DNA of 64,000 nucleotides from Methanobrevibacter smithii ATCC 35061. GTDB lineage: Archaea; Methanobacteriota; Methanobacteria; Methanobacteriales; Methanobacteriaceae. This document shows, piece by piece, positions 1 through 64,000 of the stretch (within the stretch, counting starts at the first letter, position 1; every line of letters starts with the position of its first letter). The stretch covers positions 1,266,501 to 1,330,500 of the forward strand of contig NC_009515.1 of assembly GCF_000016525.1 (NCBI RefSeq), written 5' to 3'. The position numbers were made by a program, and so were the translations under genes. Below the pieces are notes generated by a model that saw only the letters and a program-made list of their open reading frames with translations, was not told the origin of the DNA and ran no database searches.

Positions 1-546
1 TCCATTGATGATTTAACATCAGATATGGTAGTAGCTACTGAATTTCCAACATTAACAAAAAAATACTTAGAAGAACATGGTTTAACATCAAAAATAATAA
101 CATTAAGTGGTTCTACAGAAATTGCACCATTAATTGGAATAGCTGATTTAATTACTGATTTAACCAGTACAGGAACCACATTAAAAATGAATCATTTGAA
201 AATTGTTGATGTAATTTTAGAAAGTACTATTAAACTTATCACTAATGACAACAGCTTTGAAAATAAAAAAGAATTAGTTGAAGCAGTAAGTACAAGTATA
301 AAAGGAGTAATTGAAGCTGAAAGGAAAAAGCTTGTAATGATGAATGTTAAAAAAGAAAATTTAGATAAAGTTAAAAAAGTCATGCCTGCAATGACTGGCC
401 CAACAATTTCAGAAGTATTATCTAAAGAAGAAACTGTAGCTGTACAAGCAGTTATAGATGAAGACGTGGTTTTCGAACTTGTTAACGATTTAAGAAATGC
501 AGGTGCAAAAGATATTCTTGTCGTACCAATTGAAAGGATTATATGA
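1..546 (+). CDS. hisG: ATP phosphoribosyltransferase, long form, C-terminal part (cut by window edge)
   Basis: First enzyme of histidine synthesis, joining ATP and PRPP. The reading frame is open from base 1, so the N-terminal part lies outside the window. Visible are the HisG signature (EIAPLIGIADLITDLTSTG, followed by TTL) and a C-terminal PII-like regulatory region ending in AGAKDILVVPIERII. This marks the long, histidine-feedback-regulated form that does not need HisZ. The stop codon overlaps the ATG of the next gene (ATGA), which suggests translational coupling to the flavodoxin gene. Confidence 0.9.
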   Translation, partial: SIDDLTSDMVVATEFPTLTKKYLEEHGLTSKIITLSGSTEIAPLIGIADLITDLTSTGTTLKMNHLKIVDVILESTIKLITNDNSFENKKELVEAVSTSIKGVIEAERKKLVMMNVKKENLDKVKKVMPAMTGPTISEVLSKEETVAVQAVIDEDVVFELVNDLRNAGAKDILVVPIERII

Positions 547-1034
547 AAATAGCAATAATTTACTCAACATCCAGCGGAATAACAAAAAAAGCTGCAAAAA
601 TTTTATCAAACAAAATAAAAGCTAAAATTCAATTAATTCCAATTGAAAAAGCTAAAACAGCCTGTTTGTTAAAATATGATTTTATTATATTGGCCGGATC
701 ATTATATCATGGAAAAGTCCAGGGAACCTTAAAAAGATACATATCCAGAAATATGGGAACATTAATGGAAAAACCGGTTGCTCTGTTTATGAACTGTGAT
801 GAAAAATCAAATACTAAAAGTCATCTGAACAAAACATTTTCAGAACAACTTGTTAAATCATCATTTATTTCTTCAAATTTTGGTTATGAAATAAATCCTG
901 ATGAAGGAAACTTTATAGATAAAATAAAAGCTAAAAAAACACTTTCCAGTGAAAATATTCCTGTATTGGATATGGATGAAATTGATAAATTTGCTAGTTA
1001 TATTAACAATTTAATTGATAAAAGAATTGAATAA
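543..1034 (+). CDS. Flavodoxin-domain protein
   Basis: A 163-residue protein with an N-terminal FMN phosphate-binding loop, IIYSTSSGITKKAA, at residues 4-17, followed by a second flavodoxin strand-loop (FIILAGSLYHGKVQG) near residue 50. The pattern fits the Flavodoxin_5/HemG-like group of small cytosolic electron-transfer flavoproteins. The redox partner cannot be told from the sequence. It overlaps hisG by 4 bases and is followed 6 bases later by pyrB, so the three probably form one transcript. No histidine- or pyrimidine-specific role is implied; the linkage may be only transcriptional. Confidence 0.7.
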   Translation: MKIAIIYSTSSGITKKAAKILSNKIKAKIQLIPIEKAKTACLLKYDFIILAGSLYHGKVQGTLKRYISRNMGTLMEKPVALFMNCDEKSNTKSHLNKTFSEQLVKSSFISSNFGYEINPDEGNFIDKIKAKKTLSSENIPVLDMDEIDKFASYINNLIDKRIE

Positions 1035-1040
1035 AATGGG

Positions 1041-1991
1041 TTGATTAAAATTTTTGAATTAAAAAGTATAATTTCAATAAAAGATTTTGAAAGAAAGGAT
1101 ATTGATTATATTCTAGATGAAGCATCAAAACTAGAAGATATAGCTAAATCAAAAGAATGCTGTGATGAATTAAAAGGTAAAATCCTTGGATTGATGTTTT
1201 TTGAACCGTCAACAAGAACAAGATTATCTTTTGAAACATCTATGAAACGTTTAGGTGGAAACTGCATAGGTATTGAAAATACAAGATCATGTTCTGTTTC
1301 CAAAGGGGAAAGCATAGCTGACACTGCAAAAATGTTTGAGGGTTACAGTGATGCTTTAGTTATTAGACATGAATTAGAAGGCGTATCCAAATTCATATCA
1401 GATATTGTTGATGTTCCTGTGATAAATGCTGGAGACGGTGCTGGTCAGCATCCTACCCAGACATTACTTGATTTATACACTATCAAAAAAGAATTAGGGC
1501 AAATTGATAACTTAAAAATAGCTTTAGTCGGTGATTTAAAATTTGGTCGTACAGTACATTCCCTGTCCAATGCATTGGGATTATATGATAATGTGGAACT
1601 TTATTTTGTAGCTCCTAAAGAATTAAGAATGCCTCAAGAGGTTTTACACGATTTAAACAAAAAAAATATTCCATATACTGAAGTTGATAGTATAGAAGAA
1701 ATTATTGATAAAGTAGATGTTTTATATGTAACCAGAATCCAAAAAGAACGTTTTGGAGATTTAGATGAATACTTAAAAATAAAAGGAGCTTATATTGTTA
1801 ATAAAAAAATGTTAGAAGGTAAGGATGTTATTGTTATGCACCCATTACCAAGAATTGATGAAATAGCTACTGATTTAGATAACACCAAACATAACAAATA
1901 TTTCAATCAAGCATTTAATGCTGTTCCAGTTAGAATGGCCATTTTAAAAACTTTAATAAAAAACAATCCTAAATGGAATCATATTGAATAA
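1041..1991 (+). CDS. pyrB: Aspartate carbamoyltransferase catalytic chain
   Basis: Condenses carbamoyl phosphate with aspartate in pyrimidine synthesis. The carbamoyl-phosphate loop [12 protein letters not shown] lies near residue 54. The HPTQTLLD motif and the C-terminal HPLPRIDEI motif are both present, and 316 residues is the usual catalytic-chain length. The start is a TTG at 1041; the only nearby ATG (1036) runs into a stop after one codon. The regulatory chain gene pyrI is not in the window. The 3' end overlaps the convergent orc1/cdc6 gene by 13 bases. Confidence 0.93.
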
Positions 1992-3130
1992 AGTGTTTTT
2001 TCAAGTAAATCAGTATCGCATTGAAGTGTTATAATATTAGTTCTTCCTTTTCCACGTCCACGTGATATAGTATTGGTTGAAATAATACCTAACATTTCAA
2101 GTTCATTTATAAAATCAAAAATTCTTCTGTATGTTACAGAATCTCCTTTTGATACTTCTTTGTAGGTATCGTATAATTTACCTGATGTTATTTCTTCATT
2201 ATTCTGAGTAAGTCTTAAAATAGCGTCTAAAACTCTTTGCTGTTGAGTTGGTAGAGTTAAAATAACATCAGTAATTTTATTATGCTCAATTCTATCTTTT
2301 GCCCTTCTTACATAATCGCCAATGATTTTATCAGATTCTTCTTCATCAGCTATTTCCCCAGCAGTTCTAAGTAAATCCAGAGCATATCTTGCATCTCCTT
2401 CTTCTTTAGCTGCCATAGCTGAACATAATGGTATAACATCACTTTCAATTGTATCTTCTTTAAATGACAAACTAGCCCTTTCACTTAAAATATCAGCCAA
2501 TTGATCAGCACCATAAGGCGGAAAAACAATTTCCTTATCCCTTAAACTACTCATTACTCTAGGTGTGATAAACTGTTTAAATTCAACATAATTACTAATG
2601 GACAATATGGATACATTATCAGTTCTTGTTAATGTATATAAAATTCCATCACCATCTTTGCTGAGCAATATGTCGATTTCATCTAAAATAACAATTAAAA
2701 TTAGTTTTTTTCCATAAGCATTTCTTCTGAAAATGTCCCTGAAAGTATTAATAACTTCTCCTTTTGTCCATCCTCTGTGAGGAACATTTCTTCCAAGCTT
2801 TTGACACAGTTGTGCAATAACCTGATATTCTGTTGTGTAGTCAGTACATCGAATATATTCAACTTTTATGAAAACATTTTTATTAGATGCTGCTTCATTT
2901 AACTGTTCACGAGCAAATTTTGCTGCTGCTGTTTTTCCAGTTCCTGTTTTTCCGTAAATAGTAATATCAGATGGAGTAACATTATTTAATGCTTCAATCC
3001 AATATTTAGCTATTTGTGTTATCTGTTCTTTCCTGTGAGGTAAATTTTCAGGTAAAAACCTATGATCTAAAGGTTGTTTATCTTTAAAAACTGATTTTCC
3101 TACCTCCAAGTCATCAAAAATATTTGCCAT
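1979..3130 (-). CDS. cdc6: Orc1/Cdc6 replication initiator
   Basis: AAA+ ATPase that binds origin repeats and loads MCM helicase. Visible are Walker A GKTGTGKT (residues 60-67), Walker [11 protein letters not shown] with D150-E151, a sensor-1 segment ending in N180, and a C-terminal winged-helix region from about residue 290 for DNA binding. The length of 383 residues is normal. The ATG at 3130 is preceded by a GGTGA ribosome site. It is transcribed away from the adjacent repeat-rich AT-rich region, the usual arrangement of an archaeal initiator gene next to its own origin. Confidence 0.93.
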
Positions 3131-3434
3131 ATGTTCACCATTTTAAAAAGTAATAAAAAAATAATCTTAAAAACATGAAAAAATCATAAGTATTATTTCC
3201 AGTGATAATATATGAAAACAGTGTTAAATAAAGGTTTGTATTACAAAATTGTATTGAAATAATAAATTTTATTATAAAATAAAAAATAAAAACATTTAAA
3301 TAAATTAAAATTAACTAAAAAATGTTTAAAATAATTTAATCTATAAAAAACAAATAATTAATAGATTAAATAAAAATTAAAGTGAATATGATTAGTTAAA
3401 ATTAAAACATGAAAAATAACTATTTCAAATATAA

Positions 3435-4040
3435 AGACATATATTTCAAGTGAAAAAAGAGTAATAAAAATAGAATTAATATAATCATAAAATAAATTTA
3501 CAATTTTTAAATTATAAAATAAAAACAGCAAATTAAATATTTTTAAAAAATAAGAAGTTTAAAACAATTTTTTATAAAATAAATTATTTTAAAAATTTTT
3601 TAAAAAAATAAAAACAATAAAAATAAAGCTAAAACAATTTTTATTTCAAAATTAAAGAAGATAAATTTCAATTGTAATAATTTCAGTTAAATATAATATT
3701 TATCTGAGCATTTGAAAAATAAAACATATATTTCAAGTGAAAAAAAATCTGAAAAAGGATTTAATAAAAAAATTTATAATGATTTATCATAAAAAGTGAG
3801 AGATAAATTTCAAGTGTAATGCAATTTTTAGCGGGAAGCAAAAATCAAGACATTGATTTCAAGTGAAAAAAAATTTTAAAATGAATTAAAAAAGTTATTT
3901 CAGTAAAAAAAGAATGGAAAATGTTTTATTTTAAATTTAAACCAAGAAAAATTAAGATAAATTTCAAGTGTTTTTACAGATGAAATACATGTCTTCATTC
4001 CTACAGAACCTTCGCAGAGCTTTCACTTGAAATTCATGTC
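3435..4040. repeat. Origin recognition box-like repeats (two classes)
   Basis: Seven related copies. Class A reads roughly GACATATATTTCAAGTGAAA and occurs at about 3435-3457, 3723-3743, 3847-3870 and, inverted, 4021-4040. Class B reads AGATAAATTTCAAGTGT and occurs at about 3801-3817 and 3955-3971. A variant with CAATTG in place of CAAGTG is at about 3660-3676. The two classes alternate along the region. They are the likely Orc1/Cdc6 binding sites, by analogy to archaeal ORB and mini-ORB elements. Confidence 0.75.
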
Positions 4041-4053
4041 TGTCTGTCTGTCT
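4037..4053. repeat. TGTC tetranucleotide microrepeat
   Basis: Four tandem TGTC units plus a trailing T, directly abutting the inverted class A origin repeat. It is the only simple tetranucleotide run noticed in the origin region. It may be a slippage product or part of an extended binding site. Confidence 0.7.
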
Positions 4054-4069
4054 AAAATTTATAAAAAAA

Positions 4070-4555
4070 TTATACAAACATACTGTTTTCATTGTGTGGT
4101 TTTGAATTATTATTGTTTAAATTGCCAAAATCGTAATTTAATAACATTATACAATGTAATTTAGCTTTAAACACACGTTTAATAGTTTTAAATAATGCAT
4201 CTTTAGTTAAACCATCTTCATAAATATTATCAGTAACAACATATTGCTGTAAAATATCTTGATCTACTTTTAATTCATAGTCAACTAAAAATAAGTTTAA
4301 ATTAGTACTTACATCAAATAAAAATTTATTTTTTTCCTGAGGAGATGCATTTTGCATTAGACTAATATGTTCTGGTGCTACTTGTGTTGCACAACCAATA
4401 ACAATTACATCTTTTTCTTTTGGTTTTACAACATCCATTACATTATCTTTAGGAAATTCAATAACAAAATGGAAATCTGCATTTTCATCAGCAGCTTTTT
4501 CTCTAAAGACACCTTCGTCAGCTAACCAGTTTTTAACATCTTGTTCAATTGTCAT
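4070..4555 (-). CDS. DUF2299-like conserved archaeal protein
   Basis: A 161-residue soluble protein of unknown function. The N-terminal region (WLADEGVFREKAADENADFHFVIEFP, quoted in part: FREKAADENADFHFVIEFP) resembles what I recall of the DUF2299 family, whose fold is related to small chaperone-like proteins. There is no signal peptide or membrane segment. The last 20 residues are asparagine-rich and probably disordered. The ATG at 4555 follows a GGTGA ribosome site. It flanks the origin region opposite orc1/cdc6, but a replication role is not shown. Confidence 0.55.
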   Translation of the reverse strand: MTIEQDVKNWLADEGVFREKAADENADFHFVIEFPKDNVMDVVKPKEKDVIVIGCATQVAPEHISLMQNASPQEKNKFLFDVSTNLNLFLVDYELKVDQDILQQYVVTDNIYEDGLTKDALFKTIKRVFKAKLHCIMLLNYDFGNLNNNNSKPHNENSMFV

Positions 4556-4617
4556 CTTTTCACCTTGTTTAAAATTATAATAAAATATTTATTTATTTTA
4601 AAATTATATATTAAATA

Positions 4618-5661
4618 ATGTTTTATAATTTTGATTTAATAAATAATTTCAATATATTATTATCTATTAATAGTATTAATTCTACATATAATATATTAAT
4701 ATTTATATTATTATCATTATTTTCAGCTATTTTTCTTGATATAATTTATGGAGAGCTTCCCACTAAAATTCATCCTGTTGTATTTATAGGATCAATAATA
4801 TCATTTTTTAAAAACATATTTATTAAAATAAAAAACAGATGGTCTGGTTTATTTTTAACATTGTCTACATGTATTGTTTCAAGTGTATTATTAATTATAT
4901 TATTTTATTTATTTTCATTTAATATAATTATTTTTTATATATTATTTACTTTAATATTATCTTCTACTTTTTCTATTAGAATGTTATTAGACACTGCTAG
5001 TGATGTTGAAACAGATTTAAAAGAAGATATTGATAAAGCAAGACAGGCAGTTTCCTATTTAGTAAGCAGAAATACTGATGAGTTAACCAAAGAACATATT
5101 GTTTCAGCTACTATTGAAAGCTTAACTGAAAATATCACTGATTCATATATTTCACCTGTATTTTATTTTATGATAATCAGCATTATTGGAATTTTTACTG
5201 ATTCATATGCTGTTTTTGTTATTTTAATTTTAATTCCATTTAATTACAGGATATTCAACACACTTGATGCAATGGTCGGTTATGAAACTGATGAATTGAT
5301 TGATATTGGTTTTGTTCCTGCTAAAATAGATGATATTTTAAATTATATTCCGTCAAGAATAGCTGGTTTGTTTGTTGTTTTATCTGCATTCTGTCTGAAT
5401 TTTGATTATAAAAACAGCTATAAAATATTAAAAAGAGATGCCAGAAACTGTCCAAGTCCAAATTCAGGTTTTACAATGGCTTCAGCTGCAGGAGCTTTAA
5501 ATATACAATTGATTAAATTGGATACATACATTTTAGGAGATAATAACAAAAATATTGAAACAAGCGACATAGGCCGTGCTGTTAAATTATCAAAATTAGC
5601 AATATTTTTATTTACTGTTACAATAATTTTATTTATAATTATATTATATGTGATATTATGA
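4618..5661 (+). CDS. cbiB: Cobalamin biosynthesis protein CbiB/CobD (adenosylcobinamide-phosphate synthase)
   Basis: Integral membrane enzyme that attaches the aminopropanol arm to adenosylcobyric acid. Diagnostic segments are LDIIYGELPTKIHPVVFIG near residue 42, a loop with SYLVSRNTDELTKEHIVSAT, and a late segment with NCPSPNSGFTMASAAGALN. Four or more hydrophobic spans are seen. The first about 25 residues precede the usual start of the family and the true start may lie a little later. It overlaps cbiG by 4 bases (ATGA type), forming a two-gene cobamide operon. Confidence 0.9.
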   Translation: MFYNFDLINNFNILLSINSINSTYNILIFILLSLFSAIFLDIIYGELPTKIHPVVFIGSIISFFKNIFIKIKNRWSGLFLTLSTCIVSSVLLIILFYLFSFNIIIFYILFTLILSSTFSIRMLLDTASDVETDLKEDIDKARQAVSYLVSRNTDELTKEHIVSATIESLTENITDSYISPVFYFMIISIIGIFTDSYAVFVILILIPFNYRIFNTLDAMVGYETDELIDIGFVPAKIDDILNYIPSRIAGLFVVLSAFCLNFDYKNSYKILKRDARNCPSPNSGFTMASAAGALNIQLIKLDTYILGDNNKNIETSDIGRAVKLSKLAIFLFTVTIILFIIILYVIL

Positions 5662-6677
5662 AAATAGCTATTATATCTGTTTCAAAAAAAGGTTATGAAC
5701 TATCTTTATTATTAAAGGAACATCTGGATAAAGATTCAACTATCATCAACACTGATATTTATTATAAGGATGTTAAAAACACTTTCAAATTATTATTTTA
5801 TGAATATGATGCAATTATAGCTATTATGGCTTCTGGAATTTTAATTAGAAGTATTGCACCATTAATCAAATCAAAGGTTTGTGGTCCTGCTATTTTAAAC
5901 ATTGATGAAAATGCTAATTTTGTAATCAGTACATTATCCGGTCATCTGGGAGGTGCTAATAAACTTACATCAAAAGTAGCTAACATGTTAAATGCAACAG
6001 AAGTCATTACAACTGCAACTGATGTCAACAAAAAGTTAGGTGTTGATGTAATAGCTAAAGATTTATATTTGACAGTTAAAAATCCAAAAGAAATCGTATA
6101 CTTTAATAAAGCTATTTTAAACAATGAAGAAATAATATTCAGAGTCAACAGTAAAGAAAACTATGATTTTTTATTTGATTATTTAAATGAAAATACACTT
6201 GAAATTGATGTTTCAATTGAATTTACCAGTTCCATAAATACAGATGAAATACATGTCTTATATAAAAATCATAAACTGATAATGAAAATTGAAGATATTG
6301 TTGTCGGTATTGGCTGCAGACGCGGAAAATCCAAAGAAGACATTTTAACAGGTCTTGATAAAGCACTTGATGATTTAAATATTTCTAAAAAAAGATTATC
6401 TAAACTAGCTTCAGGTGAAATTAAGAAAGAAGAAACAGGTATTTTGGATTTAAGTAAAATGTTAAATATTCCAGTTAATTTTGTTGAAATGGACAAACTG
6501 ACTTTATTCAAATCAGAGGATATACATGAATCCGAATTTGTAAAATCTAAATTTGGTGTTGGCAGTGTGTCTGAAGCTTCTGCTTTAATTACAGCAGGCT
6601 TTGATTCAAAATTAATTTATAAAAAAACAGCTTTTGATGGTGTTACAATAGCTTTAGCTGTTTCTAAAAAAGATTAA
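5658..6677 (+). CDS. cbiG: Cobalt-precorrin-5A hydrolase
   Basis: Opens the delta-lactone of cobalt-precorrin-5A in anaerobic corrin-ring synthesis, releasing acetaldehyde. The N-terminal domain begins MKIAIISVSKKGYEL and contains a conserved SGHLGGANKL segment near residue 95. The C-terminal CbiG domain begins at about residue 213 with VVGIGCRRGKSKEDI and ends with the usual AFDGVTIALA strand. At 339 residues it is complete. It is coupled to cbiB by overlapping start and stop, and convergent with the UPF0147 gene. Confidence 0.93.
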   Translation: MKIAIISVSKKGYELSLLLKEHLDKDSTIINTDIYYKDVKNTFKLLFYEYDAIIAIMASGILIRSIAPLIKSKVCGPAILNIDENANFVISTLSGHLGGANKLTSKVANMLNATEVITTATDVNKKLGVDVIAKDLYLTVKNPKEIVYFNKAILNNEEIIFRVNSKENYDFLFDYLNENTLEIDVSIEFTSSINTDEIHVLYKNHKLIMKIEDIVVGIGCRRGKSKEDILTGLDKALDDLNISKKRLSKLASGEIKKEETGILDLSKMLNIPVNFVEMDKLTLFKSEDIHESEFVKSKFGVGSVSEASALITAGFDSKLIYKKTAFDGVTIALAVSKKD

Positions 6678-6683
6678 AAAAAA

Positions 6684-6932
6684 TTAGATGGATTCTAATT
6701 TAGAAAGGACTTCCCAGATTAAAGTTCTTGCATGAACTGGTATGTTAGGATCATTACTAATTTCATCTAATTTAGTTAAAACAGTACTTACTTTTACAGA
6801 CTGATCTTGGGATTCATCTTTTAATAAATTGTTAGATTCCTGTGCTGCTTCTCTTATGTTACGTGGAACTGTATTGTTCTCCATAATATATTCCAATATT
6901 TCTGATACTTCATCGATTGTTTGATTAGACAT
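6684..6932 (-). CDS. UPF0147 family protein
   Basis: An 82-residue, acidic, helical protein of the archaeal UPF0147 family, recognised from segments such as LEYIMENNTVPRNIREAA and HARTLIWEVLSKLE. Its function is unknown. The ATG at 6932 has a very strong GGAGGGG ribosome site 7 bases upstream and a TATA-like stretch further up, which suggests high expression. It converges on cbiG with only 6 bases between stops. Confidence 0.85.
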   Translation of the reverse strand: MSNQTIDEVSEILEYIMENNTVPRNIREAAQESNNLLKDESQDQSVKVSTVLTKLDEISNDPNIPVHARTLIWEVLSKLESI

Positions 6933-7070
6933 AAAATTTCCCCTCCAAAATAATATATATTTAAAAAATTAGTATATTAAAATTATATTATTATATTAAT
7001 CTTTAAATATTTTTTGGTAAATTTCAGTATAGAAAAAAATATATAAAATATGATAAACAATTATATAATT

Positions 7071-7241
7071 ATGTCTGATATAAGTAAAACAACTATAAAT
7101 ATGCCTGTAGATTTGAAAAAAGAATTAAAAAAAATAGCTATTGATAAAGATACTTCTTTATCTGGTTTAATTTTAGATATTATAACTGATTATGTTGATT
7201 CTGGAAAAGAAAATGAATCTTCACAGGAAGATTCATATTAA
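7071..7241 (+). CDS. Ribbon-helix-helix-type small protein
   Basis: A 56-residue protein from ATG 7071 (an in-frame ATG at 7050 would add seven residues; the later start places the conserved core right at the N terminus). The segment KTTINMPVDLKKELKKIAIDK followed by SLSGLILDIITDYV, quoted in pieces, fits the strand-helix-helix fold of RHH DNA-binding proteins such as CopG/Arc or antitoxins. The acidic tail is probably disordered. No toxin partner is adjacent. Its 3' end overlaps the convergent aldolase gene by 9 bases. It may be an autonomous regulator. Confidence 0.6.
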   Translation: MSDISKTTINMPVDLKKELKKIAIDKDTSLSGLILDIITDYVDSGKENESSQEDSY

Positions 7242-7820
7242 ATCTTCAGTTGAATTCAACATATAAGTTATAAACTGTGTTTTAGCTGTTTCTTCAACGA
7301 AAGTTGCAAGTAAAGTAGCTTCTTTTAAACTGTCACCAACACATAAAACACCATGCTGTTTTAAGATTAAAACATCTTCATCACCAATAGCTTTTGATGC
7401 ACTTTTAGCTAGTTTCATACTTCCTGGAGCTTCATATTCAATATCTTCTAAAAATGGAGTGTTAATAGCTCCGAAACCTTCATGTCTTTTAATTCTTTTT
7501 GAAGAAAATGCAAATCCTGTTGCATACGGTGAATGAGTATGGACAATACCATTTACGTCGCTTCTTTTTTTATAAATTTCTAAATGAAGATCAACTTCAG
7601 AAGAAGGTTTACCTTTTGTTAATAAATTGCCTTCTAAATCCACTAAAACAATATCTTCTTCATTTAATTCATATAATGATTTTAAAGTAGGTGTAATAGC
7701 AATTACATCATCATCTTCACCTTTAAATCTAGCACTAACATTTCCGGCTTTTCCAGCAACAAGTTTATTTTTATAAAGATAATCTGAAACATTAATAATT
7801 TCTTCAATATTTTTTTCCAT
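7233..7820 (-). CDS. fucA: Class II aldolase (L-fuculose-phosphate aldolase-like)
   Basis: Zinc-dependent aldolase of 195 residues. Visible are the catalytic glutamate in SSEVDLHLEIY, zinc ligands in HTHSPYA, and the third zinc histidine in LILKQHGVLCVGDS. In methanogens such enzymes (the MJ1418 type) have been tied to lactaldehyde and DHAP formation, possibly feeding F420 side-chain lactate, rather than to fucose breakdown. No fucose genes lie nearby. The ATG at 7820 follows AGGTGA. Substrate assignment is inferred. Confidence 0.75.
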   Translation of the reverse strand: MEKNIEEIINVSDYLYKNKLVAGKAGNVSARFKGEDDDVIAITPTLKSLYELNEEDIVLVDLEGNLLTKGKPSSEVDLHLEIYKKRSDVNGIVHTHSPYATGFAFSSKRIKRHEGFGAINTPFLEDIEYEAPGSMKLAKSASKAIGDEDVLILKQHGVLCVGDSLKEATLLATFVEETAKTQFITYMLNSTEDLI

Positions 7821-7872
7821 TTTTTCACCTAAACTTAATATTATTTTAACTTGTTCTTATTTATAAAAATTT

Positions 7873-9588
7873 TTAAATGAACTTTAAACATTTATATTTC
7901 CCTTTGTAAAGTACAGGGACTTCAGCAGGGGTTGGTTCAATATTATAAATTTTCTGGAACTCTGTCTGAGTCTGAAATGTTCCAGAATTAATTAAATGAA
8001 TACCATTGTATTTTTTATGGGTGTTAATGTGAACATGCCCTGTATGGAAGACATCTGGAACTTCATCAATTACTAAATAATCTTCAAGTTCTGAAGCAAG
8101 CGGAGTTCTTTCTCCGTAAATTGGAGCTAAATGTCTTTTTTTAAGTAATTCTTCCATTAACAAATCGTTTTTCTCATGGGTAAACTCTTTAACTGCCATT
8201 ACCAAATCGTCAAAACTACGTCCGTGGTAAATTAAAACATTAATACCGTCTAAAGAGACAACACCAGGGTTACTTATAAATTCTACATTATCAAGTTCAT
8301 ATAAAGCTTTTGCATACTCTTCAGGTACTGCAGGTTGAGGTTCTGCCACTCTAGATGCATCGTGGTTTCCAGGAGCAATAATAATTTTAATATCACTTCT
8401 AATGTTTCCTAAAAATCTGGCTGCTTCATTGTATTGCTGAGTAATGTCTTTAATAGCCAGTTCTTTTTCCTGATTTGGATATACACCAATACCATCTACA
8501 ATATCTCCACCAATAACAAGATATTTAACACTTTCAGCTATTTTTACTTGTTCTTCATTTCCAAATTCACAATTAATCCAGTCTATAAATCTAGTAAATG
8601 CATCTTCCAAAAAGGTTAAACTTCCTATGTGAACATCAGATAAGAATACAATACTGAAATCCATTTCTTTTTTAGGTATTCTCATAACTCCAGGATTTAT
8701 AATTTCATTTCCGATAGCCAAATCACCATTTTTATCAGCAAGAACACCGATAACTTCATCTTTAACTAGTTTTTCAGCTTCTTTAAAGACTTCTTCATTT
8801 TTATTTGAAAATAGTATTGGAATAGTTCCTGTATCATCTTCAAATTCAATAAGTTTATGGCCATTTTTAGTGGATCTGATTTCCCTAACCATTAAAATAA
8901 GGCTTAAATTACTTTGACCTTCTTCAATATCAGCTACTTTTGTGTAATTTTTAAGTTCCGGTCTTTTAACCAGAATATTAGCTAATTTTTCATATCTGCT
9001 TTGGAAATAAGCAATTAAGTTTTCAAGTTCTCCACTTGTGTATGATTTTTTACTTGTGTCCTGTATGATTTTAAAGTCATATTCTACATTTGTTTTTGTT
9101 AAATTCCTTTTAAATTTGACTTTTTTATTTTCTACAGTTTCTAAAGCTTCTGCATTTTCCTTGTTAACGTATTTTTCTTTAACATCAGATTCTTTTTTAA
9201 AATCACTAATGCTGGATGGTTTTTTAGTTTCTTCTTTAGGTTTAGGTTCTACAGTAGGTTTTTTAGTTTCTTCTTTAGGTTTAGGTTCTACAGTAGGTTT
9301 TTTAGTTTCTTCTTTAGGTTTAGGTTCTACAGTAGGTTTTTTAGTTTCTTTTTGTGTTAATTGAGGTCTTGTTGTTGATTTTTCAATTGTGCTATTTCTC
9401 ATTATTTCATCAACAGTTTGACCGCTAACTGAAACTAAATCTTTAGATTTAAAATCACCTCCTTTTAATTTAACAATTAATGAAGAGGTAAAATCTAGAG
9501 GATTTTCAGCTTCAAGAACTTTTTTATAAGCCTCTGGTGATAGGTTAATTCCCTTTTTTGCAAATTTTAATAAAATTTTATTAGTCAT
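7873..9588 (-). CDS. polB: DNA polymerase II (PolD) small subunit DP1
   Basis: Exonuclease subunit of the euryarchaeal replicative polymerase D. Calcineurin-type metallophosphatase motifs are present in order: [30 protein letters not shown] and GHVHINTH, followed by [12 protein letters not shown]. An OB-fold domain precedes them at roughly residues 215-310. Residues about 80-130 form a low-complexity lysine/proline/glutamate linker of tandem repeats joining the N-terminal helical domain to the core. The partner large subunit DP2 is not in this window. The ribosome site is weak and the start is the first ATG. Confidence 0.95.
9218..9350. repeat. 39-base tandem repeat, 3.4 copies, inside DP1 gene
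   Basis: Units at 9218-9256, 9257-9295 and 9296-9334 are identical, with a partial fourth unit to 9350. Each encodes the 13-residue unit [13 protein letters not shown] in the DP1 linker. Perfect identity at the DNA level indicates recent expansion by slippage or unequal recombination. Because the unit length is a multiple of three, copy-number change keeps the frame. Confidence 0.95.
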
Positions 9589-9772
9589 ATTAATTAAAAT
9601 TTTTATTTTCTATATTAATAAACTTTGAGAATTTGGATTTTGAATTTTTATTTGCATTAAAAATTTTTTTTGTATTGATTAAATATTAGTAGTTACTTTT
9701 ATTATACATTAGAAATATAATTAAATCATTAATATTTCTGTTTTATACAGAGATAAAAAGTAATGTGATAAA

Positions 9773-10267
9773 ATGGCAAAAGCACTTAGAATAATACTAG
9801 TTGTTGTACTATTTGTAGTATTTTTTGAAATAGGACTCTTTAGTTCATATACTATTGTTGCTGCAGAAGCTCCTGACATTGAGGGATTAATAGATATGCA
9901 GATTTCAAAAATCACAGGTATTTTTAATTCTGACAATGTTAATAATGTTTTAGTTAAAGATCCAACTGTTGTAAACATCACTAATAAAAGGGATGTGGCT
10001 CAATCACTGGAGGATTTATCAAAGGTAGATGGAGTTAATGTAGATTCAATGAATGTCACAACTTATGATGACAAAGATAATGAAGAGTTAAATGTAACTA
10101 TTGAAGCTTTAGGTTATGCATCACCGTCTTCCAATTCTTCACAGATTGTAATTAGTCAGGACCCATCATATAAAATTGTAGCTGAGGGTAATGCAACATT
10201 TAAGGGTGGAAGTTTAGTTGTTGATGTTGATTCTATCACTATACAATCTATTTTAAAATTATACTGA
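9773..10267 (+). CDS. Membrane-anchored exported protein, unknown function
   Basis: A 164-residue protein with an N-terminal hydrophobic segment (residues 5-27) that acts as a signal anchor, followed by a soluble outer domain rich in strands, asparagine and NxS/T sequons (for example NVT, NIT, NAT). I do not recognise a family. It precedes cbiH by 9 bases, so the two are likely co-transcribed, but no cobamide role can be inferred. A GTGAT ribosome site precedes the ATG. Confidence 0.6.
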   Translation: MAKALRIILVVVLFVVFFEIGLFSSYTIVAAEAPDIEGLIDMQISKITGIFNSDNVNNVLVKDPTVVNITNKRDVAQSLEDLSKVDGVNVDSMNVTTYDDKDNEELNVTIEALGYASPSSNSSQIVISQDPSYKIVAEGNATFKGGSLVVDVDSITIQSILKLY

Positions 10268-10276
10268 GATGGTTAT

Positions 10277-11353
10277 ATGATTAATGTAATTGGAATTGGT
10301 CAAAATAGAGAGAACATGACTTTAGGAGCAGTTAGAGCTATTAAAGAATCTGATGTTATTGTAGGGTATAAAAAGTATGTAGCTCAAATCTCCGATTTGG
10401 TTTCTGATAAAGAAATTATAAAAAAAGGAATGGGTGATGAAATAGCTAGAGCTCAACTAGCTATTGATAAAAGTTTATCTGGCCAAACAGTTTCATTAAT
10501 AAGTTCCGGGGATCCTGGTGTCTTTGGAATGGCAAATGTTTTATATCAGATAATCAGCAGGTATGATGAAGATATTGATGTTAAAGTTTATCCTGGAGTA
10601 TCTGCAGCTAATTATGCGGCAGATAAACTTGGAGCTCCTTTAAACGATTATGCAAACATTAGTTTAAGTAATATTTTAACTCCTTTATCTGAAATAGAAA
10701 AAAAATTAGAGTTTGCTCTGAAAGCTAATTTAGTTATAGCAATTTACAATCCTATTAGTAAAACACGTAAAGAACCTTTTAGAAGGTTTATAAAAACTGT
10801 TTTAAAAATTAAAGGTGAAAATGCATTAATTGGAATTGTAGATAGTACTTATGAACCTGCAAAAGAGACTATTGTCAAAATTAAGGATTTGACTGAAGAC
10901 ATGGTCAATATGTCTTGTACTTTAATTGTTGGAAATGATTTAACTTACATGCAAGAGGATAAGTTAATTACTCCAAGAGGATATGTGATTAAATCTAAAA
11001 TACATCCTCTTTCCAGTGACCATTATGAGAAATTTTTAAATGGGGAAATTTCTCACGGACCAAATAGGGAATGTGAGTTTTATCCATGTCATTATGAAGG
11101 TCAGTACTGTGATTTTTGTTACTGTCCGTTTTATCCATGTGGAGACAGTTCTACTGGAGGGCAATGGATAAAAGGCAAAGGTGTCTGGAATTGTAAGGAA
11201 TGCATGTGGGTTCATGAAAAAGAAGCTGTAGATTGTTTAAGAAAACCTTTGGAAGAACTTTTAGAGGAAGTAGATGATTTAAAAGCTAAGAAAAAAACGT
11301 TATTAAAACTTAGAAGAGCTTGTTTATTAAAAAATAATCCATATGATCTTTAG
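10277..11353 (+). CDS. cbiH: Cobalt-precorrin-3 C17-methyltransferase with cysteine-rich extension
   Basis: SAM-dependent ring-contracting methyltransferase of corrin synthesis. The N-terminal part (residues 1-245) is a tetrapyrrole methylase: [19 protein letters not shown], then [11 protein letters not shown] and [11 protein letters not shown]. Residues about 250-330 form a cysteine-rich domain with [20 protein letters not shown], then CGDSSTGG and [10 protein letters not shown], matching the small cysteine-rich domain often fused to methanogen CbiH. It may bind an Fe-S cluster or metal. It is separated by 3.6 kb from cbiG, so corrin genes are scattered here. Confidence 0.9.
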
Positions 11354-11364
11354 AGGTAGTGGGA

Positions 11365-11967
11365 ATGTCAATTAAAAATATTTTAATTGAAATGAAAAAT
11401 ATGTCGGAATTGATGGTTGATTTAGCTTATTCAGCTGTTTTATTTAATAGTAAAGATGCAGCTGAAGAAGTTTTGAAACTTGAAAATAAAGTAAATTCAA
11501 TGAATTATGAAATTAAGAAAGAATCGCTAGTTGCAGCGCGTTCTTATGAAGACGCTGAGAAATTAACTGCATTGCTTGAGGTGGCTGAAGCTGCTGAAAG
11601 TATAGCTAATGCTGCTAAAGATTTAGCTGATTTAGTAATTACAGGATTCAAACCACATCCTGTATTTAAAATGGTAATGTCTGAATCTGATAAGATGATT
11701 GTCAGAGTTTCTGTAGAATTGGATTCAGATTTAGCTAATAAAACTTTAGGGGAATTACTTTTAGTAAATCGTACTGGAATGAGAGTTATAGCTATTAGAC
11801 GTGGAGATTCATGGATATATGGTCCGGATAAGAATACATTAATACTTCCAGATGATACTTTACTTTTAAAAGGTACTGAAGCGGGTGCTGATCTTTTAGA
11901 AAAACTTGCATCAGCAACATGTTCTCTAGAAGATATTCCTGATGAATTGGAAGAAGACGAAGATTAA
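11365..11967 (+). CDS. PhoU-like/TrkA_C (RCK_C) regulatory protein
   Basis: A 200-residue cytosolic protein: residues 1-95 are a PhoU-like helical bundle and residues about 110-180 a TrkA C-terminal ligand-binding domain ([17 protein letters not shown], then [10 protein letters not shown] and [10 protein letters not shown]). Such proteins sense ligands for cation channels and transporters. A GTG at 11359 is in frame, but the GAGGTAG ribosome site better fits ATG 11365. It directly precedes an MgtE-type transporter, a pairing that suggests regulation of that transporter. The acidic C-terminal tail is probably disordered. Confidence 0.75.
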
Positions 11968-12020
11968 TTTATTTTTATTAAATAAACAAGTGGTTAAAAT
12001 GATGAGAGGTAGTGATATTT

Positions 12021-13274
12021 ATGAAACAGAAGATGATTCGACATCCTTATTCTACCTTTTCATCATTTCTAAAAGAACATAATAATATTTTAAAAGAAAG
12101 TCTTATAGCTTTGTTAATCTGTGCCTGTGGAGATTTAGTTGCAGGTATAGTTCTTGGAAGAATGGATATTTTTCTTGAAACTTTTCCTGGACTATTGGTT
12201 ATTATTCCTGGAGCTATAGGAATGAGGGGAAACATTTTTGGTTCTTTTGCATCCAGATTATCCACAGCATTACATATTGGTATAATAGATCCTAAATTTA
12301 ACCGTTCTGAAGAGTTAATTAATAATATTTTCTCTTCATTTGTGTTGACTTTATTTTTATCCTTATTTTTAGCTATCATTGCTAAAGTTATCTGTGTAAT
12401 ATTCGGTTTTCCGTCAATGGATATTGTAGATTTTATTTTAATTAGCTTAATAGCTGGAGTAATTTCTATAGTTATAATGCTTCCAGTTACAATGTTTATT
12501 TCATTTAGAAGTTTTGAACGTGGTTGGGATCCGGATAATGTTACAACTCCATTAGTTGCTGCTGTTGGAGATTTATTTACATTGCCTGCTATTGTAGTGG
12601 CTCTTTTTATAATCTCTGCTCTAAAATCAGTTGTATATTTAGAGTTGATAGTCTTTATAATAGTAATTCCACTTGTATTATTCAGTTTTGTATACTGTTA
12701 CAACTATTCAGAAGAAAATAAGGTGATTATAAAACAGTCTACACCAGTTTTATTAGTATGTTCTGTTTTAGGAGTATCTGCAGGAGGAATTCTTAACAGT
12801 TCACTTGAAACATTACTTACAAATCCAACATTACTTACATTAGTGCCTTTATTTTCAGGAGAAAGCGGTGGTTTAGTAAGTATTTTATCAGCAAGACTAT
12901 CTTCAGGTATACATTCAGGTCTTATAGAACCTCTTAAAAGACCTGAAGGTGAATCTGTACATAATTTTGCAATTATATTATTGTTGGCTCTTATAATGTA
13001 TCCATTTATAGGAATTCTTGCAGAATCATCATCTGTTTTCTTAAATATAGTTGGTATTGGCTTTGATAAAATAATATTGATAAGTTCAATTGCAGGATTT
13101 ATTTTAATCCCTATTATGTTGATTTTGGTCTATTATATTTCAATTGTTTCATATGATAATGGATATGATCCGGATAATATTTTAATTCCAATTTCAACAA
13201 GTATTACAGATGCAATATCCAGTTTAATACTTATTTCTGTGTCATTAATTATTACTGCAGTTATTTTTATTTAA
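12021..13274 (+). CDS. MgtE/SLC41-type divalent cation transporter, duplicated
   Basis: About 417 residues with roughly ten hydrophobic spans arranged as two homologous halves. Each half contains the paired signatures PGAIGMRGNIFGSFASRLS and, in the second half, FSGESGGLVSILSARLSSG; each half ends with a GWDPDNVTTPL or GYDPDNILIPI motif lining the pore. The family moves magnesium or other divalent cations. There is no cytosolic CBS regulatory domain; the upstream PhoU/TrkA_C protein may supply regulation. GTG 12012 is an alternative start, but GAGAGGTAGTGAT precedes ATG 12021. It overlaps the convergent gene by 4 bases. Confidence 0.82.
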   Translation: MKQKMIRHPYSTFSSFLKEHNNILKESLIALLICACGDLVAGIVLGRMDIFLETFPGLLVIIPGAIGMRGNIFGSFASRLSTALHIGIIDPKFNRSEELINNIFSSFVLTLFLSLFLAIIAKVICVIFGFPSMDIVDFILISLIAGVISIVIMLPVTMFISFRSFERGWDPDNVTTPLVAAVGDLFTLPAIVVALFIISALKSVVYLELIVFIIVIPLVLFSFVYCYNYSEENKVIIKQSTPVLLVCSVLGVSAGGILNSSLETLLTNPTLLTLVPLFSGESGGLVSILSARLSSGIHSGLIEPLKRPEGESVHNFAIILLLALIMYPFIGILAESSSVFLNIVGIGFDKIILISSIAGFILIPIMLILVYYISIVSYDNGYDPDNILIPISTSITDAISSLILISVSLIITAVIFI

Positions 13275-14137
13275 TACCACCCTTTCAGGATAAATTCACA
13301 GTTATTTGTTCTAAAATAATCATAATCCAGTTTTGATTTATCAAAATCTTTTGGAACAGAAACTAAAAGGGCTTTGACATCTTTTTTATTAAAATGGATA
13401 AACATTATTGAACTAAAATCGACTATTGGAAATTCTAGGTTTATTCTATTATTTAAATATATTTTATTGCTTGTAACACTTTCTACAACAGGTAGTTTTA
13501 TTCTGGTATTGTCCATACACCATTTTAAGTTATCTGCTGAATCTTTGTCAATTAATAAATAATAATCATTGCTTCTTAAGTAATTTCTATATATCTTGAA
13601 ATAATTGCAGCTATAGCCATCCTTGTGGTTATGATTGCATTTTCCTTTTGTTTGAAAATCTTTTACAACGTATTTTTTATAAAAATCACATTTAACCATT
13701 CTGTTTACACTGTAAACGTTTTTTCCGTCATCTGGTGAACCAATTTTTACACTTGAAATACTGCTCTCTTTAGGGATGACTTCCATTGAAGTTTTAATTT
13801 TTGAATCAAAAAGATTCTTGTCAACTAGTTTTCTATAATTTTTACCTAAAATTAAAAATTTATCATAAGAAATACTATTTGGAATAATAGCTTCATTTTC
13901 ATTTGAAATAGCTAATCCTGGGGTACCTGCTAAATATTTTTCCCAATTTGGAGTTCCCGGATTATTAATTAAGTTATCTGCACTTTGAGAAAGCAATAAT
14001 TCAATATTTTCATTTTCTGTTGATGTAGCTAGTTTATCTAATGTAATTTCACTAAATTTAGCTGTTATACCAATTATTAATAAAATAACAACCAACACAA
14101 CCAATATTTCAGTTGAAATACTTCCCTTTTCATTCAT
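13271..14137 (-). CDS. Type IV pilin-like exported protein
   Basis: The 288-residue protein starts MNEKGSISTEILVVLVVIL: after the likely prepilin peptidase site KG, glutamate is at position +5 of the mature protein, followed by a hydrophobic helix. This is the class III signal seen in archaeal pilins. The rest is a soluble outer domain of unknown family with a Cys/His cluster (KCNHNHKDGYSCNYF near residue 165). Its ATG overlaps the stop of the upstream gene (TAATG), so the two are coupled. No pilin ATPase or platform gene is nearby. Confidence 0.6.
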   Translation of the reverse strand: MNEKGSISTEILVVLVVILLIIGITAKFSEITLDKLATSTENENIELLLSQSADNLINNPGTPNWEKYLAGTPGLAISNENEAIIPNSISYDKFLILGKNYRKLVDKNLFDSKIKTSMEVIPKESSISSVKIGSPDDGKNVYSVNRMVKCDFYKKYVVKDFQTKGKCNHNHKDGYSCNYFKIYRNYLRSNDYYLLIDKDSADNLKWCMDNTRIKLPVVESVTSNKIYLNNRINLEFPIVDFSSIMFIHFNKKDVKALLVSVPKDFDKSKLDYDYFRTNNCEFILKGWY

Positions 14138-15078
14138 TATACTAATACTCCATATTTAGTTCTGTGAGCAACATCTAAAAATAGTTCAGTTGGATCTTCG
14201 GGATTTATTTTATGGCCTGGATATCTGTCATGAAATACGACATGGTCCGATCCGGAAACAGAATATTCAACACCTACGCAGTGCGGAACAATAAAGACTT
14301 CAAATCCATAGTGGGGACATATTCCTTTTCCCTCAAGTCTACATAAATAACAGCTGCCGTCAGCACTTTCATGAAAATAACCATTTTTTAAGCAGTTTTG
14401 CAGGGTATCTCCGTCACCATGGTGAATATAAGGGTCATATGGGCATTTTTTTATTATTAAAGGACTAGTTGCACCTAAATAACCTTCTGGCTTATCGATG
14501 CCATGTGCAGTTAAATAGGTGGTTAAAGTAGTTCCATAATGGATTTTTTTATCGTCATGCCAAATTCCGCTATATGGAGTTAAAATGGCATAAGGTAGGG
14601 GGTCTTTTAAGCCTTCAACAGAGGTTATGCTTTTTAAATTACCTGAAAATCTGTCCTTATTTTTTGAAATCTTTAAATGAGTTGTAACTTCTAGATTAAT
14701 GGGGTCATCTGTGTTTTTGATGGATAGGACATTAGAAGATATTGAAACACCGTATTTTTTTTCATATTCCTTGTTTTTATCATCTAATTTTTTATTTAAG
14801 ACTTTTTTAATTTCTCTTTCAGAACTGAAAATATATTTCCCGTGGTAAACTTCTTCTGTAACTTCAGCTATTGAATCACGGGATAAAACCTCTAAATTTC
14901 TATTATAATCATTAACAATATATTTTAGATTATCATTAGCTATTGAATCAGTATTTTCATTTTCTAAAGTATACATACTTGTTAAAACAAAAATTAGAAT
15001 TAATATTAGAGAAGCTATTAAAATCACAGTTGTTCCAGTTATTATATTTCCTTTAGAGTCTATTTTTAAATATTTCAT
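14137..15078 (-). CDS. Pilin-like or signal-anchored exported protein, partner of the downstream gene
   Basis: About 313 residues from ATG 15078, giving MKYLKIDSKGNIITGTTVIL, a basic N terminus, KG and a long hydrophobic helix. A TTG at 15099 and GTG at 15081 are in frame but lack a better ribosome site. The outer domain contains a Cys/His cluster (CPYDPYIHHGDGDTLQNC, then CYLCRLEGKGICPH) that could bind a metal or form disulfides. No family recognised. It forms a TAATG-coupled pair with the 13271-14137 gene. Confidence 0.55.
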   Translation of the reverse strand: MKYLKIDSKGNIITGTTVILIASLILILIFVLTSMYTLENENTDSIANDNLKYIVNDYNRNLEVLSRDSIAEVTEEVYHGKYIFSSEREIKKVLNKKLDDKNKEYEKKYGVSISSNVLSIKNTDDPINLEVTTHLKISKNKDRFSGNLKSITSVEGLKDPLPYAILTPYSGIWHDDKKIHYGTTLTTYLTAHGIDKPEGYLGATSPLIIKKCPYDPYIHHGDGDTLQNCLKNGYFHESADGSCYLCRLEGKGICPHYGFEVFIVPHCVGVEYSVSGSDHVVFHDRYPGHKINPEDPTELFLDVAHRTKYGVLV

Positions 15079-15273
15079 CACTTGAAATTTAACTTCCAAT
15101 TTATAAATTATTTTTTCAAGTGCACCAATGTGAAAAAGTGAAAATATGTTTTTTAATTGGAATTATAAAACATATCTAACCGATTTTATTTTGAAAAATA
15201 ACTTAATTTCAGAAACAATTAGATATAATAATTTTTCTTTTTTTACAAAACATAAATTTTAATTTTTTATAAT

Positions 15274-15295
15274 TTTATGTTTTATAAAACATAAA
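15274..15295. promoter_or_regulatory. 22-base palindrome overlapping a TATA-like box
   Basis: A perfect 22-base palindrome with core ATGTTTTATAAAACAT, located 50 bases upstream of the COG1373 ATPase start. Its centre reads as a good archaeal TATA box (TTTTATAAAA). An additional half-site, AAAACATAAA, is at 15247-15256. The overlap of a two-fold site with the promoter suggests an operator for a dimeric repressor. Function is inferred. Confidence 0.5.
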
Positions 15296-15344
15296 TTTAA
15301 ATATTACAATAATGTTAAATATTAAATAACTGAAGGTGGTCTAA

Positions 15345-16550
15345 TTGATTAAACGTAAATTTTATTTAGAAAAGATTGTTAAATTAATAGACACAGAAGA
15401 TATTAAAGTTATAACTGGAGTTCGTCGTTGTGGTAAAACAGTTTTATTAAAACAAATCATCGATGAATTAGAAAACAGAGGAATAGCTAGTGAAAATATT
15501 ATTTATATGTCATTTGAATCTTCAAAATATAAAAATATTAGAAATGATGATGATTTAGATGAATTTATTTTTTCAAAGACAAATAATTTAAATGGGAAAA
15601 TTTATTTATTATTTGATGAAATTCAGAAAGTAAAAAACTGGGAAGTTTCTCTAAATTCTTATAGAGTTGATTTGGAATGTGATATTTATATTACTGGATC
15701 TAATTCACAATTATTATCCGGAGAACTAGCTACTTTAATTTCTGGAAGATATATTTCAATAAATATGCTTCCATTTTCATTTAAAGAGTTAATTCAATAT
15801 TATGATGAAATGCATGAAAAAATTGATGAAATTAAATTATTTGAACAGTATTTAAGTTATGGTGGATTTCCAGGTTTATTAAATTATGAAAATGAAGAAA
15901 AAGAGAAATATTTATATGATTTATATTCTACTATTGTTTTAAATGATATTTTATATAAAAATAAAGTAAAAGATTTAGATTTGCTTGAAAGATTAATGGA
16001 ATTCATGATTTCTAATATTGGTAAATTATTTTCAGCTAATTCTATTTCTAAATATATTAAAAATGAAAATCGTAAAACAACTCCCCATACAATAATTAAT
16101 TATATGGATTATGCAAGAAATGCTTTTATTTTTTATCAAATTAAACGTGAAAATATTAAACAAAAAAGGAAGCTATTAATATCTGATAAATATTATCTTG
16201 TTGATTCCGGATTTTATTTTATTTTTAATGGGTCCACTCAAAGGAATTGGAGTCAGTTATTAGAAAATATTGTGTTTTTAGAATTAATAAGACAAGGATA
16301 TTCCATAACAATAGGAAAAATCCAAGATTTGGAAGTAGATTTTGTTTGCAGGAAAGCTAATCAGATAAAATACATTCAGGTATCTCAATCTATTTTAGAT
16401 GAAAATACTAGAAAAAGAGAGTTTAAATCATTAGAAAAAATATCTGACAGCTATCCTAAGTATGTTATATCAATGGATTCATTTGACTTTTCAGCTAATG
16501 GGATAATTCATCTTAATATAATTGATTTTTTAAAATCAGAGAATTTTTAA
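15345..16550 (+). CDS. COG1373-type ATPase (AAA_14 plus DUF4143)
   Basis: A 401-residue P-loop ATPase with Walker A GVRRCGKTVLLKQ at residues about 25-37 and Walker B IYLLFDEIQ near residue 90, followed by ITGSNSQLLSGELATLISGRY, typical of this family. The DUF4143 region follows, ending in a nuclease-like strand pattern (LEVDFVCRK, then KYIQVS). The family is abundant in archaea and gut anaerobes, with unknown function. The start is TTG with a GGTGG ribosome site. It is a stand-alone gene with its own terminator. A decayed relative lies at 32.65 kb. Confidence 0.85.
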   Translation: MIKRKFYLEKIVKLIDTEDIKVITGVRRCGKTVLLKQIIDELENRGIASENIIYMSFESSKYKNIRNDDDLDEFIFSKTNNLNGKIYLLFDEIQKVKNWEVSLNSYRVDLECDIYITGSNSQLLSGELATLISGRYISINMLPFSFKELIQYYDEMHEKIDEIKLFEQYLSYGGFPGLLNYENEEKEKYLYDLYSTIVLNDILYKNKVKDLDLLERLMEFMISNIGKLFSANSISKYIKNENRKTTPHTIINYMDYARNAFIFYQIKRENIKQKRKLLISDKYYLVDSGFYFIFNGSTQRNWSQLLENIVFLELIRQGYSITIGKIQDLEVDFVCRKANQIKYIQVSQSILDENTRKREFKSLEKISDSYPKYVISMDSFDFSANGIIHLNIIDFLKSENF

Positions 16551-16583
16551 TTAGTATTACATTATCTCTAAATTTTTAGTTTT

Positions 16584-16610
16584 AAGTATTAAAAAAAATA
16601 CTTTTTTATA
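16584..16610 (+). terminator. Hairpin and T-run after the COG1373 ATPase gene
   Basis: Arms AAGTATT (16584-16590) and AATACTT (16597-16603) enclose an A-only loop and are followed by TTTT. It sits 34 bases past the stop codon. Weak stem, but the T-run fits archaeal termination. Confidence 0.45.
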
Positions 16611-16668
16611 TTATTGTGTAGATAGTATACTGTAATAAAAAATTTTTTTAAAATTATGGAGGATTTGT

Positions 16669-17067
16669 ATGTCAGATACTGTTAGAACATGGCGTCATAT
16701 ACAACAAAGATATAATCTTATAGGTTCCAAATGTAACACTTGTGGAGAATTATTCTTCCCATCTCGTGTAGTTTGTCCTAATTGTAGGAGGAAAGGAGAT
16801 CTTGAACCTTTTCAATTCAGTGGTAAAGGAAAAATATTCACTTACTCTGTAATTAGGTCAGCTCCAGATGACTTTAAAAAAGTAGCACCTTATGCTGTTG
16901 CTGTAATTGAGTTAGAAGAAGGAGCTAAATTAACTGCACAACTTGTTGACTGTGATGTTGACAATCTTGAAATTGGAGACCCTGTTGAAATGGTCTTTAG
17001 AAAAATTAGAGAAGATGGCGAGGATGGAGTAATCTCCTATGGTTTCAAATTTAGAGTTACAAAATAA
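16669..17067 (+). CDS. DUF35 OB-fold/zinc-ribbon acyl-CoA-associated protein
   Basis: A 132-residue protein with an N-terminal rubredoxin-like zinc ribbon (CNTCGELFFPSRVVCPNC, residues about 22-39) and a C-terminal OB fold (GKGKIFTYSVI, then PYAVAVIELEEG and GDPVEMVFRKI). In methanogens this protein bridges acetoacetyl-CoA thiolase and HMG-CoA synthase at the entry to the mevalonate pathway. Those partners are not in the window, so assignment to that complex is by family. It has a GGAGG ribosome site. The next gene starts inside its last 29 bases. Confidence 0.82.
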   Translation: MSDTVRTWRHIQQRYNLIGSKCNTCGELFFPSRVVCPNCRRKGDLEPFQFSGKGKIFTYSVIRSAPDDFKKVAPYAVAVIELEEGAKLTAQLVDCDVDNLEIGDPVEMVFRKIREDGEDGVISYGFKFRVTK

Positions 17068-17968
17068 GATTGCAATTCTATTAGTAAGCCATGGAAGTAG
17101 TCTCCCTTTTGCAGAAGTTACCTTTAACGAGATTAAAGATAAATTTAACAAGGCTACTGGATTTGCTACAGAAGTAGGTTACATGAAAGTAGCCGAACCT
17201 TCTATTGCTGGAGCTGTTGAAAATTTAAAAGAAGAAGTTCCAGAACTTGAAAAAATAATAGCTATTCCTGTATTTTTAGCTCCTGGAATTCATACTAATA
17301 TTGATATTCCAACTCTTTTAGGGTTAAGTCCGCTGGAAACTGATCCTAGATGTCCTGACGGTAATTATCCTGATGACCATTATTTATCTATTGCTGAGGA
17401 TGTTGATTTTGATGGAGATATTGAGTTATTGCCGGCTATTGGACCAGATGATAATCTTTTAGAAGTTATTGATAAAAGGATTAATGAATCATTAGCTGAT
17501 TCTAAGTTAAATGGTGATGCTAAAACAGGAATTTTATTAGTTTCTCATGGAAGTAGATTAAAATATAATAAAGAGTTTATAAGTGAAGTTTATAGGAAGT
17601 TTAGTGAAACTACTGATTATCCATCTAATTTTGGATTCATGGAACTTGTAGAACCTAACATTCCGACTTCTATTAACAAGCTTATTAATGAGAATGAAAT
17701 TGACAGATTAGTTGTTGTACCTGTGTTTATAGCTCCGGGAGTTCATACAACTTCTGATATTCCAACTATTTTGGGTTTAAAAGAGGCTGATTCCCATTCA
17801 CACTCACATTCACACAGTCATGAACATGGTCATGAGCATCATCATCATCACCATCATCATGATTTGGAAGCGATTGATTTTGAAGGGGAAATTTTATATC
17901 CAGAACCTATTGGTTCAGATGATATTTTAATTGATATCTTAGTAAAAAATATGGAAAAAGCTTTATAG
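17039..17968 (+). CDS. Two-domain sirohydrochlorin chelatase (CbiX/CfbA type) with histidine-rich loop
   Basis: A 309-residue fusion of two CbiX domains. Domain 1 (residues about 8-150) starts IAILLVSHGSSLPFAE; domain 2 (about 160-309) starts TGILLVSHGSRL. Each carries its active-site histidine and the FxAPGxHTxxDIP segment (FLAPGIHTNIDIP, FIAPGVHTTSDIP). Domain 2 has a His/Ser/Glu-rich insertion with a run of eight consecutive histidines. Enzymes of this family insert cobalt (cobalamin) or nickel (F430) into sirohydrochlorin. The ATG overlaps the DUF35 gene by 29 bases. A second, single-domain paralogue follows. Confidence 0.82.
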   Translation: MVSNLELQNKIAILLVSHGSSLPFAEVTFNEIKDKFNKATGFATEVGYMKVAEPSIAGAVENLKEEVPELEKIIAIPVFLAPGIHTNIDIPTLLGLSPLETDPRCPDGNYPDDHYLSIAEDVDFDGDIELLPAIGPDDNLLEVIDKRINESLADSKLNGDAKTGILLVSHGSRLKYNKEFISEVYRKFSETTDYPSNFGFMELVEPNIPTSINKLINENEIDRLVVVPVFIAPGVHTTSDIPTILGLKEADSHSHSHSHSHEHGHEHHHHHHHHDLEAIDFEGEILYPEPIGSDDILIDILVKNMEKAL

Positions 17969-18009
17969 ATTTTCCGTATTTTTTAATTAATTTTTTTTAT
18001 GTGATTATA

Positions 18010-18501
18010 ATGACTAGTGATTTATCTAAAACCGGAATTTTACTTTTAAGTCATGGTAGTAGATTAGACCAAGGTAAAAAAGTAATTGAAGCATATACAC
18101 AAATGTATAAAGAAGAATTCCCTGAAGCTATTGTTGAATATGGATTTATGGAAATGAGGGAACCTAATATTCCTCAAAGTATTAATAAATTAACTAATGG
18201 AAATGATTTGGAAAAAATTATTGTTGTTCCTGTATTTGTAGCTCATGGACTTCATACAAGAAGGGATATTCCAAAATTATTAGGAATTGAAAATGATTTT
18301 GATGAATCTGAAATATCCGGCGGACATCATGAGCATCATCATGACCACGGACATCATCATCACCATAACCACCATCATGACCATGATCATGATGATGAAG
18401 AAACATTTGATTTTGATGGCGAAATAGTTTTAGCTGACCCTTTAGGCATTGATACTCGTTTATATGAGATTATAAAAGATAGAGTATCTCAAAATTTATA
18501 A
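18010..18501 (+). CDS. cfbA: Single-domain sirohydrochlorin chelatase (CfbA/CbiX-short type) with histidine-rich loop
   Basis: A 163-residue protein from ATG 18010, spaced properly after GTGAT. It begins KTGILLLSHGSRLDQGKKVI and contains FVAHGLHTRRDIP, both chelatase histidine sites. A long His/Asp/Glu-rich insertion (encoded about 18325-18395) replaces the usual loop. The short form is the archaeal homodimeric type able to insert nickel for F430 or cobalt for cobamide. The sequence alone does not decide which of the two neighbours serves which metal; the symbol cfbA is provisional. Confidence 0.75.
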   Translation: MTSDLSKTGILLLSHGSRLDQGKKVIEAYTQMYKEEFPEAIVEYGFMEMREPNIPQSINKLTNGNDLEKIIVVPVFVAHGLHTRRDIPKLLGIENDFDESEISGGHHEHHHDHGHHHHHNHHHDHDHDDEETFDFDGEIVLADPLGIDTRLYEIIKDRVSQNL

Positions 18502-18510
18502 TTCCTTAAT

Positions 18511-18530
18511 CATCACCACTTGTGGTGGTG
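18511..18530 (+). terminator. GC-rich hairpin after the chelatase genes
   Basis: The sequence CATCACCACTTGTGGTGGTG folds into a nine-pair stem (one G-T pair) with a minimal TT centre. It lies 10 bases past the stop codon in otherwise AT-rich DNA. A terminator or 3' stabiliser is the simplest reading; no long T-run follows, so this is uncertain. Confidence 0.4.
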
Positions 18531-18553
18531 CTTAACTACTTTTGATATTAACA

Positions 18554-18563
18554 TTTATATATA
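18554..18563 (+). promoter_or_regulatory. TATA box upstream of the adhesin-like gene
   Basis: TTTATATATA lies 70 bases before ATG 18624, predicting a transcript start near 18587 and a leader of about 37 bases ending in a GTGAT ribosome site (18616-18620). Confidence 0.55.
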
Positions 18564-18623
18564 ATAAGATGTATAATTTATATTACATTATTGAAAGAAA
18601 TAATGATATTTTTTTGTGATATT

Positions 18624-20201
18624 ATGAAGTTTAATAAAATATTTTTATTTACTTTAATATTATTAGCGGCATTATCTTTTTCAGCTGTAAGTGCTGAATC
18701 TTTTGATGGTAATGATGCTGTTGCTGTAAATGATGCTAATAATGTTATTGTATCCGAACAAAGTTTTACAGATGTAATTAGTGGATCTGAACCTACAATT
18801 TCAGATGATGCTAATCAAAATTCAAGTACTGGAGGGGATGTACCTGCTCCTTCCACTAATGCTTCTACTGGTGATAATGGAACTAATTCCACACCGGAAG
18901 ATAAAAATAGTACTATAATTTCTGAAGATATTTCATTATTCTATAAAAATGGTACCAGATTTTCTGCTATTTTCTTAGATGAAAACGGAAAAGCATTAGC
19001 TAATCAAAATATCGTATTTGTTATTAACGGTGTATCTTATACTAAAACCACTGATGAAAACGGTATGGCAAGTATTGGTATTAATCTTGCACCGGGCAGC
19101 TATGTTATGGAATCTAAAAATTTAGCTACTAATGAAACTGTTAAAAATAATGTAACTGTTATTTCAACAATTAATCCATCCAATGTTGTTAAATTATATA
19201 AAAACGGCACTCATTATTATGCTACTTTTATAGACGGTCAAGGTAATGCTTTAGCTAATAAAACTGTTAAATTCAATATTAATGGTGTTTTCTATACTAG
19301 AACTACTGATGAAAACGGTACTGCTAGATTAAACATTTGGTTATATCCTGGCAACTACATATTAACTGCTTATAATCCAATTAATAATGAAGCAAGAGCA
19401 AGCAATGTCACTGTTTTATCCACTATTAATGGAAAAGATGTTACAAAATACTACAGAAATGGTACTCACTATTCTGCAGTTGTTTTAGATAGTAATGGAA
19501 CTCCTTTAGTTAATCAGACTGTTAAATTAAATGTAAATGGTGTATTCTATAACAAAACCACTGATGAAAACGGTACTGTCAGATTAAACATTTGGTTACT
19601 TCCAGGCAGTTATATTATAACTGTTTACAATCCAAGTAATGGTGAAGAAAACTCAAACAAAATAGAAGTTTTATCTAAACTTGTTGCAAAAGACATGACT
19701 GTAGAGTATCAAGCTGGTAAAAATTACACAGTTAAAGTATTGGACGGTCAAGGTAAAGCTTTAGCTAATCAGACTGTTAAAATTAATATTAATGGTGTGA
19801 TTTACACTAAAATTACTGATGAAAACGGTACTGCTTATTTAGGTATAAGATTAAATCCAGGTAATTATATATGTACTTCTTACTGGAACGATTCTTTTGT
19901 TTCAACTAAAATTGTTGTAAATAAATTAACAGCTTCAATATCTGTTTTAACTCCTACAGTTAAAAAAGGAGATTACTACAAAGTTAAAATTACAGATAAA
20001 AAATCCAGCAAACCTATTGTAAATCAGTTAGTTTTATTTATCTACAATGGAGTTGCATATGGATCATATTCTGATAATGCTGGAATAGCTAAGATTAAAA
20101 TAGGTTTACCTGTAGGGTCCTACCAGTTAATCACAGGTATCCAAAGCAGTTATTGGTATCAGAATATTGCTGTGTACAACACCCTTAAGGTTACAGCTTA
20201 A
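18624..20201 (+). CDS. Adhesin-like surface protein made of beta-sandwich repeats
   Basis: About 525 residues from ATG 18624 (an upstream ATG at 18591 would place 11 extra residues before the signal peptide and lacks a ribosome site). Signal peptide MKFNKIFLFTLILLAALSFS ends near AVSA. After an acidic, serine/threonine-rich linker come four homologous repeats of about 85 residues, each containing a strand set like FNINGVFYTRTTDENG and ending LxPGxYI, then a divergent fifth repeat at the C terminus. The repeats resemble transthyretin/Ig-like stalk domains. No membrane anchor is visible. The same repeat ends the two giant adhesins at 46-57 kb. Confidence 0.82.
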   Translation: MKFNKIFLFTLILLAALSFSAVSAESFDGNDAVAVNDANNVIVSEQSFTDVISGSEPTISDDANQNSSTGGDVPAPSTNASTGDNGTNSTPEDKNSTIISEDISLFYKNGTRFSAIFLDENGKALANQNIVFVINGVSYTKTTDENGMASIGINLAPGSYVMESKNLATNETVKNNVTVISTINPSNVVKLYKNGTHYYATFIDGQGNALANKTVKFNINGVFYTRTTDENGTARLNIWLYPGNYILTAYNPINNEARASNVTVLSTINGKDVTKYYRNGTHYSAVVLDSNGTPLVNQTVKLNVNGVFYNKTTDENGTVRLNIWLLPGSYIITVYNPSNGEENSNKIEVLSKLVAKDMTVEYQAGKNYTVKVLDGQGKALANQTVKININGVIYTKITDENGTAYLGIRLNPGNYICTSYWNDSFVSTKIVVNKLTASISVLTPTVKKGDYYKVKITDKKSSKPIVNQLVLFIYNGVAYGSYSDNAGIAKIKIGLPVGSYQLITGIQSSYWYQNIAVYNTLKVTA

Positions 20202-20205
20202 TTAA

Positions 20206-20234
20206 GTGGGATTTTTCCCACAATTTTTACTTTT
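20206..20234 (+). terminator. Hairpin plus T-runs after the adhesin-like gene
   Basis: Arms GTGGGA and TCCCAC (20206-20221) with a TTTT loop, followed by runs of five and seven T. It begins 5 bases past the stop. It looks like an intrinsic terminator. Confidence 0.65.
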
Positions 20235-20307
20235 TTTAATTCTTCAGATAATTTTAAGCACTTTTTTTTAAAAACTTATTTAATCTATAAAACTTATAGT
20301 ATTATTC

Positions 20308-21228
20308 ATGACTTTAAAGGTCTCAGATATTGGTGAAAAGGAATTAATTAAGTATATTCTGGCTAATTGTAAAACTATAACTCCAGATGATACTGCAGTT
20401 ACTCCAATAGCTAATACTAACTTAATTTCCACCTGTGACATGCTTATTCAATCAAAGCATTTTCCTGAAAACATGTCTTATTTTCAAATGGGTTTTAAAA
20501 GCGTAACTGTTAATGTCAGTGATTTGGCGGCTATGGGTGCTACTCCTTTAGGATTTCTATTGTCAATAGCTCTTCCGAAAGATTTTGAAGTTGATGATTT
20601 TAAACAAATTATTAAAGGAGTTCTAAAAGCCTGTGAGTATTATGGTATTTGTTTAATTGGTGGAGATACTAATGAAGCCAGTGAAATTATAATATCTGGA
20701 ACTGCATTAGGTCTTTGTGATAATCCGTTAATGAAAAACACTTCTGAAAAAGGGGATTTGGTAGTTTTAACTGGTAAAATCGGATTAGCAGCATTAGGTT
20801 TTAATTTAGAAAATGACAATATCTACACTAAAAAGGCTTTGGAACCAATAGCTAAGATTAAAGAAGGAATCAATATTAAAAATTCTGGCGGAACTTCAGC
20901 TACTGATATTACTGATGGTTTAGCTAGTGAACTTTATGAAATGAAAAGGGAAGATATTGGATTCATGATTTATGAAGATAAGTTAGATATTTCTGGTGAA
21001 TTTAAGTCATTAGCTGCTGAGCTGAATCTTAATTATCTTGATTTGCTTTTGCATGTTGGTGAAGATTTTGAACTTGTTTTCACGATAAATAAAAAAAATT
21101 TACATAAGTTAAATTTCAAATATCTGGTTATTGGTGAAGTAACGGATTCCAAAAAGGTTGAAATCAGGTTAAGTGATTCTACAGTTAGACAAATTAGTTC
21201 CAGAGGATATGATCATTATGTTAGTTAG
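20308..21228 (+). CDS. thiL: Thiamine-monophosphate kinase
   Basis: Phosphorylates thiamine monophosphate to the active cofactor diphosphate. The PurM/ThiL fold is seen in the N-terminal metal site PDDTAV (residues about 24-29), STCDMLIQSKHF, the conserved VNVSDLAAMGATPLG segment and GGDTNEASEIIISGTALG. The C-terminal half has DITDGLASELYEM and HVGEDFELVFTI. The length of 306 residues is normal. The last codons overlap the start of the radical SAM gene, so the two are translated together. Confidence 0.93.
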   Translation: MTLKVSDIGEKELIKYILANCKTITPDDTAVTPIANTNLISTCDMLIQSKHFPENMSYFQMGFKSVTVNVSDLAAMGATPLGFLLSIALPKDFEVDDFKQIIKGVLKACEYYGICLIGGDTNEASEIIISGTALGLCDNPLMKNTSEKGDLVVLTGKIGLAALGFNLENDNIYTKKALEPIAKIKEGINIKNSGGTSATDITDGLASELYEMKREDIGFMIYEDKLDISGEFKSLAAELNLNYLDLLLHVGEDFELVFTINKKNLHKLNFKYLVIGEVTDSKKVEIRLSDSTVRQISSRGYDHYVS

Positions 21229-22219
21229 CAGCAATCTTTTTAAGAAAAGTTCCAAGTCACGAAAGGTAAGGTGTGAGATTTGTGCCAATTATTGTAAAAT
21301 AGCAGATGGAGCTTATGGGATTTGTAAACAGCATAAAAATATTAATGGAGAGTTATTTGATGAAAGTTTTGGCATAGTCTCTTCTTTAAATGCTGATCCT
21401 ATTGAAAAAAAGCCATTGTATCATTTTTTACCGGGAACTTTAACATATTCTGTAGGCGGTTTTGGGTGTAATATGGGCTGTCTGCACTGTCAGAACTATA
21501 TGATTTCAAAGGAATTTGATAAAATTTCTGATAGGTTAAATATACTTCCAGAAACGATTGTGGAAAATGCAATTAGTCAAGGTTGTAAGTCAATTGCATG
21601 GACATATAATGAACCTACTATACATTTACCATTTAACAAAAAAACTTCTTTACTTGGCAGGAGGAAAAATCTTAAAATTATCTATGTAAGTAACGGGTAT
21701 ATGTCTAGTCAGGCACTGAGTGAAATTTTAGAGTTTGTTGATGCGTTCAATATAGACTTGAAATCCATGTCTCAAAATTTTTATAAAAAAATATGCGGAG
21801 CAGATTTAAACATCGTTTTGGACAATTTAAAACGAATTTATGAGGCAGATAAACATTTAGAAATTACAAATTTAATTATAAATGATTACAATGATTCAGC
21901 AGAAGAAATTACAAAATTAGCTAATTTCATTGTTGATAATTTGGGTTGTAATGTTCCACTGCATTTTTCAAGAGCATTCCCATACTATAAATTAAATGAT
22001 ATTGCACCGACATCTGAAGACAAATTATTTGAAGCTAAAAAAATAGCTAATGAATGTGGACTTGAGTATGTTTATATTGGAAATTTGGAGTGCGATACAA
22101 ATACTTACTGTTCAAATTGTGGTGAAACTCTTTTAAAAAGAAATAGCTATTCTACAGAAGTTTTAAATAAAAATAAAAAATGTATGAAATGTGGAAAAAA
22201 ATTAAATATCATGTTTTGA
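21218..22219 (+). CDS. AmmeMemoRadiSam-type radical SAM enzyme
   Basis: About 333 residues from ATG 21218, supported by AGAGGA 11 bases upstream; earlier in-frame starts at 21173 and 21209 are less well placed. The 4Fe-4S site is CNMGCLHC (C84, C88, C91). Before it is a zinc-like motif CEICANYC with C36 (GIC). The C terminus carries a zinc ribbon (CSNCGETLLKRN, then CMKCGKKL). This is the COG1180, PflA-like family that usually occurs with AmmeMemoRadiSam proteins A and B; neither is in the window. The substrate is unknown. Confidence 0.78.
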   Translation: MLVSSNLFKKSSKSRKVRCEICANYCKIADGAYGICKQHKNINGELFDESFGIVSSLNADPIEKKPLYHFLPGTLTYSVGGFGCNMGCLHCQNYMISKEFDKISDRLNILPETIVENAISQGCKSIAWTYNEPTIHLPFNKKTSLLGRRKNLKIIYVSNGYMSSQALSEILEFVDAFNIDLKSMSQNFYKKICGADLNIVLDNLKRIYEADKHLEITNLIINDYNDSAEEITKLANFIVDNLGCNVPLHFSRAFPYYKLNDIAPTSEDKLFEAKKIANECGLEYVYIGNLECDTNTYCSNCGETLLKRNSYSTEVLNKNKKCMKCGKKLNIMF

Positions 22220-23471
22220 TTCTTTTTTCTATAATTTGTTTAATAAATATAAGAATAGCTAACATATTTCCATAATAAAAAAATATGTACATTCTCTCCA
22301 TTGACGGGGTTGACGGAGTAAAACCAAACATTATTGTGGAAGCAAATCCAACAAACATTATGCTGTATATCGGCCATAAAACACTTTTTTGATTTTTATA
22401 TATTGAATATAGGCTGTATAGAAATGCTATAATGAAAATTGCATAAATTGTTAAGCTTAAAATCATTCTTTTAATGCTTATTGGAACATAGCCATAGCGA
22501 ACAATATTTGCATTCATTATCTGAATAAGTGTTAGATTATCTGTTAAGGTAAGAATCCAAAATCCACTAGCTATTATAAATGGGATTAAACTGATTATGG
22601 TTTGTTTTTTATTTTTAGTAAGTAAATAAACACATATTGCAATAATTCCAAGTAAAATTAAAGTAGTAAGATCACACCAGGTAACACATCTATTTATAAT
22701 GTGTGAAAATCCGATATTAAGTTTATTTAATATATTCAGCTGCAAATAATCCGGAAACCATCTTAGTTCTAGAATATATCGTTTATGAATTCCCGGACAA
22801 ATAACAGTATTAATAATTCCTATAACTGATGTAATTCCTATTAGATAACATTTTTTATTGATTTTTGTTTTGTAGTTAAGCAGATAATACAGCACAAACA
22901 ATCCGAGTAAAATAACAGCTAGCTGCTCGTTATTTACTGCAAACATAAGACAAAGTACTGAAATTATATAAGCCAATATTCTTTTTGTTTTGCAGGTATC
23001 CTTTGCAGCATGATTTTTTAAAATATATATGGCCAACAAGCCACTGAACAATGGCCAAGTATAATTAATGGTTGTTGTAATAAATCCGGCTGAGCCTAAA
23101 GCATAATGACTTGAAAATATGAAGGATAAACATAATATGCAAGATAATGTAGAATAAAAAAGCTTATTTTCACCGTTAATGAGTTTATAAGTCAGTACAG
23201 CAATAAATGTGAAAATTAAGCTATCTAAATACCACCAAAGTATAAGAGGGGATTGTAAAATATGGCATAAAATATATTCAATCAGTATTCTGGAGCTCCA
23301 AATATCATATCTTTCTATAACAAAGCTCATAATATTTGTTTCTTGGGGAATGGTGTAAAAAAATAAGTCATCTATCGATAATCCAATCGAATGGTGCCAA
23401 TTCAATAAAATTAAAAATAAAAATATAAAAGGTAATAAGAATAAATAATTCTTATATTTTTTAATATTCAT
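22209..23471 (-). CDS. Polytopic membrane protein (DUF6056-like, glucosyltransferase-like)
   Basis: A 420-residue protein with about ten to eleven hydrophobic spans. Features include an early outside loop GLSIDDLFFYTI, RYDIWSSRILIEY and a late PSTPSMERMYIFF segment, which recall the DUF6056/GT-C-like membrane proteins of gut microbes. Its acidic first-loop residues DD could be a GT-C-like active site. It lies 2 bases after ubiD and shares its operon, though a functional link is not evident. The end overlaps the convergent radical SAM gene by 11 bases. Confidence 0.55.
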   Translation of the reverse strand: MNIKKYKNYLFLLPFIFLFLILLNWHHSIGLSIDDLFFYTIPQETNIMSFVIERYDIWSSRILIEYILCHILQSPLILWWYLDSLIFTFIAVLTYKLINGENKLFYSTLSCILCLSFIFSSHYALGSAGFITTTINYTWPLFSGLLAIYILKNHAAKDTCKTKRILAYIISVLCLMFAVNNEQLAVILLGLFVLYYLLNYKTKINKKCYLIGITSVIGIINTVICPGIHKRYILELRWFPDYLQLNILNKLNIGFSHIINRCVTWCDLTTLILLGIIAICVYLLTKNKKQTIISLIPFIIASGFWILTLTDNLTLIQIMNANIVRYGYVPISIKRMILSLTIYAIFIIAFLYSLYSIYKNQKSVLWPIYSIMFVGFASTIMFGFTPSTPSMERMYIFFYYGNMLAILIFIKQIIEKRIKT

Positions 23472-23473
23472 AA

Positions 23474-24730
23474 TTACTCTCCGAAACTAACTCTTTCAAA
23501 TTTATCTAGGGTTTTTAAGGATTTGGTGGCATCCAAACCTATTTTTGTTGTTGTACCGTCACTTTCAGCTACCGGGTCAAGGGAAGATCCACGTACATTA
23601 GGAACAATCATTAAATCTCTGTCTCCTTTTACACGGGTAGCTATTGCATATTCAATATCCTGTGGGTCAAATACATCTACATCAGTGTCTACAACAACAG
23701 CGTGTTTAAGTGAAGGATGTGCAGACAGTGCAGCCATAATTGCATTTTTTCCATCTCCTTCTGTTTGTTTGTTAATGGAAATAGCTGCATGTAACCAGCA
23801 ACACCCTCCTTCTGTTAAAACAACATTTTCAACAGTTGGAACTGCATTTTTAACAGATTTGAAAATTCTAGGTTCTTGAGGAAGGCCCTGTAATAATTTA
23901 TGTTCAAATCCGGCAGGAAGGATTCCGTGATAATGGGGATTGTCCTTTTTAATATGCATTTTGCTTAAGTTGATAATTGGCTGGTCACGAATAATGTCAT
24001 AAGTATCGGTTAAGTCTACAAACGGACCTTCAGCTGAAGTTTCACTTACAGATATTTTACCTTCCAAAATAATGTCTGCTTGAGGAACTTCCAGGTCTCC
24101 GCATTTAATCAGGGTCAATTCTCCGTTTTTAAATGCATTGGCCACATCCATTTCATTGTAGTCAATTGGGATTGAAGTAGTACTTGCAAGTAAAATTGCA
24201 GGATCCATTCCAATAGCTATTGCAATTTCCAAATCTTTGCCTAATTTTTGAGCTTTTTGGAAATATGTGTAGAGATTTCTTGGAACAATCCTAATAACCA
24301 GTCTTTTATCATCTAAAACAAGCATTCTGTGAATTGATGCATTTTGAATACCTGTTTCAGGGTCACGTGCAAATACTACACCTGCAGTAATATACTTTCC
24401 ACCGTCTCTTTTATAATGTGTTAAAATAGGTATTTTATCTAAATTAGCTTCTGTAGTGTTATAATCTGAAAAATCAGTAAATTTATCTACTTTAATTGGA
24501 TTATCACTGGCTTCTATGATTTTTTGAGTAATTTCACTTACTTCACAATTAATAGATTTAGCTATTTTTTCTCTTGTATTGCAGATTCCGGAAATAATCG
24601 GCAAATCATATCCTTTTACATTTTTTATAATAACAGTGTCTTTAGGATATTTCCTTAGCTCTTTAGCTACTTCAAACTCGCTTGAAAGCTCAGTTGTTAT
24701 TTCAATAATGTTTTCATCTTTGATATCCAT
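23474..24730 (-). CDS. UbiD-family prenylated-FMN decarboxylase
   Basis: A 418-residue UbiD-type enzyme. Recognisable are [19 protein letters not shown] (prenyl-FMN and substrate pocket), [25 protein letters not shown] and the late [22 protein letters not shown] strand, typical of the family. In archaea a UbiD homologue decarboxylates anhydromevalonate phosphate in the archaeal mevalonate route, and this is the most likely role. The UbiX prenyltransferase gene is not present here. It lies between purE and a membrane protein in a three-gene operon. The ATG follows AAGGGATAATT. Confidence 0.85.
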
Positions 24731-24739
24731 AATTATCCC

Positions 24740-25759
24740 TTATATGTTGATTTTTTTATTTTTTAATTTTTCTAAAAGCTCTAAAAGAACAGGATTGTTA
24801 ATAGAAAGTATTTCACCACTTAAAACAGCAGCATTACGACCATTATTAACACCAACAGTAGCTACAGGTACTCCTGGTGGCATATTTACAGTTGAAAGCA
24901 GGTAATTATTTCCAAGTTCATTTTCACATGGAACTCCAATAACAGGCTTTTCAGTAAGACCTACAAGACCTCCACTTACCTGGGAAGAGTTGGAATTAAT
25001 TCCAATAAATATTTTAGCATTTTTCATAGTGTTTACATATGCTCTGAATTTTTTTCCTGATCTAATCGGGCAAATTACTTGCATATCATGAGGTATTTTA
25101 AGTCTGTCTAGTGTAACACTTACTTTTTTTCCAGTAATTAAATCAGTATGTCTTCCAACAATAATGACTACCTCAGCATTTTTATTAATGTAGCTTCCAT
25201 TAAATTCTTCTGTAGTTTCATTTAATTCGAGGTTTTTAATCCTTAAAAAGTCATTGGTAATATGTGGATTGTCTATTTTTTGAACAATTTCTTCATTATT
25301 TTTAATGACTTTCTGTTTATATTCTTCTTTTAATTCCAATACTTTTTTGCGTATTTCCTCGTCATAAAGCCCTAGGATTTGTGCAGCTAAAATAGCTCCA
25401 TTATCTCCCCTATCAATTCCAACAGTAGCTACAGGAGAGGGATAAGGCATTTGAACTGAAGAATATAGTGCATCCAGTCCGCTAACTTTAACATCTACAG
25501 GAACTCCAATAACCGGTTTGTGAGTATATGCAGCTATTGCTCCTGGAAGATGAGCAGCTAATCCTGCAATTCCAATAAATACTTTTATACCTGCATTGGT
25601 TCCCTGTACAACAAGTTCTCTTACAAGATCAGGTGTTCTATGTGCTGAAGCTATTTTCAAACTATATGGTATTTCAAGTTTTTCCAAAATCTTCATACTT
25701 TTTTCAGCGATAGCAATATCTGACCCACTTCCCAGAATTATCATTACTTTTGGTGTCAT
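24740..25759 (-). CDS. purE: Tandem PurE: N5-carboxyaminoimidazole ribonucleotide mutase fused to a degenerate copy
   Basis: Purine synthesis enzyme. The N-terminal domain (residues 1-130) has GSGSD (10-14), the catalytic SAHRTP (38-43) and [12 protein letters not shown] helical linker (135-190) follows. The second domain (about 195-325) keeps the overall strand pattern and the PVIGVP and PVATVGV segments, but CPIRSGKK replaces SAHRTP, so the catalytic histidine is missing. Only the first half should be active; the second may be structural or regulatory. Doubled PurE proteins are known in methanogens. Confidence 0.88.
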
Positions 25760-25819
25760 TTTAAAATACCTTCTAAAAAAATATTAATAATTGATATTTG
25801 TTTAATTTTATATTAAAAG

Positions 25820-27295
25820 TTATTTAATTTCAACTTCATAAGCAGTGTATTTATCTAAGTCTATTGGAAGCTTTTTAAGATTATATGTATCATGATTTAG
25901 AGTTATTTCATTATCATAATGTTTATAATTTATGAAAAAGACTTTACTTCCATGAGATATTTCATTTTGAATACCTGGGTCAGCTAAAACATCACTAATC
26001 TGATTAGCAGTAGTATTAAAATCTTTATCCTCTGTTACTGTCAGCATAAAATTATGGTCATCTGTCAGATAATAGGAATTCATCTCAAAGTACGGAACAA
26101 AAGCATCATAAATAATAAGATTTCCACTACCAAAGGTTTCTTCTAGTGACTGTATTTTATTGCTGTCATTAATTTGGTCGTTAATTTGAGTTTGTGTAAA
26201 ATTAACACAGCCAACTGAAGCTACAAGTAAGATAATCACGAAAATTGGAATAAATATCTTTTTATTGCTGAAGTTTTTGCCAAGTAAAATACTTACTCCC
26301 AACCATAAACATCCTAAAACAGGTATTAAATAACGTGGATGAAAAACAGGTTTGATAATTAAAGATAAGATTATTCCGATAATCGGAACACAAACAGCAA
26401 TTAAAATCCCGTAGGTGTCTTTTTTATCACTTTTAATTAGTAGAACAATAACTCCAATTAGAAGTAATAATCCTAAAACAGAAAATGCAGCTATCTGATT
26501 TGCATTAATAACCTGATTATCCGGTGATAAAACAAACCAGAAATATCCTAAAATCTTATTTAGTGTAATTGGAGCTATCCAGTAACTGCTGCTTACACTT
26601 GCAGCCTGTTGTTTTAGAATAATCAGCCATGGTGTAAAACTTAAAATAGCTATAATTGCTGATGTGAAGTATTTTTTAAGCTCATTTTTATTATTTCTAA
26701 TTAAATCAGCAAGTAAAAATAAATAAATGACAAATGAAGCTACTGCTGAGAAATAATGTGTGTAAGCAGAAGCTATTGTTAGTAAAGTTAAAATTCCCCA
26801 GCTTTTCCATGTTGAGTTTTTATTTAAAATATCATAAGCATAAATAAAACTTGCTGTTACAAAGAACAGTCCCCAGCTGTACATTCTTAATTCAACAGCA
26901 AAATTCATTAGCTGAGGCATGCTAACTATACAAAAAGCAAATAAACCTGCAGTTAAGTATCCCCAGTTTTTCCTAACTTTCGTTGCTGCTAGTACAAGTA
27001 TTAAATAAAATGGAAGCAGTGAGGTGAATTTACCTACTATAATCGGATTTATTCCTAAAAAGACTCCGATTTTGTAAAATACTTTAAAAATCAGATAATA
27101 AAGTGGAGGGTGGACATCAAGAAAAGCAAAATTAATAAAATCATTAAATGGAGATTTAACCATTCCCAAAGAGTATATTTCATCATACCACATTCCTAAT
27201 TTTGTAAATCCAATATAGGAAACATAAAGCAATGTAATTATGCTTATTATAAAAAGTATTTTTCCTAATTTGTCTTCTTTATTTAAATTTTTCAT
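25820..27295 (-). CDS. Membrane glycosyltransferase (ArnT/PMT-like, GT39/GT83 superfamily)
   Basis: About 491 residues from ATG 27295, which has GGAAATT upstream; an ATG at 27325 would overlap the GtrA gene and is less likely. Around eleven hydrophobic spans. The first outside loop reads GMWYDEIYSLG, with the acidic catalytic residues of GT-C enzymes, then DVHPPLYYL. A C-terminal soluble outer domain (from about residue 390) follows the last span. It likely transfers a polyprenyl-linked sugar outside the cell. The upstream GtrA gene is a plausible partner flippase. Confidence 0.78.
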   Translation of the reverse strand: MKNLNKEDKLGKILFIISIITLLYVSYIGFTKLGMWYDEIYSLGMVKSPFNDFINFAFLDVHPPLYYLIFKVFYKIGVFLGINPIIVGKFTSLLPFYLILVLAATKVRKNWGYLTAGLFAFCIVSMPQLMNFAVELRMYSWGLFFVTASFIYAYDILNKNSTWKSWGILTLLTIASAYTHYFSAVASFVIYLFLLADLIRNNKNELKKYFTSAIIAILSFTPWLIILKQQAASVSSSYWIAPITLNKILGYFWFVLSPDNQVINANQIAAFSVLGLLLLIGVIVLLIKSDKKDTYGILIAVCVPIIGIILSLIIKPVFHPRYLIPVLGCLWLGVSILLGKNFSNKKIFIPIFVIILLVASVGCVNFTQTQINDQINDSNKIQSLEETFGSGNLIIYDAFVPYFEMNSYYLTDDHNFMLTVTEDKDFNTTANQISDVLADPGIQNEISHGSKVFFINYKHYDNEITLNHDTYNLKKLPIDLDKYTAYEVEIK

Positions 27296-27308
27296 AATAA
27301 TTTCCAAC

Positions 27309-27737
27309 TTAAAGTTTTTTCCCATAAAACATAACTCTACGTGCTGTGAAATTCCAGAACATTACTATAATGGATGCTATAATTTTAGACCAGATGTAGT
27401 TTATATTTCCATAGTCTACAAATGCGTATAATAATATTTCAGTAAAAATAAGCCCGATAAAGCTGATTAAAATAAATAAATTGAAATCCAGAACCTTATT
27501 ATTTCTGTCTGTCTGATTAAATACCCATGAAGTAGACATGTAATAATTAGCCAGCACTGATATAAAAAAAGCAATAGCTGCTGAAATTAAATAATTTTGT
27601 CCTAAAAAGTTAATTAATGATAAATAAATAATGAAATCTATTAAAAAAGATGCAGTTCCTACAAATAGGTATCTAAACATTTGTAAGAAAATGTTGTCAG
27701 TACTTTTTCTAAATAACTTATTAATTAATTTATCCAT
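27309..27737 (-). CDS. GtrA-family membrane protein
   Basis: A 142-residue protein with four transmembrane segments. The segment FRYLFVGTASFLIDFIIYL and the following YLISAAIAFFISVLANYY, with a basic C terminus, match GtrA, thought to move polyprenyl-phosphate-linked sugars across the membrane. It is followed 13 bases later by an ArnT-like glycosyltransferase in the same operon, and a GT2 enzyme of the dolichol-phosphate-mannose-synthase type is divergent at 27901; together they could make, flip and use a lipid-linked sugar. Confidence 0.85.
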   Translation of the reverse strand: MDKLINKLFRKSTDNIFLQMFRYLFVGTASFLIDFIIYLSLINFLGQNYLISAAIAFFISVLANYYMSTSWVFNQTDRNNKVLDFNLFILISFIGLIFTEILLYAFVDYGNINYIWSKIIASIIVMFWNFTARRVMFYGKKL

Positions 27738-27761
27738 AGTTATAATCTTAATTTTAATTAT

Positions 27762-27842
27762 TTAATAAGTTTTAGTTTTAATTTTGTTTACAGTGTCTGT
27801 GTTGTTGTAGCTGCTTGTTGTGATGTAGTCACCAGGATTTAA
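27762..27842 (-). pseudogene. Relic of an adhesin-like protein C terminus
   Basis: The minus strand encodes LNPGDYITTSSYNNTDTV followed by a short lysine-rich tail and a TAA stop. It matches the ends of the adhesin-like proteins in this window (for instance LNPGNYICTSYWND and LMPGDYIITSTYDK). No open frame extends upstream. It is therefore the last 26 codons of a lost adhesin gene, stranded between GtrA and the GT2 gene. Confidence 0.6.
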
Positions 27843-27900
27843 CAAATAAAAATTATAATCATAAATAATTAATACTATTAGTCATAAAATCTTTATTATA

Positions 27901-28827
27901 ATGAAAACTGCAGTTTTAATCCCCTGTTATAATGAGGAACTTACAATAAAAAAAGTTATCCTGGATTTTAAAAAAGCCTTACCTAAGGCAGATATTTATG
28001 TCTATGATAATAATTCAACAGATAATTCTTATGAAATAGCTAAAGACACAGGAGCTATTGTAAAAAGAGAATATAGACAAGGTAAGGGAAATGTTGTAAG
28101 ATCCATGTTTAGAGATATTGATGCGGACTGTTATATTTTAGTTGATGGTGATGATACCTATCCTGCTGAGGCATCAAAAGAAATAGAAGAGTTAATTCTA
28201 TCTAAAAAAGCGGATATGGTAATTGGAGACAGGCTGTCCAGTACTTATTTTGAAGAAAACAAAAGAAGATTTCATAATTCAGGAAATAAACTGGTTAGAA
28301 AACTTATAAACACTATTTTTAACAGTGATATTTCAGATATCATGACCGGTATGAGAGGATTTAGCTATGAATTTGTTAAATCATTTCCTATTTCATCTAA
28401 AGAATTTGAAATTGAAACTGAAATGACTATTTTTGCACTAAATCATAATTTTTTAATTAAGGAACTGCCAATAGAATATAGGGACAGAATGGATGGCAGT
28501 GAATCTAAATTAAATACTTTCAGTGATGGTTATAAGGTTATTAGCTTGCTTTTCGGACTTTTCAGAGATATAAGACCTTTGTTTTTCTTTTCTTTAGTAA
28601 CGTTAGTTCTTTTAATAATAGCTGGTCTGTACTTTTTCCCGATTTTAATTGATTTTTATAGAACCGGATTTGTGGAAAAGGTTCCTACACTTATTACTGT
28701 AGGAGTAGTAGCTATTGTAGCTGTTATTATATTTTTCACAGGTGTTGTTTTGCATGTTATTAGAAAACAGCATGATGAAAACTTTGAACATCATTTAAAT
28801 TTAATAGCTCAAAATAAAAAAAGGTAA
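27901..28827 (+). CDS. GT2 glycosyltransferase, dolichol-phosphate mannose synthase-like
   Basis: A 308-residue enzyme: GT-A domain with VLIPCYNEELTIKKVI at the N terminus, the nucleotide-sugar motif DNNSTDNS, the metal-binding LVDGDDTYPAE (residues about 80-90), and SDIMTGMRGFSYEF. Two transmembrane helices at residues about 230-250 and 262-288 anchor it. It probably charges a polyprenyl phosphate with a sugar. It is divergent from the GtrA and ArnT-like genes that could use the product, and convergent with the DUF2142 gene (4 bases between stops). Confidence 0.85.
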   Translation: MKTAVLIPCYNEELTIKKVILDFKKALPKADIYVYDNNSTDNSYEIAKDTGAIVKREYRQGKGNVVRSMFRDIDADCYILVDGDDTYPAEASKEIEELILSKKADMVIGDRLSSTYFEENKRRFHNSGNKLVRKLINTIFNSDISDIMTGMRGFSYEFVKSFPISSKEFEIETEMTIFALNHNFLIKELPIEYRDRMDGSESKLNTFSDGYKVISLLFGLFRDIRPLFFFSLVTLVLLIIAGLYFFPILIDFYRTGFVEKVPTLITVGVVAIVAVIIFFTGVVLHVIRKQHDENFEHHLNLIAQNKKR

Positions 28828-28831
28828 AATG

Positions 28832-30337
28832 TTAATATTTAACAGCTGTTGTCAGCATTAACATTCCGGAAATAAAACTGATAGCTACAGTCAGCACTAA
28901 AAAGCTTAAAGTTTGCTTATCTATTTTTTTATTGCCTATTCCAAATACAAACGGTAAAAATATTAGCAACGGCATGAAGTAACGACTGAATACACCACTT
29001 GTTACATTTTCCCCTCCAACTGGAGACCATGTTAAGTATTGGATAGCCATTACACCACTATAAATTAAAATAATTATTAAAAATCCTTTAATACGTGTTT
29101 TTAAATTTAAATCTTTGAAATTACAATAAAATACACTAAATAAACAGAAGAATACAAAGTAAAGTCCTGCAAGAAGAGTTGATGAATATTCTCTTACACT
29201 ATTTGAGAAATAAAAGAATCTGTCAATAACAGTTGGCAGTGCAGTACTGTAGATCTCACCAAATCTTTGAAGTGCAATTAATGGATTGGCCAGTAAGTAA
29301 TCAATTTGACCACTTGCACTTACATTTCTTTGGATAAAATATTCTCCTCTCCAGGAATTAGCTAGTTGTGTTGTTGCATAGCTGCTCCAAGCAATTCCAA
29401 TACCTAAAGCAACTAAAATACAAAGTTTAGATATGATATTTTGCTTTTTATCACTAAAATTTGTATTTGGAACCAGAAAAATCAATAAACTTAAAGCCAA
29501 GTAAGGGGTTTTAAGCAGTCCGCATAGAATTACAGCTATATAAAATATCCCTAAATCCGTCCAGGTAATTTTAGGTGTTTTATAGAAATATAGAAAATAA
29601 CTGAATGCAAGAATGGCCAGTGCGCTGAATAATCCATCACAGCTTGTTGATGCGGCTTGATAAATAGCTATTGGAAGTATTGACACTATAAGTAATGGAA
29701 ACTTAAAGACTGGTGCTTTTTTAATAGCTACTGCAATTATTCCGGCATATAATAATAAATTAAAGAATCTTCCAAGCCATAACATCCAGATTGCATTTAA
29801 ATCCAGACATTTTGCTAAAAACACTCCAATTCCCTGTGCTAAATAACCATAAAATGGATTTTGAGCAAAAGCGGAGTTGAAATATGATGGAGTATGATCT
29901 ATTTTATCATCATCTGCATGTGTATTAAATACATTTGCTCCAGCATTATCAAAAAATGTGGTTACACTTGCAATTGTTTTATAACCGTTTGCAGTTGTAT
30001 TTGGAATTGGCACATAATTGGTTGACAATTCTCCGGTTGAAACTATTTCTGAGCGGACAAAATGTTCAGTTTCATCAGACACATCATAAATCGGTGTCAA
30101 AAACAGGCTTATTATACCAAATATTATTATTAGTACCAATGCAACTTTATGTAACTTCTCATTGTTTTTTGTATAGTATACAATAGATAATATTCCTGCT
30201 ATCAGCAATATACAAAACATAAGCACTTCAAATTCAGGATTTGAAAAGTTTGCCCTATATGTGAAATACAGGCTGAATAAGCTTAATATTAAAGCATATA
30301 TTCCAATGAAATATTTCTTATTTTCTAATTTAAACAT
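28832..30337 (-). CDS. DUF2142 family membrane protein
   Basis: A 501-residue protein with about twelve hydrophobic spans. The first outer loop contains PIYDVSDETEHFVRSEIVSTGE, quoted in part, whose acidic DETEH recalls GT-C glycosyltransferase active sites, and a late GVFSRYFMPLLIFLPF segment matches DUF2142. A polysaccharide or glycolipid role is likely from the family and from the neighbouring glycosyltransferases. It is 15 bases downstream of tex on the same strand, so possibly co-transcribed with it. Confidence 0.72.
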   Translation of the reverse strand: MFKLENKKYFIGIYALILSLFSLYFTYRANFSNPEFEVLMFCILLIAGILSIVYYTKNNEKLHKVALVLIIIFGIISLFLTPIYDVSDETEHFVRSEIVSTGELSTNYVPIPNTTANGYKTIASVTTFFDNAGANVFNTHADDDKIDHTPSYFNSAFAQNPFYGYLAQGIGVFLAKCLDLNAIWMLWLGRFFNLLLYAGIIAVAIKKAPVFKFPLLIVSILPIAIYQAASTSCDGLFSALAILAFSYFLYFYKTPKITWTDLGIFYIAVILCGLLKTPYLALSLLIFLVPNTNFSDKKQNIISKLCILVALGIGIAWSSYATTQLANSWRGEYFIQRNVSASGQIDYLLANPLIALQRFGEIYSTALPTVIDRFFYFSNSVREYSSTLLAGLYFVFFCLFSVFYCNFKDLNLKTRIKGFLIIILIYSGVMAIQYLTWSPVGGENVTSGVFSRYFMPLLIFLPFVFGIGNKKIDKQTLSFLVLTVAISFISGMLMLTTAVKY

Positions 30338-30352
30338 TTTAATAACCTTTAT

Positions 30353-32500
30353 TTATATTAACATTGATAATTGTATTCTATTTCTAGCTAAATCAACATC
30401 TAAAACCTTAACATCAACAATATCTCCGACACTTACAATATCCAGAGGGTGCTTTACAAATTTGTCAGCCAGCTGTGAAATATGGACTAATCCGTCCTGA
30501 TGAACTCCAATATCTACAAAAGCTCCAAAATCAACAATATTTCTAACAGTTCCCTGCATAATCATGCCTTCTTCTAGATCATCTATTGATAAAACATTTT
30601 TTCTTAAAACAGGTTTTGGCATGTCTTCACGAGGATCTCTTCCAGGTTTTTTAAGTTCTTTAACAATATCCTGCAGGGTAATAACACCAACGTCTAACTG
30701 CTTAGATAATTCATCATAATTCAGGTTATCTAATTTTAAGTTATCTGAACCGATATCTGCCAAACTGTATCCCAATTTATCTAAAAGTTTGACTGCAGCA
30801 TCGTAAGATTCGGGATGTATTGTAGTGTTGTCTAAAGGATGTTCGGGATTGTCTATTTTTACAAATCCTGCACATTGCTCAAAAGTCTTTTTACCAAGTT
30901 TTTTAACATTTAAAAGTTCTTTTCGGTTGTTGAATTTACCGTTTTCTTCTCTATAGCTAATGATATTTTTAGCAGTTGATTTGGTAATTCCGGAAACATA
31001 ATTAAGTAAGCTAGATGAAGCAGTATTTAAATCAACACCAACTTCATTAACTACTCTTTCAACAACTCCTCCTAAAGACTCATTCAATTGTTTCTGATTC
31101 ATGTCATGCTGGTACTGACCAACTCCAATAGATTTGGGATCAATTTTAACAAGTTCAGCCAACGGATCCTGCAGTCTTCTGGCTATTGAAACAGCACTGC
31201 GTTCACCTTCATTAAAATCAGGAAACTCTTCATCAGCCAGTTTACTTGCAGAATAAACAGATGCGCCAGCTTCATTAACAATGATGTATTCAACAGAAGT
31301 GTTTTTAATAATATTAGCCACTATTTCTTCAGATTCCCTTGAAGCAGTTCCATTTCCGATAGCTATTACATCGACATCGTACTTTTTAATTAAATCAAGT
31401 ACCACTTTTTCAGATTCCTTAACCTTATTTTGAGGTTCAGTTGGATAGATTAGGGATGTTTCTAAAACTTTACCTGTTGAATCAATAACAGCTAATTTAC
31501 ATCCTGTTCTAAAAGCAGGATCCCATCCTAAAATAGTTTTTCCACTTAAGGGGCTTTCCATAAGAAGTTGGCTTAAATTTTTAGCAAAAACTTCAATAGA
31601 TTTCTCTTCAGCCTTTTTAGTTAAATAACTTCTAATTTCCCGCTCAATAGCCGGTGAAATCAAACGTTTATATGAATCTTCAATAGATTCTGTAATAATT
31701 GGGGTGGTATGAGGGTTATATTCAATCATTTCAGGAACTTTGGAGCAGTTTTTAAGTGTGTGTCTTTTAAGGTATTGGATAATGTCGTCTTCTTCAATAT
31801 CCACTTTTACTTTAATAATGTCTTCATTTTCCGCTCTGTTAATGGCTAATATCCTATGTGGTGGAATTTTAGATAGTTTTTCTGAATAATTAAAATAAAT
31901 TTCATATCCTGAAGCAGATTCATCTTTATTTTTAGCTTTAGTTTCAATTACTCCATTATAAAAAGTATTCTGTCTGATTTTTTTTCTAAAAGTGGAATTG
32001 TCAGAAATAATCTCAGCAATTATGTCTTGCGCTCCTTCAATAGCTTCTTTGGGTGTTTTAACTTCGTCTGTAACATAATTTTCAGCTATTTTGGAAACAG
32101 GTTCTTTAACTTCCTGAGCCAAAATAAGACTGGCCAGCGGTTCCAAACCTTTTTGTTTTGCTATTGTTGCACGTGTCCTTTTTTTGCTTTTATAGGGCCT
32201 ATATAAATCATCAAGTTCCACTAATGTTTCTGCATTAAGAATTTGATTTTTTAAGTTGTCGTCTAACTTTCCTAAGTTGTCAATGCGCTCTATGATTTTG
32301 GTTTTTTTATCTTCCAAGTTTCTAAGATATTTAAGCCTTTCATCGAATTTTCTTAAAAGTTCATCATTTAAAGAGCCGGTAACATCCTTTCTGTATCTTG
32401 CAATAAATGGAATAGTGTTGCCCTCATCAATTAATCTGATTACTTTGTTTACTTGCCATTGTTCCAGGTTTAATTCTTTTTCGAGTGTTTTAGCTATCAT
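30353..32500 (-). CDS. tex: Tex-like S1 RNA-binding protein
   Basis: A 715-residue Tex protein. In order are the N-terminal helical domain (IPFIARYRKDVTGSLNDELL), a YqgF-like RNase H fold with GWDPAFRTGCKLAVID, two helix-hairpin-helix regions (VGVDLNTASSSLLNYVSGI and NRKELLNVKKLGKKTFEQC) and a C-terminal S1 domain from about residue 645 (GMIMQGTVRNIVDFGAFVDI). The protein binds nucleic acids and is linked to transcription or RNA handling in bacteria; the archaeal role is undefined. The length is close to bacterial Tex, about 720-780. Confidence 0.93.
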   Translation of the reverse strand: MIAKTLEKELNLEQWQVNKVIRLIDEGNTIPFIARYRKDVTGSLNDELLRKFDERLKYLRNLEDKKTKIIERIDNLGKLDDNLKNQILNAETLVELDDLYRPYKSKKRTRATIAKQKGLEPLASLILAQEVKEPVSKIAENYVTDEVKTPKEAIEGAQDIIAEIISDNSTFRKKIRQNTFYNGVIETKAKNKDESASGYEIYFNYSEKLSKIPPHRILAINRAENEDIIKVKVDIEEDDIIQYLKRHTLKNCSKVPEMIEYNPHTTPIITESIEDSYKRLISPAIEREIRSYLTKKAEEKSIEVFAKNLSQLLMESPLSGKTILGWDPAFRTGCKLAVIDSTGKVLETSLIYPTEPQNKVKESEKVVLDLIKKYDVDVIAIGNGTASRESEEIVANIIKNTSVEYIIVNEAGASVYSASKLADEEFPDFNEGERSAVSIARRLQDPLAELVKIDPKSIGVGQYQHDMNQKQLNESLGGVVERVVNEVGVDLNTASSSLLNYVSGITKSTAKNIISYREENGKFNNRKELLNVKKLGKKTFEQCAGFVKIDNPEHPLDNTTIHPESYDAAVKLLDKLGYSLADIGSDNLKLDNLNYDELSKQLDVGVITLQDIVKELKKPGRDPREDMPKPVLRKNVLSIDDLEEGMIMQGTVRNIVDFGAFVDIGVHQDGLVHISQLADKFVKHPLDIVSVGDIVDVKVLDVDLARNRIQLSMLI

Positions 32501-32650
32501 TAAAATTACATTCCTAATATATTACAAGAAATTATCTTTTTTTTAATTAATATAATTTCATCTTTTTTAAAATTGAAATTATAAATTATTGCTAAGAGTA
32601 TAGCTATTATAAATTTGAGCTTATTTTAAAACTTTATTATATGCTGAAAA

Positions 32651-32820
32651 GTTGTTGATGTAATAATGATTAAACAAGAAACTCAAGAAAGAGAATTTAG
32701 ACATCTTAAGTTATTAATGATAATTTTGAAAAGATTGTTATAAGTATGGATGATTTTGATTTTTCACATGATGGAATTAAACATTTAAATATGATTAAGT
32801 TTTTAAAAGAATTTATCTAG
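32651..32820 (+). pseudogene. 3' relic of a COG1373-type ATPase gene
   Basis: Translation in two frames recovers the end of a DUF4143 ATPase. Frame one (from 32651) reads IKQETQEREFRHLK, matching LDENTRKREFKSLEK of the intact gene at 15.3 kb. After a frameshift near 32715, the other frame (32719-32820) reads EKIVISMDDFDFSHDGIKHL and ends NMIKFLKEFI plus TAG, matching KYVISMDSFDFSANGIIHL and its tail. The rest of the gene is gone. Confidence 0.75.
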
Positions 32821-32831
32821 GATGTGATATT

Positions 32832-33347
32832 ATGGCAGATTTTGAAGAAGTTGTAAATACAAGACGAAGTATTCGTGAATATGACTCAAAAGAAGTTGAG
32901 GATGAAAAAATAGAAAAAATTCTTAAAGCAGCTATGCAGGCTCCAGGAAGCAGACTTAAGGCCGAACCATGGGAATTTATTGTAATTAAAAACAGAAAAA
33001 CCCTTAAAGAAATAGGTGAAATAAAACCTAGAGTCAGGGATGCTCCAGTAGCTATTGTACTTGTAGCCAATATTGAAAGGGCATTTTATAAAACAATGTG
33101 GCAGCAGGATATGAGTGCAGCAGCTGAGAATATGCTGCTTGAAGCTTGTAATTTAGGTTTAGGTGGGCTTTGGAATGGAGTGACTCCAGAAGAAGAACGT
33201 ATGGATAAAATAGCTAAATTAGTAGGCATTGATGATGAAAATCTAAAGGTATTCTGTTTAATTACATTAGGTTATCCAAAAGAAGGTTTAAAAAACGAAT
33301 TCATGGACAAATTTGATGAGTCAAGAATCCACTATGAAAAATACTAA
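32832..33347 (+). CDS. Nitroreductase-family flavoprotein
   Basis: A 171-residue FMN-dependent oxidoreductase. The N-terminal VVNTRRSIREYDSKEV contains the FMN-phosphate-binding RRSIR; MQAPGSRLKAEPWEFIVI and the late ACNLGLGGLWNGVTPEEE and LGYPKEG segments complete the family pattern. The native substrate is unknown. Its GTGAT ribosome site lies directly after the COG1373 relic, so the decayed gene now forms part of its upstream region. Confidence 0.88.
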   Translation: MADFEEVVNTRRSIREYDSKEVEDEKIEKILKAAMQAPGSRLKAEPWEFIVIKNRKTLKEIGEIKPRVRDAPVAIVLVANIERAFYKTMWQQDMSAAAENMLLEACNLGLGGLWNGVTPEEERMDKIAKLVGIDDENLKVFCLITLGYPKEGLKNEFMDKFDESRIHYEKY

Positions 33348-33407
33348 ACATTTATACTATAAATAACATATGTATATAAAGTATTAAATTATTATAGGTG
33401 AATTTTA

Positions 33408-35114
33408 TTGTCTTGGCTTGTTGTGCTTCTTGTATTTTTATTGGCTGCATTTAAAACAGAAAAACCTAAGAAATATATGAAGGTTTCTGTTATTATTCCT
33501 GCATTTAATGAAGAAGAAACAGTAGCCAATGTGATTAATGTTGTTAAAAAGGTCAAATATGTTGATGAAGTTATTGTAGTCAATGACGGATCAACAGATA
33601 ACACCGAATCAGAAGCTAAAAGTGCCGGGGCAATTGTAATCAACCATGAAGTAAATAAGGGTAAGGGTGAAGCTCTTACTACAGGTTATAGAAAATCTGA
33701 AAGTGATATTATTGCATTTATTGATGCAGATATTCATAATTTAACTTCTAAAAAAGTAGATGCTATGATTAGGCCTATTTTAGAAGGAAGAACGGATATT
33801 ACCAAAACCAAATTCGCAAGAGAAAGCGGTAGAGTAACAGAGTTAACTGCCAAACCTCTTTTAAACTTTTTTTTCCCGGAAATTTCATTTGAACAGCCTT
33901 TAAGCGGACAGTTTGCTGCAAAAAGGTCAGCTTTAAAGAAAATAAATTTTGAAAAGGATTATGGTGTTGATGTTGGTATTGTTATTGATGCTGATGTTTT
34001 AGGCATTTCTGTAGAGGAAGTGGATATTGGAGAAATTGAACATGACATGTCTCCATTGTCTGATTTAAATTTAATGGCTAATGAAGTTGTAAGAACAATC
34101 ATTGACCGTGCTAACAAATATGGCCGTGTTGTAATGATTGATGAAATCGGTTACTTTATTAGAATGTCTATTGTAGGTTTGTCCTTAATTATTTTAGGAT
34201 TATTTGCAATATTTTTTGTAAAACCAGTTCCTTTAGAGGTAGGAGTTATTGTTTCTATTGTAGGAGTTATAATAGCTATTTGTTATATTATTAAAGTAAT
34301 TGTAAAATCTGTTGTAATATATAGAAAAGCTCCAACAGGCAATTTAGTTAAATCATTTATTAAGGTTCATTTTCCGCTGATTATTTCAGTTATTATTTTG
34401 ATTTTGATGATTTCAACATTTATAGGGGCAGCCACTTTTGAAGAGGGCACTATTTCTATTGAACCTAGTTCCAGAAATTTAATTATTTTTGCAGATGATA
34501 GCAATAATACAATTTCTGTAAGGGGACCATACACTGTAGACTCTGCAATTGAAAATGAAACAGATGTAATCCGTATGCCAGCAGATAGCTTACAAACATT
34601 AGGTATGAATTATGGTGATAGTCTTATTGTAAATGGTGTACCTTACTTGATAAATGATACTCGTAGCGGCGAGGTAGATATATTAAGACTCCCTATTGAT
34701 GCTAAAAATGCACTTAATCTGGAAGATGGTGATGTCCTGCAGGACAGCCGTTTAGGTCAGATCTTTGAAGGAACAGTAGTTCACCATATTTTCAACAAAG
34801 GAAATGCCAGTTTGGTTGAATCATATATTATATCTTCAAAAGGTGGAAATACATATTCTTACGGCATATATTTGGATAATGAATCAATAGCTAATTCAAC
34901 AGCCATATTTGAAGATAATAATACCTATAGTGTAGGTTTAAATCAGGAAGAAATAGGAACAATTGAATATCAGAATGCTTCATTTACAAATAATACTCAA
35001 AGTTTTTATTATGACGGTCATGTAATTGAAATTAGATTTGAAAATAGCACTGCTAATTCAATAAAACATATAACTAACATCAATCAGGGATTTTTCATTA
35101 ATTTAAATTTATAA
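33408..35114 (+). CDS. GT2 glycosyltransferase with membrane segments and a large external domain
   Basis: A 568-residue protein starting with TTG at 33408 after a GGTG site; a TATA-like TTTATACTAT lies at 33351-33360. Order: short N-terminal hydrophobic segment (2-15), GT-A domain (25-235) with VIIPAFNEEETVANVI, VVNDGSTDNT and the metal site FIDADIHN, three transmembrane spans (about 250-345), then some 220 residues predicted outside the cell. That external part has two similar segments, IRMPADSLQTLGMNYGDSL and LRLPIDAKNALNLEDGDVL, resembling AbrB-like hairpins. The sugar and acceptor are unknown. Confidence 0.78.
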   Translation: MSWLVVLLVFLLAAFKTEKPKKYMKVSVIIPAFNEEETVANVINVVKKVKYVDEVIVVNDGSTDNTESEAKSAGAIVINHEVNKGKGEALTTGYRKSESDIIAFIDADIHNLTSKKVDAMIRPILEGRTDITKTKFARESGRVTELTAKPLLNFFFPEISFEQPLSGQFAAKRSALKKINFEKDYGVDVGIVIDADVLGISVEEVDIGEIEHDMSPLSDLNLMANEVVRTIIDRANKYGRVVMIDEIGYFIRMSIVGLSLIILGLFAIFFVKPVPLEVGVIVSIVGVIIAICYIIKVIVKSVVIYRKAPTGNLVKSFIKVHFPLIISVIILILMISTFIGAATFEEGTISIEPSSRNLIIFADDSNNTISVRGPYTVDSAIENETDVIRMPADSLQTLGMNYGDSLIVNGVPYLINDTRSGEVDILRLPIDAKNALNLEDGDVLQDSRLGQIFEGTVVHHIFNKGNASLVESYIISSKGGNTYSYGIYLDNESIANSTAIFEDNNTYSVGLNQEEIGTIEYQNASFTNNTQSFYYDGHVIEIRFENSTANSIKHITNINQGFFINLNL

Positions 35115-35126
35115 AAATAAAAAAAG

Positions 35127-35152
35127 AAAGTTTATGATTTGTCATAAACTTT
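35127..35152. terminator. Bidirectional hairpin between convergent genes
   Basis: Eleven-base arms AAAGTTTATGA (35127-35137) and TCATAAACTTT (35142-35152) around TTTG. It overlaps the stop of the minus-strand gene and lies 12 bases past the plus-strand stop, so it could terminate both. Confidence 0.55.
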
Positions 35153-36070
35153 TACAGCTTCTTCAACATCATTATAAAGTCCAAGAGCTGCAAGAGCACC
35201 AACTTTTCCTTGGTCTCCTGTAACAGCTATTAAATCAATACCTAATTCTTTAGCTGTAGCTTCAGCAGTTTCAATATCCATCATTCCAGACTTGGTAGCT
35301 ATTGAATACTGTCTTAATTTTTCAGGAATTTCTAATCCTTCTAAAACTGCAATTGCGGTTTTATCAGATAATGTATCTCTTTTAAGAATTTCTACAGTTC
35401 TTTTGATTAATTCTTCTTTTTTATCTTCAGGCACTGCAAAAGTTAATGCAATTGAAACGCAATTTTGTGTTTTGTGTGGGTTATGGGGATATAACTGAAC
35501 AATAATGTGATCCAAATATTCAAATCCTTCATTTTTAAGTTCAACACCTAAATTATGAGCCATTGTCCAGGTAGCACCAGCATCTTTAATATCAGTGTCA
35601 TCGACACCAATAACTACTTTTTCAAGTTTAGGGGTAACTACTCTGGCTCTTCCTACTTTAGAACCTCCCCCTTCTTCAAGAAGTTCAATGTATTTAACAC
35701 CTTCGCCCATTCCTCTACACATTCCAGCACCTACACCAGCTCCAGCAAGGCCTGCATGAGTTACTTTGACTTCATCTCCATCAACAATAATCTCATCAAT
35801 TCCTGCTGCATTAAAACTAGCTTTTAAATCAAGTGGAGCACAACCTATATGGCATGAATAAACATGTTTGTTTCCATCTCTGTATGCAGAATCAATTAAA
35901 TCACTGTTGTTTTTGTATTGGTAAAGTAACCAGTGTGATCCTGAAATACAAGGGTGGAATTCAACGATTTCGACTTTATCTCCATCTACCATTGTCAATA
36001 CTTTTTGGTAGGGTGCAATCCAGGGGTCATTAAATTTTTCTTTTAACTGATCAGGTTTTAGAATTTCCAT
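35132..36070 (-). CDS. Methanogenesis marker protein 11
   Basis: A 312-residue protein recognised as methanogenesis marker 11 from WIAPYQKVLTMVDGDKVEIV, a Gly-rich HAGLAGAGVGAGMCRGMGEG segment and KVVIGVDDTDIKDAGATW. The VDDTD motif is related to that in the tRNA-Ile2 agmatinylcytidine synthetase family, suggesting a nucleotide-dependent enzyme. Marker 11 is found in methanogens; its function is not established. It begins 8 bases after ribH and shares its operon. Confidence 0.78.
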   Translation of the reverse strand: MEILKPDQLKEKFNDPWIAPYQKVLTMVDGDKVEIVEFHPCISGSHWLLYQYKNNSDLIDSAYRDGNKHVYSCHIGCAPLDLKASFNAAGIDEIIVDGDEVKVTHAGLAGAGVGAGMCRGMGEGVKYIELLEEGGGSKVGRARVVTPKLEKVVIGVDDTDIKDAGATWTMAHNLGVELKNEGFEYLDHIIVQLYPHNPHKTQNCVSIALTFAVPEDKKEELIKRTVEILKRDTLSDKTAIAVLEGLEIPEKLRQYSIATKSGMMDIETAEATAKELGIDLIAVTGDQGKVGALAALGLYNDVEEAVKVYDKS

Positions 36071-36078
36071 GTAATCAT

Positions 36079-36495
36079 CTAAATTTCGTTTAATCTATCG
36101 CACATTTTAATAGCTGCTTCAACAGCTCTTTTACCGTAATCTACACGTTTGTGTGCATCTAATCTTGTCATACCTGGTCCGCTGATTCCTAAAGCTACTG
36201 GTTTTTCGTATTCTAAGGATAAGTCAGCTATTTTACGGGATGCATGCTGTGCTACAATTTGGTCGTGGTCTGTAGCTCCTTCAATTACTGCTCCAAGAGT
36301 GATTACTGCATCAATTTCATCTTTTTCAAGTAATTTTTTAATAGCTAATGCCATATCAAATACTCCAGGAACGGTTACTACCTGTGTAATTTCACAGTCT
36401 CTGGATTTAGCTTCTTCTTTAGCTAAACCTAACATCATCTGAGTTATGTCATAATTAAATTCAGCGACTACTGCGCCTATATTATATTTTGCCAT
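36079..36495 (-). CDS. ribH: 6,7-dimethyl-8-ribityllumazine synthase
   Basis: Penultimate riboflavin enzyme. About 138 residues from ATG 36495, which has GGAGGA 7 bases upstream; the in-frame ATG at 36510 lies before that site and is unlikely. Key parts are [12 protein letters not shown] at the N terminus, [15 protein letters not shown], the phosphate loop [14 protein letters not shown] and the catalytic-region H in DHDQ. The flavin pathway also feeds F420 synthesis in methanogens. It is preceded by a 30-residue membrane miniprotein gene and followed by marker protein 11. Confidence 0.9.
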
Positions 36496-36510
36496 TTTTA
36501 AGTCCTCCAA

Positions 36511-36603
36511 TTAGATAACCATTAACATAAAACTTGCAACACCACTTAATACCATAATTAAGATGATAAAAAGTGCAGCTGCTCTTTTTTTATCGATTTT
36601 CAT
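36511..36603 (-). CDS. 30-residue single-span membrane miniprotein
   Basis: A short frame starting ATG at 36603, with GAGGAAAATAAT just upstream (a good ribosome site). The product starts MKIDKKRAAALFIILIMVL and continues to a total of 30 residues: basic N terminus, then one hydrophobic helix, then stop (TAA at 36511). Its stop lies next to the ribH ribosome site, so the two are in one transcript. No known family. The ribosome site, charge pattern and operon position argue for a real gene. Confidence 0.6.
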   Translation of the reverse strand: MKIDKKRAAALFIILIMVLSGVASFMLMVI

Positions 36604-36649
36604 ATTATTTTCCTCATTTAGATAATATTATAATTTAAGATTTTTATTA

Positions 36650-38959
36650 TTATTTAAATTTTCTTTTAATTTTTCTTAACTTTTCAGTAGCCTTCCAACT
36701 ATTTGAATTTAATATTTGGGAATTAATATTTTCTAATTCACTGATTTTATTTTCATATTCACTGTCTTTTCTAAACTCTTCTTGGCATACATCAATTAAT
36801 TCGGATATTTTTTGGGTTAATTGTATTAGTCTTTGATGATAGTACTCTTCTGGATTAATGTCATTATTCAAAACATTATTTTCAATATTTAGTTTGTCTT
36901 TTACAATATTTTCAATGGCTGTTTTTCCAGAATCAATATTATTTAATTTGGATTTGTAATCAATATCTAAGTTGTCCATTACACTTTCAGATTCACAAAC
37001 TCCCCAAATTGAACTTCCACTGCCTTTATAGTCGGAGATTTTTGAAGGCAGATAGGGATTAATTTTAAAATTGCCTTTTTGGCTGTCTTCAACAAGCAAA
37101 ACATCAAATTTTGTTGTAAGGTTTAAAAATTCTAAAAAATCAACTGAAGGGTTTAAAATAGTTTTTTCATATATTTTTGAACTTAATACCTGTTGAAATA
37201 GAGTTATAGATGATGTAAATATGTGTAAACGAATTTTATTTCTTATATTTTCATTTAAACTATCAAATGCATTTATAAAGTCTTCAAAATGTCTATTGCT
37301 GTATATATCCCCGAAATATGCTAAATTTAAATAGTTATTGTCTATATTATAGCTACTTTTAAAAGCATAGTAATATTTCATATCTAATGTGGGATGGGAG
37401 CTAATTTTAGCTTTTTTATTAACAATATCTTTAACATCATAGGGATTGGTGCTAATCATAACCTCTTTCTGATTTTTATTGGTAAAGATTATCTCATCAC
37501 ACAATAAAAAGGTTAAATACTCACAAATGCAGTTTATATCATCATTAACTGATAAATTCAGATTTAATTTTTCATTAATTCTTCCAATGTAGTCTTCATC
37601 TTCAATAGCTACACTTAATTTGTCTTTTCCGAAGGCGTAAATTAATGGATCTGAAAATTCTGCACGCCAATAGGTTTCAGGATGGGCTAATTTATATTCA
37701 ATCGCTAAAAAATGTGAATGGACAAAATTGGCTCTACTGTAAATTTTATCATAGACTTCTGCATTGTCTAAAGCAGCCATTGATTTTTTTACAAAGTTTT
37801 TAATATTTTCCCAGCCAGTGGAAAAATTGCTTTCAATTACTATTTTATTTATTAAAAATTGATTAACAATATTTTCAAGTGTAAAATCTTTATCCAATTC
37901 ATCCAGACTTCCACAAATAACATCTACATTTTTTTTCTCAGTTAAAATTCTTTTAGCTACTGTATTGCTTGTTGCAGTGTTTGTTGGGCTAAAAGCATAA
38001 GATATTATTAATTCTCTTTTAGGATTATCTAATTTGGAGATATCTTCATTTAAATATTTAAATGGGAAAAAATCAAAGTTATAACTATTTATATCTTCCA
38101 ATACTTTTTTATAATCCTCAGGATGTTTTTCCAAGTATTGATTTATTTTAAAAACTTGTCCTCCAGTTAATGTTTTTAAAAAACTGGTGACTTCTATTTT
38201 TTTAGCTCTTTTTAAATTCTTATTAATTTCATTAATTACTTTTAAACGGTCTGTAACATTAAAATCATAAGATAAAGGCATTCTTGAAATAGAATTATCT
38301 CTTAGCAGACGATAATAATTGGCACCTTGGTTTTTATCAATTATGTAAAATTCAAAGTCATAATCTACATAAAGTTGAATATAATAGGCGATATCAACAC
38401 CATTTTTTAAATCAGGATTAAAAGAGTATTTTTTTACAATATCAGTTGGAACTAATTTGTCTGTTGTAATTGTAAGCATTTCTCTTAAATTATCATAAGG
38501 ATTTTTGAATAATCCTGATTTTTCTAATTTGGGAGTTAAATAAGAGTCTCTGACTTCACCGCTATTTTGATCAACATCATAAAAAGTTCCAATAACTATA
38601 CGGTCTTTTTTAGCATATTCATACATTTTTTCAAAGTAATTATAGCTGATGTAGTCATCATCATCAATAAAAATAGTGTACTCTTTATTTATAAGTTCAA
38701 TTCCATGATTTCGAGCATTAGATACTCCGGGGTCACTATAAGTTAAAATAATATTGATTTGAGGATTTTCCTCCTGGTATTTTTTAATAATGTCTGGTGT
38801 TGAATCTAATTCTCCGTTAACAATAAAAACAGCTTCAAAAAGATTTGGATTAATGGTTTGGTTAATTAAAGAATCCAATAATTTAGAAATAAACGCTTCT
38901 CCCTTGTATGTTGGGATAATGGCACTTATGCCTTTTTCTAAATTAGATTCTTTAATCAT
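36650..38959 (-). CDS. Bifunctional-looking glycosyltransferase (GT2 plus GT-B-like)
   Basis: A 769-residue protein starting after GAGGAAATCAT. Residues 1-230 are a GT-A/GT2 domain with SAIIPTYKGEAFISKLLDSL, GVSNARNHGIEL and FIDDDDYISYNY. Residues about 320-720 look like a GT-B fold: YSRANFVHSHFLAIEY, a C-terminal Rossmann-like part, and INPYLPSKISDYKGSGSSIW, similar to the nucleotide-sugar site of GT4 enzymes. The tail is a coiled coil. It may build a disaccharide of a surface polymer. It lies 11 bases downstream of leuB, probably by read-through. Confidence 0.7.
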   Translation of the reverse strand: MIKESNLEKGISAIIPTYKGEAFISKLLDSLINQTINPNLFEAVFIVNGELDSTPDIIKKYQEENPQINIILTYSDPGVSNARNHGIELINKEYTIFIDDDDYISYNYFEKMYEYAKKDRIVIGTFYDVDQNSGEVRDSYLTPKLEKSGLFKNPYDNLREMLTITTDKLVPTDIVKKYSFNPDLKNGVDIAYYIQLYVDYDFEFYIIDKNQGANYYRLLRDNSISRMPLSYDFNVTDRLKVINEINKNLKRAKKIEVTSFLKTLTGGQVFKINQYLEKHPEDYKKVLEDINSYNFDFFPFKYLNEDISKLDNPKRELIISYAFSPTNTATSNTVAKRILTEKKNVDVICGSLDELDKDFTLENIVNQFLINKIVIESNFSTGWENIKNFVKKSMAALDNAEVYDKIYSRANFVHSHFLAIEYKLAHPETYWRAEFSDPLIYAFGKDKLSVAIEDEDYIGRINEKLNLNLSVNDDINCICEYLTFLLCDEIIFTNKNQKEVMISTNPYDVKDIVNKKAKISSHPTLDMKYYYAFKSSYNIDNNYLNLAYFGDIYSNRHFEDFINAFDSLNENIRNKIRLHIFTSSITLFQQVLSSKIYEKTILNPSVDFLEFLNLTTKFDVLLVEDSQKGNFKINPYLPSKISDYKGSGSSIWGVCESESVMDNLDIDYKSKLNNIDSGKTAIENIVKDKLNIENNVLNNDINPEEYYHQRLIQLTQKISELIDVCQEEFRKDSEYENKISELENINSQILNSNSWKATEKLRKIKRKFK

Positions 38960-38970
38960 ATGATTTCCTC

Positions 38971-39981
38971 TTATAATGCATTTTTAACAGCTTGTGCTAC
39001 TTCCATGGTAGTTGCACTGCCGCCTAAATCACCAGTTAAGGTTTTACCTTCACTTAATACTTTTAAAATAGCAGCATCAAATTTGTCAGCAGCATCATTT
39101 TCACCAAGGTATCTAAGCATCATAATTGCTGAGAGCATCATAGCTATTGGATTTGCTTTTTGCTGACCTGCAATATCCGGTGCTGAACCATGAACAGGTT
39201 CAAATAAAGCACCATCTGCTCCAATATTTGCTGATGGAATTAAACCAAGTCCGCCAACAAGTCCTGCACCTTCATCAGATAAAATATCTCCAAATAAATT
39301 GGTAGTTACAACAACCTGGAATTCCTGAGGCTGTGTTACAAGATACATTGCTGTTGCATCAACGTAAAAGTCTTCAGTATCAATATCCGGATATTTTTCG
39401 CCGACTTCGTAGAATATTTTTTTAAATAATCCGTCGGTTTTTTTAAGAACATTAGCTTTGTGAACTGCAGTAACTTTAGTTCTGTTGTTGTCCTTTGCAT
39501 ATTGAAAAGCATAATCAATAATACGTTCTTCAGCTTCTCTTGTAATAACACGTTTAGCTATTGCACCATCTTCGGTTTCTTCTTCCTGGTCTGCAATGTA
39601 TAATCCTTCTGTATTTTCCCTTACAATCATAAAGTCAACATTTTCAAATAATGATTTGGTGTTAGGATAAGATTTGACAGGTCTTAAATTAGCAAACATT
39701 TTCATTTCCTGACGGATTTTTACAATAACATCTGCTGCAGTTTCTCCGGCAGCTCCAAATAAACATGCATCAGAATCCCTTACAATATCGATAGTTTCCT
39801 GAGGAAGAGGTGTTCCATGTTCTTCATTGCATTCGTCACCTGCTATACCATAAATATAATCAAAATCAACATCTAATTCGTCTAAAACAGAGATTGTTGC
39901 TTCCATAACTTCTTTACCTATTCCATCACCTGGAATAACAGCTATCTGATATTTATTGTCTTTTTTGTTTGAGGTACTCAA
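38971..39981 (-). CDS. leuB: 3-isopropylmalate dehydrogenase (isocitrate dehydrogenase family)
   Basis: A 336-residue NAD-dependent beta-decarboxylating dehydrogenase. Segments include VIPGDGIGKEVMEA, FANLRPVKSYP, VRENTEGLY, a substrate/NAD region VTAVHKANVLK and NLFGDILSDEGAGLVGGLG. The start is TTG at 39981, 29 bases inside leuD, after GGTGG. The family includes homoisocitrate dehydrogenase AksF of coenzyme B synthesis; the leuD motif next door favours leucine synthesis, but dual roles are possible. Confidence 0.85.
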   Translation of the reverse strand: MSTSNKKDNKYQIAVIPGDGIGKEVMEATISVLDELDVDFDYIYGIAGDECNEEHGTPLPQETIDIVRDSDACLFGAAGETAADVIVKIRQEMKMFANLRPVKSYPNTKSLFENVDFMIVRENTEGLYIADQEEETEDGAIAKRVITREAEERIIDYAFQYAKDNNRTKVTAVHKANVLKKTDGLFKKIFYEVGEKYPDIDTEDFYVDATAMYLVTQPQEFQVVVTTNLFGDILSDEGAGLVGGLGLIPSANIGADGALFEPVHGSAPDIAGQQKANPIAMMLSAIMMLRYLGENDAADKFDAAILKVLSEGKTLTGDLGGSATTMEVAQAVKNAL

Positions 39982-40435
39982 TTAAACCACCTTTTTCTAA
40001 TATTTCTAACATAAATGGAGGTAATTTTTTAAATGTAATTGTTTCTCCATTTTCGGATGTTATAGTTCCTTTATCCATGTCTACTTCTATTTCTTCTCCA
40101 TTTTCTACAAGTTTACTTATACCTGGAGCTTCAAGAAGTGGAACTCCAACATTTGTAGCATTTCTGTAAAAGATTCTTGCAAATGATTCAGCTATTACTG
40201 CAGCTACTCCAACACCTTTTAAAGCTATTGGGGCATGTTCTCTGGAAGATCCGCATCCAAAGTTTTTGCCAGCTACAATAAAGTCACCTTTTTTGCATTT
40301 TTCATTAAATTTATCATCTAATCCTTCCATACAGTGTTGGGATAATCTTTCTTCATCTGTATAAATTAAATATCTTCCTGGAAGGATAATGTCAGTATCA
40401 ATATCGTCTCCGAATTTCCAAACAGTTCCTTTCAT
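39953..40435 (-). CDS. leuD: 3-isopropylmalate dehydratase small subunit
   Basis: About 160 residues from ATG 40435, preceded by GGAGTGAGAAT; the upstream in-frame start lies inside leuC and is unlikely. The sequence starts [20 protein letters not shown] and the loop at residues 22-25 is YLIY. In methanogens YLVY-like loops go with isopropylmalate isomerase and YLRT with homoaconitase, so this favours leucine synthesis. The [15 protein letters not shown] segment is the phosphate/substrate site. It overlaps leuB by 29 bases and starts 4 bases after leuC. Confidence 0.85.
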
Positions 40436-40439
40436 ATTC

Positions 40440-41687
40440 TCACTCCGGTGCAACAATTCTTCCTTCAATAGCTGAAGCAGCAGCTACTGCAGCAGAAGAC
40501 AGGTAAACTTTTCCATCTGGACTTCCTTGTCTGCCTTTAAAGTTTCTGTTAGATGTGGAAAGGCTTACTTCTCCAGGTCCTATGATTCCGGTATGTCCTC
40601 CAAGACATGGACCGCAGCATGGAGCAGATACTAAAGCTCCTGCATCAACAAATATTTTAAGTAATCCTTCATCAAGTGCTTTAGAGTATACTTCTTTGGA
40701 AGCTGGAATAACTAACATTCTGGTTCCTTTAGCTACTTTTTTACCTTTTAATATTTTAGCAGCATCTCTTAAGTCACTAATCCTACCATTGGTACAGGAT
40801 CCGAGGAATACTTGGTCAATTTCCTGATCCACTTCACTTACTGCTTTAACATTGTCTACATGGTGAGGACAGGCTACTTGCGGTTCCAACTCACTTACGT
40901 CAATATCAATAATATTAAGTGACGGAGCATCTAAGTCAGTTTTAAATACTTTATATGCTTTGTTGGAACGGCTTTCTACATAATCAATAGTTTTTTTATC
41001 AGGTTCTACTAAACCAGTTTTTCCACCCATTTCAATAGCCATATTTGTTAAAACCATTCTGTCAGAAATGCTCATATTTGAAACAGTTTCTCCTGCAAAT
41101 TCACAGGCTTTATATGTTGAACCGTCAACGCCTACCTGGCCGATAATATTTAAAATAACATCTTTAGCATAAACATTATCTTTTAATTCACCGGTGATTT
41201 CAAATCTGTTGGTTTCAGGTACTTTAAACCATAAATTACCTTCTGCAAATACCATAGCCATATCTGTAGAACCAATTCCTGTTGAAAACGCACCTAAAGC
41301 TCCATGAGTACAGGTATGTGAATCTGCACCAACAATAACTTCTCCAGGAACAACATGTCCTAATTCTGGAAGAATCTGATGGCAGACTCCTGCATTAACA
41401 TCATAAAAGTTTTCAATTTTCTGTTCTTTAACAAATTTTCTCATTATAATATGATTGTTAGCTGAGTCGATAGAATCAGCTGGAACTTGATGATCGAATG
41501 GTATTACAATTTTTGACGGGTCCCAGACTTTAGTAGCACCAATTTTCTCAAAAGATTGTACTGAAAGAGGTCCGGTTAAATCATGAGTCATTGCAACATC
41601 AATATTGGCGATAACAATATCTCCAGCCTCAACTTCGTCTTTACCAGCTGCTTTAGCTAATATTTTTTCAGACATTGTTTTTGGCAT
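40440..41687 (-). CDS. leuC: 3-isopropylmalate dehydratase large subunit
   Basis: The 4Fe-4S subunit of isopropylmalate isomerase, about 415 residues. ATG 41687 has TGAGGT 11 bases upstream; an ATG at 41702 would include that site in the protein. Cluster cysteines are in FLGSCTNGR and [32 protein letters not shown] is the usual aconitase-family segment. It leads the leuC-leuD-leuB operon. Homoaconitase (AksD) is the alternative; the small-subunit loop argues for LeuC. Confidence 0.85.
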
Positions 41688-41711
41688 ATTTTTAAACCTC
41701 ACATATTAATG

Positions 41712-41740
41712 ATAAATATATAGATGTTTGTACTATATAA
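41712..41740 (-). promoter_or_regulatory. TATA elements before leuC
   Basis: Two TATA-like stretches on the minus strand, TTATATAGTA (41740-41731) and CTATATATTTAT (41723-41712). The first would give a leader of about 20 bases containing the TGAGGT ribosome site; the second would give an almost leaderless message. Confidence 0.45.
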
Positions 41741-41793
41741 ACTATTTTAGAATGGGGCTTTGTTTATTTTTTTTTCAAAATTTCATTTTTTTT

Positions 41794-42795
41794 TTATTGA
41801 ATATTAAAAATAGAGTATAAGTTTTCCCATTGATTTGTTATATCTGTATTAGTATAAGGTATTCCGTCTAATTTTTCAACTAAAACATCACATTGCTTGC
41901 ATAATTCTAAGTTTTTTCTGCTATTTTCTTTTTTATAGAGAATTTCACGTATTTCTTTAGCTTTTTTACCATTCCAAATATCTACAAGTTTTGCAGTGTT
42001 TAAATCTCCTAAAATAACTTTTCCAAAAGGATCACAACAGCATAATGGGACTTTACCATCTGGTTGAACAACTATTTTGTTAAATGGTAATAAACAGGAT
42101 GATTTTAAGGTTAAAATTTCATTTCTGTTGTCTGACTGCCCGCCTCTGCTTGTTAAAATTTGATTTTGAAGTCTTAAATCAATTAAAACTTTCTTTTTAA
42201 GTTCGGGATGTTGGATACAATAGTCAAAAATTTCTTTTACTGGTTCAATAAGTTGTATGTTATCATTATAGTTATCAATAACTATTAAATCCAAATTTTC
42301 GGTTAAATCAAGAAATTTGTCTATTGTTAATAATGTACCATTTGTATATAGGTAAATATAGCTATTTGGAAGCTCTTTTCTAGCATATTCGGCATAATTA
42401 TAGATTTCTTTATCAAGCAATGGTTCATTATTGGAATGGAGTGCAATAGCTCCATCATAATTAATTTCTTTTAGCTCTTTGATTATTTTTTCAAACAGTT
42501 CTTTAGGCATTTTTTTATATTCTCTAGGGTCTTGATTCTTGTTAACAGGACAAAAAGAGCATGTTCCGTTACATCTGTTAACAGTTTCAATTTCTATATT
42601 GTTAAATAATGGATTAGGAGTTGTTTTCATAAAATTATCAATTAAATTATAGATGTTCTGAAATATTTCTTCATCTTTTTGTTTGGTTTTTAAATTATAA
42701 TCTGTTTCTTCAGTATTTTCAACTTTTGAAACTTTTTTATTTGTTGATGGTTTTTTTAATTTATTTATTAATTTTTTAATATTGTTTGAAAACAT
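41794..42795 (-). CDS. Radical SAM/SPASM-domain enzyme
   Basis: A 333-residue protein. After a basic, low-complexity N terminus (1-60) comes IEIETVNRCNGTCSFCPVNK with the CxxxCxxC cluster site near residue 76, then HSNNEPLLDKEIY. The C terminus has a SPASM-type cysteine set, VPLCCCDPFGKVILGDL followed by CKQCDVLVEKL. SPASM enzymes modify peptides or anabolise sugars; in gene clusters like this they are often linked to surface polymer or aminoglycoside-like chemistry. The substrate is unknown. It is divergent from the DUF2264 gene. Confidence 0.78.
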   Translation of the reverse strand: MFSNNIKKLINKLKKPSTNKKVSKVENTEETDYNLKTKQKDEEIFQNIYNLIDNFMKTTPNPLFNNIEIETVNRCNGTCSFCPVNKNQDPREYKKMPKELFEKIIKELKEINYDGAIALHSNNEPLLDKEIYNYAEYARKELPNSYIYLYTNGTLLTIDKFLDLTENLDLIVIDNYNDNIQLIEPVKEIFDYCIQHPELKKKVLIDLRLQNQILTSRGGQSDNRNEILTLKSSCLLPFNKIVVQPDGKVPLCCCDPFGKVILGDLNTAKLVDIWNGKKAKEIREILYKKENSRKNLELCKQCDVLVEKLDGIPYTNTDITNQWENLYSIFNIQ

Positions 42796-42904
42796 AATCT
42801 TTAACCCCTTTTGTTTAATGCTTTTGTTTTTGAGGTATTTTTATTTTTTGTGGAATGTCGATTTATTAAAAACTTTAAATATTATGTATAATAAAATACT
42901 GTTC

Positions 42905-44113
42905 ATGAATAACTCATTCTTTGGACGATTTAAAAAAAATGATAATCAGGTTATTGAAGAACAACCTCCAGTTTGGGAGGATAGGATTTTTTGGGTAGAA
43001 ACCTTGCAAAAGATTGCATTTCCAGTATTAAACAATCTTAAAAAGGAGTCTCTTAAGAAAAACATGTCTATTGAATCATTTAGCTCTGAAAGCAATAAAT
43101 TTGCTCATCTTGGGGCATTTTCAAATGTTTTTAATGGAATTGCGCCGTGGTTAGAATTGGGACCTGATGAATCTGAAGAAGGTAAAATTCGTGAAAAGTA
43201 TATTGTATTAACTTTAAAAGCTATTAGTAATGCAGTAAATCCAAATAGTAAAGATTATATTCTTTTTACAGAGCCTAAACAATCTTTAATGAGCATGGCT
43301 TTATTTGCTCAAGGTTTACTTAGGTCCAAAACTCAAATATGGAATAATTTACCAATGGATGTTCAAGCTAGAGTTATTTACGAACTTAAAAATACAAGGA
43401 TAATTGCACCATTTGAAAATCACTGGCTGCTATTTACTTCCATGATTGAAGCTACTCTTTTAGAATTTACTGGTGAATGTGATAGGGAACGTTTAACTTA
43501 TAGTATTCGTAAATTTAGAGATGAATGGTATCTTGGAGATGCAATTTATGCAGACGGTCCTGAATTTGATGTAAATTACTATAACAGTATTTTTATTCAT
43601 CCTATGCTTAATGATATTTTAAAAGTAATGAGAAAATATGGTATTAACGAAGGAGAGTTATTGGATGTTCAATTAATGAGATCCAGCAGATATGCATCTC
43701 AATTAGAACGTATAATTTCTCCAGAAGGTACATACCCTCTTTTAGGAAAATCAATGGCTTATCGTACAGGAATTTTCCATTTATTAGCTCAAGCAGCATT
43801 ATTTAAAATATTGCCAAGAAATATGGAAACATCACAGGTTAGGTCAGCTTTAACTAAAGTGTTAAGAACTCAATTTGGAGGCCATCAAAACTTTGATAAT
43901 AAGGGATGGTTAACTATTGGATTAAATGGCTGCCAAGCTGAAATTGCTGAAAAGGATATCAATACAGGCAGTCTTTATGGATGTTGTGCAATATTTTTAC
44001 CTTTAGGTTTATCTTTCAATGATTCATTTTGGGTAGGTCCTTTTGAAGAATGGACTACTTTAAAAGCTTGGAATGGTAATCCAGTAGAACCTGATCAATC
44101 AATTGATTTCTAA
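42905..44113 (+). CDS. DUF2264 family protein
   Basis: About 402 residues from ATG 42905 (a longer frame from 42782 has hydrophobic but unlikely extra residues and would overlap the divergent gene). Recognised from WVETLQKIAFPVLNNL, HLGAFSNVFNGIAPWLELG, FENHWLLFTSMIEATLLEF, the acidic YADGPEFDVNYYNS and SPEGTYPLLGKSMAYR. These are alpha/alpha toroid proteins related to glycoside hydrolases and lyases acting on polysaccharides. Without a signal peptide it appears cytosolic. It neighbours the radical SAM/SPASM and nucleotide-sugar genes. Confidence 0.75.
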   Translation: MNNSFFGRFKKNDNQVIEEQPPVWEDRIFWVETLQKIAFPVLNNLKKESLKKNMSIESFSSESNKFAHLGAFSNVFNGIAPWLELGPDESEEGKIREKYIVLTLKAISNAVNPNSKDYILFTEPKQSLMSMALFAQGLLRSKTQIWNNLPMDVQARVIYELKNTRIIAPFENHWLLFTSMIEATLLEFTGECDRERLTYSIRKFRDEWYLGDAIYADGPEFDVNYYNSIFIHPMLNDILKVMRKYGINEGELLDVQLMRSSRYASQLERIISPEGTYPLLGKSMAYRTGIFHLLAQAALFKILPRNMETSQVRSALTKVLRTQFGGHQNFDNKGWLTIGLNGCQAEIAEKDINTGSLYGCCAIFLPLGLSFNDSFWVGPFEEWTTLKAWNGNPVEPDQSIDF

Positions 44114-44141
44114 TTTTTCTTTTTTTCTCTTTTTATTGTTT

Positions 44142-45380
44142 TTAAAGACTAAATAAATTTCCATAATTGTAAAGCTTAATGTCTTCAGGTACTTCTTTTA
44201 TTATATTTTTAGTGTCGAATATAATTGCTTTTTCCATGTTTTCTTTGATTAAATCGTAATCAAGGTCTTTAAACTCATCATGGTCACATAATATTAAAAT
44301 AAGGTTTGCATCTTTGGTAGCCTGCTTTAAATCAACATATTCTTCATTGGCTACATGGGGATCACAGATGCTTATTTCATAGTTGTCTTCTTTTAATTTA
44401 GCTATTATCTCATATGCCGGACTTTCCCTGTCATCACCAGTGTTTCCTTTATATGCAACTCCTAAAACTGCTATTTTGCCATTTGGTGTTATTTTTTTAA
44501 CATTTTCATATACAAATTCGGGCATTGAGTTGTTGGTGTCTCTGGCTAGTTTTATTATTTTTGCATATTCCGGTGCTTTTGAATAAATGAAATAAGGGTC
44601 AATAGCTAGGCAGTGTCCTCCAACTCCAGGTCCTGGTGAGTGCAGGTTTACTCTTGGATGTTTATTTGCCATTTCAATTACATCCAATGCATTTACTCCT
44701 ATTTTAGTACATATTTTTGTAAGTTCATTAGCTAGTGCAATGTTAACGTCTCTAAAAGTATTTTCCATACATTTGGATAATTCTGCAGTTTTTGCTTCTG
44801 TTTTCATTAATGCACCTTCAACAAACTGACCATAAACTTCACTGGCTTTAATTGAGCATTCAGGGGTTATTCCACCTACAATACGATCATTATGTACTAA
44901 TTCATACATGATTTTTCCTGGAAGGACTCTCTCAGGGCAATGGGCAAGGTATAAGTCTTTTCCTATTGTGTAACCGGCTTTTTCAAAAATAGGTTTAACA
45001 TAATCATCCATAGACATTGGAGCTATTGTAGATTCAACAATTACAGTATTTCCTTTTTCCAAATAAGGAAGTATGGATTCACATGCACTGATAACATAAC
45101 TTAAATCACATGTGTAATTTTCAGCAATGTATGGTGTTGGCACAGTTATTATAAATGCATCAGCTTTTACAGGTGTTGTTGAAGCAGAATATACGCCTTT
45201 TTCAACAGCTTTTTTAATTATTTCACCAATTCCAGGTTCTTCAATATGAATTTTTCCCTGATTTAAAGTTTCAACAACCTTTTCATTAACATCTACTCCA
45301 ACAACTTCACAGTGATTTTTTGTAAAAAGTGCAGCTGTTGGCAATCCGATGTAGCCTTGTCCAATAATACAAATTTTCAT
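44142..45380 (-). CDS. wecC: UDP-N-acetyl-D-mannosamine dehydrogenase-type nucleotide-sugar dehydrogenase
   Basis: About 412 residues from ATG 45380 after an AGGGG ribosome site; the earlier in-frame ATG (45407) precedes that site. The NAD-binding loop is ICIIGQGYIGLPTAALF; the central GPGVGGHCLAIDPYF contains the catalytic cysteine; the C-terminal part has VLGVAYKGNTGDDRESPAYEI. It oxidises a UDP-HexNAc such as UDP-ManNAc to the uronate, a precursor of surface glycan or of pseudomurein-related sugars. The symbol is by family similarity; the exact sugar is unproven. Confidence 0.85.
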   Translation of the reverse strand: MKICIIGQGYIGLPTAALFTKNHCEVVGVDVNEKVVETLNQGKIHIEEPGIGEIIKKAVEKGVYSASTTPVKADAFIITVPTPYIAENYTCDLSYVISACESILPYLEKGNTVIVESTIAPMSMDDYVKPIFEKAGYTIGKDLYLAHCPERVLPGKIMYELVHNDRIVGGITPECSIKASEVYGQFVEGALMKTEAKTAELSKCMENTFRDVNIALANELTKICTKIGVNALDVIEMANKHPRVNLHSPGPGVGGHCLAIDPYFIYSKAPEYAKIIKLARDTNNSMPEFVYENVKKITPNGKIAVLGVAYKGNTGDDRESPAYEIIAKLKEDNYEISICDPHVANEEYVDLKQATKDANLILILCDHDEFKDLDYDLIKENMEKAIIFDTKNIIKEVPEDIKLYNYGNLFSL

Positions 45381-45477
45381 AAATAAAAAGCCCCTTTTAT
45401 TTTTCAAATAATTAAATATATTATGTTTATTAATATAAATAATATTTAGTTTTTATTAAATAAAAATAGGGATAATT

Positions 45478-46320
45478 ATGAAAGTTTTAATTACAGGATC
45501 TAATGGGATGTTAGGTCATGATTTGACAGATGTTTTAAATGACAAACATGAACTTATACTTACAACATCTAAAACATTGGACATTACTGATAAAGAGCAT
45601 ACAGTTGAATTTATAAAAGAAAATAAACCTGATATAGTTATAAATTCTGCAGCATACACCAATGTTGACGGATGTGAAGAAAACCAGAAACTGGCTTTCA
45701 GTGTAAATGGGGAAGGTGTAAGGAATTTGGCTATTGGATGCAGGGAAGCTGACTGTCCATTAGTCCATATCAGTACAGATTATGTTTTCAATGGCAAAAA
45801 TGACACTCCATGGGTTGAAGATGATGAAATTGGTCCTATAAGTGTTTATGGAAAAAGTAAACTTGAAGGTGAAGAGGCTATTCAGGAAATACTCGATAAA
45901 TTTTTTATTGTTCGTACAGCATGGTTATATGGAATTAATGGAGGCAATTTCCCAAAAACAATGCTGGAACTGGCTAAAACACATGATGAATTAACAGTAG
46001 TTTATGATGAAGTAGGAACTCCGACATACACTCTGGATTTAGCAGAAGCCATTGGAAAATTAATAGAAACTGATTATTATGGTATTTATCATATTACAAA
46101 CTCCGGAAGCTGTTCATGGTGTGAATTTGCAAAATATATCTTTGAAGTAGCAGAAGTGGATGTAAAAGTCACTCCGGTAACAGCTAGTGAATTTGCAAGA
46201 CCTGCACCAAGACCTAGCTATTCAGTTTTAAATAATAAAAGATGGGTCGATAATGGTTTTGAACCTTTAAGAAGCTATAAAGAAGCTATTAAAGATTATC
46301 TGTTTTGTTTAAAAAAATAA
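45478..46320 (+). CDS. rfbD: dTDP-4-dehydrorhamnose reductase
   Basis: Last step of dTDP-L-rhamnose synthesis. A 280-residue SDR enzyme with ITGSNGMLGHDLTDVL, HISTDYVFNGKND, the YxxxK pair in VYGKSKLEGE, and RTAWLYGINGGNFP. The rest of the pathway (rfbA, rfbC, rfbB) is at 57.4-59.8 kb, separated by two giant adhesin genes. The ATG follows a GGGATAATT site. A strong hairpin follows the stop. Confidence 0.92.
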   Translation: MKVLITGSNGMLGHDLTDVLNDKHELILTTSKTLDITDKEHTVEFIKENKPDIVINSAAYTNVDGCEENQKLAFSVNGEGVRNLAIGCREADCPLVHISTDYVFNGKNDTPWVEDDEIGPISVYGKSKLEGEEAIQEILDKFFIVRTAWLYGINGGNFPKTMLELAKTHDELTVVYDEVGTPTYTLDLAEAIGKLIETDYYGIYHITNSGSCSWCEFAKYIFEVAEVDVKVTPVTASEFARPAPRPSYSVLNNKRWVDNGFEPLRSYKEAIKDYLFCLKK

Positions 46321-46342
46321 AAGAGAATTAGTTAATTCTCTT
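46321..46342. terminator. Perfect inverted repeat between convergent rfbD and adhesin genes
   Basis: Arms AAGAGAATTA and TAATTCTCTT are perfectly complementary around a GT centre. It starts right after the rfbD stop and reaches the adhesin stop. It can act in both directions, followed on the plus strand by TTATTCTATTTTTATT. Confidence 0.6.
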
Positions 46343-49300
46343 ATTCTATTTTTATTGTGTTTCCTGTTTGGAAGTCGTTCCAGTAGGAAGTTATGATGTA
46401 TTCACCGGCCATCAGTCTGATTCCTAATTTGGCAATACCGTTATTGTCTGTGAGTTTGTGGTAAAATACTCCGTTTACATTAAATGATACGTTTTGGTTA
46501 GCTATTGGTTTGCCTTGACCGTCTAATGTTTGTGCAGTGAAGCTGCTTCCGTCCAGGTATTTCATGTTTAAGTTTTTAGTAATTAATGTCGGCAATACAT
46601 TGACTTTGTTTCCTATACTTAATCCGTCAACCATTGTGGTTATTATGTATTCTCCAGGTCTTAAAGAGATTCCCATGCTTGCAATACCGTTTTCATCTGT
46701 TTTTTTGTGGTAGAATACACCGTTGATGTTAAAGGTTACTTCCTTGTTTGCAGCTAATGATCCGTCTTTGTTGTAGATTGTTGTCTGGAATCTGGAAGCA
46801 TTCAAATAGTATTTAGTTAAATCATTTTGAACAATCAGTGATTTTACAGTAATATTATTACCTGACTGCTCACCAGTAACAAGGTTAATTGCTGTTATAA
46901 CATATTTGCCGGGATTTAAGTTAATACCCATCATAGCTATTCCTTTATCATTGGTGGTTTTAGTGTAAAAGACACCATTGATATTAAACTGAATATCTTT
47001 GTTTTTAAGAGGATTTCCCTGTGAATCAGTAAATATAGCATAATACTGAGTATTGTTTCTAAACATTTTAACAACGTCCAATCCTTTAACTGTCGGTTCA
47101 ATAGTAACTTTCGCCTGCCTGGTTATCGGAGTATAGTTTAATAATCCTTTAAAGTTAACAGTTACTGTGTATATTCCACTGTCCAAGCTCAATCCTAAAC
47201 TTACAACACCTTTTTCATCTGTTGTTTTAGTATAGGTTTTTCCGTTAATTGTTATTTCAATTGCAGCATCTCTTATAGGATTTCCCTGTTTATCAGTTAA
47301 AGTAGCTATGAATCTTGTGCCGTCATGATAAGTCATTTTAACATCAGGAGCATTTAAAATAACATTATATTCAACAGATTTGATTTCAAAAGTTCCGTTG
47401 TCAGTAGCTCGAGAAATTTTATCAGTTCCTTTATATGTTGCAGAATATGTGTATTTGCCCTCTGGAAGTTTATCAAAGCTTCTAAAACCAACACCATCAG
47501 TTATTACTATTTTATAGAACTCTTTATTAAGCTCTAAAGTTACATTACCTGTAATTGGTCTTCCATCTTCTGTTTTAAGAGTTGCACTAAATATTATTTC
47601 ATTTTCACCTATTTCAACATTAACTTTCAATATACTTCTTGTTTGATTGATTACAAGTATTTTAGTTGTATTGGAACTTAAATAATTATTATCTCCATTA
47701 TAATATGCATTTATGGTGTATGATCCACTTGTTAATGGTGAAATTAACCATGATGCATTACCGTTGCTGATGGTTTTATTTCTTGGTGAATATAATCCTA
47801 AAATTCTAAATGTAACATTACCTGTAGCATCATCATTTACTACTGCATATATTCTAATATTTTGGCCTTCTATGATTTCTGAAGTTATAATGTTTATATT
47901 TGAAGGTGCTTTAGCTATTTTAAATTCTTTGGTGTCAGAGGAGCCTTGGTAAATATTGTTTCCGTTGTAGGTTGCTTTAACAGTTTTATTTCCTGCATTG
48001 ACTTTATTGAATGTAACTTTGGCTACTCCGTTTACTATTTCAACAGTTTTTGAGTCATGGTCAATAGTAAAAGTAACGTTTCCATTTGCACCGCTTGTAA
48101 TGTTGGCTGTTATAGTAATGGATTCTCCATAGATGCTGTCTTTAATTGTATTGATTGTAATGGTGGATAATGAGTTTTTAATATTGAATTCAACTTCTTT
48201 TGTGTTATTGGTATAGTTGGAATCTCCTGAGTAAATTACTTTTAATGTATGTTTTCCTAAGGTTAAATTAGCTATTTCAACACTTGCAGTTCCATTTTTC
48301 AATGTTTTATTGTAAGTTTTACCATCTATAACAAATAATATAGTTCCTGTTGCATTGGCAGGTAATTTAACAGTAATTACTTCAGTTTCTCCGGCTAAAA
48401 TGTCTTTAATGTCAATATTTAAATCTGCTGGTTTTACAATAATTTTGTTTTTGGCTGTAATTCCATTGAATGTTGCTTTAAGGATATATTCTCCTGCTTT
48501 TAAATTTAAATTAAGATAACCTAAACCTTTAGAATTTGTCATTACTGTGTAATTTTTGTTATCTATGTTTATTTCAACTTTTGTATAGGTGTAAGGATTT
48601 CCTTGTTTGTCTGTTAAATTAAAGTGATATATTGAGTTATCCTGCTCTTTGATTGTTAAATTTTCACCAGTTAATATAAAATCAATGCTTGTTATGTTTA
48701 TTGTGGTATTCCAGCTTGCAGATTCAAACTGTTTATCTCCAAGGTATAAAACATAAATGTAATTGCTTCCTTTTGTGAAATTAACATTAAATACAGCTGT
48801 TCCGTTTGTGAGAGTTAATTTATAGAATTCTTTATTGATATAAACTCCAACTTCGCCGGTACAGGTGTTGGGATTAGTTTTTACATTGATGATTCCGGTT
48901 AAATCATTGTTATATGTAATATTTACAGTTAGATTGCATGAATCTTTTAGAACTTTAAATGTTGTTGTTGCAGTTGATGGGGCGTATTTGGAGTCTCCGG
49001 GATAATAAACAGTTACATTATAACTTCCGCTAGTTAAATTGTGTAGTGTGATGTTTGTTACTTCTGATTTTAAAAATATTGTAGTATTTATGCCATTTAC
49101 ACAGAGTATAGCTTCTCCGCGAAGATTGCTTGGATTTACAGTTATTGTAGCTGTTGCATCTTCTCCAGCTTTAACATCATCTACATTTATTGTTAAATTA
49201 GTGTTAAATTTACTTACTTTAAAAATTGTACTTGCATTGCTGCTTTCATAGTATTTTGAATCCCATAAAACTACTGTAAGGTTATATTCTCCAACAGCAA

Positions 49301-52300
49301 AGTTTTTAAGTGGAATTGTAGTTTTTCCGGCATAAATATAAATTATTTGTTTAAGTTCTCCATTGATGTACAGGTAACCTTGTGTTTGGGAACCTTTAGG
49401 TTCAAGATTTATAATTAGTTCTCCGTTTTGCCCGATTTTAACTTCAGGTGCAGTAATATTTAATGTAGTTGGATGTTTATTTACAGTATAATTGCAGTAA
49501 TAGAAGACTTTAGCATAATCTGAGTCACCTTCGTAAATTATTTTAATAGTGTAATTTCCAGGTGTTAAATCAGAAACTTTTAAATTAGTTGACCCATTTA
49601 CTAGGTTTATGGAATATTTTTTATCGTTAATAATGACTGTTACATTTCCAGTTGGGATGTGTGTGTAGTTTCCGTTTACTTTAATTTTAAATATTGCATC
49701 TTCACCGTAGATAATGTTGTTATTGAAATCCACATCTATTTTAGAATCTTCTTTTCCAACATCAAGGATTATTTCTTCTGTGTGTCCTCCTAAATTAGTA
49801 TAAACTTTGTATTGGCCTTTTTGAGAGGTGTAATTATAGTCTAATGAGGCGGTTCCATTTATTAAAGGTTTAGTTATATTTACTTCTTTTCCATCAATTA
49901 TAGTTGTAAATGTAACATTCATTTCAGGAAGTAAGTTATAATCTGTAAATAGTTTTCCATTAGCTAGTTTTAAATCTACTTTAAGTTGAATAGTATCTCC
50001 AATTTGTAAAGATCCATATTCTGGTTTAAATGTGAATATAAAATAATTATCTATTTCAGAGTTTGAATCTTTTGGATAAGGATTATCATTTGTACAAAAA
50101 TAGTTGTAATCCATATTTATAGTGCCTTCATTAAATAGGAATGCATATGGATCTTTTGGTATTATGTAGGGGGCGGGACTGGTTGCTTGTAGGTGTTTTG
50201 TATTAATAAACATGTTATAAAATGCATTTATAGTACCTTTATTATAGATATTAAATGCACCTGTAAGATAATAAAAATTATTATCTCCATAACTATTATT
50301 GTTAAATATAGTTCTGTTAATTGTGAGAGTACCTAAATTTTCAATTGACCCATAATAAACTTTGGTATTATAACCGTTTTTTGAGTAAATTTTGTTATTT
50401 TTAATTATTGAATTAATTATTATTCCTGTTCCTGATTCATCATTATATATTGAATTATATCCATTTATATTAGATATTATTGTATTATTTAAATGCATGT
50501 TTCCAGAATTTTGTATGGCATTTCCATTATATGTGGATTTAGTTTTATTTATCAAGGAATTCCATAGGTAAATGTTCCCAGTATTATATATTGCACCTCC
50601 ATGGTATCCTGCTGATAAACTTATAGAAGTATTACTTATATTTAAATTTCCTTCACTATATATTGCACCGCCATTACTTGAAGATTTGGAATTAGAGATG
50701 GTGGTGGTGGTTATAATTAATTGACCTGTGTTGTATATTGTTCCTCCAGTTCCAGATGTTGAATTTATGTGGTTAAATGTTGAATTTTCAATTGTTCCAA
50801 AACCTATATTGTATATTGCACCTCCAGTTTTGCTTTTTACATTATTAAATGAGCTAGATTTAATTTGAAAAGTTCCAGTATTATATATTGCACCACCATT
50901 ACTTCCAAACCATCCTGTTGTTCCAAAAAAGTCTGTAGGAGCTGGTTTAATGCCTATATAATCTATATTGTTAATAATGTCTGTAATGTTTTTAAAACTT
51001 GAGTTTTCAATTGTTAATAAATTAGAATTGTATATTATTGATCCATTTATAGTTTTAATAGCTTTTTCTCGATATGTTTGATATATGTAATTATTTGATA
51101 ATTCTTGATAAGTATCATTGATAATTATATTAATATGAATTTTAGTTTTATTTTCAAAAGAAGAATTAACAATAATCAGTCTTCCATTATTCTTAATAAC
51201 TCTATTTTCAATGTTGGTAAATTTTGAATTGTTGATGGTTAAATTTGCATTTTCTGCGTTGTAGATTATGCTGTCCCATGTTATGTTATTTTTATTTGTT
51301 ATTATTTGGTTTTGAAGGGAAATCTGCTTAAAAGTACAATTTTCTATTTTTAAAAGTCCCTTGTTGTAGATTAAAGAGTTATTTAAATTGCTTTTTAAAT
51401 TAGTTATTTTAGGGTGTTGATAAATTGAATCTGTGGTAAATGTTATGTTAAGTAATTCTAAAATTCCTGTATTGTTAATAGCTCTTCCGAGAATGTTTTT
51501 AAATGTGCAATTTATTAAATTAACTTTTCCTTCAGTATTTATACTGTAACTTGTGGTATTTGTAATTGTCAAATTTACAAAAGTCACTTTTGCATTATTT
51601 GTTATATTAAAGAGGCTTTCTTTTTCAAATCCATTAAATGTAACATTATTTCCAATTATTGTAACGGATTTATTTATTAAAATATTTTCATTTTGGTCAT
51701 GAATTATATTTAAATTAGATAAATAGATTGTTCCTTCATTTTCAACTAAATCTAATGCTTTTTTAATGGAGTTTATGGAATTTGTCCAATTATTATTGGA
51801 TTTAATTTTATTATCAATAATTATATTGTTATTTGTTAGGTTTGTTAGTTGTATTTTGTTTAATTTTTCAAAAACAATTGTATTAGAAAATATTCCAAAA
51901 ATATAGACTTGTAATCTACTTTTATCTTGTACATGGTACGGAAAACTTATGTCAAATGTGTAATTTCCAGGGGTTGTAAAGTGTTGGTATGGTGGTAAAT
52001 TTAATTCGTTTAGGGTTTTCTGGCTTATTATTGTGTTATTCTCATAAATTATTAAATAAGTTTTGTTAAATTCTTTTTCTCCCATGGTGAACTTTCCAGT
52101 TACATGAATATTTACAGTTATATTTCCAGTTTTATTAAACTCACTTGTGTCATTAACGGTTATTGTATTTTCAATACTTGGATATTTTGAACCAATATAT
52201 ACATTTTCTCCAACTTTGTTTGTGTTGTCAATGGATGTATATTTTTGGTTATAATCTTTTATTTTAACAATATCTGCACTATTTTGATTTGATTCATCAG

Positions 52301-52451
52301 TATCTATTGTACTGTCAGCTTCACTAATTCCAATATCTTCTGTGTTAGAATGGTTTAAAGTGACAGTTGAATTATCCTCAGCATTAACATTGCTTAATGC
52401 TATAAAAAATAATCCCAGAATCAATATTAAAATTATTTTTCTATTTTTCAC
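46341..52451 (-). CDS. Giant adhesin-like surface protein (beta-helix plus Ig-like repeats)
   Basis: A 2036-residue secreted protein. Signal peptide MKNRKIILILILGLFFIALS cleaved near NVNA. Residues about 190-860 form a right-handed beta-helix with Asn-rich rungs such as GGAIYNTG and GTIYNTGQLI. Next, about 870-1690, come Ig-like beta-sandwich repeats, each with motifs like YNGDNNYL and ATYNGNNIYQGSS. The last 350 residues hold four to five repeats of the INGVFYTKTTNDKG type shared with the other adhesins. No transmembrane anchor or sortase signal is seen. It is probably attached to the pseudomurein wall and heavily glycosylated (many NxS/T). Confidence 0.85.
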   Translation of the reverse strand: MKNRKIILILILGLFFIALSNVNAEDNSTVTLNHSNTEDIGISEADSTIDTDESNQNSADIVKIKDYNQKYTSIDNTNKVGENVYIGSKYPSIENTITVNDTSEFNKTGNITVNIHVTGKFTMGEKEFNKTYLIIYENNTIISQKTLNELNLPPYQHFTTPGNYTFDISFPYHVQDKSRLQVYIFGIFSNTIVFEKLNKIQLTNLTNNNIIIDNKIKSNNNWTNSINSIKKALDLVENEGTIYLSNLNIIHDQNENILINKSVTIIGNNVTFNGFEKESLFNITNNAKVTFVNLTITNTTSYSINTEGKVNLINCTFKNILGRAINNTGILELLNITFTTDSIYQHPKITNLKSNLNNSLIYNKGLLKIENCTFKQISLQNQIITNKNNITWDSIIYNAENANLTINNSKFTNIENRVIKNNGRLIIVNSSFENKTKIHINIIINDTYQELSNNYIYQTYREKAIKTINGSIIYNSNLLTIENSSFKNITDIINNIDYIGIKPAPTDFFGTTGWFGSNGGAIYNTGTFQIKSSSFNNVKSKTGGAIYNIGFGTIENSTFNHINSTSGTGGTIYNTGQLIITTTTISNSKSSSNGGAIYSEGNLNISNTSISLSAGYHGGAIYNTGNIYLWNSLINKTKSTYNGNAIQNSGNMHLNNTIISNINGYNSIYNDESGTGIIINSIIKNNKIYSKNGYNTKVYYGSIENLGTLTINRTIFNNNSYGDNNFYYLTGAFNIYNKGTINAFYNMFINTKHLQATSPAPYIIPKDPYAFLFNEGTINMDYNYFCTNDNPYPKDSNSEIDNYFIFTFKPEYGSLQIGDTIQLKVDLKLANGKLFTDYNLLPEMNVTFTTIIDGKEVNITKPLINGTASLDYNYTSQKGQYKVYTNLGGHTEEIILDVGKEDSKIDVDFNNNIIYGEDAIFKIKVNGNYTHIPTGNVTVIINDKKYSINLVNGSTNLKVSDLTPGNYTIKIIYEGDSDYAKVFYYCNYTVNKHPTTLNITAPEVKIGQNGELIINLEPKGSQTQGYLYINGELKQIIYIYAGKTTIPLKNFAVGEYNLTVVLWDSKYYESSNASTIFKVSKFNTNLTINVDDVKAGEDATATITVNPSNLRGEAILCVNGINTTIFLKSEVTNITLHNLTSGSYNVTVYYPGDSKYAPSTATTTFKVLKDSCNLTVNITYNNDLTGIINVKTNPNTCTGEVGVYINKEFYKLTLTNGTAVFNVNFTKGSNYIYVLYLGDKQFESASWNTTINITSIDFILTGENLTIKEQDNSIYHFNLTDKQGNPYTYTKVEINIDNKNYTVMTNSKGLGYLNLNLKAGEYILKATFNGITAKNKIIVKPADLNIDIKDILAGETEVITVKLPANATGTILFVIDGKTYNKTLKNGTASVEIANLTLGKHTLKVIYSGDSNYTNNTKEVEFNIKNSLSTITINTIKDSIYGESITITANITSGANGNVTFTIDHDSKTVEIVNGVAKVTFNKVNAGNKTVKATYNGNNIYQGSSDTKEFKIAKAPSNINIITSEIIEGQNIRIYAVVNDDATGNVTFRILGLYSPRNKTISNGNASWLISPLTSGSYTINAYYNGDNNYLSSNTTKILVINQTRSILKVNVEIGENEIIFSATLKTEDGRPITGNVTLELNKEFYKIVITDGVGFRSFDKLPEGKYTYSATYKGTDKISRATDNGTFEIKSVEYNVILNAPDVKMTYHDGTRFIATLTDKQGNPIRDAAIEITINGKTYTKTTDEKGVVSLGLSLDSGIYTVTVNFKGLLNYTPITRQAKVTIEPTVKGLDVVKMFRNNTQYYAIFTDSQGNPLKNKDIQFNINGVFYTKTTNDKGIAMMGINLNPGKYVITAINLVTGEQSGNNITVKSLIVQNDLTKYYLNASRFQTTIYNKDGSLAANKEVTFNINGVFYHKKTDENGIASMGISLRPGEYIITTMVDGLSIGNKVNVLPTLITKNLNMKYLDGSSFTAQTLDGQGKPIANQNVSFNVNGVFYHKLTDNNGIAKLGIRLMAGEYIITSYWNDFQTGNTIKIE

Positions 52452-52791
52452 ATAAATCTTCTCCTTATTAATTAATATTAAATTATTAACAACTTATTAT
52501 ATAAATTTTATTTGATTCGTAATCAATATTTATTGTTTCATAATCTTTTTCATGTTTTATTCATTTTTTTTTAAAATCATTAAACAAATTTTAAATATAA
52601 TGTAATTTTGGGTAGTTTATAGCTATATTTATATATTATGTTTGTAGATATTCAATTAGTTAATGTATATTTAATAATTATCCAGTTAAATTATATTTAT
52701 ATTTATATTTTTTGAATCATTGATGGAAATTGTTGATATGTGGATAAGTTATTGATTTACTTAACTAGTTCATTTAATTGGGGGATTTATT
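52452..52791. promoter_or_regulatory. Divergent promoter region of the two giant adhesins
   Basis: A 340-base, AT-rich gene-free gap. On the plus side, TATA-like TTTATATATTA at 52628-52638 and TTTATATTTATATTTT at 52696-52711 are candidates, giving leaders of about 130 or 60 bases. The minus side has AATATTAATTAATAA and several TA-rich candidates near 52480-52500, with GGAGAAG before the 52451 start. No gene relic, repeat or RNA was seen. Confidence 0.5.
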
Positions 52792-55700
52792 ATTAAATCA
52801 AACTATAAATATATATTAATCGCCTTTTTGGTGTTGATTTGTAGTATTGGTGCAGTTAATGCAACTGATTTAGATGATAATTCTACTGTTGAAGTTTCTT
52901 CTGATGTAGATGATAGTATTTCAGTTGATGAGGTACCAATTACTGATGATGTTGAACAAAGTCAGGATGTGGCTAGTACAAATGCTGCTACTTGGGATGA
53001 GTTAAAAACAGCTTGTCAAAGTAGTGGTGATAAAGTTATTACATTAACTGGTCAATCTTATAATGCAAATAGTCAAATTGTTTTTGGAAATAGTGCTACT
53101 ATAGTTGGTAGTTCTGATAGTTATATCACATTATCAAATGGGAATCTTATTCCTTTCTTAAATTCTAATTCTGAACTTTCCATTACTTTTCTTAATGTAA
53201 ATTTTAAAGACAGTAATTGTGATATGTTAGTTCAATTATGTGGTAATAGTAAACTAGAAAATTGTACATTTGACAATATTACTGTAGGATCTAACCATAA
53301 ATCTGTGCTTTATAATACTTATGGAAGTATGGAGGTTATTGGTTGTAATTTTACTGATTGTACAAGTTCTTTTGGTGTTATAACAAATTATAATCCAAGT
53401 TCTACAACAAATGTTCTTATGAATGTTGAAAATTGTAATTTTATAAACAATGTTGCTACTTATGCTCCAGGTGCAATTAATAATTGTGGTATTTTGAATG
53501 TATTAAATTCTAATTTTGTAAGTAATTCTGCTAGATATTGGGCAGGTGCTATTCATACTCATTGTAATGCATATACTAGAATTTTAAATTCTGAGTTTAA
53601 GAGTAATACTGCAGGATGGAATGGTGGAGCTTTATACTCTTACAGTAAATTAGAAGTGTATAATTCTACTTTTACAGATAATAATTGTACTACTAATAAT
53701 GGTGGAGGAGCAATAGGTGCATTTAATTATATCTCCACATATAATGTTACAGTTGAAAATTGTATATTTAAAGATAACAATAATTTATGCGGTGATTTTA
53801 CTAATGAATCTACAACTTCTTTAGGTCGTGGAGGAGCAATTTCTGTATTAAATGGTGGATATTTAAATGTTCATGATTCTACTTTTGTACATAATGGGGC
53901 AGTAATTGGTCAAGCTATTTGTGCATATAATACAAATTATGATAATTCTACTGGAGGAACTCCAAATTTACAAATTTATAATAATGAATTTATAAATCAT
54001 ACAATTACCACAAACGATACTGTATTTATTTCAGAGGGTAATTATACATTTAGAAACAATACCTTTACTAACAGTCCTCAAACTATTGGTACAGATAGCA
54101 ATATAATTGAAAGCAATAATGTTAATTTATTAAAATCTCTTAAAATTAGATCTATTGTTTTCAATCAACCAATTTCTGATTTTAATACTGTTACTCAAAA
54201 TCAATGGGCAATGAGTGGATATGATAATCATAATTCTGCTAATGTTCCATATATTGGTGTTACTACAAATCCAAATATTTGGAAAAAGGATGTTGGTGGA
54301 GTTGTATCTGGTTTAGTAATTGATGAAGACGGTACTTTTTATTTGATTGCAGGGTCTAATGTCACTGCTTTTGATTCTACTGGTTTTTTAAAATGGAGTA
54401 AAAATTTAGGTCAAGTTACAATGCCTGGATTAGCATTAGATAATCGTGGAAATATAATAATACCTGTTAAAGATAATCGTCTTGTAATATTAAATAAAAC
54501 TACTGGTGCAGATTTGGGCGGAAATATTTTCCAAGCATCTAGTGCATATGCTCCTATGTTGGATGATGATGGAAATATTTATGTTGTAGGTCAATATGAA
54601 TATGATAATGGTTATGTGCCTATTGTTAAATATTATAACAGCACATCTTATAATCCTAATGGTGGTTATGATTATGTATATAAAAGTTTATTCAATACAG
54701 CAGTTAGTACTATTCCAGTTTTAGATAATAATGGAGTTTTATGGGCAGTAAGTGGTACTAATTTAGTTGCTGTTGATGTTAAAACTGGAAATCAAGTTGC
54801 TAGTTATTCTGATTGTTATTCTGGTATTCGTCCTATTGTAGGGGAAAATGGTATTGTATATTTTGTTAAAAGTGATAGAAAAGCAGTATATGCAGTATCT
54901 GTAAATGGTTATTTATGGAATACATCATTACCTACTTATCAGCTTTTTGGTACAAAATATGAACAGGCTACTGCATTAGGTATTGATAATGAAAAAAATA
55001 TTTTATATGTTGGAACATCTAGGGCAATTAACAAAATAGATATGACAACTGGTATTCTAACTGTATTCCGCTCAGGTTTTGACATGGTTAATAGTATAAT
55101 TATTGATGGTAATGGTACATTATATACTACAAAGACTAACCAAGGTTCATTGTGGGCATTTTATTCAAATGGTACACAAGCATGGAGTAAAAATATGGGA
55201 GGCTCTTTAAAACTACTTGCAATGGATAAAAATGGTAATATTTATACAAGTTATAATAATTACTTATGTGTTTTATATGCTCAAGGAGTAGACCCTAACA
55301 TGACAATTGATGCTAAAAATATCTTGGCAAATGAAAACACAGATATTGTAGTAAAATTATTGGACGGAGTATATGGAAATGTTGTATTTACAATAGGTAA
55401 GGATACATATACAGTAGCTATTGAAAATGGTTCTGCTAAGTTAAATATTGGAAATTTAAGTGTTGGAAGTTATAATGTGACTGCAAGTTTTGCAGGTAAT
55501 ATTAAATATGCAGCTAGTGAAAATAATGCTTCTTTTATAGTATCTAAAGTACCTACAAATATGAATATTGCCGTAGATAATATTAATGTTGGAGAAGATG
55601 CAGTTATTAACATAACTCTTCCTAATGAAATTTCTAATGAATTGGTTAGTGTAACTATTGACGGTAAATCCTATACTGTACTTATCAATAATGGTAAAGG

Positions 55701-57123
55701 ATCTTTAATTTTATCTAATTTAGTAGCTAATTCTTATCCAATTACAGCTAAATATGATGGAAATTACAAATATACTGAAGGTGAAAACAGTACTACTTTA
55801 ACTGTGGCTAAAATGTCTTCAGCTGTAAATGTCACAGCTAATAATATCAAATTTGGTGAGGAAGCTGTTATTAACATTGCTGTTCCTAATGTATCTTTAG
55901 GTGTAGCTACTGTTGTTGTTAATGGTAAGTCTTATAATGTGGCTATTGTTGATGAAAAAGGTGTCTTAAATATTTATAACTTAGCTGCTGGTGATTATAA
56001 TGTTGATGTAACTTACTTAGGTGATAATAAATACCTTTCAAGTACAAATGCTGCTAATTTCACTGTTTCCAAAGTGTCTGATTATAATATGACTGTTGAT
56101 ATTGCAGATATTGTTAAAGGTGAAAATGCTACAATAACTGTTAGTGTTCCTGAAGACGGAACCGGAAGTGTAATTGTAACAATAAACGGAACAGATTACA
56201 AAGGAACAGTTATTAAAGGCATTGCTAAAGTTATTATCCCAGATTTAGATGAAGGAACCTACAAAGTTGTAACATTCTACACTGGAGACAACAAATACGA
56301 TTCCATGATTGTTAACGGAACTATAACAGTTAATAAAAACACAATAACTACATTAATAATGAATGATGTTGTCAAATACTTCAGAGGTTCTCAAAAACTC
56401 ACAGCTAAACTTGTTGATGCAATTGGAAATCCAATAGCTAATGCAACTGTTTACTTCACAATAAATGGCAGGGTTTATGCTAAAATCACTGATGAAAACG
56501 GTATGGCTTCAATGGGTATCGGATTAGTTCCTAATGAATACAAAGTAAGTGCAGTATTTAACGGAACAAAAGACCATGACAAATCAACAGCTAATGCAAC
56601 AGTAACTGTTAAAAGCACAATTTTAGGAAATGACACTACATTATACTTCCTTAATGGAACAAAATATGTGGCTAAATTCTTAGACAGTGATGGAAAAGCA
56701 TTAACAAATACTACTGTTAAATTTAACATTAATGGTGTGTTCTACACTCGCGTAACTGATGAAAACGGTATGGCTAGTTTAAATATTAGACTAAACCCTA
56801 AATTATATATCATAACTGCTTACAATCCAGTAACTGGTGAACAAAGAGCTAATGAAGTAACTGTTTTACCAAGAATCATTGCTGAGGATCTCTCCATGAA
56901 GTATCTTGACGGCAGTTCATTTAACGCAACACTTGTTGACGGTCAAGGTAAAGCAGTAGCAGGTGTAAACATAACATTTAATGTAAACGGTGTATTCTAT
57001 CATAAAACAACCGATGCAAACGGTGTAGCTAGATTAAACATCAGATTAATGCCTGGCGATTACATCATAACATCAACATATGACAAATGCTGGGCATCAA
57101 ATAAAATAACAATTTCAGCTTAA
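52792..57123 (+). CDS. Giant adhesin-like surface protein with beta-helix, beta-propeller and Ig-like repeats
   Basis: About 1443 residues if translation starts at an ATT codon (52792) after GGGGGA; the first canonical start (TTG 52828) would remove the basic part of the signal peptide. From ATT it reads IKSNYKYILIAFLVLICSIG then AVNA. Order: beta-helix (about 80-420, with GGALYSYSKLEVYNST and NNGGGAIGAFN), then a PQQ-like beta-propeller (about 470-830, repeats like VIDEDGTFYLIAGSNVTAFD and PVLDNNGVLWAVSGTNLVAVD), then Ig-like repeats (about 835-1170), then three to four C-terminal repeats shared with the other adhesins. No anchor is visible. Confidence 0.8.
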   Translation: MKSNYKYILIAFLVLICSIGAVNATDLDDNSTVEVSSDVDDSISVDEVPITDDVEQSQDVASTNAATWDELKTACQSSGDKVITLTGQSYNANSQIVFGNSATIVGSSDSYITLSNGNLIPFLNSNSELSITFLNVNFKDSNCDMLVQLCGNSKLENCTFDNITVGSNHKSVLYNTYGSMEVIGCNFTDCTSSFGVITNYNPSSTTNVLMNVENCNFINNVATYAPGAINNCGILNVLNSNFVSNSARYWAGAIHTHCNAYTRILNSEFKSNTAGWNGGALYSYSKLEVYNSTFTDNNCTTNNGGGAIGAFNYISTYNVTVENCIFKDNNNLCGDFTNESTTSLGRGGAISVLNGGYLNVHDSTFVHNGAVIGQAICAYNTNYDNSTGGTPNLQIYNNEFINHTITTNDTVFISEGNYTFRNNTFTNSPQTIGTDSNIIESNNVNLLKSLKIRSIVFNQPISDFNTVTQNQWAMSGYDNHNSANVPYIGVTTNPNIWKKDVGGVVSGLVIDEDGTFYLIAGSNVTAFDSTGFLKWSKNLGQVTMPGLALDNRGNIIIPVKDNRLVILNKTTGADLGGNIFQASSAYAPMLDDDGNIYVVGQYEYDNGYVPIVKYYNSTSYNPNGGYDYVYKSLFNTAVSTIPVLDNNGVLWAVSGTNLVAVDVKTGNQVASYSDCYSGIRPIVGENGIVYFVKSDRKAVYAVSVNGYLWNTSLPTYQLFGTKYEQATALGIDNEKNILYVGTSRAINKIDMTTGILTVFRSGFDMVNSIIIDGNGTLYTTKTNQGSLWAFYSNGTQAWSKNMGGSLKLLAMDKNGNIYTSYNNYLCVLYAQGVDPNMTIDAKNILANENTDIVVKLLDGVYGNVVFTIGKDTYTVAIENGSAKLNIGNLSVGSYNVTASFAGNIKYAASENNASFIVSKVPTNMNIAVDNINVGEDAVINITLPNEISNELVSVTIDGKSYTVLINNGKGSLILSNLVANSYPITAKYDGNYKYTEGENSTTLTVAKMSSAVNVTANNIKFGEEAVINIAVPNVSLGVATVVVNGKSYNVAIVDEKGVLNIYNLAAGDYNVDVTYLGDNKYLSSTNAANFTVSKVSDYNMTVDIADIVKGENATITVSVPEDGTGSVIVTINGTDYKGTVIKGIAKVIIPDLDEGTYKVVTFYTGDNKYDSMIVNGTITVNKNTITTLIMNDVVKYFRGSQKLTAKLVDAIGNPIANATVYFTINGRVYAKITDENGMASMGIGLVPNEYKVSAVFNGTKDHDKSTANATVTVKSTILGNDTTLYFLNGTKYVAKFLDSDGKALTNTTVKFNINGVFYTRVTDENGMASLNIRLNPKLYIITAYNPVTGEQRANEVTVLPRIIAEDLSMKYLDGSSFNATLVDGQGKAVAGVNITFNVNGVFYHKTTDANGVARLNIRLMPGDYIITSTYDKCWASNKITISA

Positions 57124-57160
57124 GAAGTTAAAATTCAACTTCTTATCTTTTTCTTTTTTA
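57121..57160 (+). terminator. Hairpin and T-rich tail after the giant adhesin
   Basis: Arms TAAGAAGTT (57121-57129) and AACTTCTTA (57137-57145) begin at the stop codon and are followed by TCTTTTTCTTTTTT. A good intrinsic terminator candidate. Confidence 0.7.
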
Positions 57161-57384
57161 ACCCATCTATATTAAATAAAAAAACTGCTTTTTTTAATTT
57201 ACTTTAATAATTTCACAGTATCAATTAAAATACTTAAAGAAAAATTATTCTTTTGTCTGTTATTTAGCTATAATTTTAATTATTCGGTAATGAAAATTAT
57301 TTGAAGAAATTGTCTGATAGGTATTTTAATTAATTAGAAAAAATATATTTTTAAACATTATAAAATTTATTAAAAGGGATATTT

Positions 57385-58254
57385 ATGAAAGGAATTGTAC
57401 TTGCGGGTGGATCTGGAACCCGTCTTTATCCAATTACAAAAGCAATATCTAAGCAGCTAGTACCTTTATATGATAAACCAATGATTTATTATCCTATTTC
57501 TGTATTAATGCTTGCTGGAATTAAAGATATTTTAATAATTTCTACTCCTAGAGACTTGCCAATGTTTAAAGAGCTTTTAGGTGATGGCAGTAGCTTAGGA
57601 ATTAATTTTAGCTATGAAGTTCAAGAAAAACCTAACGGTCTTGCAGAAGCATTTATTGTTGGGGAAGACTTTATCGGGGATGATGATGTTGCTTTAATTT
57701 TAGGAGACAACATTTTCCACGGTCATAGATTCACTGAAATATTGGAAAGAGCTACCAAATTGGAAGAGGGAGCAGTAATATTCGGATATTATACAAATAA
57801 TCCTGAAGCTTTTGGTGTAGTTGAGTTTGACGATGAATGGAATGTACTTTCAGTTGAAGAAAAACCTGAAAAACCCAAATCCAATTATGTAGTGCCTGGA
57901 CTTTATTTCTATGACAATGATGTAGTTGAAATAGCCAAGAATGTAAAACCTTCTGAAAGGGGTGAACTTGAAATCACTTCTGTCAATGAAGAATATCTTA
58001 ACCGTGGCAAACTTAAAGTTGAGCTTCTTGGAAGGGGAATGGCATGGTTGGATACTGGAACTCATACAGGTCTTTTGGAAGCATCTAATTTTATTGAAAC
58101 AATTCAAAAAAGACAGGGACTCTATATTGCATGTCTTGAGGAAATAGCTTATAATAAAGGTTATATTACTAAAGAAGAGCTTTTAAAAACAGCTGAAGAA
58201 CTTAAAAAAACAGATTATGGACAATATTTATTTAATTTAGTTAAGGATGATTAA
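57385..58254 (+). CDS. rfbA: Glucose-1-phosphate thymidylyltransferase
   Basis: First step of dTDP-rhamnose synthesis, making dTDP-glucose. A 289-residue protein starting [20 protein letters not shown] with the nucleotide loop GGSGTRLYP, then [25 protein letters not shown] and [20 protein letters not shown]. The ATG follows AAAAGGGATATTT. It begins the rfbA-rfbC-rfbB operon, all overlapping or within 10 bases. Confidence 0.95.
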
Positions 58255-58255
58255 T

Positions 58256-58813
58256 ATGGGAAATTTTAAATTTACAAAAACTGATATTGAAGGAATGTTT
58301 GTAGTTGAACCTGCAGTCTATGGGGACAATAGAGGATATTTCATGGAAACATATAATGAAAACGATTTCAAGAAGGCAGGTTATGATTTAACTTTTGTAC
58401 AGGATAATCAGTCACAGTCATTTAAAGGAGTGCTTAGAGGGCTTCACTTACAGTTAAAATATCCTCAGGGAAAATTAGTTAGAGTTATTAAGGGGGAAGT
58501 ATTTGATGTTGGGGTGGATCTTAGAGCAGATTCCCCAACTTATGGTAAATGGCATGGGGAAATCCTTTCAGCTGAAAATAAAAAACAGTTATACATACCT
58601 CCTAAATTTGCTCATGGTTTTGTCGTATTGTCTGATGAAGCTGAATTTGTATACAAATGCACAGAATTTTACCATGGTGAAGATGAAGGGGGAATCATGT
58701 GGAATGACCCAGATATAGCTGTTGAATGGCCATTAGAAGGAATTGATGAAATCACTCTGTCTGATAAGGATAAAAAATGGAAAAGCTTAAAGGAATCACA
58801 GATTAAGTATTAG
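58256..58813 (+). CDS. rfbC: dTDP-4-dehydrorhamnose 3,5-epimerase
   Basis: A 185-residue cupin-fold epimerase. Segments are FVVEPAVYGDNRGYFMETYN, FVQDNQSQSFKGVLRGLHLQ (with the catalytic His in GLHLQ) and IPPKFAHGFVVLSDEAEFVYK. ATG 58256 follows GGATGATTAAT; ATG 58247 lies inside rfbA and is less well placed. Second of three genes in the dTDP-rhamnose operon. Confidence 0.93.
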   Translation: MGNFKFTKTDIEGMFVVEPAVYGDNRGYFMETYNENDFKKAGYDLTFVQDNQSQSFKGVLRGLHLQLKYPQGKLVRVIKGEVFDVGVDLRADSPTYGKWHGEILSAENKKQLYIPPKFAHGFVVLSDEAEFVYKCTEFYHGEDEGGIMWNDPDIAVEWPLEGIDEITLSDKDKKWKSLKESQIKY

Positions 58814-58823
58814 GGGCATTATC

Positions 58824-59834
58824 ATGACAAAAATATTAATTACTGGCGGAGCAGGGTTTATTGGAAGTAACTTTGTAAAATATATGGTTGATAAGTATCC
58901 TGATTATGAATTTACTAATTTGGATGCATTAACATACTGCGGTAACCTTGAAAACTTAAAGGACATTGAAGATAAGGACAATTACACTTTTGTTAAAGGA
59001 GATATTGGGGATAAGGAAGTTGTCAATAATTTAGTTAAAGATTCCGATTATGTTATTAATTTTGCAGCTGAAAGTCATGTGGACAGAAGTATAAGCGATC
59101 CGGAAATATTTATCAAATCAAATGTTTTAGGAACTCAGGTACTGCTTAATGCAGCTAAGGAATATGGTGTGGAAAAATATGTGCAAATCTCTACTGATGA
59201 GGTTTACGGAACATTGGGAGAAACAGGATATTTTACAGAAACCACTCCTTTACAACCTAACAGTCCTTATTCTGCTTCAAAAGCTAGTGCAGATTTAGTT
59301 GTAAGGGCATACTATGAAACATTTAACTTGCCAGTCAATATAACACGCTGTTCCAATAATTACGGTCCTTATCAGTTTCCGGAAAAACTGATTCCTTTAA
59401 TGATTTCAAATGCTCTTGAAGATAAAAAATTGCCGATTTATGGTGACGGTAAAAACATACGTGACTGGTTACATGTATATGACCACTGTACAGCAATAGA
59501 TTTGGTTTTACATGATGGAAAACTTGGTGAAGTTTATAATATTGGTGGACATAACGAAAGACAAAATATCCAAATTGTAAAATTGATACTGGAAGCTTTA
59601 GGTAAGGACGAATCCTTGATTGAATTTGTAGATGACAGGTTAGGTCATGACAGGCGTTATGCCATTGATTCAACTAAAATTAGGGAAAATCTTGGCTGGG
59701 AACCAAAATACACTTTTGAAACAGGTATTAAAGAAACCATTCAATGGTATTTGGATAATCAGGACTGGATGGATCAGGTTAAAAGTGGAGAGTATCAGGA
59801 ATACTATAAAAAAATGTACTTAAATAAGGTGTAA
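58824..59834 (+). CDS. rfbB: dTDP-glucose 4,6-dehydratase
   Basis: A 336-residue extended SDR enzyme: ITGGAGFIGSNFVKYM, FAAESHVDRSI, STDEVYGTLGETG and YSASKASADL with the YxxxK catalytic pair, then TRCSNNYGPYQFPEKLIPLM. It removes water from dTDP-glucose. Together with rfbA, rfbC and the distant rfbD it completes the dTDP-L-rhamnose route. The following GT2 gene starts only 2 bases after its stop. Confidence 0.95.
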   Translation: MTKILITGGAGFIGSNFVKYMVDKYPDYEFTNLDALTYCGNLENLKDIEDKDNYTFVKGDIGDKEVVNNLVKDSDYVINFAAESHVDRSISDPEIFIKSNVLGTQVLLNAAKEYGVEKYVQISTDEVYGTLGETGYFTETTPLQPNSPYSASKASADLVVRAYYETFNLPVNITRCSNNYGPYQFPEKLIPLMISNALEDKKLPIYGDGKNIRDWLHVYDHCTAIDLVLHDGKLGEVYNIGGHNERQNIQIVKLILEALGKDESLIEFVDDRLGHDRRYAIDSTKIRENLGWEPKYTFETGIKETIQWYLDNQDWMDQVKSGEYQEYYKKMYLNKV

Positions 59835-59836
59835 TT

Positions 59837-60970
59837 TTGCCTCAAATTTCAGTAGTTGTACCGGTTTATAATGTGGAAAAATATCTTAGGGAGTGTTTGG
59901 ATAGCTTAGCTAATCAGACATTTGAAGATTTTGAAGTAATCTGTGTAAATGACGGATCTGACGATTCTTCACCTGATATTTTAGAGGAATATGCATCTGA
60001 AGATGAAAGATTTAAAATAGTTTCTCAGGAAAATAAAGGATTAAGCGGTGCAAGAAATACTGGAATGAATTATATTAAAGGCAGATATCTGCTATTTTTA
60101 GATTCTGATGACTGGTTAGAGTTAAATGCTCTTGAATTATTATATAATCATGCAAATGCTTTGAACTCTGAAATGGTGATTTTTCCATACAGATATTTTA
60201 ATCAGGAAACTAAGCAATATGAGGAAAATGACTTTACAAAATTAAACATGTTTGATTCATCAGTTGATAATAAGAATTTTAACTATAAAAACATCCCTGA
60301 AACTGTATTTAGAATTCCTCATGAATCTATTAAATTATATGATGTCAAAACACTAAAGAAACTTGCTGTTAAATTTCCGGAAGGACTTAATTATGAAGAT
60401 GCCTATTTCTTTTACAAAATCTTTTTTAAATTAAATAAAGTTTCAATTATCAGAACTCCAATTTATAATTACAGAATAAGAAATGATTCAATCTGCACAA
60501 CAGGCACTGAAAAATCCTTTGATATATTTAAGATTTTAACTTCCATAAAAAATTTCTTAAAAGAAGATGAAATCTATGAAAGTTTTAAGGATGAATTTAT
60601 TTTATTTACAGTTATTAATCTCAAATTCGTTTATTTAAGATTGGATGAACGATTTAGAGACAGATATCTTGAAAAAATAAAGAAAAATTATGAATTTTTT
60701 TCCCTAAATCAGGTTAACAAGAATCATTTAGCTACCTGGCATTTTGATGACAGGGCATTTTATCAGGCAATAGATGTTTCAAACAATGGAATCGAGTTCG
60801 AATTAAATTATAAGAAATTGTACTATGAATTTTTAGCTAATCATTATGAAGGTGTAATAGAACAGTTGTGTCATGAAAATCAAGTTTTAGCACAAGAAAA
60901 CAATGATTTAAAAGAACAGTCAGCTGATACTTCTATTAAAAGTAAATTTAAGAAAATCGTGAAATTATGA
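59837..60970 (+). CDS. GT2 glycosyltransferase
   Basis: A 377-residue enzyme starting with TTG 59837 (in AATTTTGCC; GTGTAA of the preceding stop acts as the ribosome site). N-terminal GT-A domain: ISVVVPVYNVEKYLRECLDSL, VNDGSDDSSPDIL, GLSGARNTGMNY and FLDSDDWLELNA. The C-terminal third is helical and ends in a coiled-coil, basic tail. It likely transfers a sugar, perhaps rhamnose from the operon, in surface-glycan assembly. It overlaps the next GT2 gene by 4 bases. Confidence 0.85.
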   Translation: MPQISVVVPVYNVEKYLRECLDSLANQTFEDFEVICVNDGSDDSSPDILEEYASEDERFKIVSQENKGLSGARNTGMNYIKGRYLLFLDSDDWLELNALELLYNHANALNSEMVIFPYRYFNQETKQYEENDFTKLNMFDSSVDNKNFNYKNIPETVFRIPHESIKLYDVKTLKKLAVKFPEGLNYEDAYFFYKIFFKLNKVSIIRTPIYNYRIRNDSICTTGTEKSFDIFKILTSIKNFLKEDEIYESFKDEFILFTVINLKFVYLRLDERFRDRYLEKIKKNYEFFSLNQVNKNHLATWHFDDRAFYQAIDVSNNGIEFELNYKKLYYEFLANHYEGVIEQLCHENQVLAQENNDLKEQSADTSIKSKFKKIVKL

Positions 60971-62400
60971 GTTATAAATTAAGTGTCATTATTCCTGTTT
61001 TCAATGCTGAGGATTATATTAAAGAATGTTTGGATTCTGTTGTTGACCAAAGCTTAGGAATAGACAATATTGAAGTTATAATAGTCAATGATAATTCCTG
61101 TGACAGTACGTTAGATATAATCAGCCAATATGCTGATAAATATCCCTCTTTTAAATTAATTTCAAATAAAAGTAATCTGGGCCCCGGTGAAAGCAGAAAT
61201 ATGGCTCTTAAGGAAGTTAGCTCAGATTATGTAACTTACTTGGATGCAGATGATTTTATATCACAAAATGCATATGAAGATGCATTATCTAAAATAAATG
61301 AATTTAATGCAGATTTATTGATTTATAATTGGGAAACATACACTGGAAGCGATTATGTTGAACCAATAAATATCCACCAGCAAAACACTTTGGAAAATAA
61401 ATTAATAACTGATATTAAGCAGAATCCTAAGCTATTTTTATCAACAGCTCCATGGAATAAGATTTATCATAGAAGCTTATTTAAATATCTGAAATTCTCC
61501 AAAGGTTTTTATGAAGACAATATTGTAGCTATTTTAGCTTTAATCAATGCTAAAAGGATATTTTTATCAAAAGATTCTATTTATTACTATAGAAAGAATT
61601 CCGATTCAACTACTGAAAACATTACAGTTGATAGTTCTATTCATCTTTCAAATTCAATAAAAGAAATATTTGATTTAAGATATGAATATCCGGAGTTTTT
61701 AAATTATCTTAAATTGCTTAACATTAATTTTATTTATGATATTCTATTTTGGATTTATTATTACAACTGGACACTGGCTGATGAGCTTAAAATAATTAAT
61801 AAACTTAAATCAGTTATTATTCCACTTAAAAAAGAAGACATTGACAGATTTAAACAACTTTTCCCAGATAAACTTAGCTATGGAGAGGATATTTTAGATT
61901 TGAACAATTATGATGCTGAAACATTTTTAGCCAAATATAAATATTTTAACAGATTAAATAAAGTAAATTCACAGGCTAGCTTATATGTTGATGCAGGAAA
62001 TGGATTTAATGAATCAGATAAAGTAGCTATTGACTATTCACCTTTAAAAAAGAATAATCTTGAATTCAGCCTGGAAAAATTTGATAATATATCTAAGCTG
62101 CGTTTTGACCCTTTGGAAGGCAGTTTTGTTAAGTGTAGGATAACTAATAATTTACCGATAAGTGATGCAAATTGTGATAACTCAGTTGATGATGACTGTC
62201 AGATATTTACTAATTTGGATCCATATTATGTTTTGGATGCTGATTTTAGTGATATTTCAAGTATTCAAATTAATTTTGATTTGGAAATCTTAACTAATGA
62301 TGATATTGCTAATTTATTTAGACAAAAGGACAATATTATAAATGATTTGCAAGTAAAACCTAAAAAAAGGAAATTTAGCTTTTTCAATAAAAAGGAGTAA
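60967..62400 (+). CDS. GT2 glycosyltransferase
   Basis: A 477-residue enzyme with the GT-A domain at residues 1-230: LSVIIPVFNAEDYIKECLDSV, IVNDNSCDSTLDI, GPGESRNMALKEV and YLDADDFISQNAY. The C-terminal half (about 320-477) is a separate strand-rich region with an unusually acidic, Asp/Asn-rich segment and a basic tail; I recognise no family there. Translationally coupled to the previous gene by ATGA and followed 6 bases later by a third GT2 gene. Confidence 0.82.
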   Translation: MSYKLSVIIPVFNAEDYIKECLDSVVDQSLGIDNIEVIIVNDNSCDSTLDIISQYADKYPSFKLISNKSNLGPGESRNMALKEVSSDYVTYLDADDFISQNAYEDALSKINEFNADLLIYNWETYTGSDYVEPINIHQQNTLENKLITDIKQNPKLFLSTAPWNKIYHRSLFKYLKFSKGFYEDNIVAILALINAKRIFLSKDSIYYYRKNSDSTTENITVDSSIHLSNSIKEIFDLRYEYPEFLNYLKLLNINFIYDILFWIYYYNWTLADELKIINKLKSVIIPLKKEDIDRFKQLFPDKLSYGEDILDLNNYDAETFLAKYKYFNRLNKVNSQASLYVDAGNGFNESDKVAIDYSPLKKNNLEFSLEKFDNISKLRFDPLEGSFVKCRITNNLPISDANCDNSVDDDCQIFTNLDPYYVLDADFSDISSIQINFDLEILTNDDIANLFRQKDNIINDLQVKPKKRKFSFFNKKE

Positions 62401-62406
62401 TTTTCA

Positions 62407-63945
62407 ATGTCTGATATTTCATATTCAAAATTTTTAATTAAATCTAAATTCAATCCAAAAAAAGCAAAAAAATACATGGAAAGCTATGATAAGATAATGG
62501 AATCAGGATTATTTGATAAAAATTATTATCTTAAAGCGTATCCGCACATTGCTAAATCTGGAATGGATCCTTTGGTTCATTATTTATTTTATGGATATAA
62601 GGAAGATAAAAATCCTTCTGCTCAGTTTAATTTAAAAAGATATTTGGAAGAATATCCGGAAATTAAAAAAATGGGATTAAATCCTTTAGTTCACTATATT
62701 GACAATGATCATGAAGGTTTTACTTTGGAAGAAAATCCTTTTGTGGCACGCAGAAAGAAAATATTGGATACCAACTCTTTATTTTTAGCTGATTATAGCT
62801 TTGATAGCGAACCTTTAGTTTCAATTATAATTTTAAACAGAAACGGTTTAGGACATTTGCAAAGATTATTTGCAGATTTTGATAAGAAAACAAATTATTC
62901 AAACTATGAAATTATTGTAGTTGATAATGCGTCCTGTGATAAGTCTGTTGAGTATTTGCACTCTTTGGATTTGCCAATTAGAGTTATTGAAAACAGTGAA
63001 AATGTCAGCTTTTCAAAAGGAAACAATGATGCAGCTAAAATAGCTAATGGGGAGTATTTGATTTTATTGAATAATGATATTGAACCGACATACGGATGGC
63101 TTAATGAAATGGTTGGAACCGTCTTAAATAATGAAAATGTAGGTTCTGTTGGAGCCAAATTAATATTTCCTTACTATGAAGATATGGAAAGCCAGGGAAA
63201 ATCATTTTCAATTCAGCATGCAGGAGTAAAATTTAGAGAAGAAAGAACACCTTATATTTATGGGCCATATCATGAGCATATGTATTTAACAATGCTTTTT
63301 TCAGATGAGTTAAATCATCAAAAAGAAGTGATTTCAAATACTGCCGCATGTTTATTGGTTCCAAAAGAAGTTTATTTTGAATTGGACGGGCTGGATGAAC
63401 AGTATATTTATGGATATGAAGACATTGACTTTGCATTTAAGTTATACAAGGCAGGATATAAAACAATCTACAATCCTGCAGTGTTACTCTTCCATCATGA
63501 ATCAGCAACAAGACATGAAGATGATGACAGGAAAAATCAGCTGAATTATCACAATATAATGCACTTTGCTGATAAGTGGGGAGACTTCATTTTTAAGGAA
63601 ATTTTAAAGGATAAAATTGAGGCAAATAACTTTTTCACAAATAAAAAACTGGATTTCACGATTGTAGGTAAAAATAATGATTTAGTAAAAAAAGCAGTTT
63701 TTAAATTAAACAGTGAGGGTTATAATGTTAAACTTGTTCCCAATATTGGTGATTTGGACATCGGCCAGGACTGTGATATTTTAATATCAACTGAAAAGGA
63801 ATATGATATTAAAAATGTAAGCTCAAGACTTAATTTAATAAAAATTTTAATATCTGATGAAGATAATGATGGTTATGACATGGTTTTAAGTGAAAATGAC
63901 TTTGAATTTAATCTTTTAGATAAAATTAAAGAAAAATATTTGTGA
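62407..63945 (+). CDS. GT2 glycosyltransferase with N-terminal HYL repeats (rhamnosyltransferase-like)
   Basis: A 512-residue protein. Residues 30-100 hold two copies of a short motif, AYPHIAKSGMDPLVHYLFYG and EYPEIKKMGLNPLVHYI, often found ahead of GT2 domains. The GT-A domain starts about residue 137 with VSIIILNRNGLGHLQRLF, then VVDNASCDKSVEYL and LLNNDIEPTYGWLNEM. The segment GYEDIDFAFKLYKAGY resembles WcaA/rhamnosyltransferase-like enzymes. The last 110 residues are an extra Rossmann-like domain. It is in the rhamnose operon and could use dTDP-rhamnose. Confidence 0.83.
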   Translation: MSDISYSKFLIKSKFNPKKAKKYMESYDKIMESGLFDKNYYLKAYPHIAKSGMDPLVHYLFYGYKEDKNPSAQFNLKRYLEEYPEIKKMGLNPLVHYIDNDHEGFTLEENPFVARRKKILDTNSLFLADYSFDSEPLVSIIILNRNGLGHLQRLFADFDKKTNYSNYEIIVVDNASCDKSVEYLHSLDLPIRVIENSENVSFSKGNNDAAKIANGEYLILLNNDIEPTYGWLNEMVGTVLNNENVGSVGAKLIFPYYEDMESQGKSFSIQHAGVKFREERTPYIYGPYHEHMYLTMLFSDELNHQKEVISNTAACLLVPKEVYFELDGLDEQYIYGYEDIDFAFKLYKAGYKTIYNPAVLLFHHESATRHEDDDRKNQLNYHNIMHFADKWGDFIFKEILKDKIEANNFFTNKKLDFTIVGKNNDLVKKAVFKLNSEGYNVKLVPNIGDLDIGQDCDILISTEKEYDIKNVSSRLNLIKILISDEDNDGYDMVLSENDFEFNLLDKIKEKYL

Positions 63946-63949
63946 TACT

Positions 63950-64000
63950 ATGAGTTATGAGGAAATTTATGAAACATATCAGGAAGTTGCAAAGGAGCAT
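63950..64000 (+). CDS. Start of a further gene in the glycan operon (cut by window edge)
   Basis: Open frame beginning ATG 63950, 4 bases after the preceding stop, with GTGATACT as ribosome site. The visible N terminus is MSYEEIYETYQEVAKEH. Too short to assign; position suggests another glycan gene. Confidence 0.5.
   Translation, partial: MSYEEIYETYQEVAKEH

Follow-up and report, generated by a model that had tools for sequence, protein, structure and literature searches.

A predicted chromosomal origin of Methanobrevibacter smithii in which conserved satellite boxes appear to accompany a single class of ORB

Introduction

The closest described relatives of the origin considered here lie in the same order. 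The M. thermautotrophicus origin is called verified where PMC2812497 mentions it, and the M. ruminantium oriC was assigned directly upstream of cdc6-1 from skew and from homology to that origin (PMC2812497). For the Methanobacteriaceae, Ori-Finder 2/DoriC gives the ORB motif TT[TA]CACTTGAAAT[GTA]T[CT][CG]TC (PMC4164010, Table 1); the tool scans intergenic sequence only. Binding of archaeal Orc1/Cdc6 to ORBs is directional, and MCM is loaded at the DUE, which lies between opposed ORBs (PMC6742236). Sulfolobus oriC1 likewise has opposed ORBs around an AT-rich element, the DUE, with a different ORB sequence that carries a G-string and with three origins per chromosome (PMC6742236).

Initiator boxes also occur beyond origins. 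In Bacillus subtilis, clusters of DnaA boxes outside the origin modulate initiation. The Haloarcula hispanica oriC2D, an ORB-rich region downstream of oriC2 with 11 clustered ORBs directly downstream of cdc6E, has been proposed to titrate Cdc6E (PMC3936714). As far as it is described in that paper, E. coli datA is comparable, with off-origin initiator boxes that modulate initiation, these being clusters for a bacterial initiator (PMC3936714). Here we analyse the array of repeats upstream of cdc6-1 in M. smithii, and the ORB-like boxes around it, against these systems.

Results

An ORB array adjoins cdc6-1 at the predicted origin

The window that we analysed is a 64,000-nucleotide stretch (positions 1266501-1330500) of a genome consisting of a single contig of 1,853,160 bp. 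It carries the cdc6-1/orc1 initiator gene at 1979..3130 on the minus strand (Pfam Cdc6_lid, Cdc6_C and AAA; TIGR02928, 394.8 bits). The solved relatives of the protein are 2qby (chains A and B) and 2v1u, structures that we take to be ORB complexes. Between the gene and ORF 4070-4555 lies a 939-bp AT-rich gap, which holds the array upstream of cdc6-1: ten ORB sites at 3187-4041, two of them inverted. GC skew, taken from sampled 20-kb stretches totalling about 460 kb, runs from -0.05 to -0.20 at 1.17-1.27 Mb and is mostly +0.08 to +0.20 beyond, with one slightly negative 20-kb bin right of the origin, so that the sign changes at the locus. The locus thus has the adjacent gene, the opposed intergenic ORBs and the skew sign change by which orc1/cdc6-adjacent origins are recognized, and ORB arrays adjoin cdc6-1 in every sampled genus of the order. 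Because of the cdc6-1 adjacency, the skew change, the order-wide arrays and the oriC assigned in M. ruminantium (PMC2812497), this locus is very probably the chromosomal oriC, in agreement with the earlier note.

A second cdc6 gene, with 28% identity, is present in the genome. A scan of its locus found no ORB-like site, and a second origin or second set of ORBs at cdc6-2 was rejected on these grounds. Separately, the relative G042 carries three perfect ORBs at C1:271704-271822, spaced by 46 and 53 bp and about 230 kb from its main origin, which may be a second array or an integrated element.

The core ATTTCAAGTG occurs in exactly six exact copies in 3443-4033, at 3443, 3730, 3807, 3856 and 3961 on one strand and, inverted, at 4024; the copy at 3665 is the variant ATTTCAATTG. 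These account for the seven copies counted in the earlier note, which overlooked an eighth, inverted one with its core at 3977 (ttttaCAGATGAAATacATGTCTtca; site 3974-3994) that forms a head-to-head pair with the 3961 copy. On the cdc6 side the array has two weaker members, with cores at 3422 (TATTTGAAAT) and 3195 (CACTGGAAAT). Over the whole window there are nine exact cores, against 0.45 expected from dinucleotide shuffles (0 of 100 shuffles reach nine).

Both flank types fit a single ORB

Two types of flank had been described as alternating classes, A and B, and both are visible: ATGT together with T before CACTT in the copies at 3443, 3730, 3856 and 4024, and ATCT together with A before CACTT in those at 3665, 3807 and 3961. 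One flank had been misread: at 3730 it is AACAT rather than GACAT. The eighth copy is mixed, with ATGTCT as in class A and, preceding the core, the base A of class B. Placed in register, class A is TTTCACTTGAAATnnATGTCT and class B is TTACACTTGAAATTTATCTCT, and they differ mainly at two single bases, -1 (T/A) and 14 (G/C). Both fit the published Methanobacteriaceae motif, in which [TA] and [CG] are already variable.

We compared 80 named genome loci and 20 further regions across genera, using an ORB matrix built from 685 sites (TTTACACTTGAAATatA[CT][CG]TCT); slot statistics refer to 67 Methanobrevibacter-type loci, some of which represent one genome twice or are close relatives. Across 324 boxes, bases -1 and 14 were unlinked (odds ratio 1.18, Fisher p=0.62; no slot significant), and a linkage between them was rejected. 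Judged by these alignments, A and B are one ORB, TTWCACTTGAAATnnAYSTCT, that varies at base -1 and base 14.

Nor is the alternation a conserved feature, a possibility that we rejected: 3 of the 67 loci, the M. smithii window among them, alternate strictly from the second slot, the commonest class string along the array is BBBABx, and the class at a given slot often differs between species. Two extra boxes, S4' (class A; 3722..3742, minus strand) and S5' (the B-variant; 3657..3677, minus strand), lie between S5 and S6. They are common to M. smithii and its sister and missing in most relatives, and their segment aligns with the S4-S5 unit at a score of 85, against a maximum of 63 in plain shuffles, which control composition roughly. 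This duplicated A-B pair accounts for part of the A-B-A-B run, which the inverted copy at 3974-3994 keeps from being strictly alternating. The alternation is best explained as a recent pattern at species level, which arose in part when the S4-S5 pair was duplicated to give S4'-S5'. The alignment with relatives that the earlier note had suggested as a check went against its ordered classes, with the class bases unlinked and the order not kept.

The 3' variants are distributed otherwise. TG is concentrated in S4 (34/67) and in satellite D (27/35), and ATGTCT and ACCTCT are non-random over slots and arms; among strong sites in Methanothermobacter, CC is found in 7/7 on the distal arm and TG in 8/11 on the proximal arm. 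In three loci of family f3, probably Methanothermobacter (L112, L113 and L116), we observed that the distal boxes read ACCTCT and the proximal ones mostly ATGTCT. Taken as Methanothermobacter, the same loci share with M. smithii an intergenic ORB array adjacent to cdc6-1, the CACTTGAAA core and inverted arms, but have about 12-13 ORBs at roughly 50-bp steps.

Array slots keep their position, orientation and tail

In the 67 loci the spacing of the slots is kept: 46-49 bp from S1 to S2, 12-18 bp from S2 to S3 and 46-50 bp from S4 to S5. Relative to cdc6, S1 and S2 are (-) and S3, S4 and S5 are (+), and S6, S7 and S8 approach the cdc6 start. On the distal side of the window, S1 (4021..4053, plus strand; 67 loci, consensus TTtCACTTGAAAtacAcCTCTC.CTCTCTAa) is the outer box; it is the inverted class A copy beside a TGTC run reported previously, with its core at 4024. 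The run is the counterpart of the CTCTCnCTCT tail of relatives. We rejected a separate microsatellite, as the run is a variant pyrimidine tail of the outer box, which is CTCTC in relatives. The inner distal box is the previously missed inverted ORB S2 (CAGATGAAATACATGTCTTCA; 3974..3994, plus strand; 67 loci), and S3 (class B; 3953..3973, minus strand; 57 loci) stands head-to-head with it. Between these opposed ORBs and S4 runs an AT-rich gap (3869..3952), the equivalent of which in relatives is 83% AT with a mean of 72 bp. This gap is a candidate unwinding element, and the least stable DNA of the intergenic region lies outside it, near 3280-3360, between S6 and S8.

On the proximal side, S4 (class A; 3848..3868, minus strand; 67 loci) is the inner box, with a CTTGA tail, and S5 (class B; 3799..3819, minus strand; 67 loci) the outer one, with a CTCTC-type tail. 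S6 (3435..3455, minus strand), assigned to class A in the earlier note, was placed by matrix and slot alignment, and the weak box S7 (TATTTGAAAT; 3414..3434, minus strand) follows 19-22 bp from S6 in 35 loci; in relatives it falls within the palindrome GAAATAGTACTATTTC. The S6-S7 segment (3414-3455) corresponds in relatives to a conserved block, CACTTGAAAT..TtaTcTTATATTTGAAATAGTACTATTTCAT, that includes this palindrome and may bind a factor other than Cdc6. S8 (CACTGGAAAT; 3187..3207, minus strand; 49 loci, consensus TATTAACACTGGAAATTATACTtaT) is separated from the cdc6 start codon by about 70 bp and may be part of the cdc6 promoter. Through this divergent box, CACTGGAAATTATACT, which 49 relatives share, cdc6 transcription may be tied to the level of Cdc6.

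The tails differ between slots in a symmetric manner. The outer boxes S1 and S5 have CTCTC-type tails, and the inner boxes S2 and S4 have CTTCA or CTTGA (CTTSA-type) tails: position 18 is C in S1 and S5 (57/67 and 64/67) versus T in S2 and S4 (57/67 and 59/67), and position 20 is A in S2 and S4 (61/67 and 63/67). What is conserved in the aligned arrays is thus slot position, orientation and slot-specific tail. Since these tails are conserved and symmetric, a weaker form of the two-class proposal survives, namely that the ORB boxes would not all be interchangeable.

Satellite boxes around the array are conserved and constrained

A whole-genome pattern search, used together with sampled stretches for site density, placed 9 of the 13 ORB-like sites outside the array within 25 kb of it, against 0.35 expected; the same clustering tendency around the array was seen in six further genomes. 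Two of these satellite ORBs lie inside cbiG on the plus strand: D1 (6193..6213), conserved at about -2.8 kb, and, 45 bp from it, D2 (6238..6258), which shares the 20-mer TACAGATGAAATACATGTCT with the S2 site. Another, at about -10.6 kb (13747..13767, plus strand; 23 genomes), is antisense in ORF 13271-14137, and a weaker ORB-like site 360 bp from it (14107..14127, plus strand) is also present in the relative G037. A further satellite lies outside the window, at genome positions 1259023-1259043 (L136:12523-12543).

Some other features of the region were observed. A weaker ORB-like site lies at -1.3 kb, where constraint on the site and coding constraint are undivided. The same applies to the conserved context of a weaker site about 118 kb upstream of cdc6 (L139:16889-16909; genome 1387389), which has counterparts in two genomes, G039 and G042. 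The protein encoded at 7873-9588, which by our own reading resembles the small subunit of DNA polymerase D, has tandem 13-residue repeats near its N-terminus.

The array-trained matrix was then run over as much as 13 kb to either side of cdc6 in 27 Methanobrevibacter-group genomes (691 kb). Outside the array there were 97 sites in the 27 genomes, 93 of them in one orientation; reversed sequence gave 0 sites, and with 40 column-permuted matrices the mean was 0.28 and the maximum 2. The satellites recur at -10.3 kb (23 genomes), at -2.8 kb (21 genomes, in a strict window) and at +9 kb (26 genomes, measured from the cdc6 end). A Methanosphaera-like genome carries the cbiG site, and one Methanothermobacter genome (G148) had no satellite ORBs within 20 kb.

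In the -2.8 kb satellite inside cbiG the codons are frozen, with Thr ACA in 22/22 and Leu CTT in 22/22, whereas the other Leu codons of cbiG are mixed and mostly TTA. At the -10.3 kb satellite, ATT TCA AGT GTA is constant wherever the amino acids are; codons 127-131 form the most conserved synonymous window of ORF 13271-14137 (0.99 versus a median of 0.62), an ORF without a Pfam match. The +9 kb satellite is intergenic, following a gene that we take from its protein to be gatA, and its footprint is 0.91 conserved versus 0.56 in the flanks. Synonymous codon conservation led us to reject a by-product of protein conservation for the cbiG and 13271 sites, and the intergenic footprint did so for the +9 kb satellite. 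The literature searched contained no prior account of such satellite ORBs, and queries for scattered ORBs returned only the Haloarcula cluster. The conserved set thus appears to be a new element.

Discussion

We propose, with a probability of about 0.88, that this locus is an oriC with one ORB class bound by Cdc6-1, in which the slots are under selection and the satellites belong to the same system. Cdc6-1/Orc1, made from the adjacent gene, would bind TTWCACTTGAAATnnAYSTCT followed by a pyrimidine tail. The pairs S1,S2 and S4,S5, with S3 opposed to S2, enclose the short AT-rich gap, where initiators facing in opposite directions could load two MCM helicases, and selection would keep slot position, orientation and slot-specific tail. 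The satellites would most likely bind Cdc6-1 at a distance from the origin and adjust initiation, through titration or through organisation of the origin domain.

How far do the boxes differ in function? A possibility that we judge to be less likely than not is that there are two functional ORB classes, with Cdc6-1 affinity or footprint set by the slot tails or by the 3' variant (ATGTCT versus ACCTCT/ATCTCT); by analogy with strong and weak DnaA boxes, a high-affinity anchor might then contrast with state-dependent sites. The conserved tail positions 18 and 20, the enrichment of TG in S4 and D and the split of variants by arm in Methanothermobacter all speak for it, but bases -1 and 14 are independent, the alternation is not conserved and the class of a slot shifts between species. 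It is improbable that one of the classes is the target of another DNA-binding protein, be it Cdc6-2 or some unrelated factor. A second cdc6 gene does exist, and in Sulfolobus paralogues and other proteins share origins (PMC6742236; PMC12141716); yet the ORB core is common to all boxes, the cdc6-2 locus lacks an ORB-like site and the classes are inseparable in relatives. Two states of Orc1/Cdc6, or a second protein, as the earlier note had offered, are thus neither shown nor needed. Least credible of all, and barely worth entertaining, is that the array is a non-origin repeat such as mobile-element iterons or a promoter operator. A regulatory-looking gene adjoins the repeats and the spacer is AT-rich, but the ORB arrays by cdc6-1 across the order, the fixed Methanobrevibacter spacing and the skew change all oppose it.

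The satellites invite a reading of their own, that they regulate transcription or that their ORB-like motif is read by another origin-domain protein, a segregation or chromatin factor. They are single, partly intragenic and in the same orientation over both arms, a bias unlike the two-sided array. Against this, the match to the ORB extends over 21 positions and the intergenic copies reach the maximum matrix score, and promoter regulation fits poorly with one satellite antisense in a gene and one sense in cbiG; we therefore consider such roles unlikely. Our best guess is that the satellites are Cdc6-1 sites that tune initiation. It seems somewhat more probable than otherwise that single satellite ORBs at -10, -3 and +9 kb, in one orientation and two of them in constrained genes, control initiation with the array, whether they hold Cdc6-1 or instead loop or mark the origin domain. 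The architectural role, looping or marking, is nearly as likely as titration, because titration would seem to need more than three to five single boxes, and replication reaches a box 10 kb away almost at once. Their single orientation on both arms argues against a role in fork polarity.

Compared with the described systems, the published motif (PMC4164010) takes in both classes, and the slot tails and satellites are absent from it. Like oriC2D, the satellites are initiator boxes beyond the origin, but oriC2D is a cluster, whereas they are single boxes in fixed orientation. The clusters of DnaA boxes in B. subtilis serve a bacterial initiator, whereas the Methanobrevibacter satellites are mostly single boxes. 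A titration locus is defined by initiator boxes that cluster outside the origin; the satellites, single boxes or pairs, do not form such a cluster.

The control of initiation is poorly understood in archaea and has hardly been studied in methanogens. If our reading is true, satellites whose distances are fixed and whose orientation is uniform could be a means of replication control, and the slot-specific tails and satellite ORBs provide named sites at which titration or origin-domain architecture can be tested in a dominant archaeon of the human gut.
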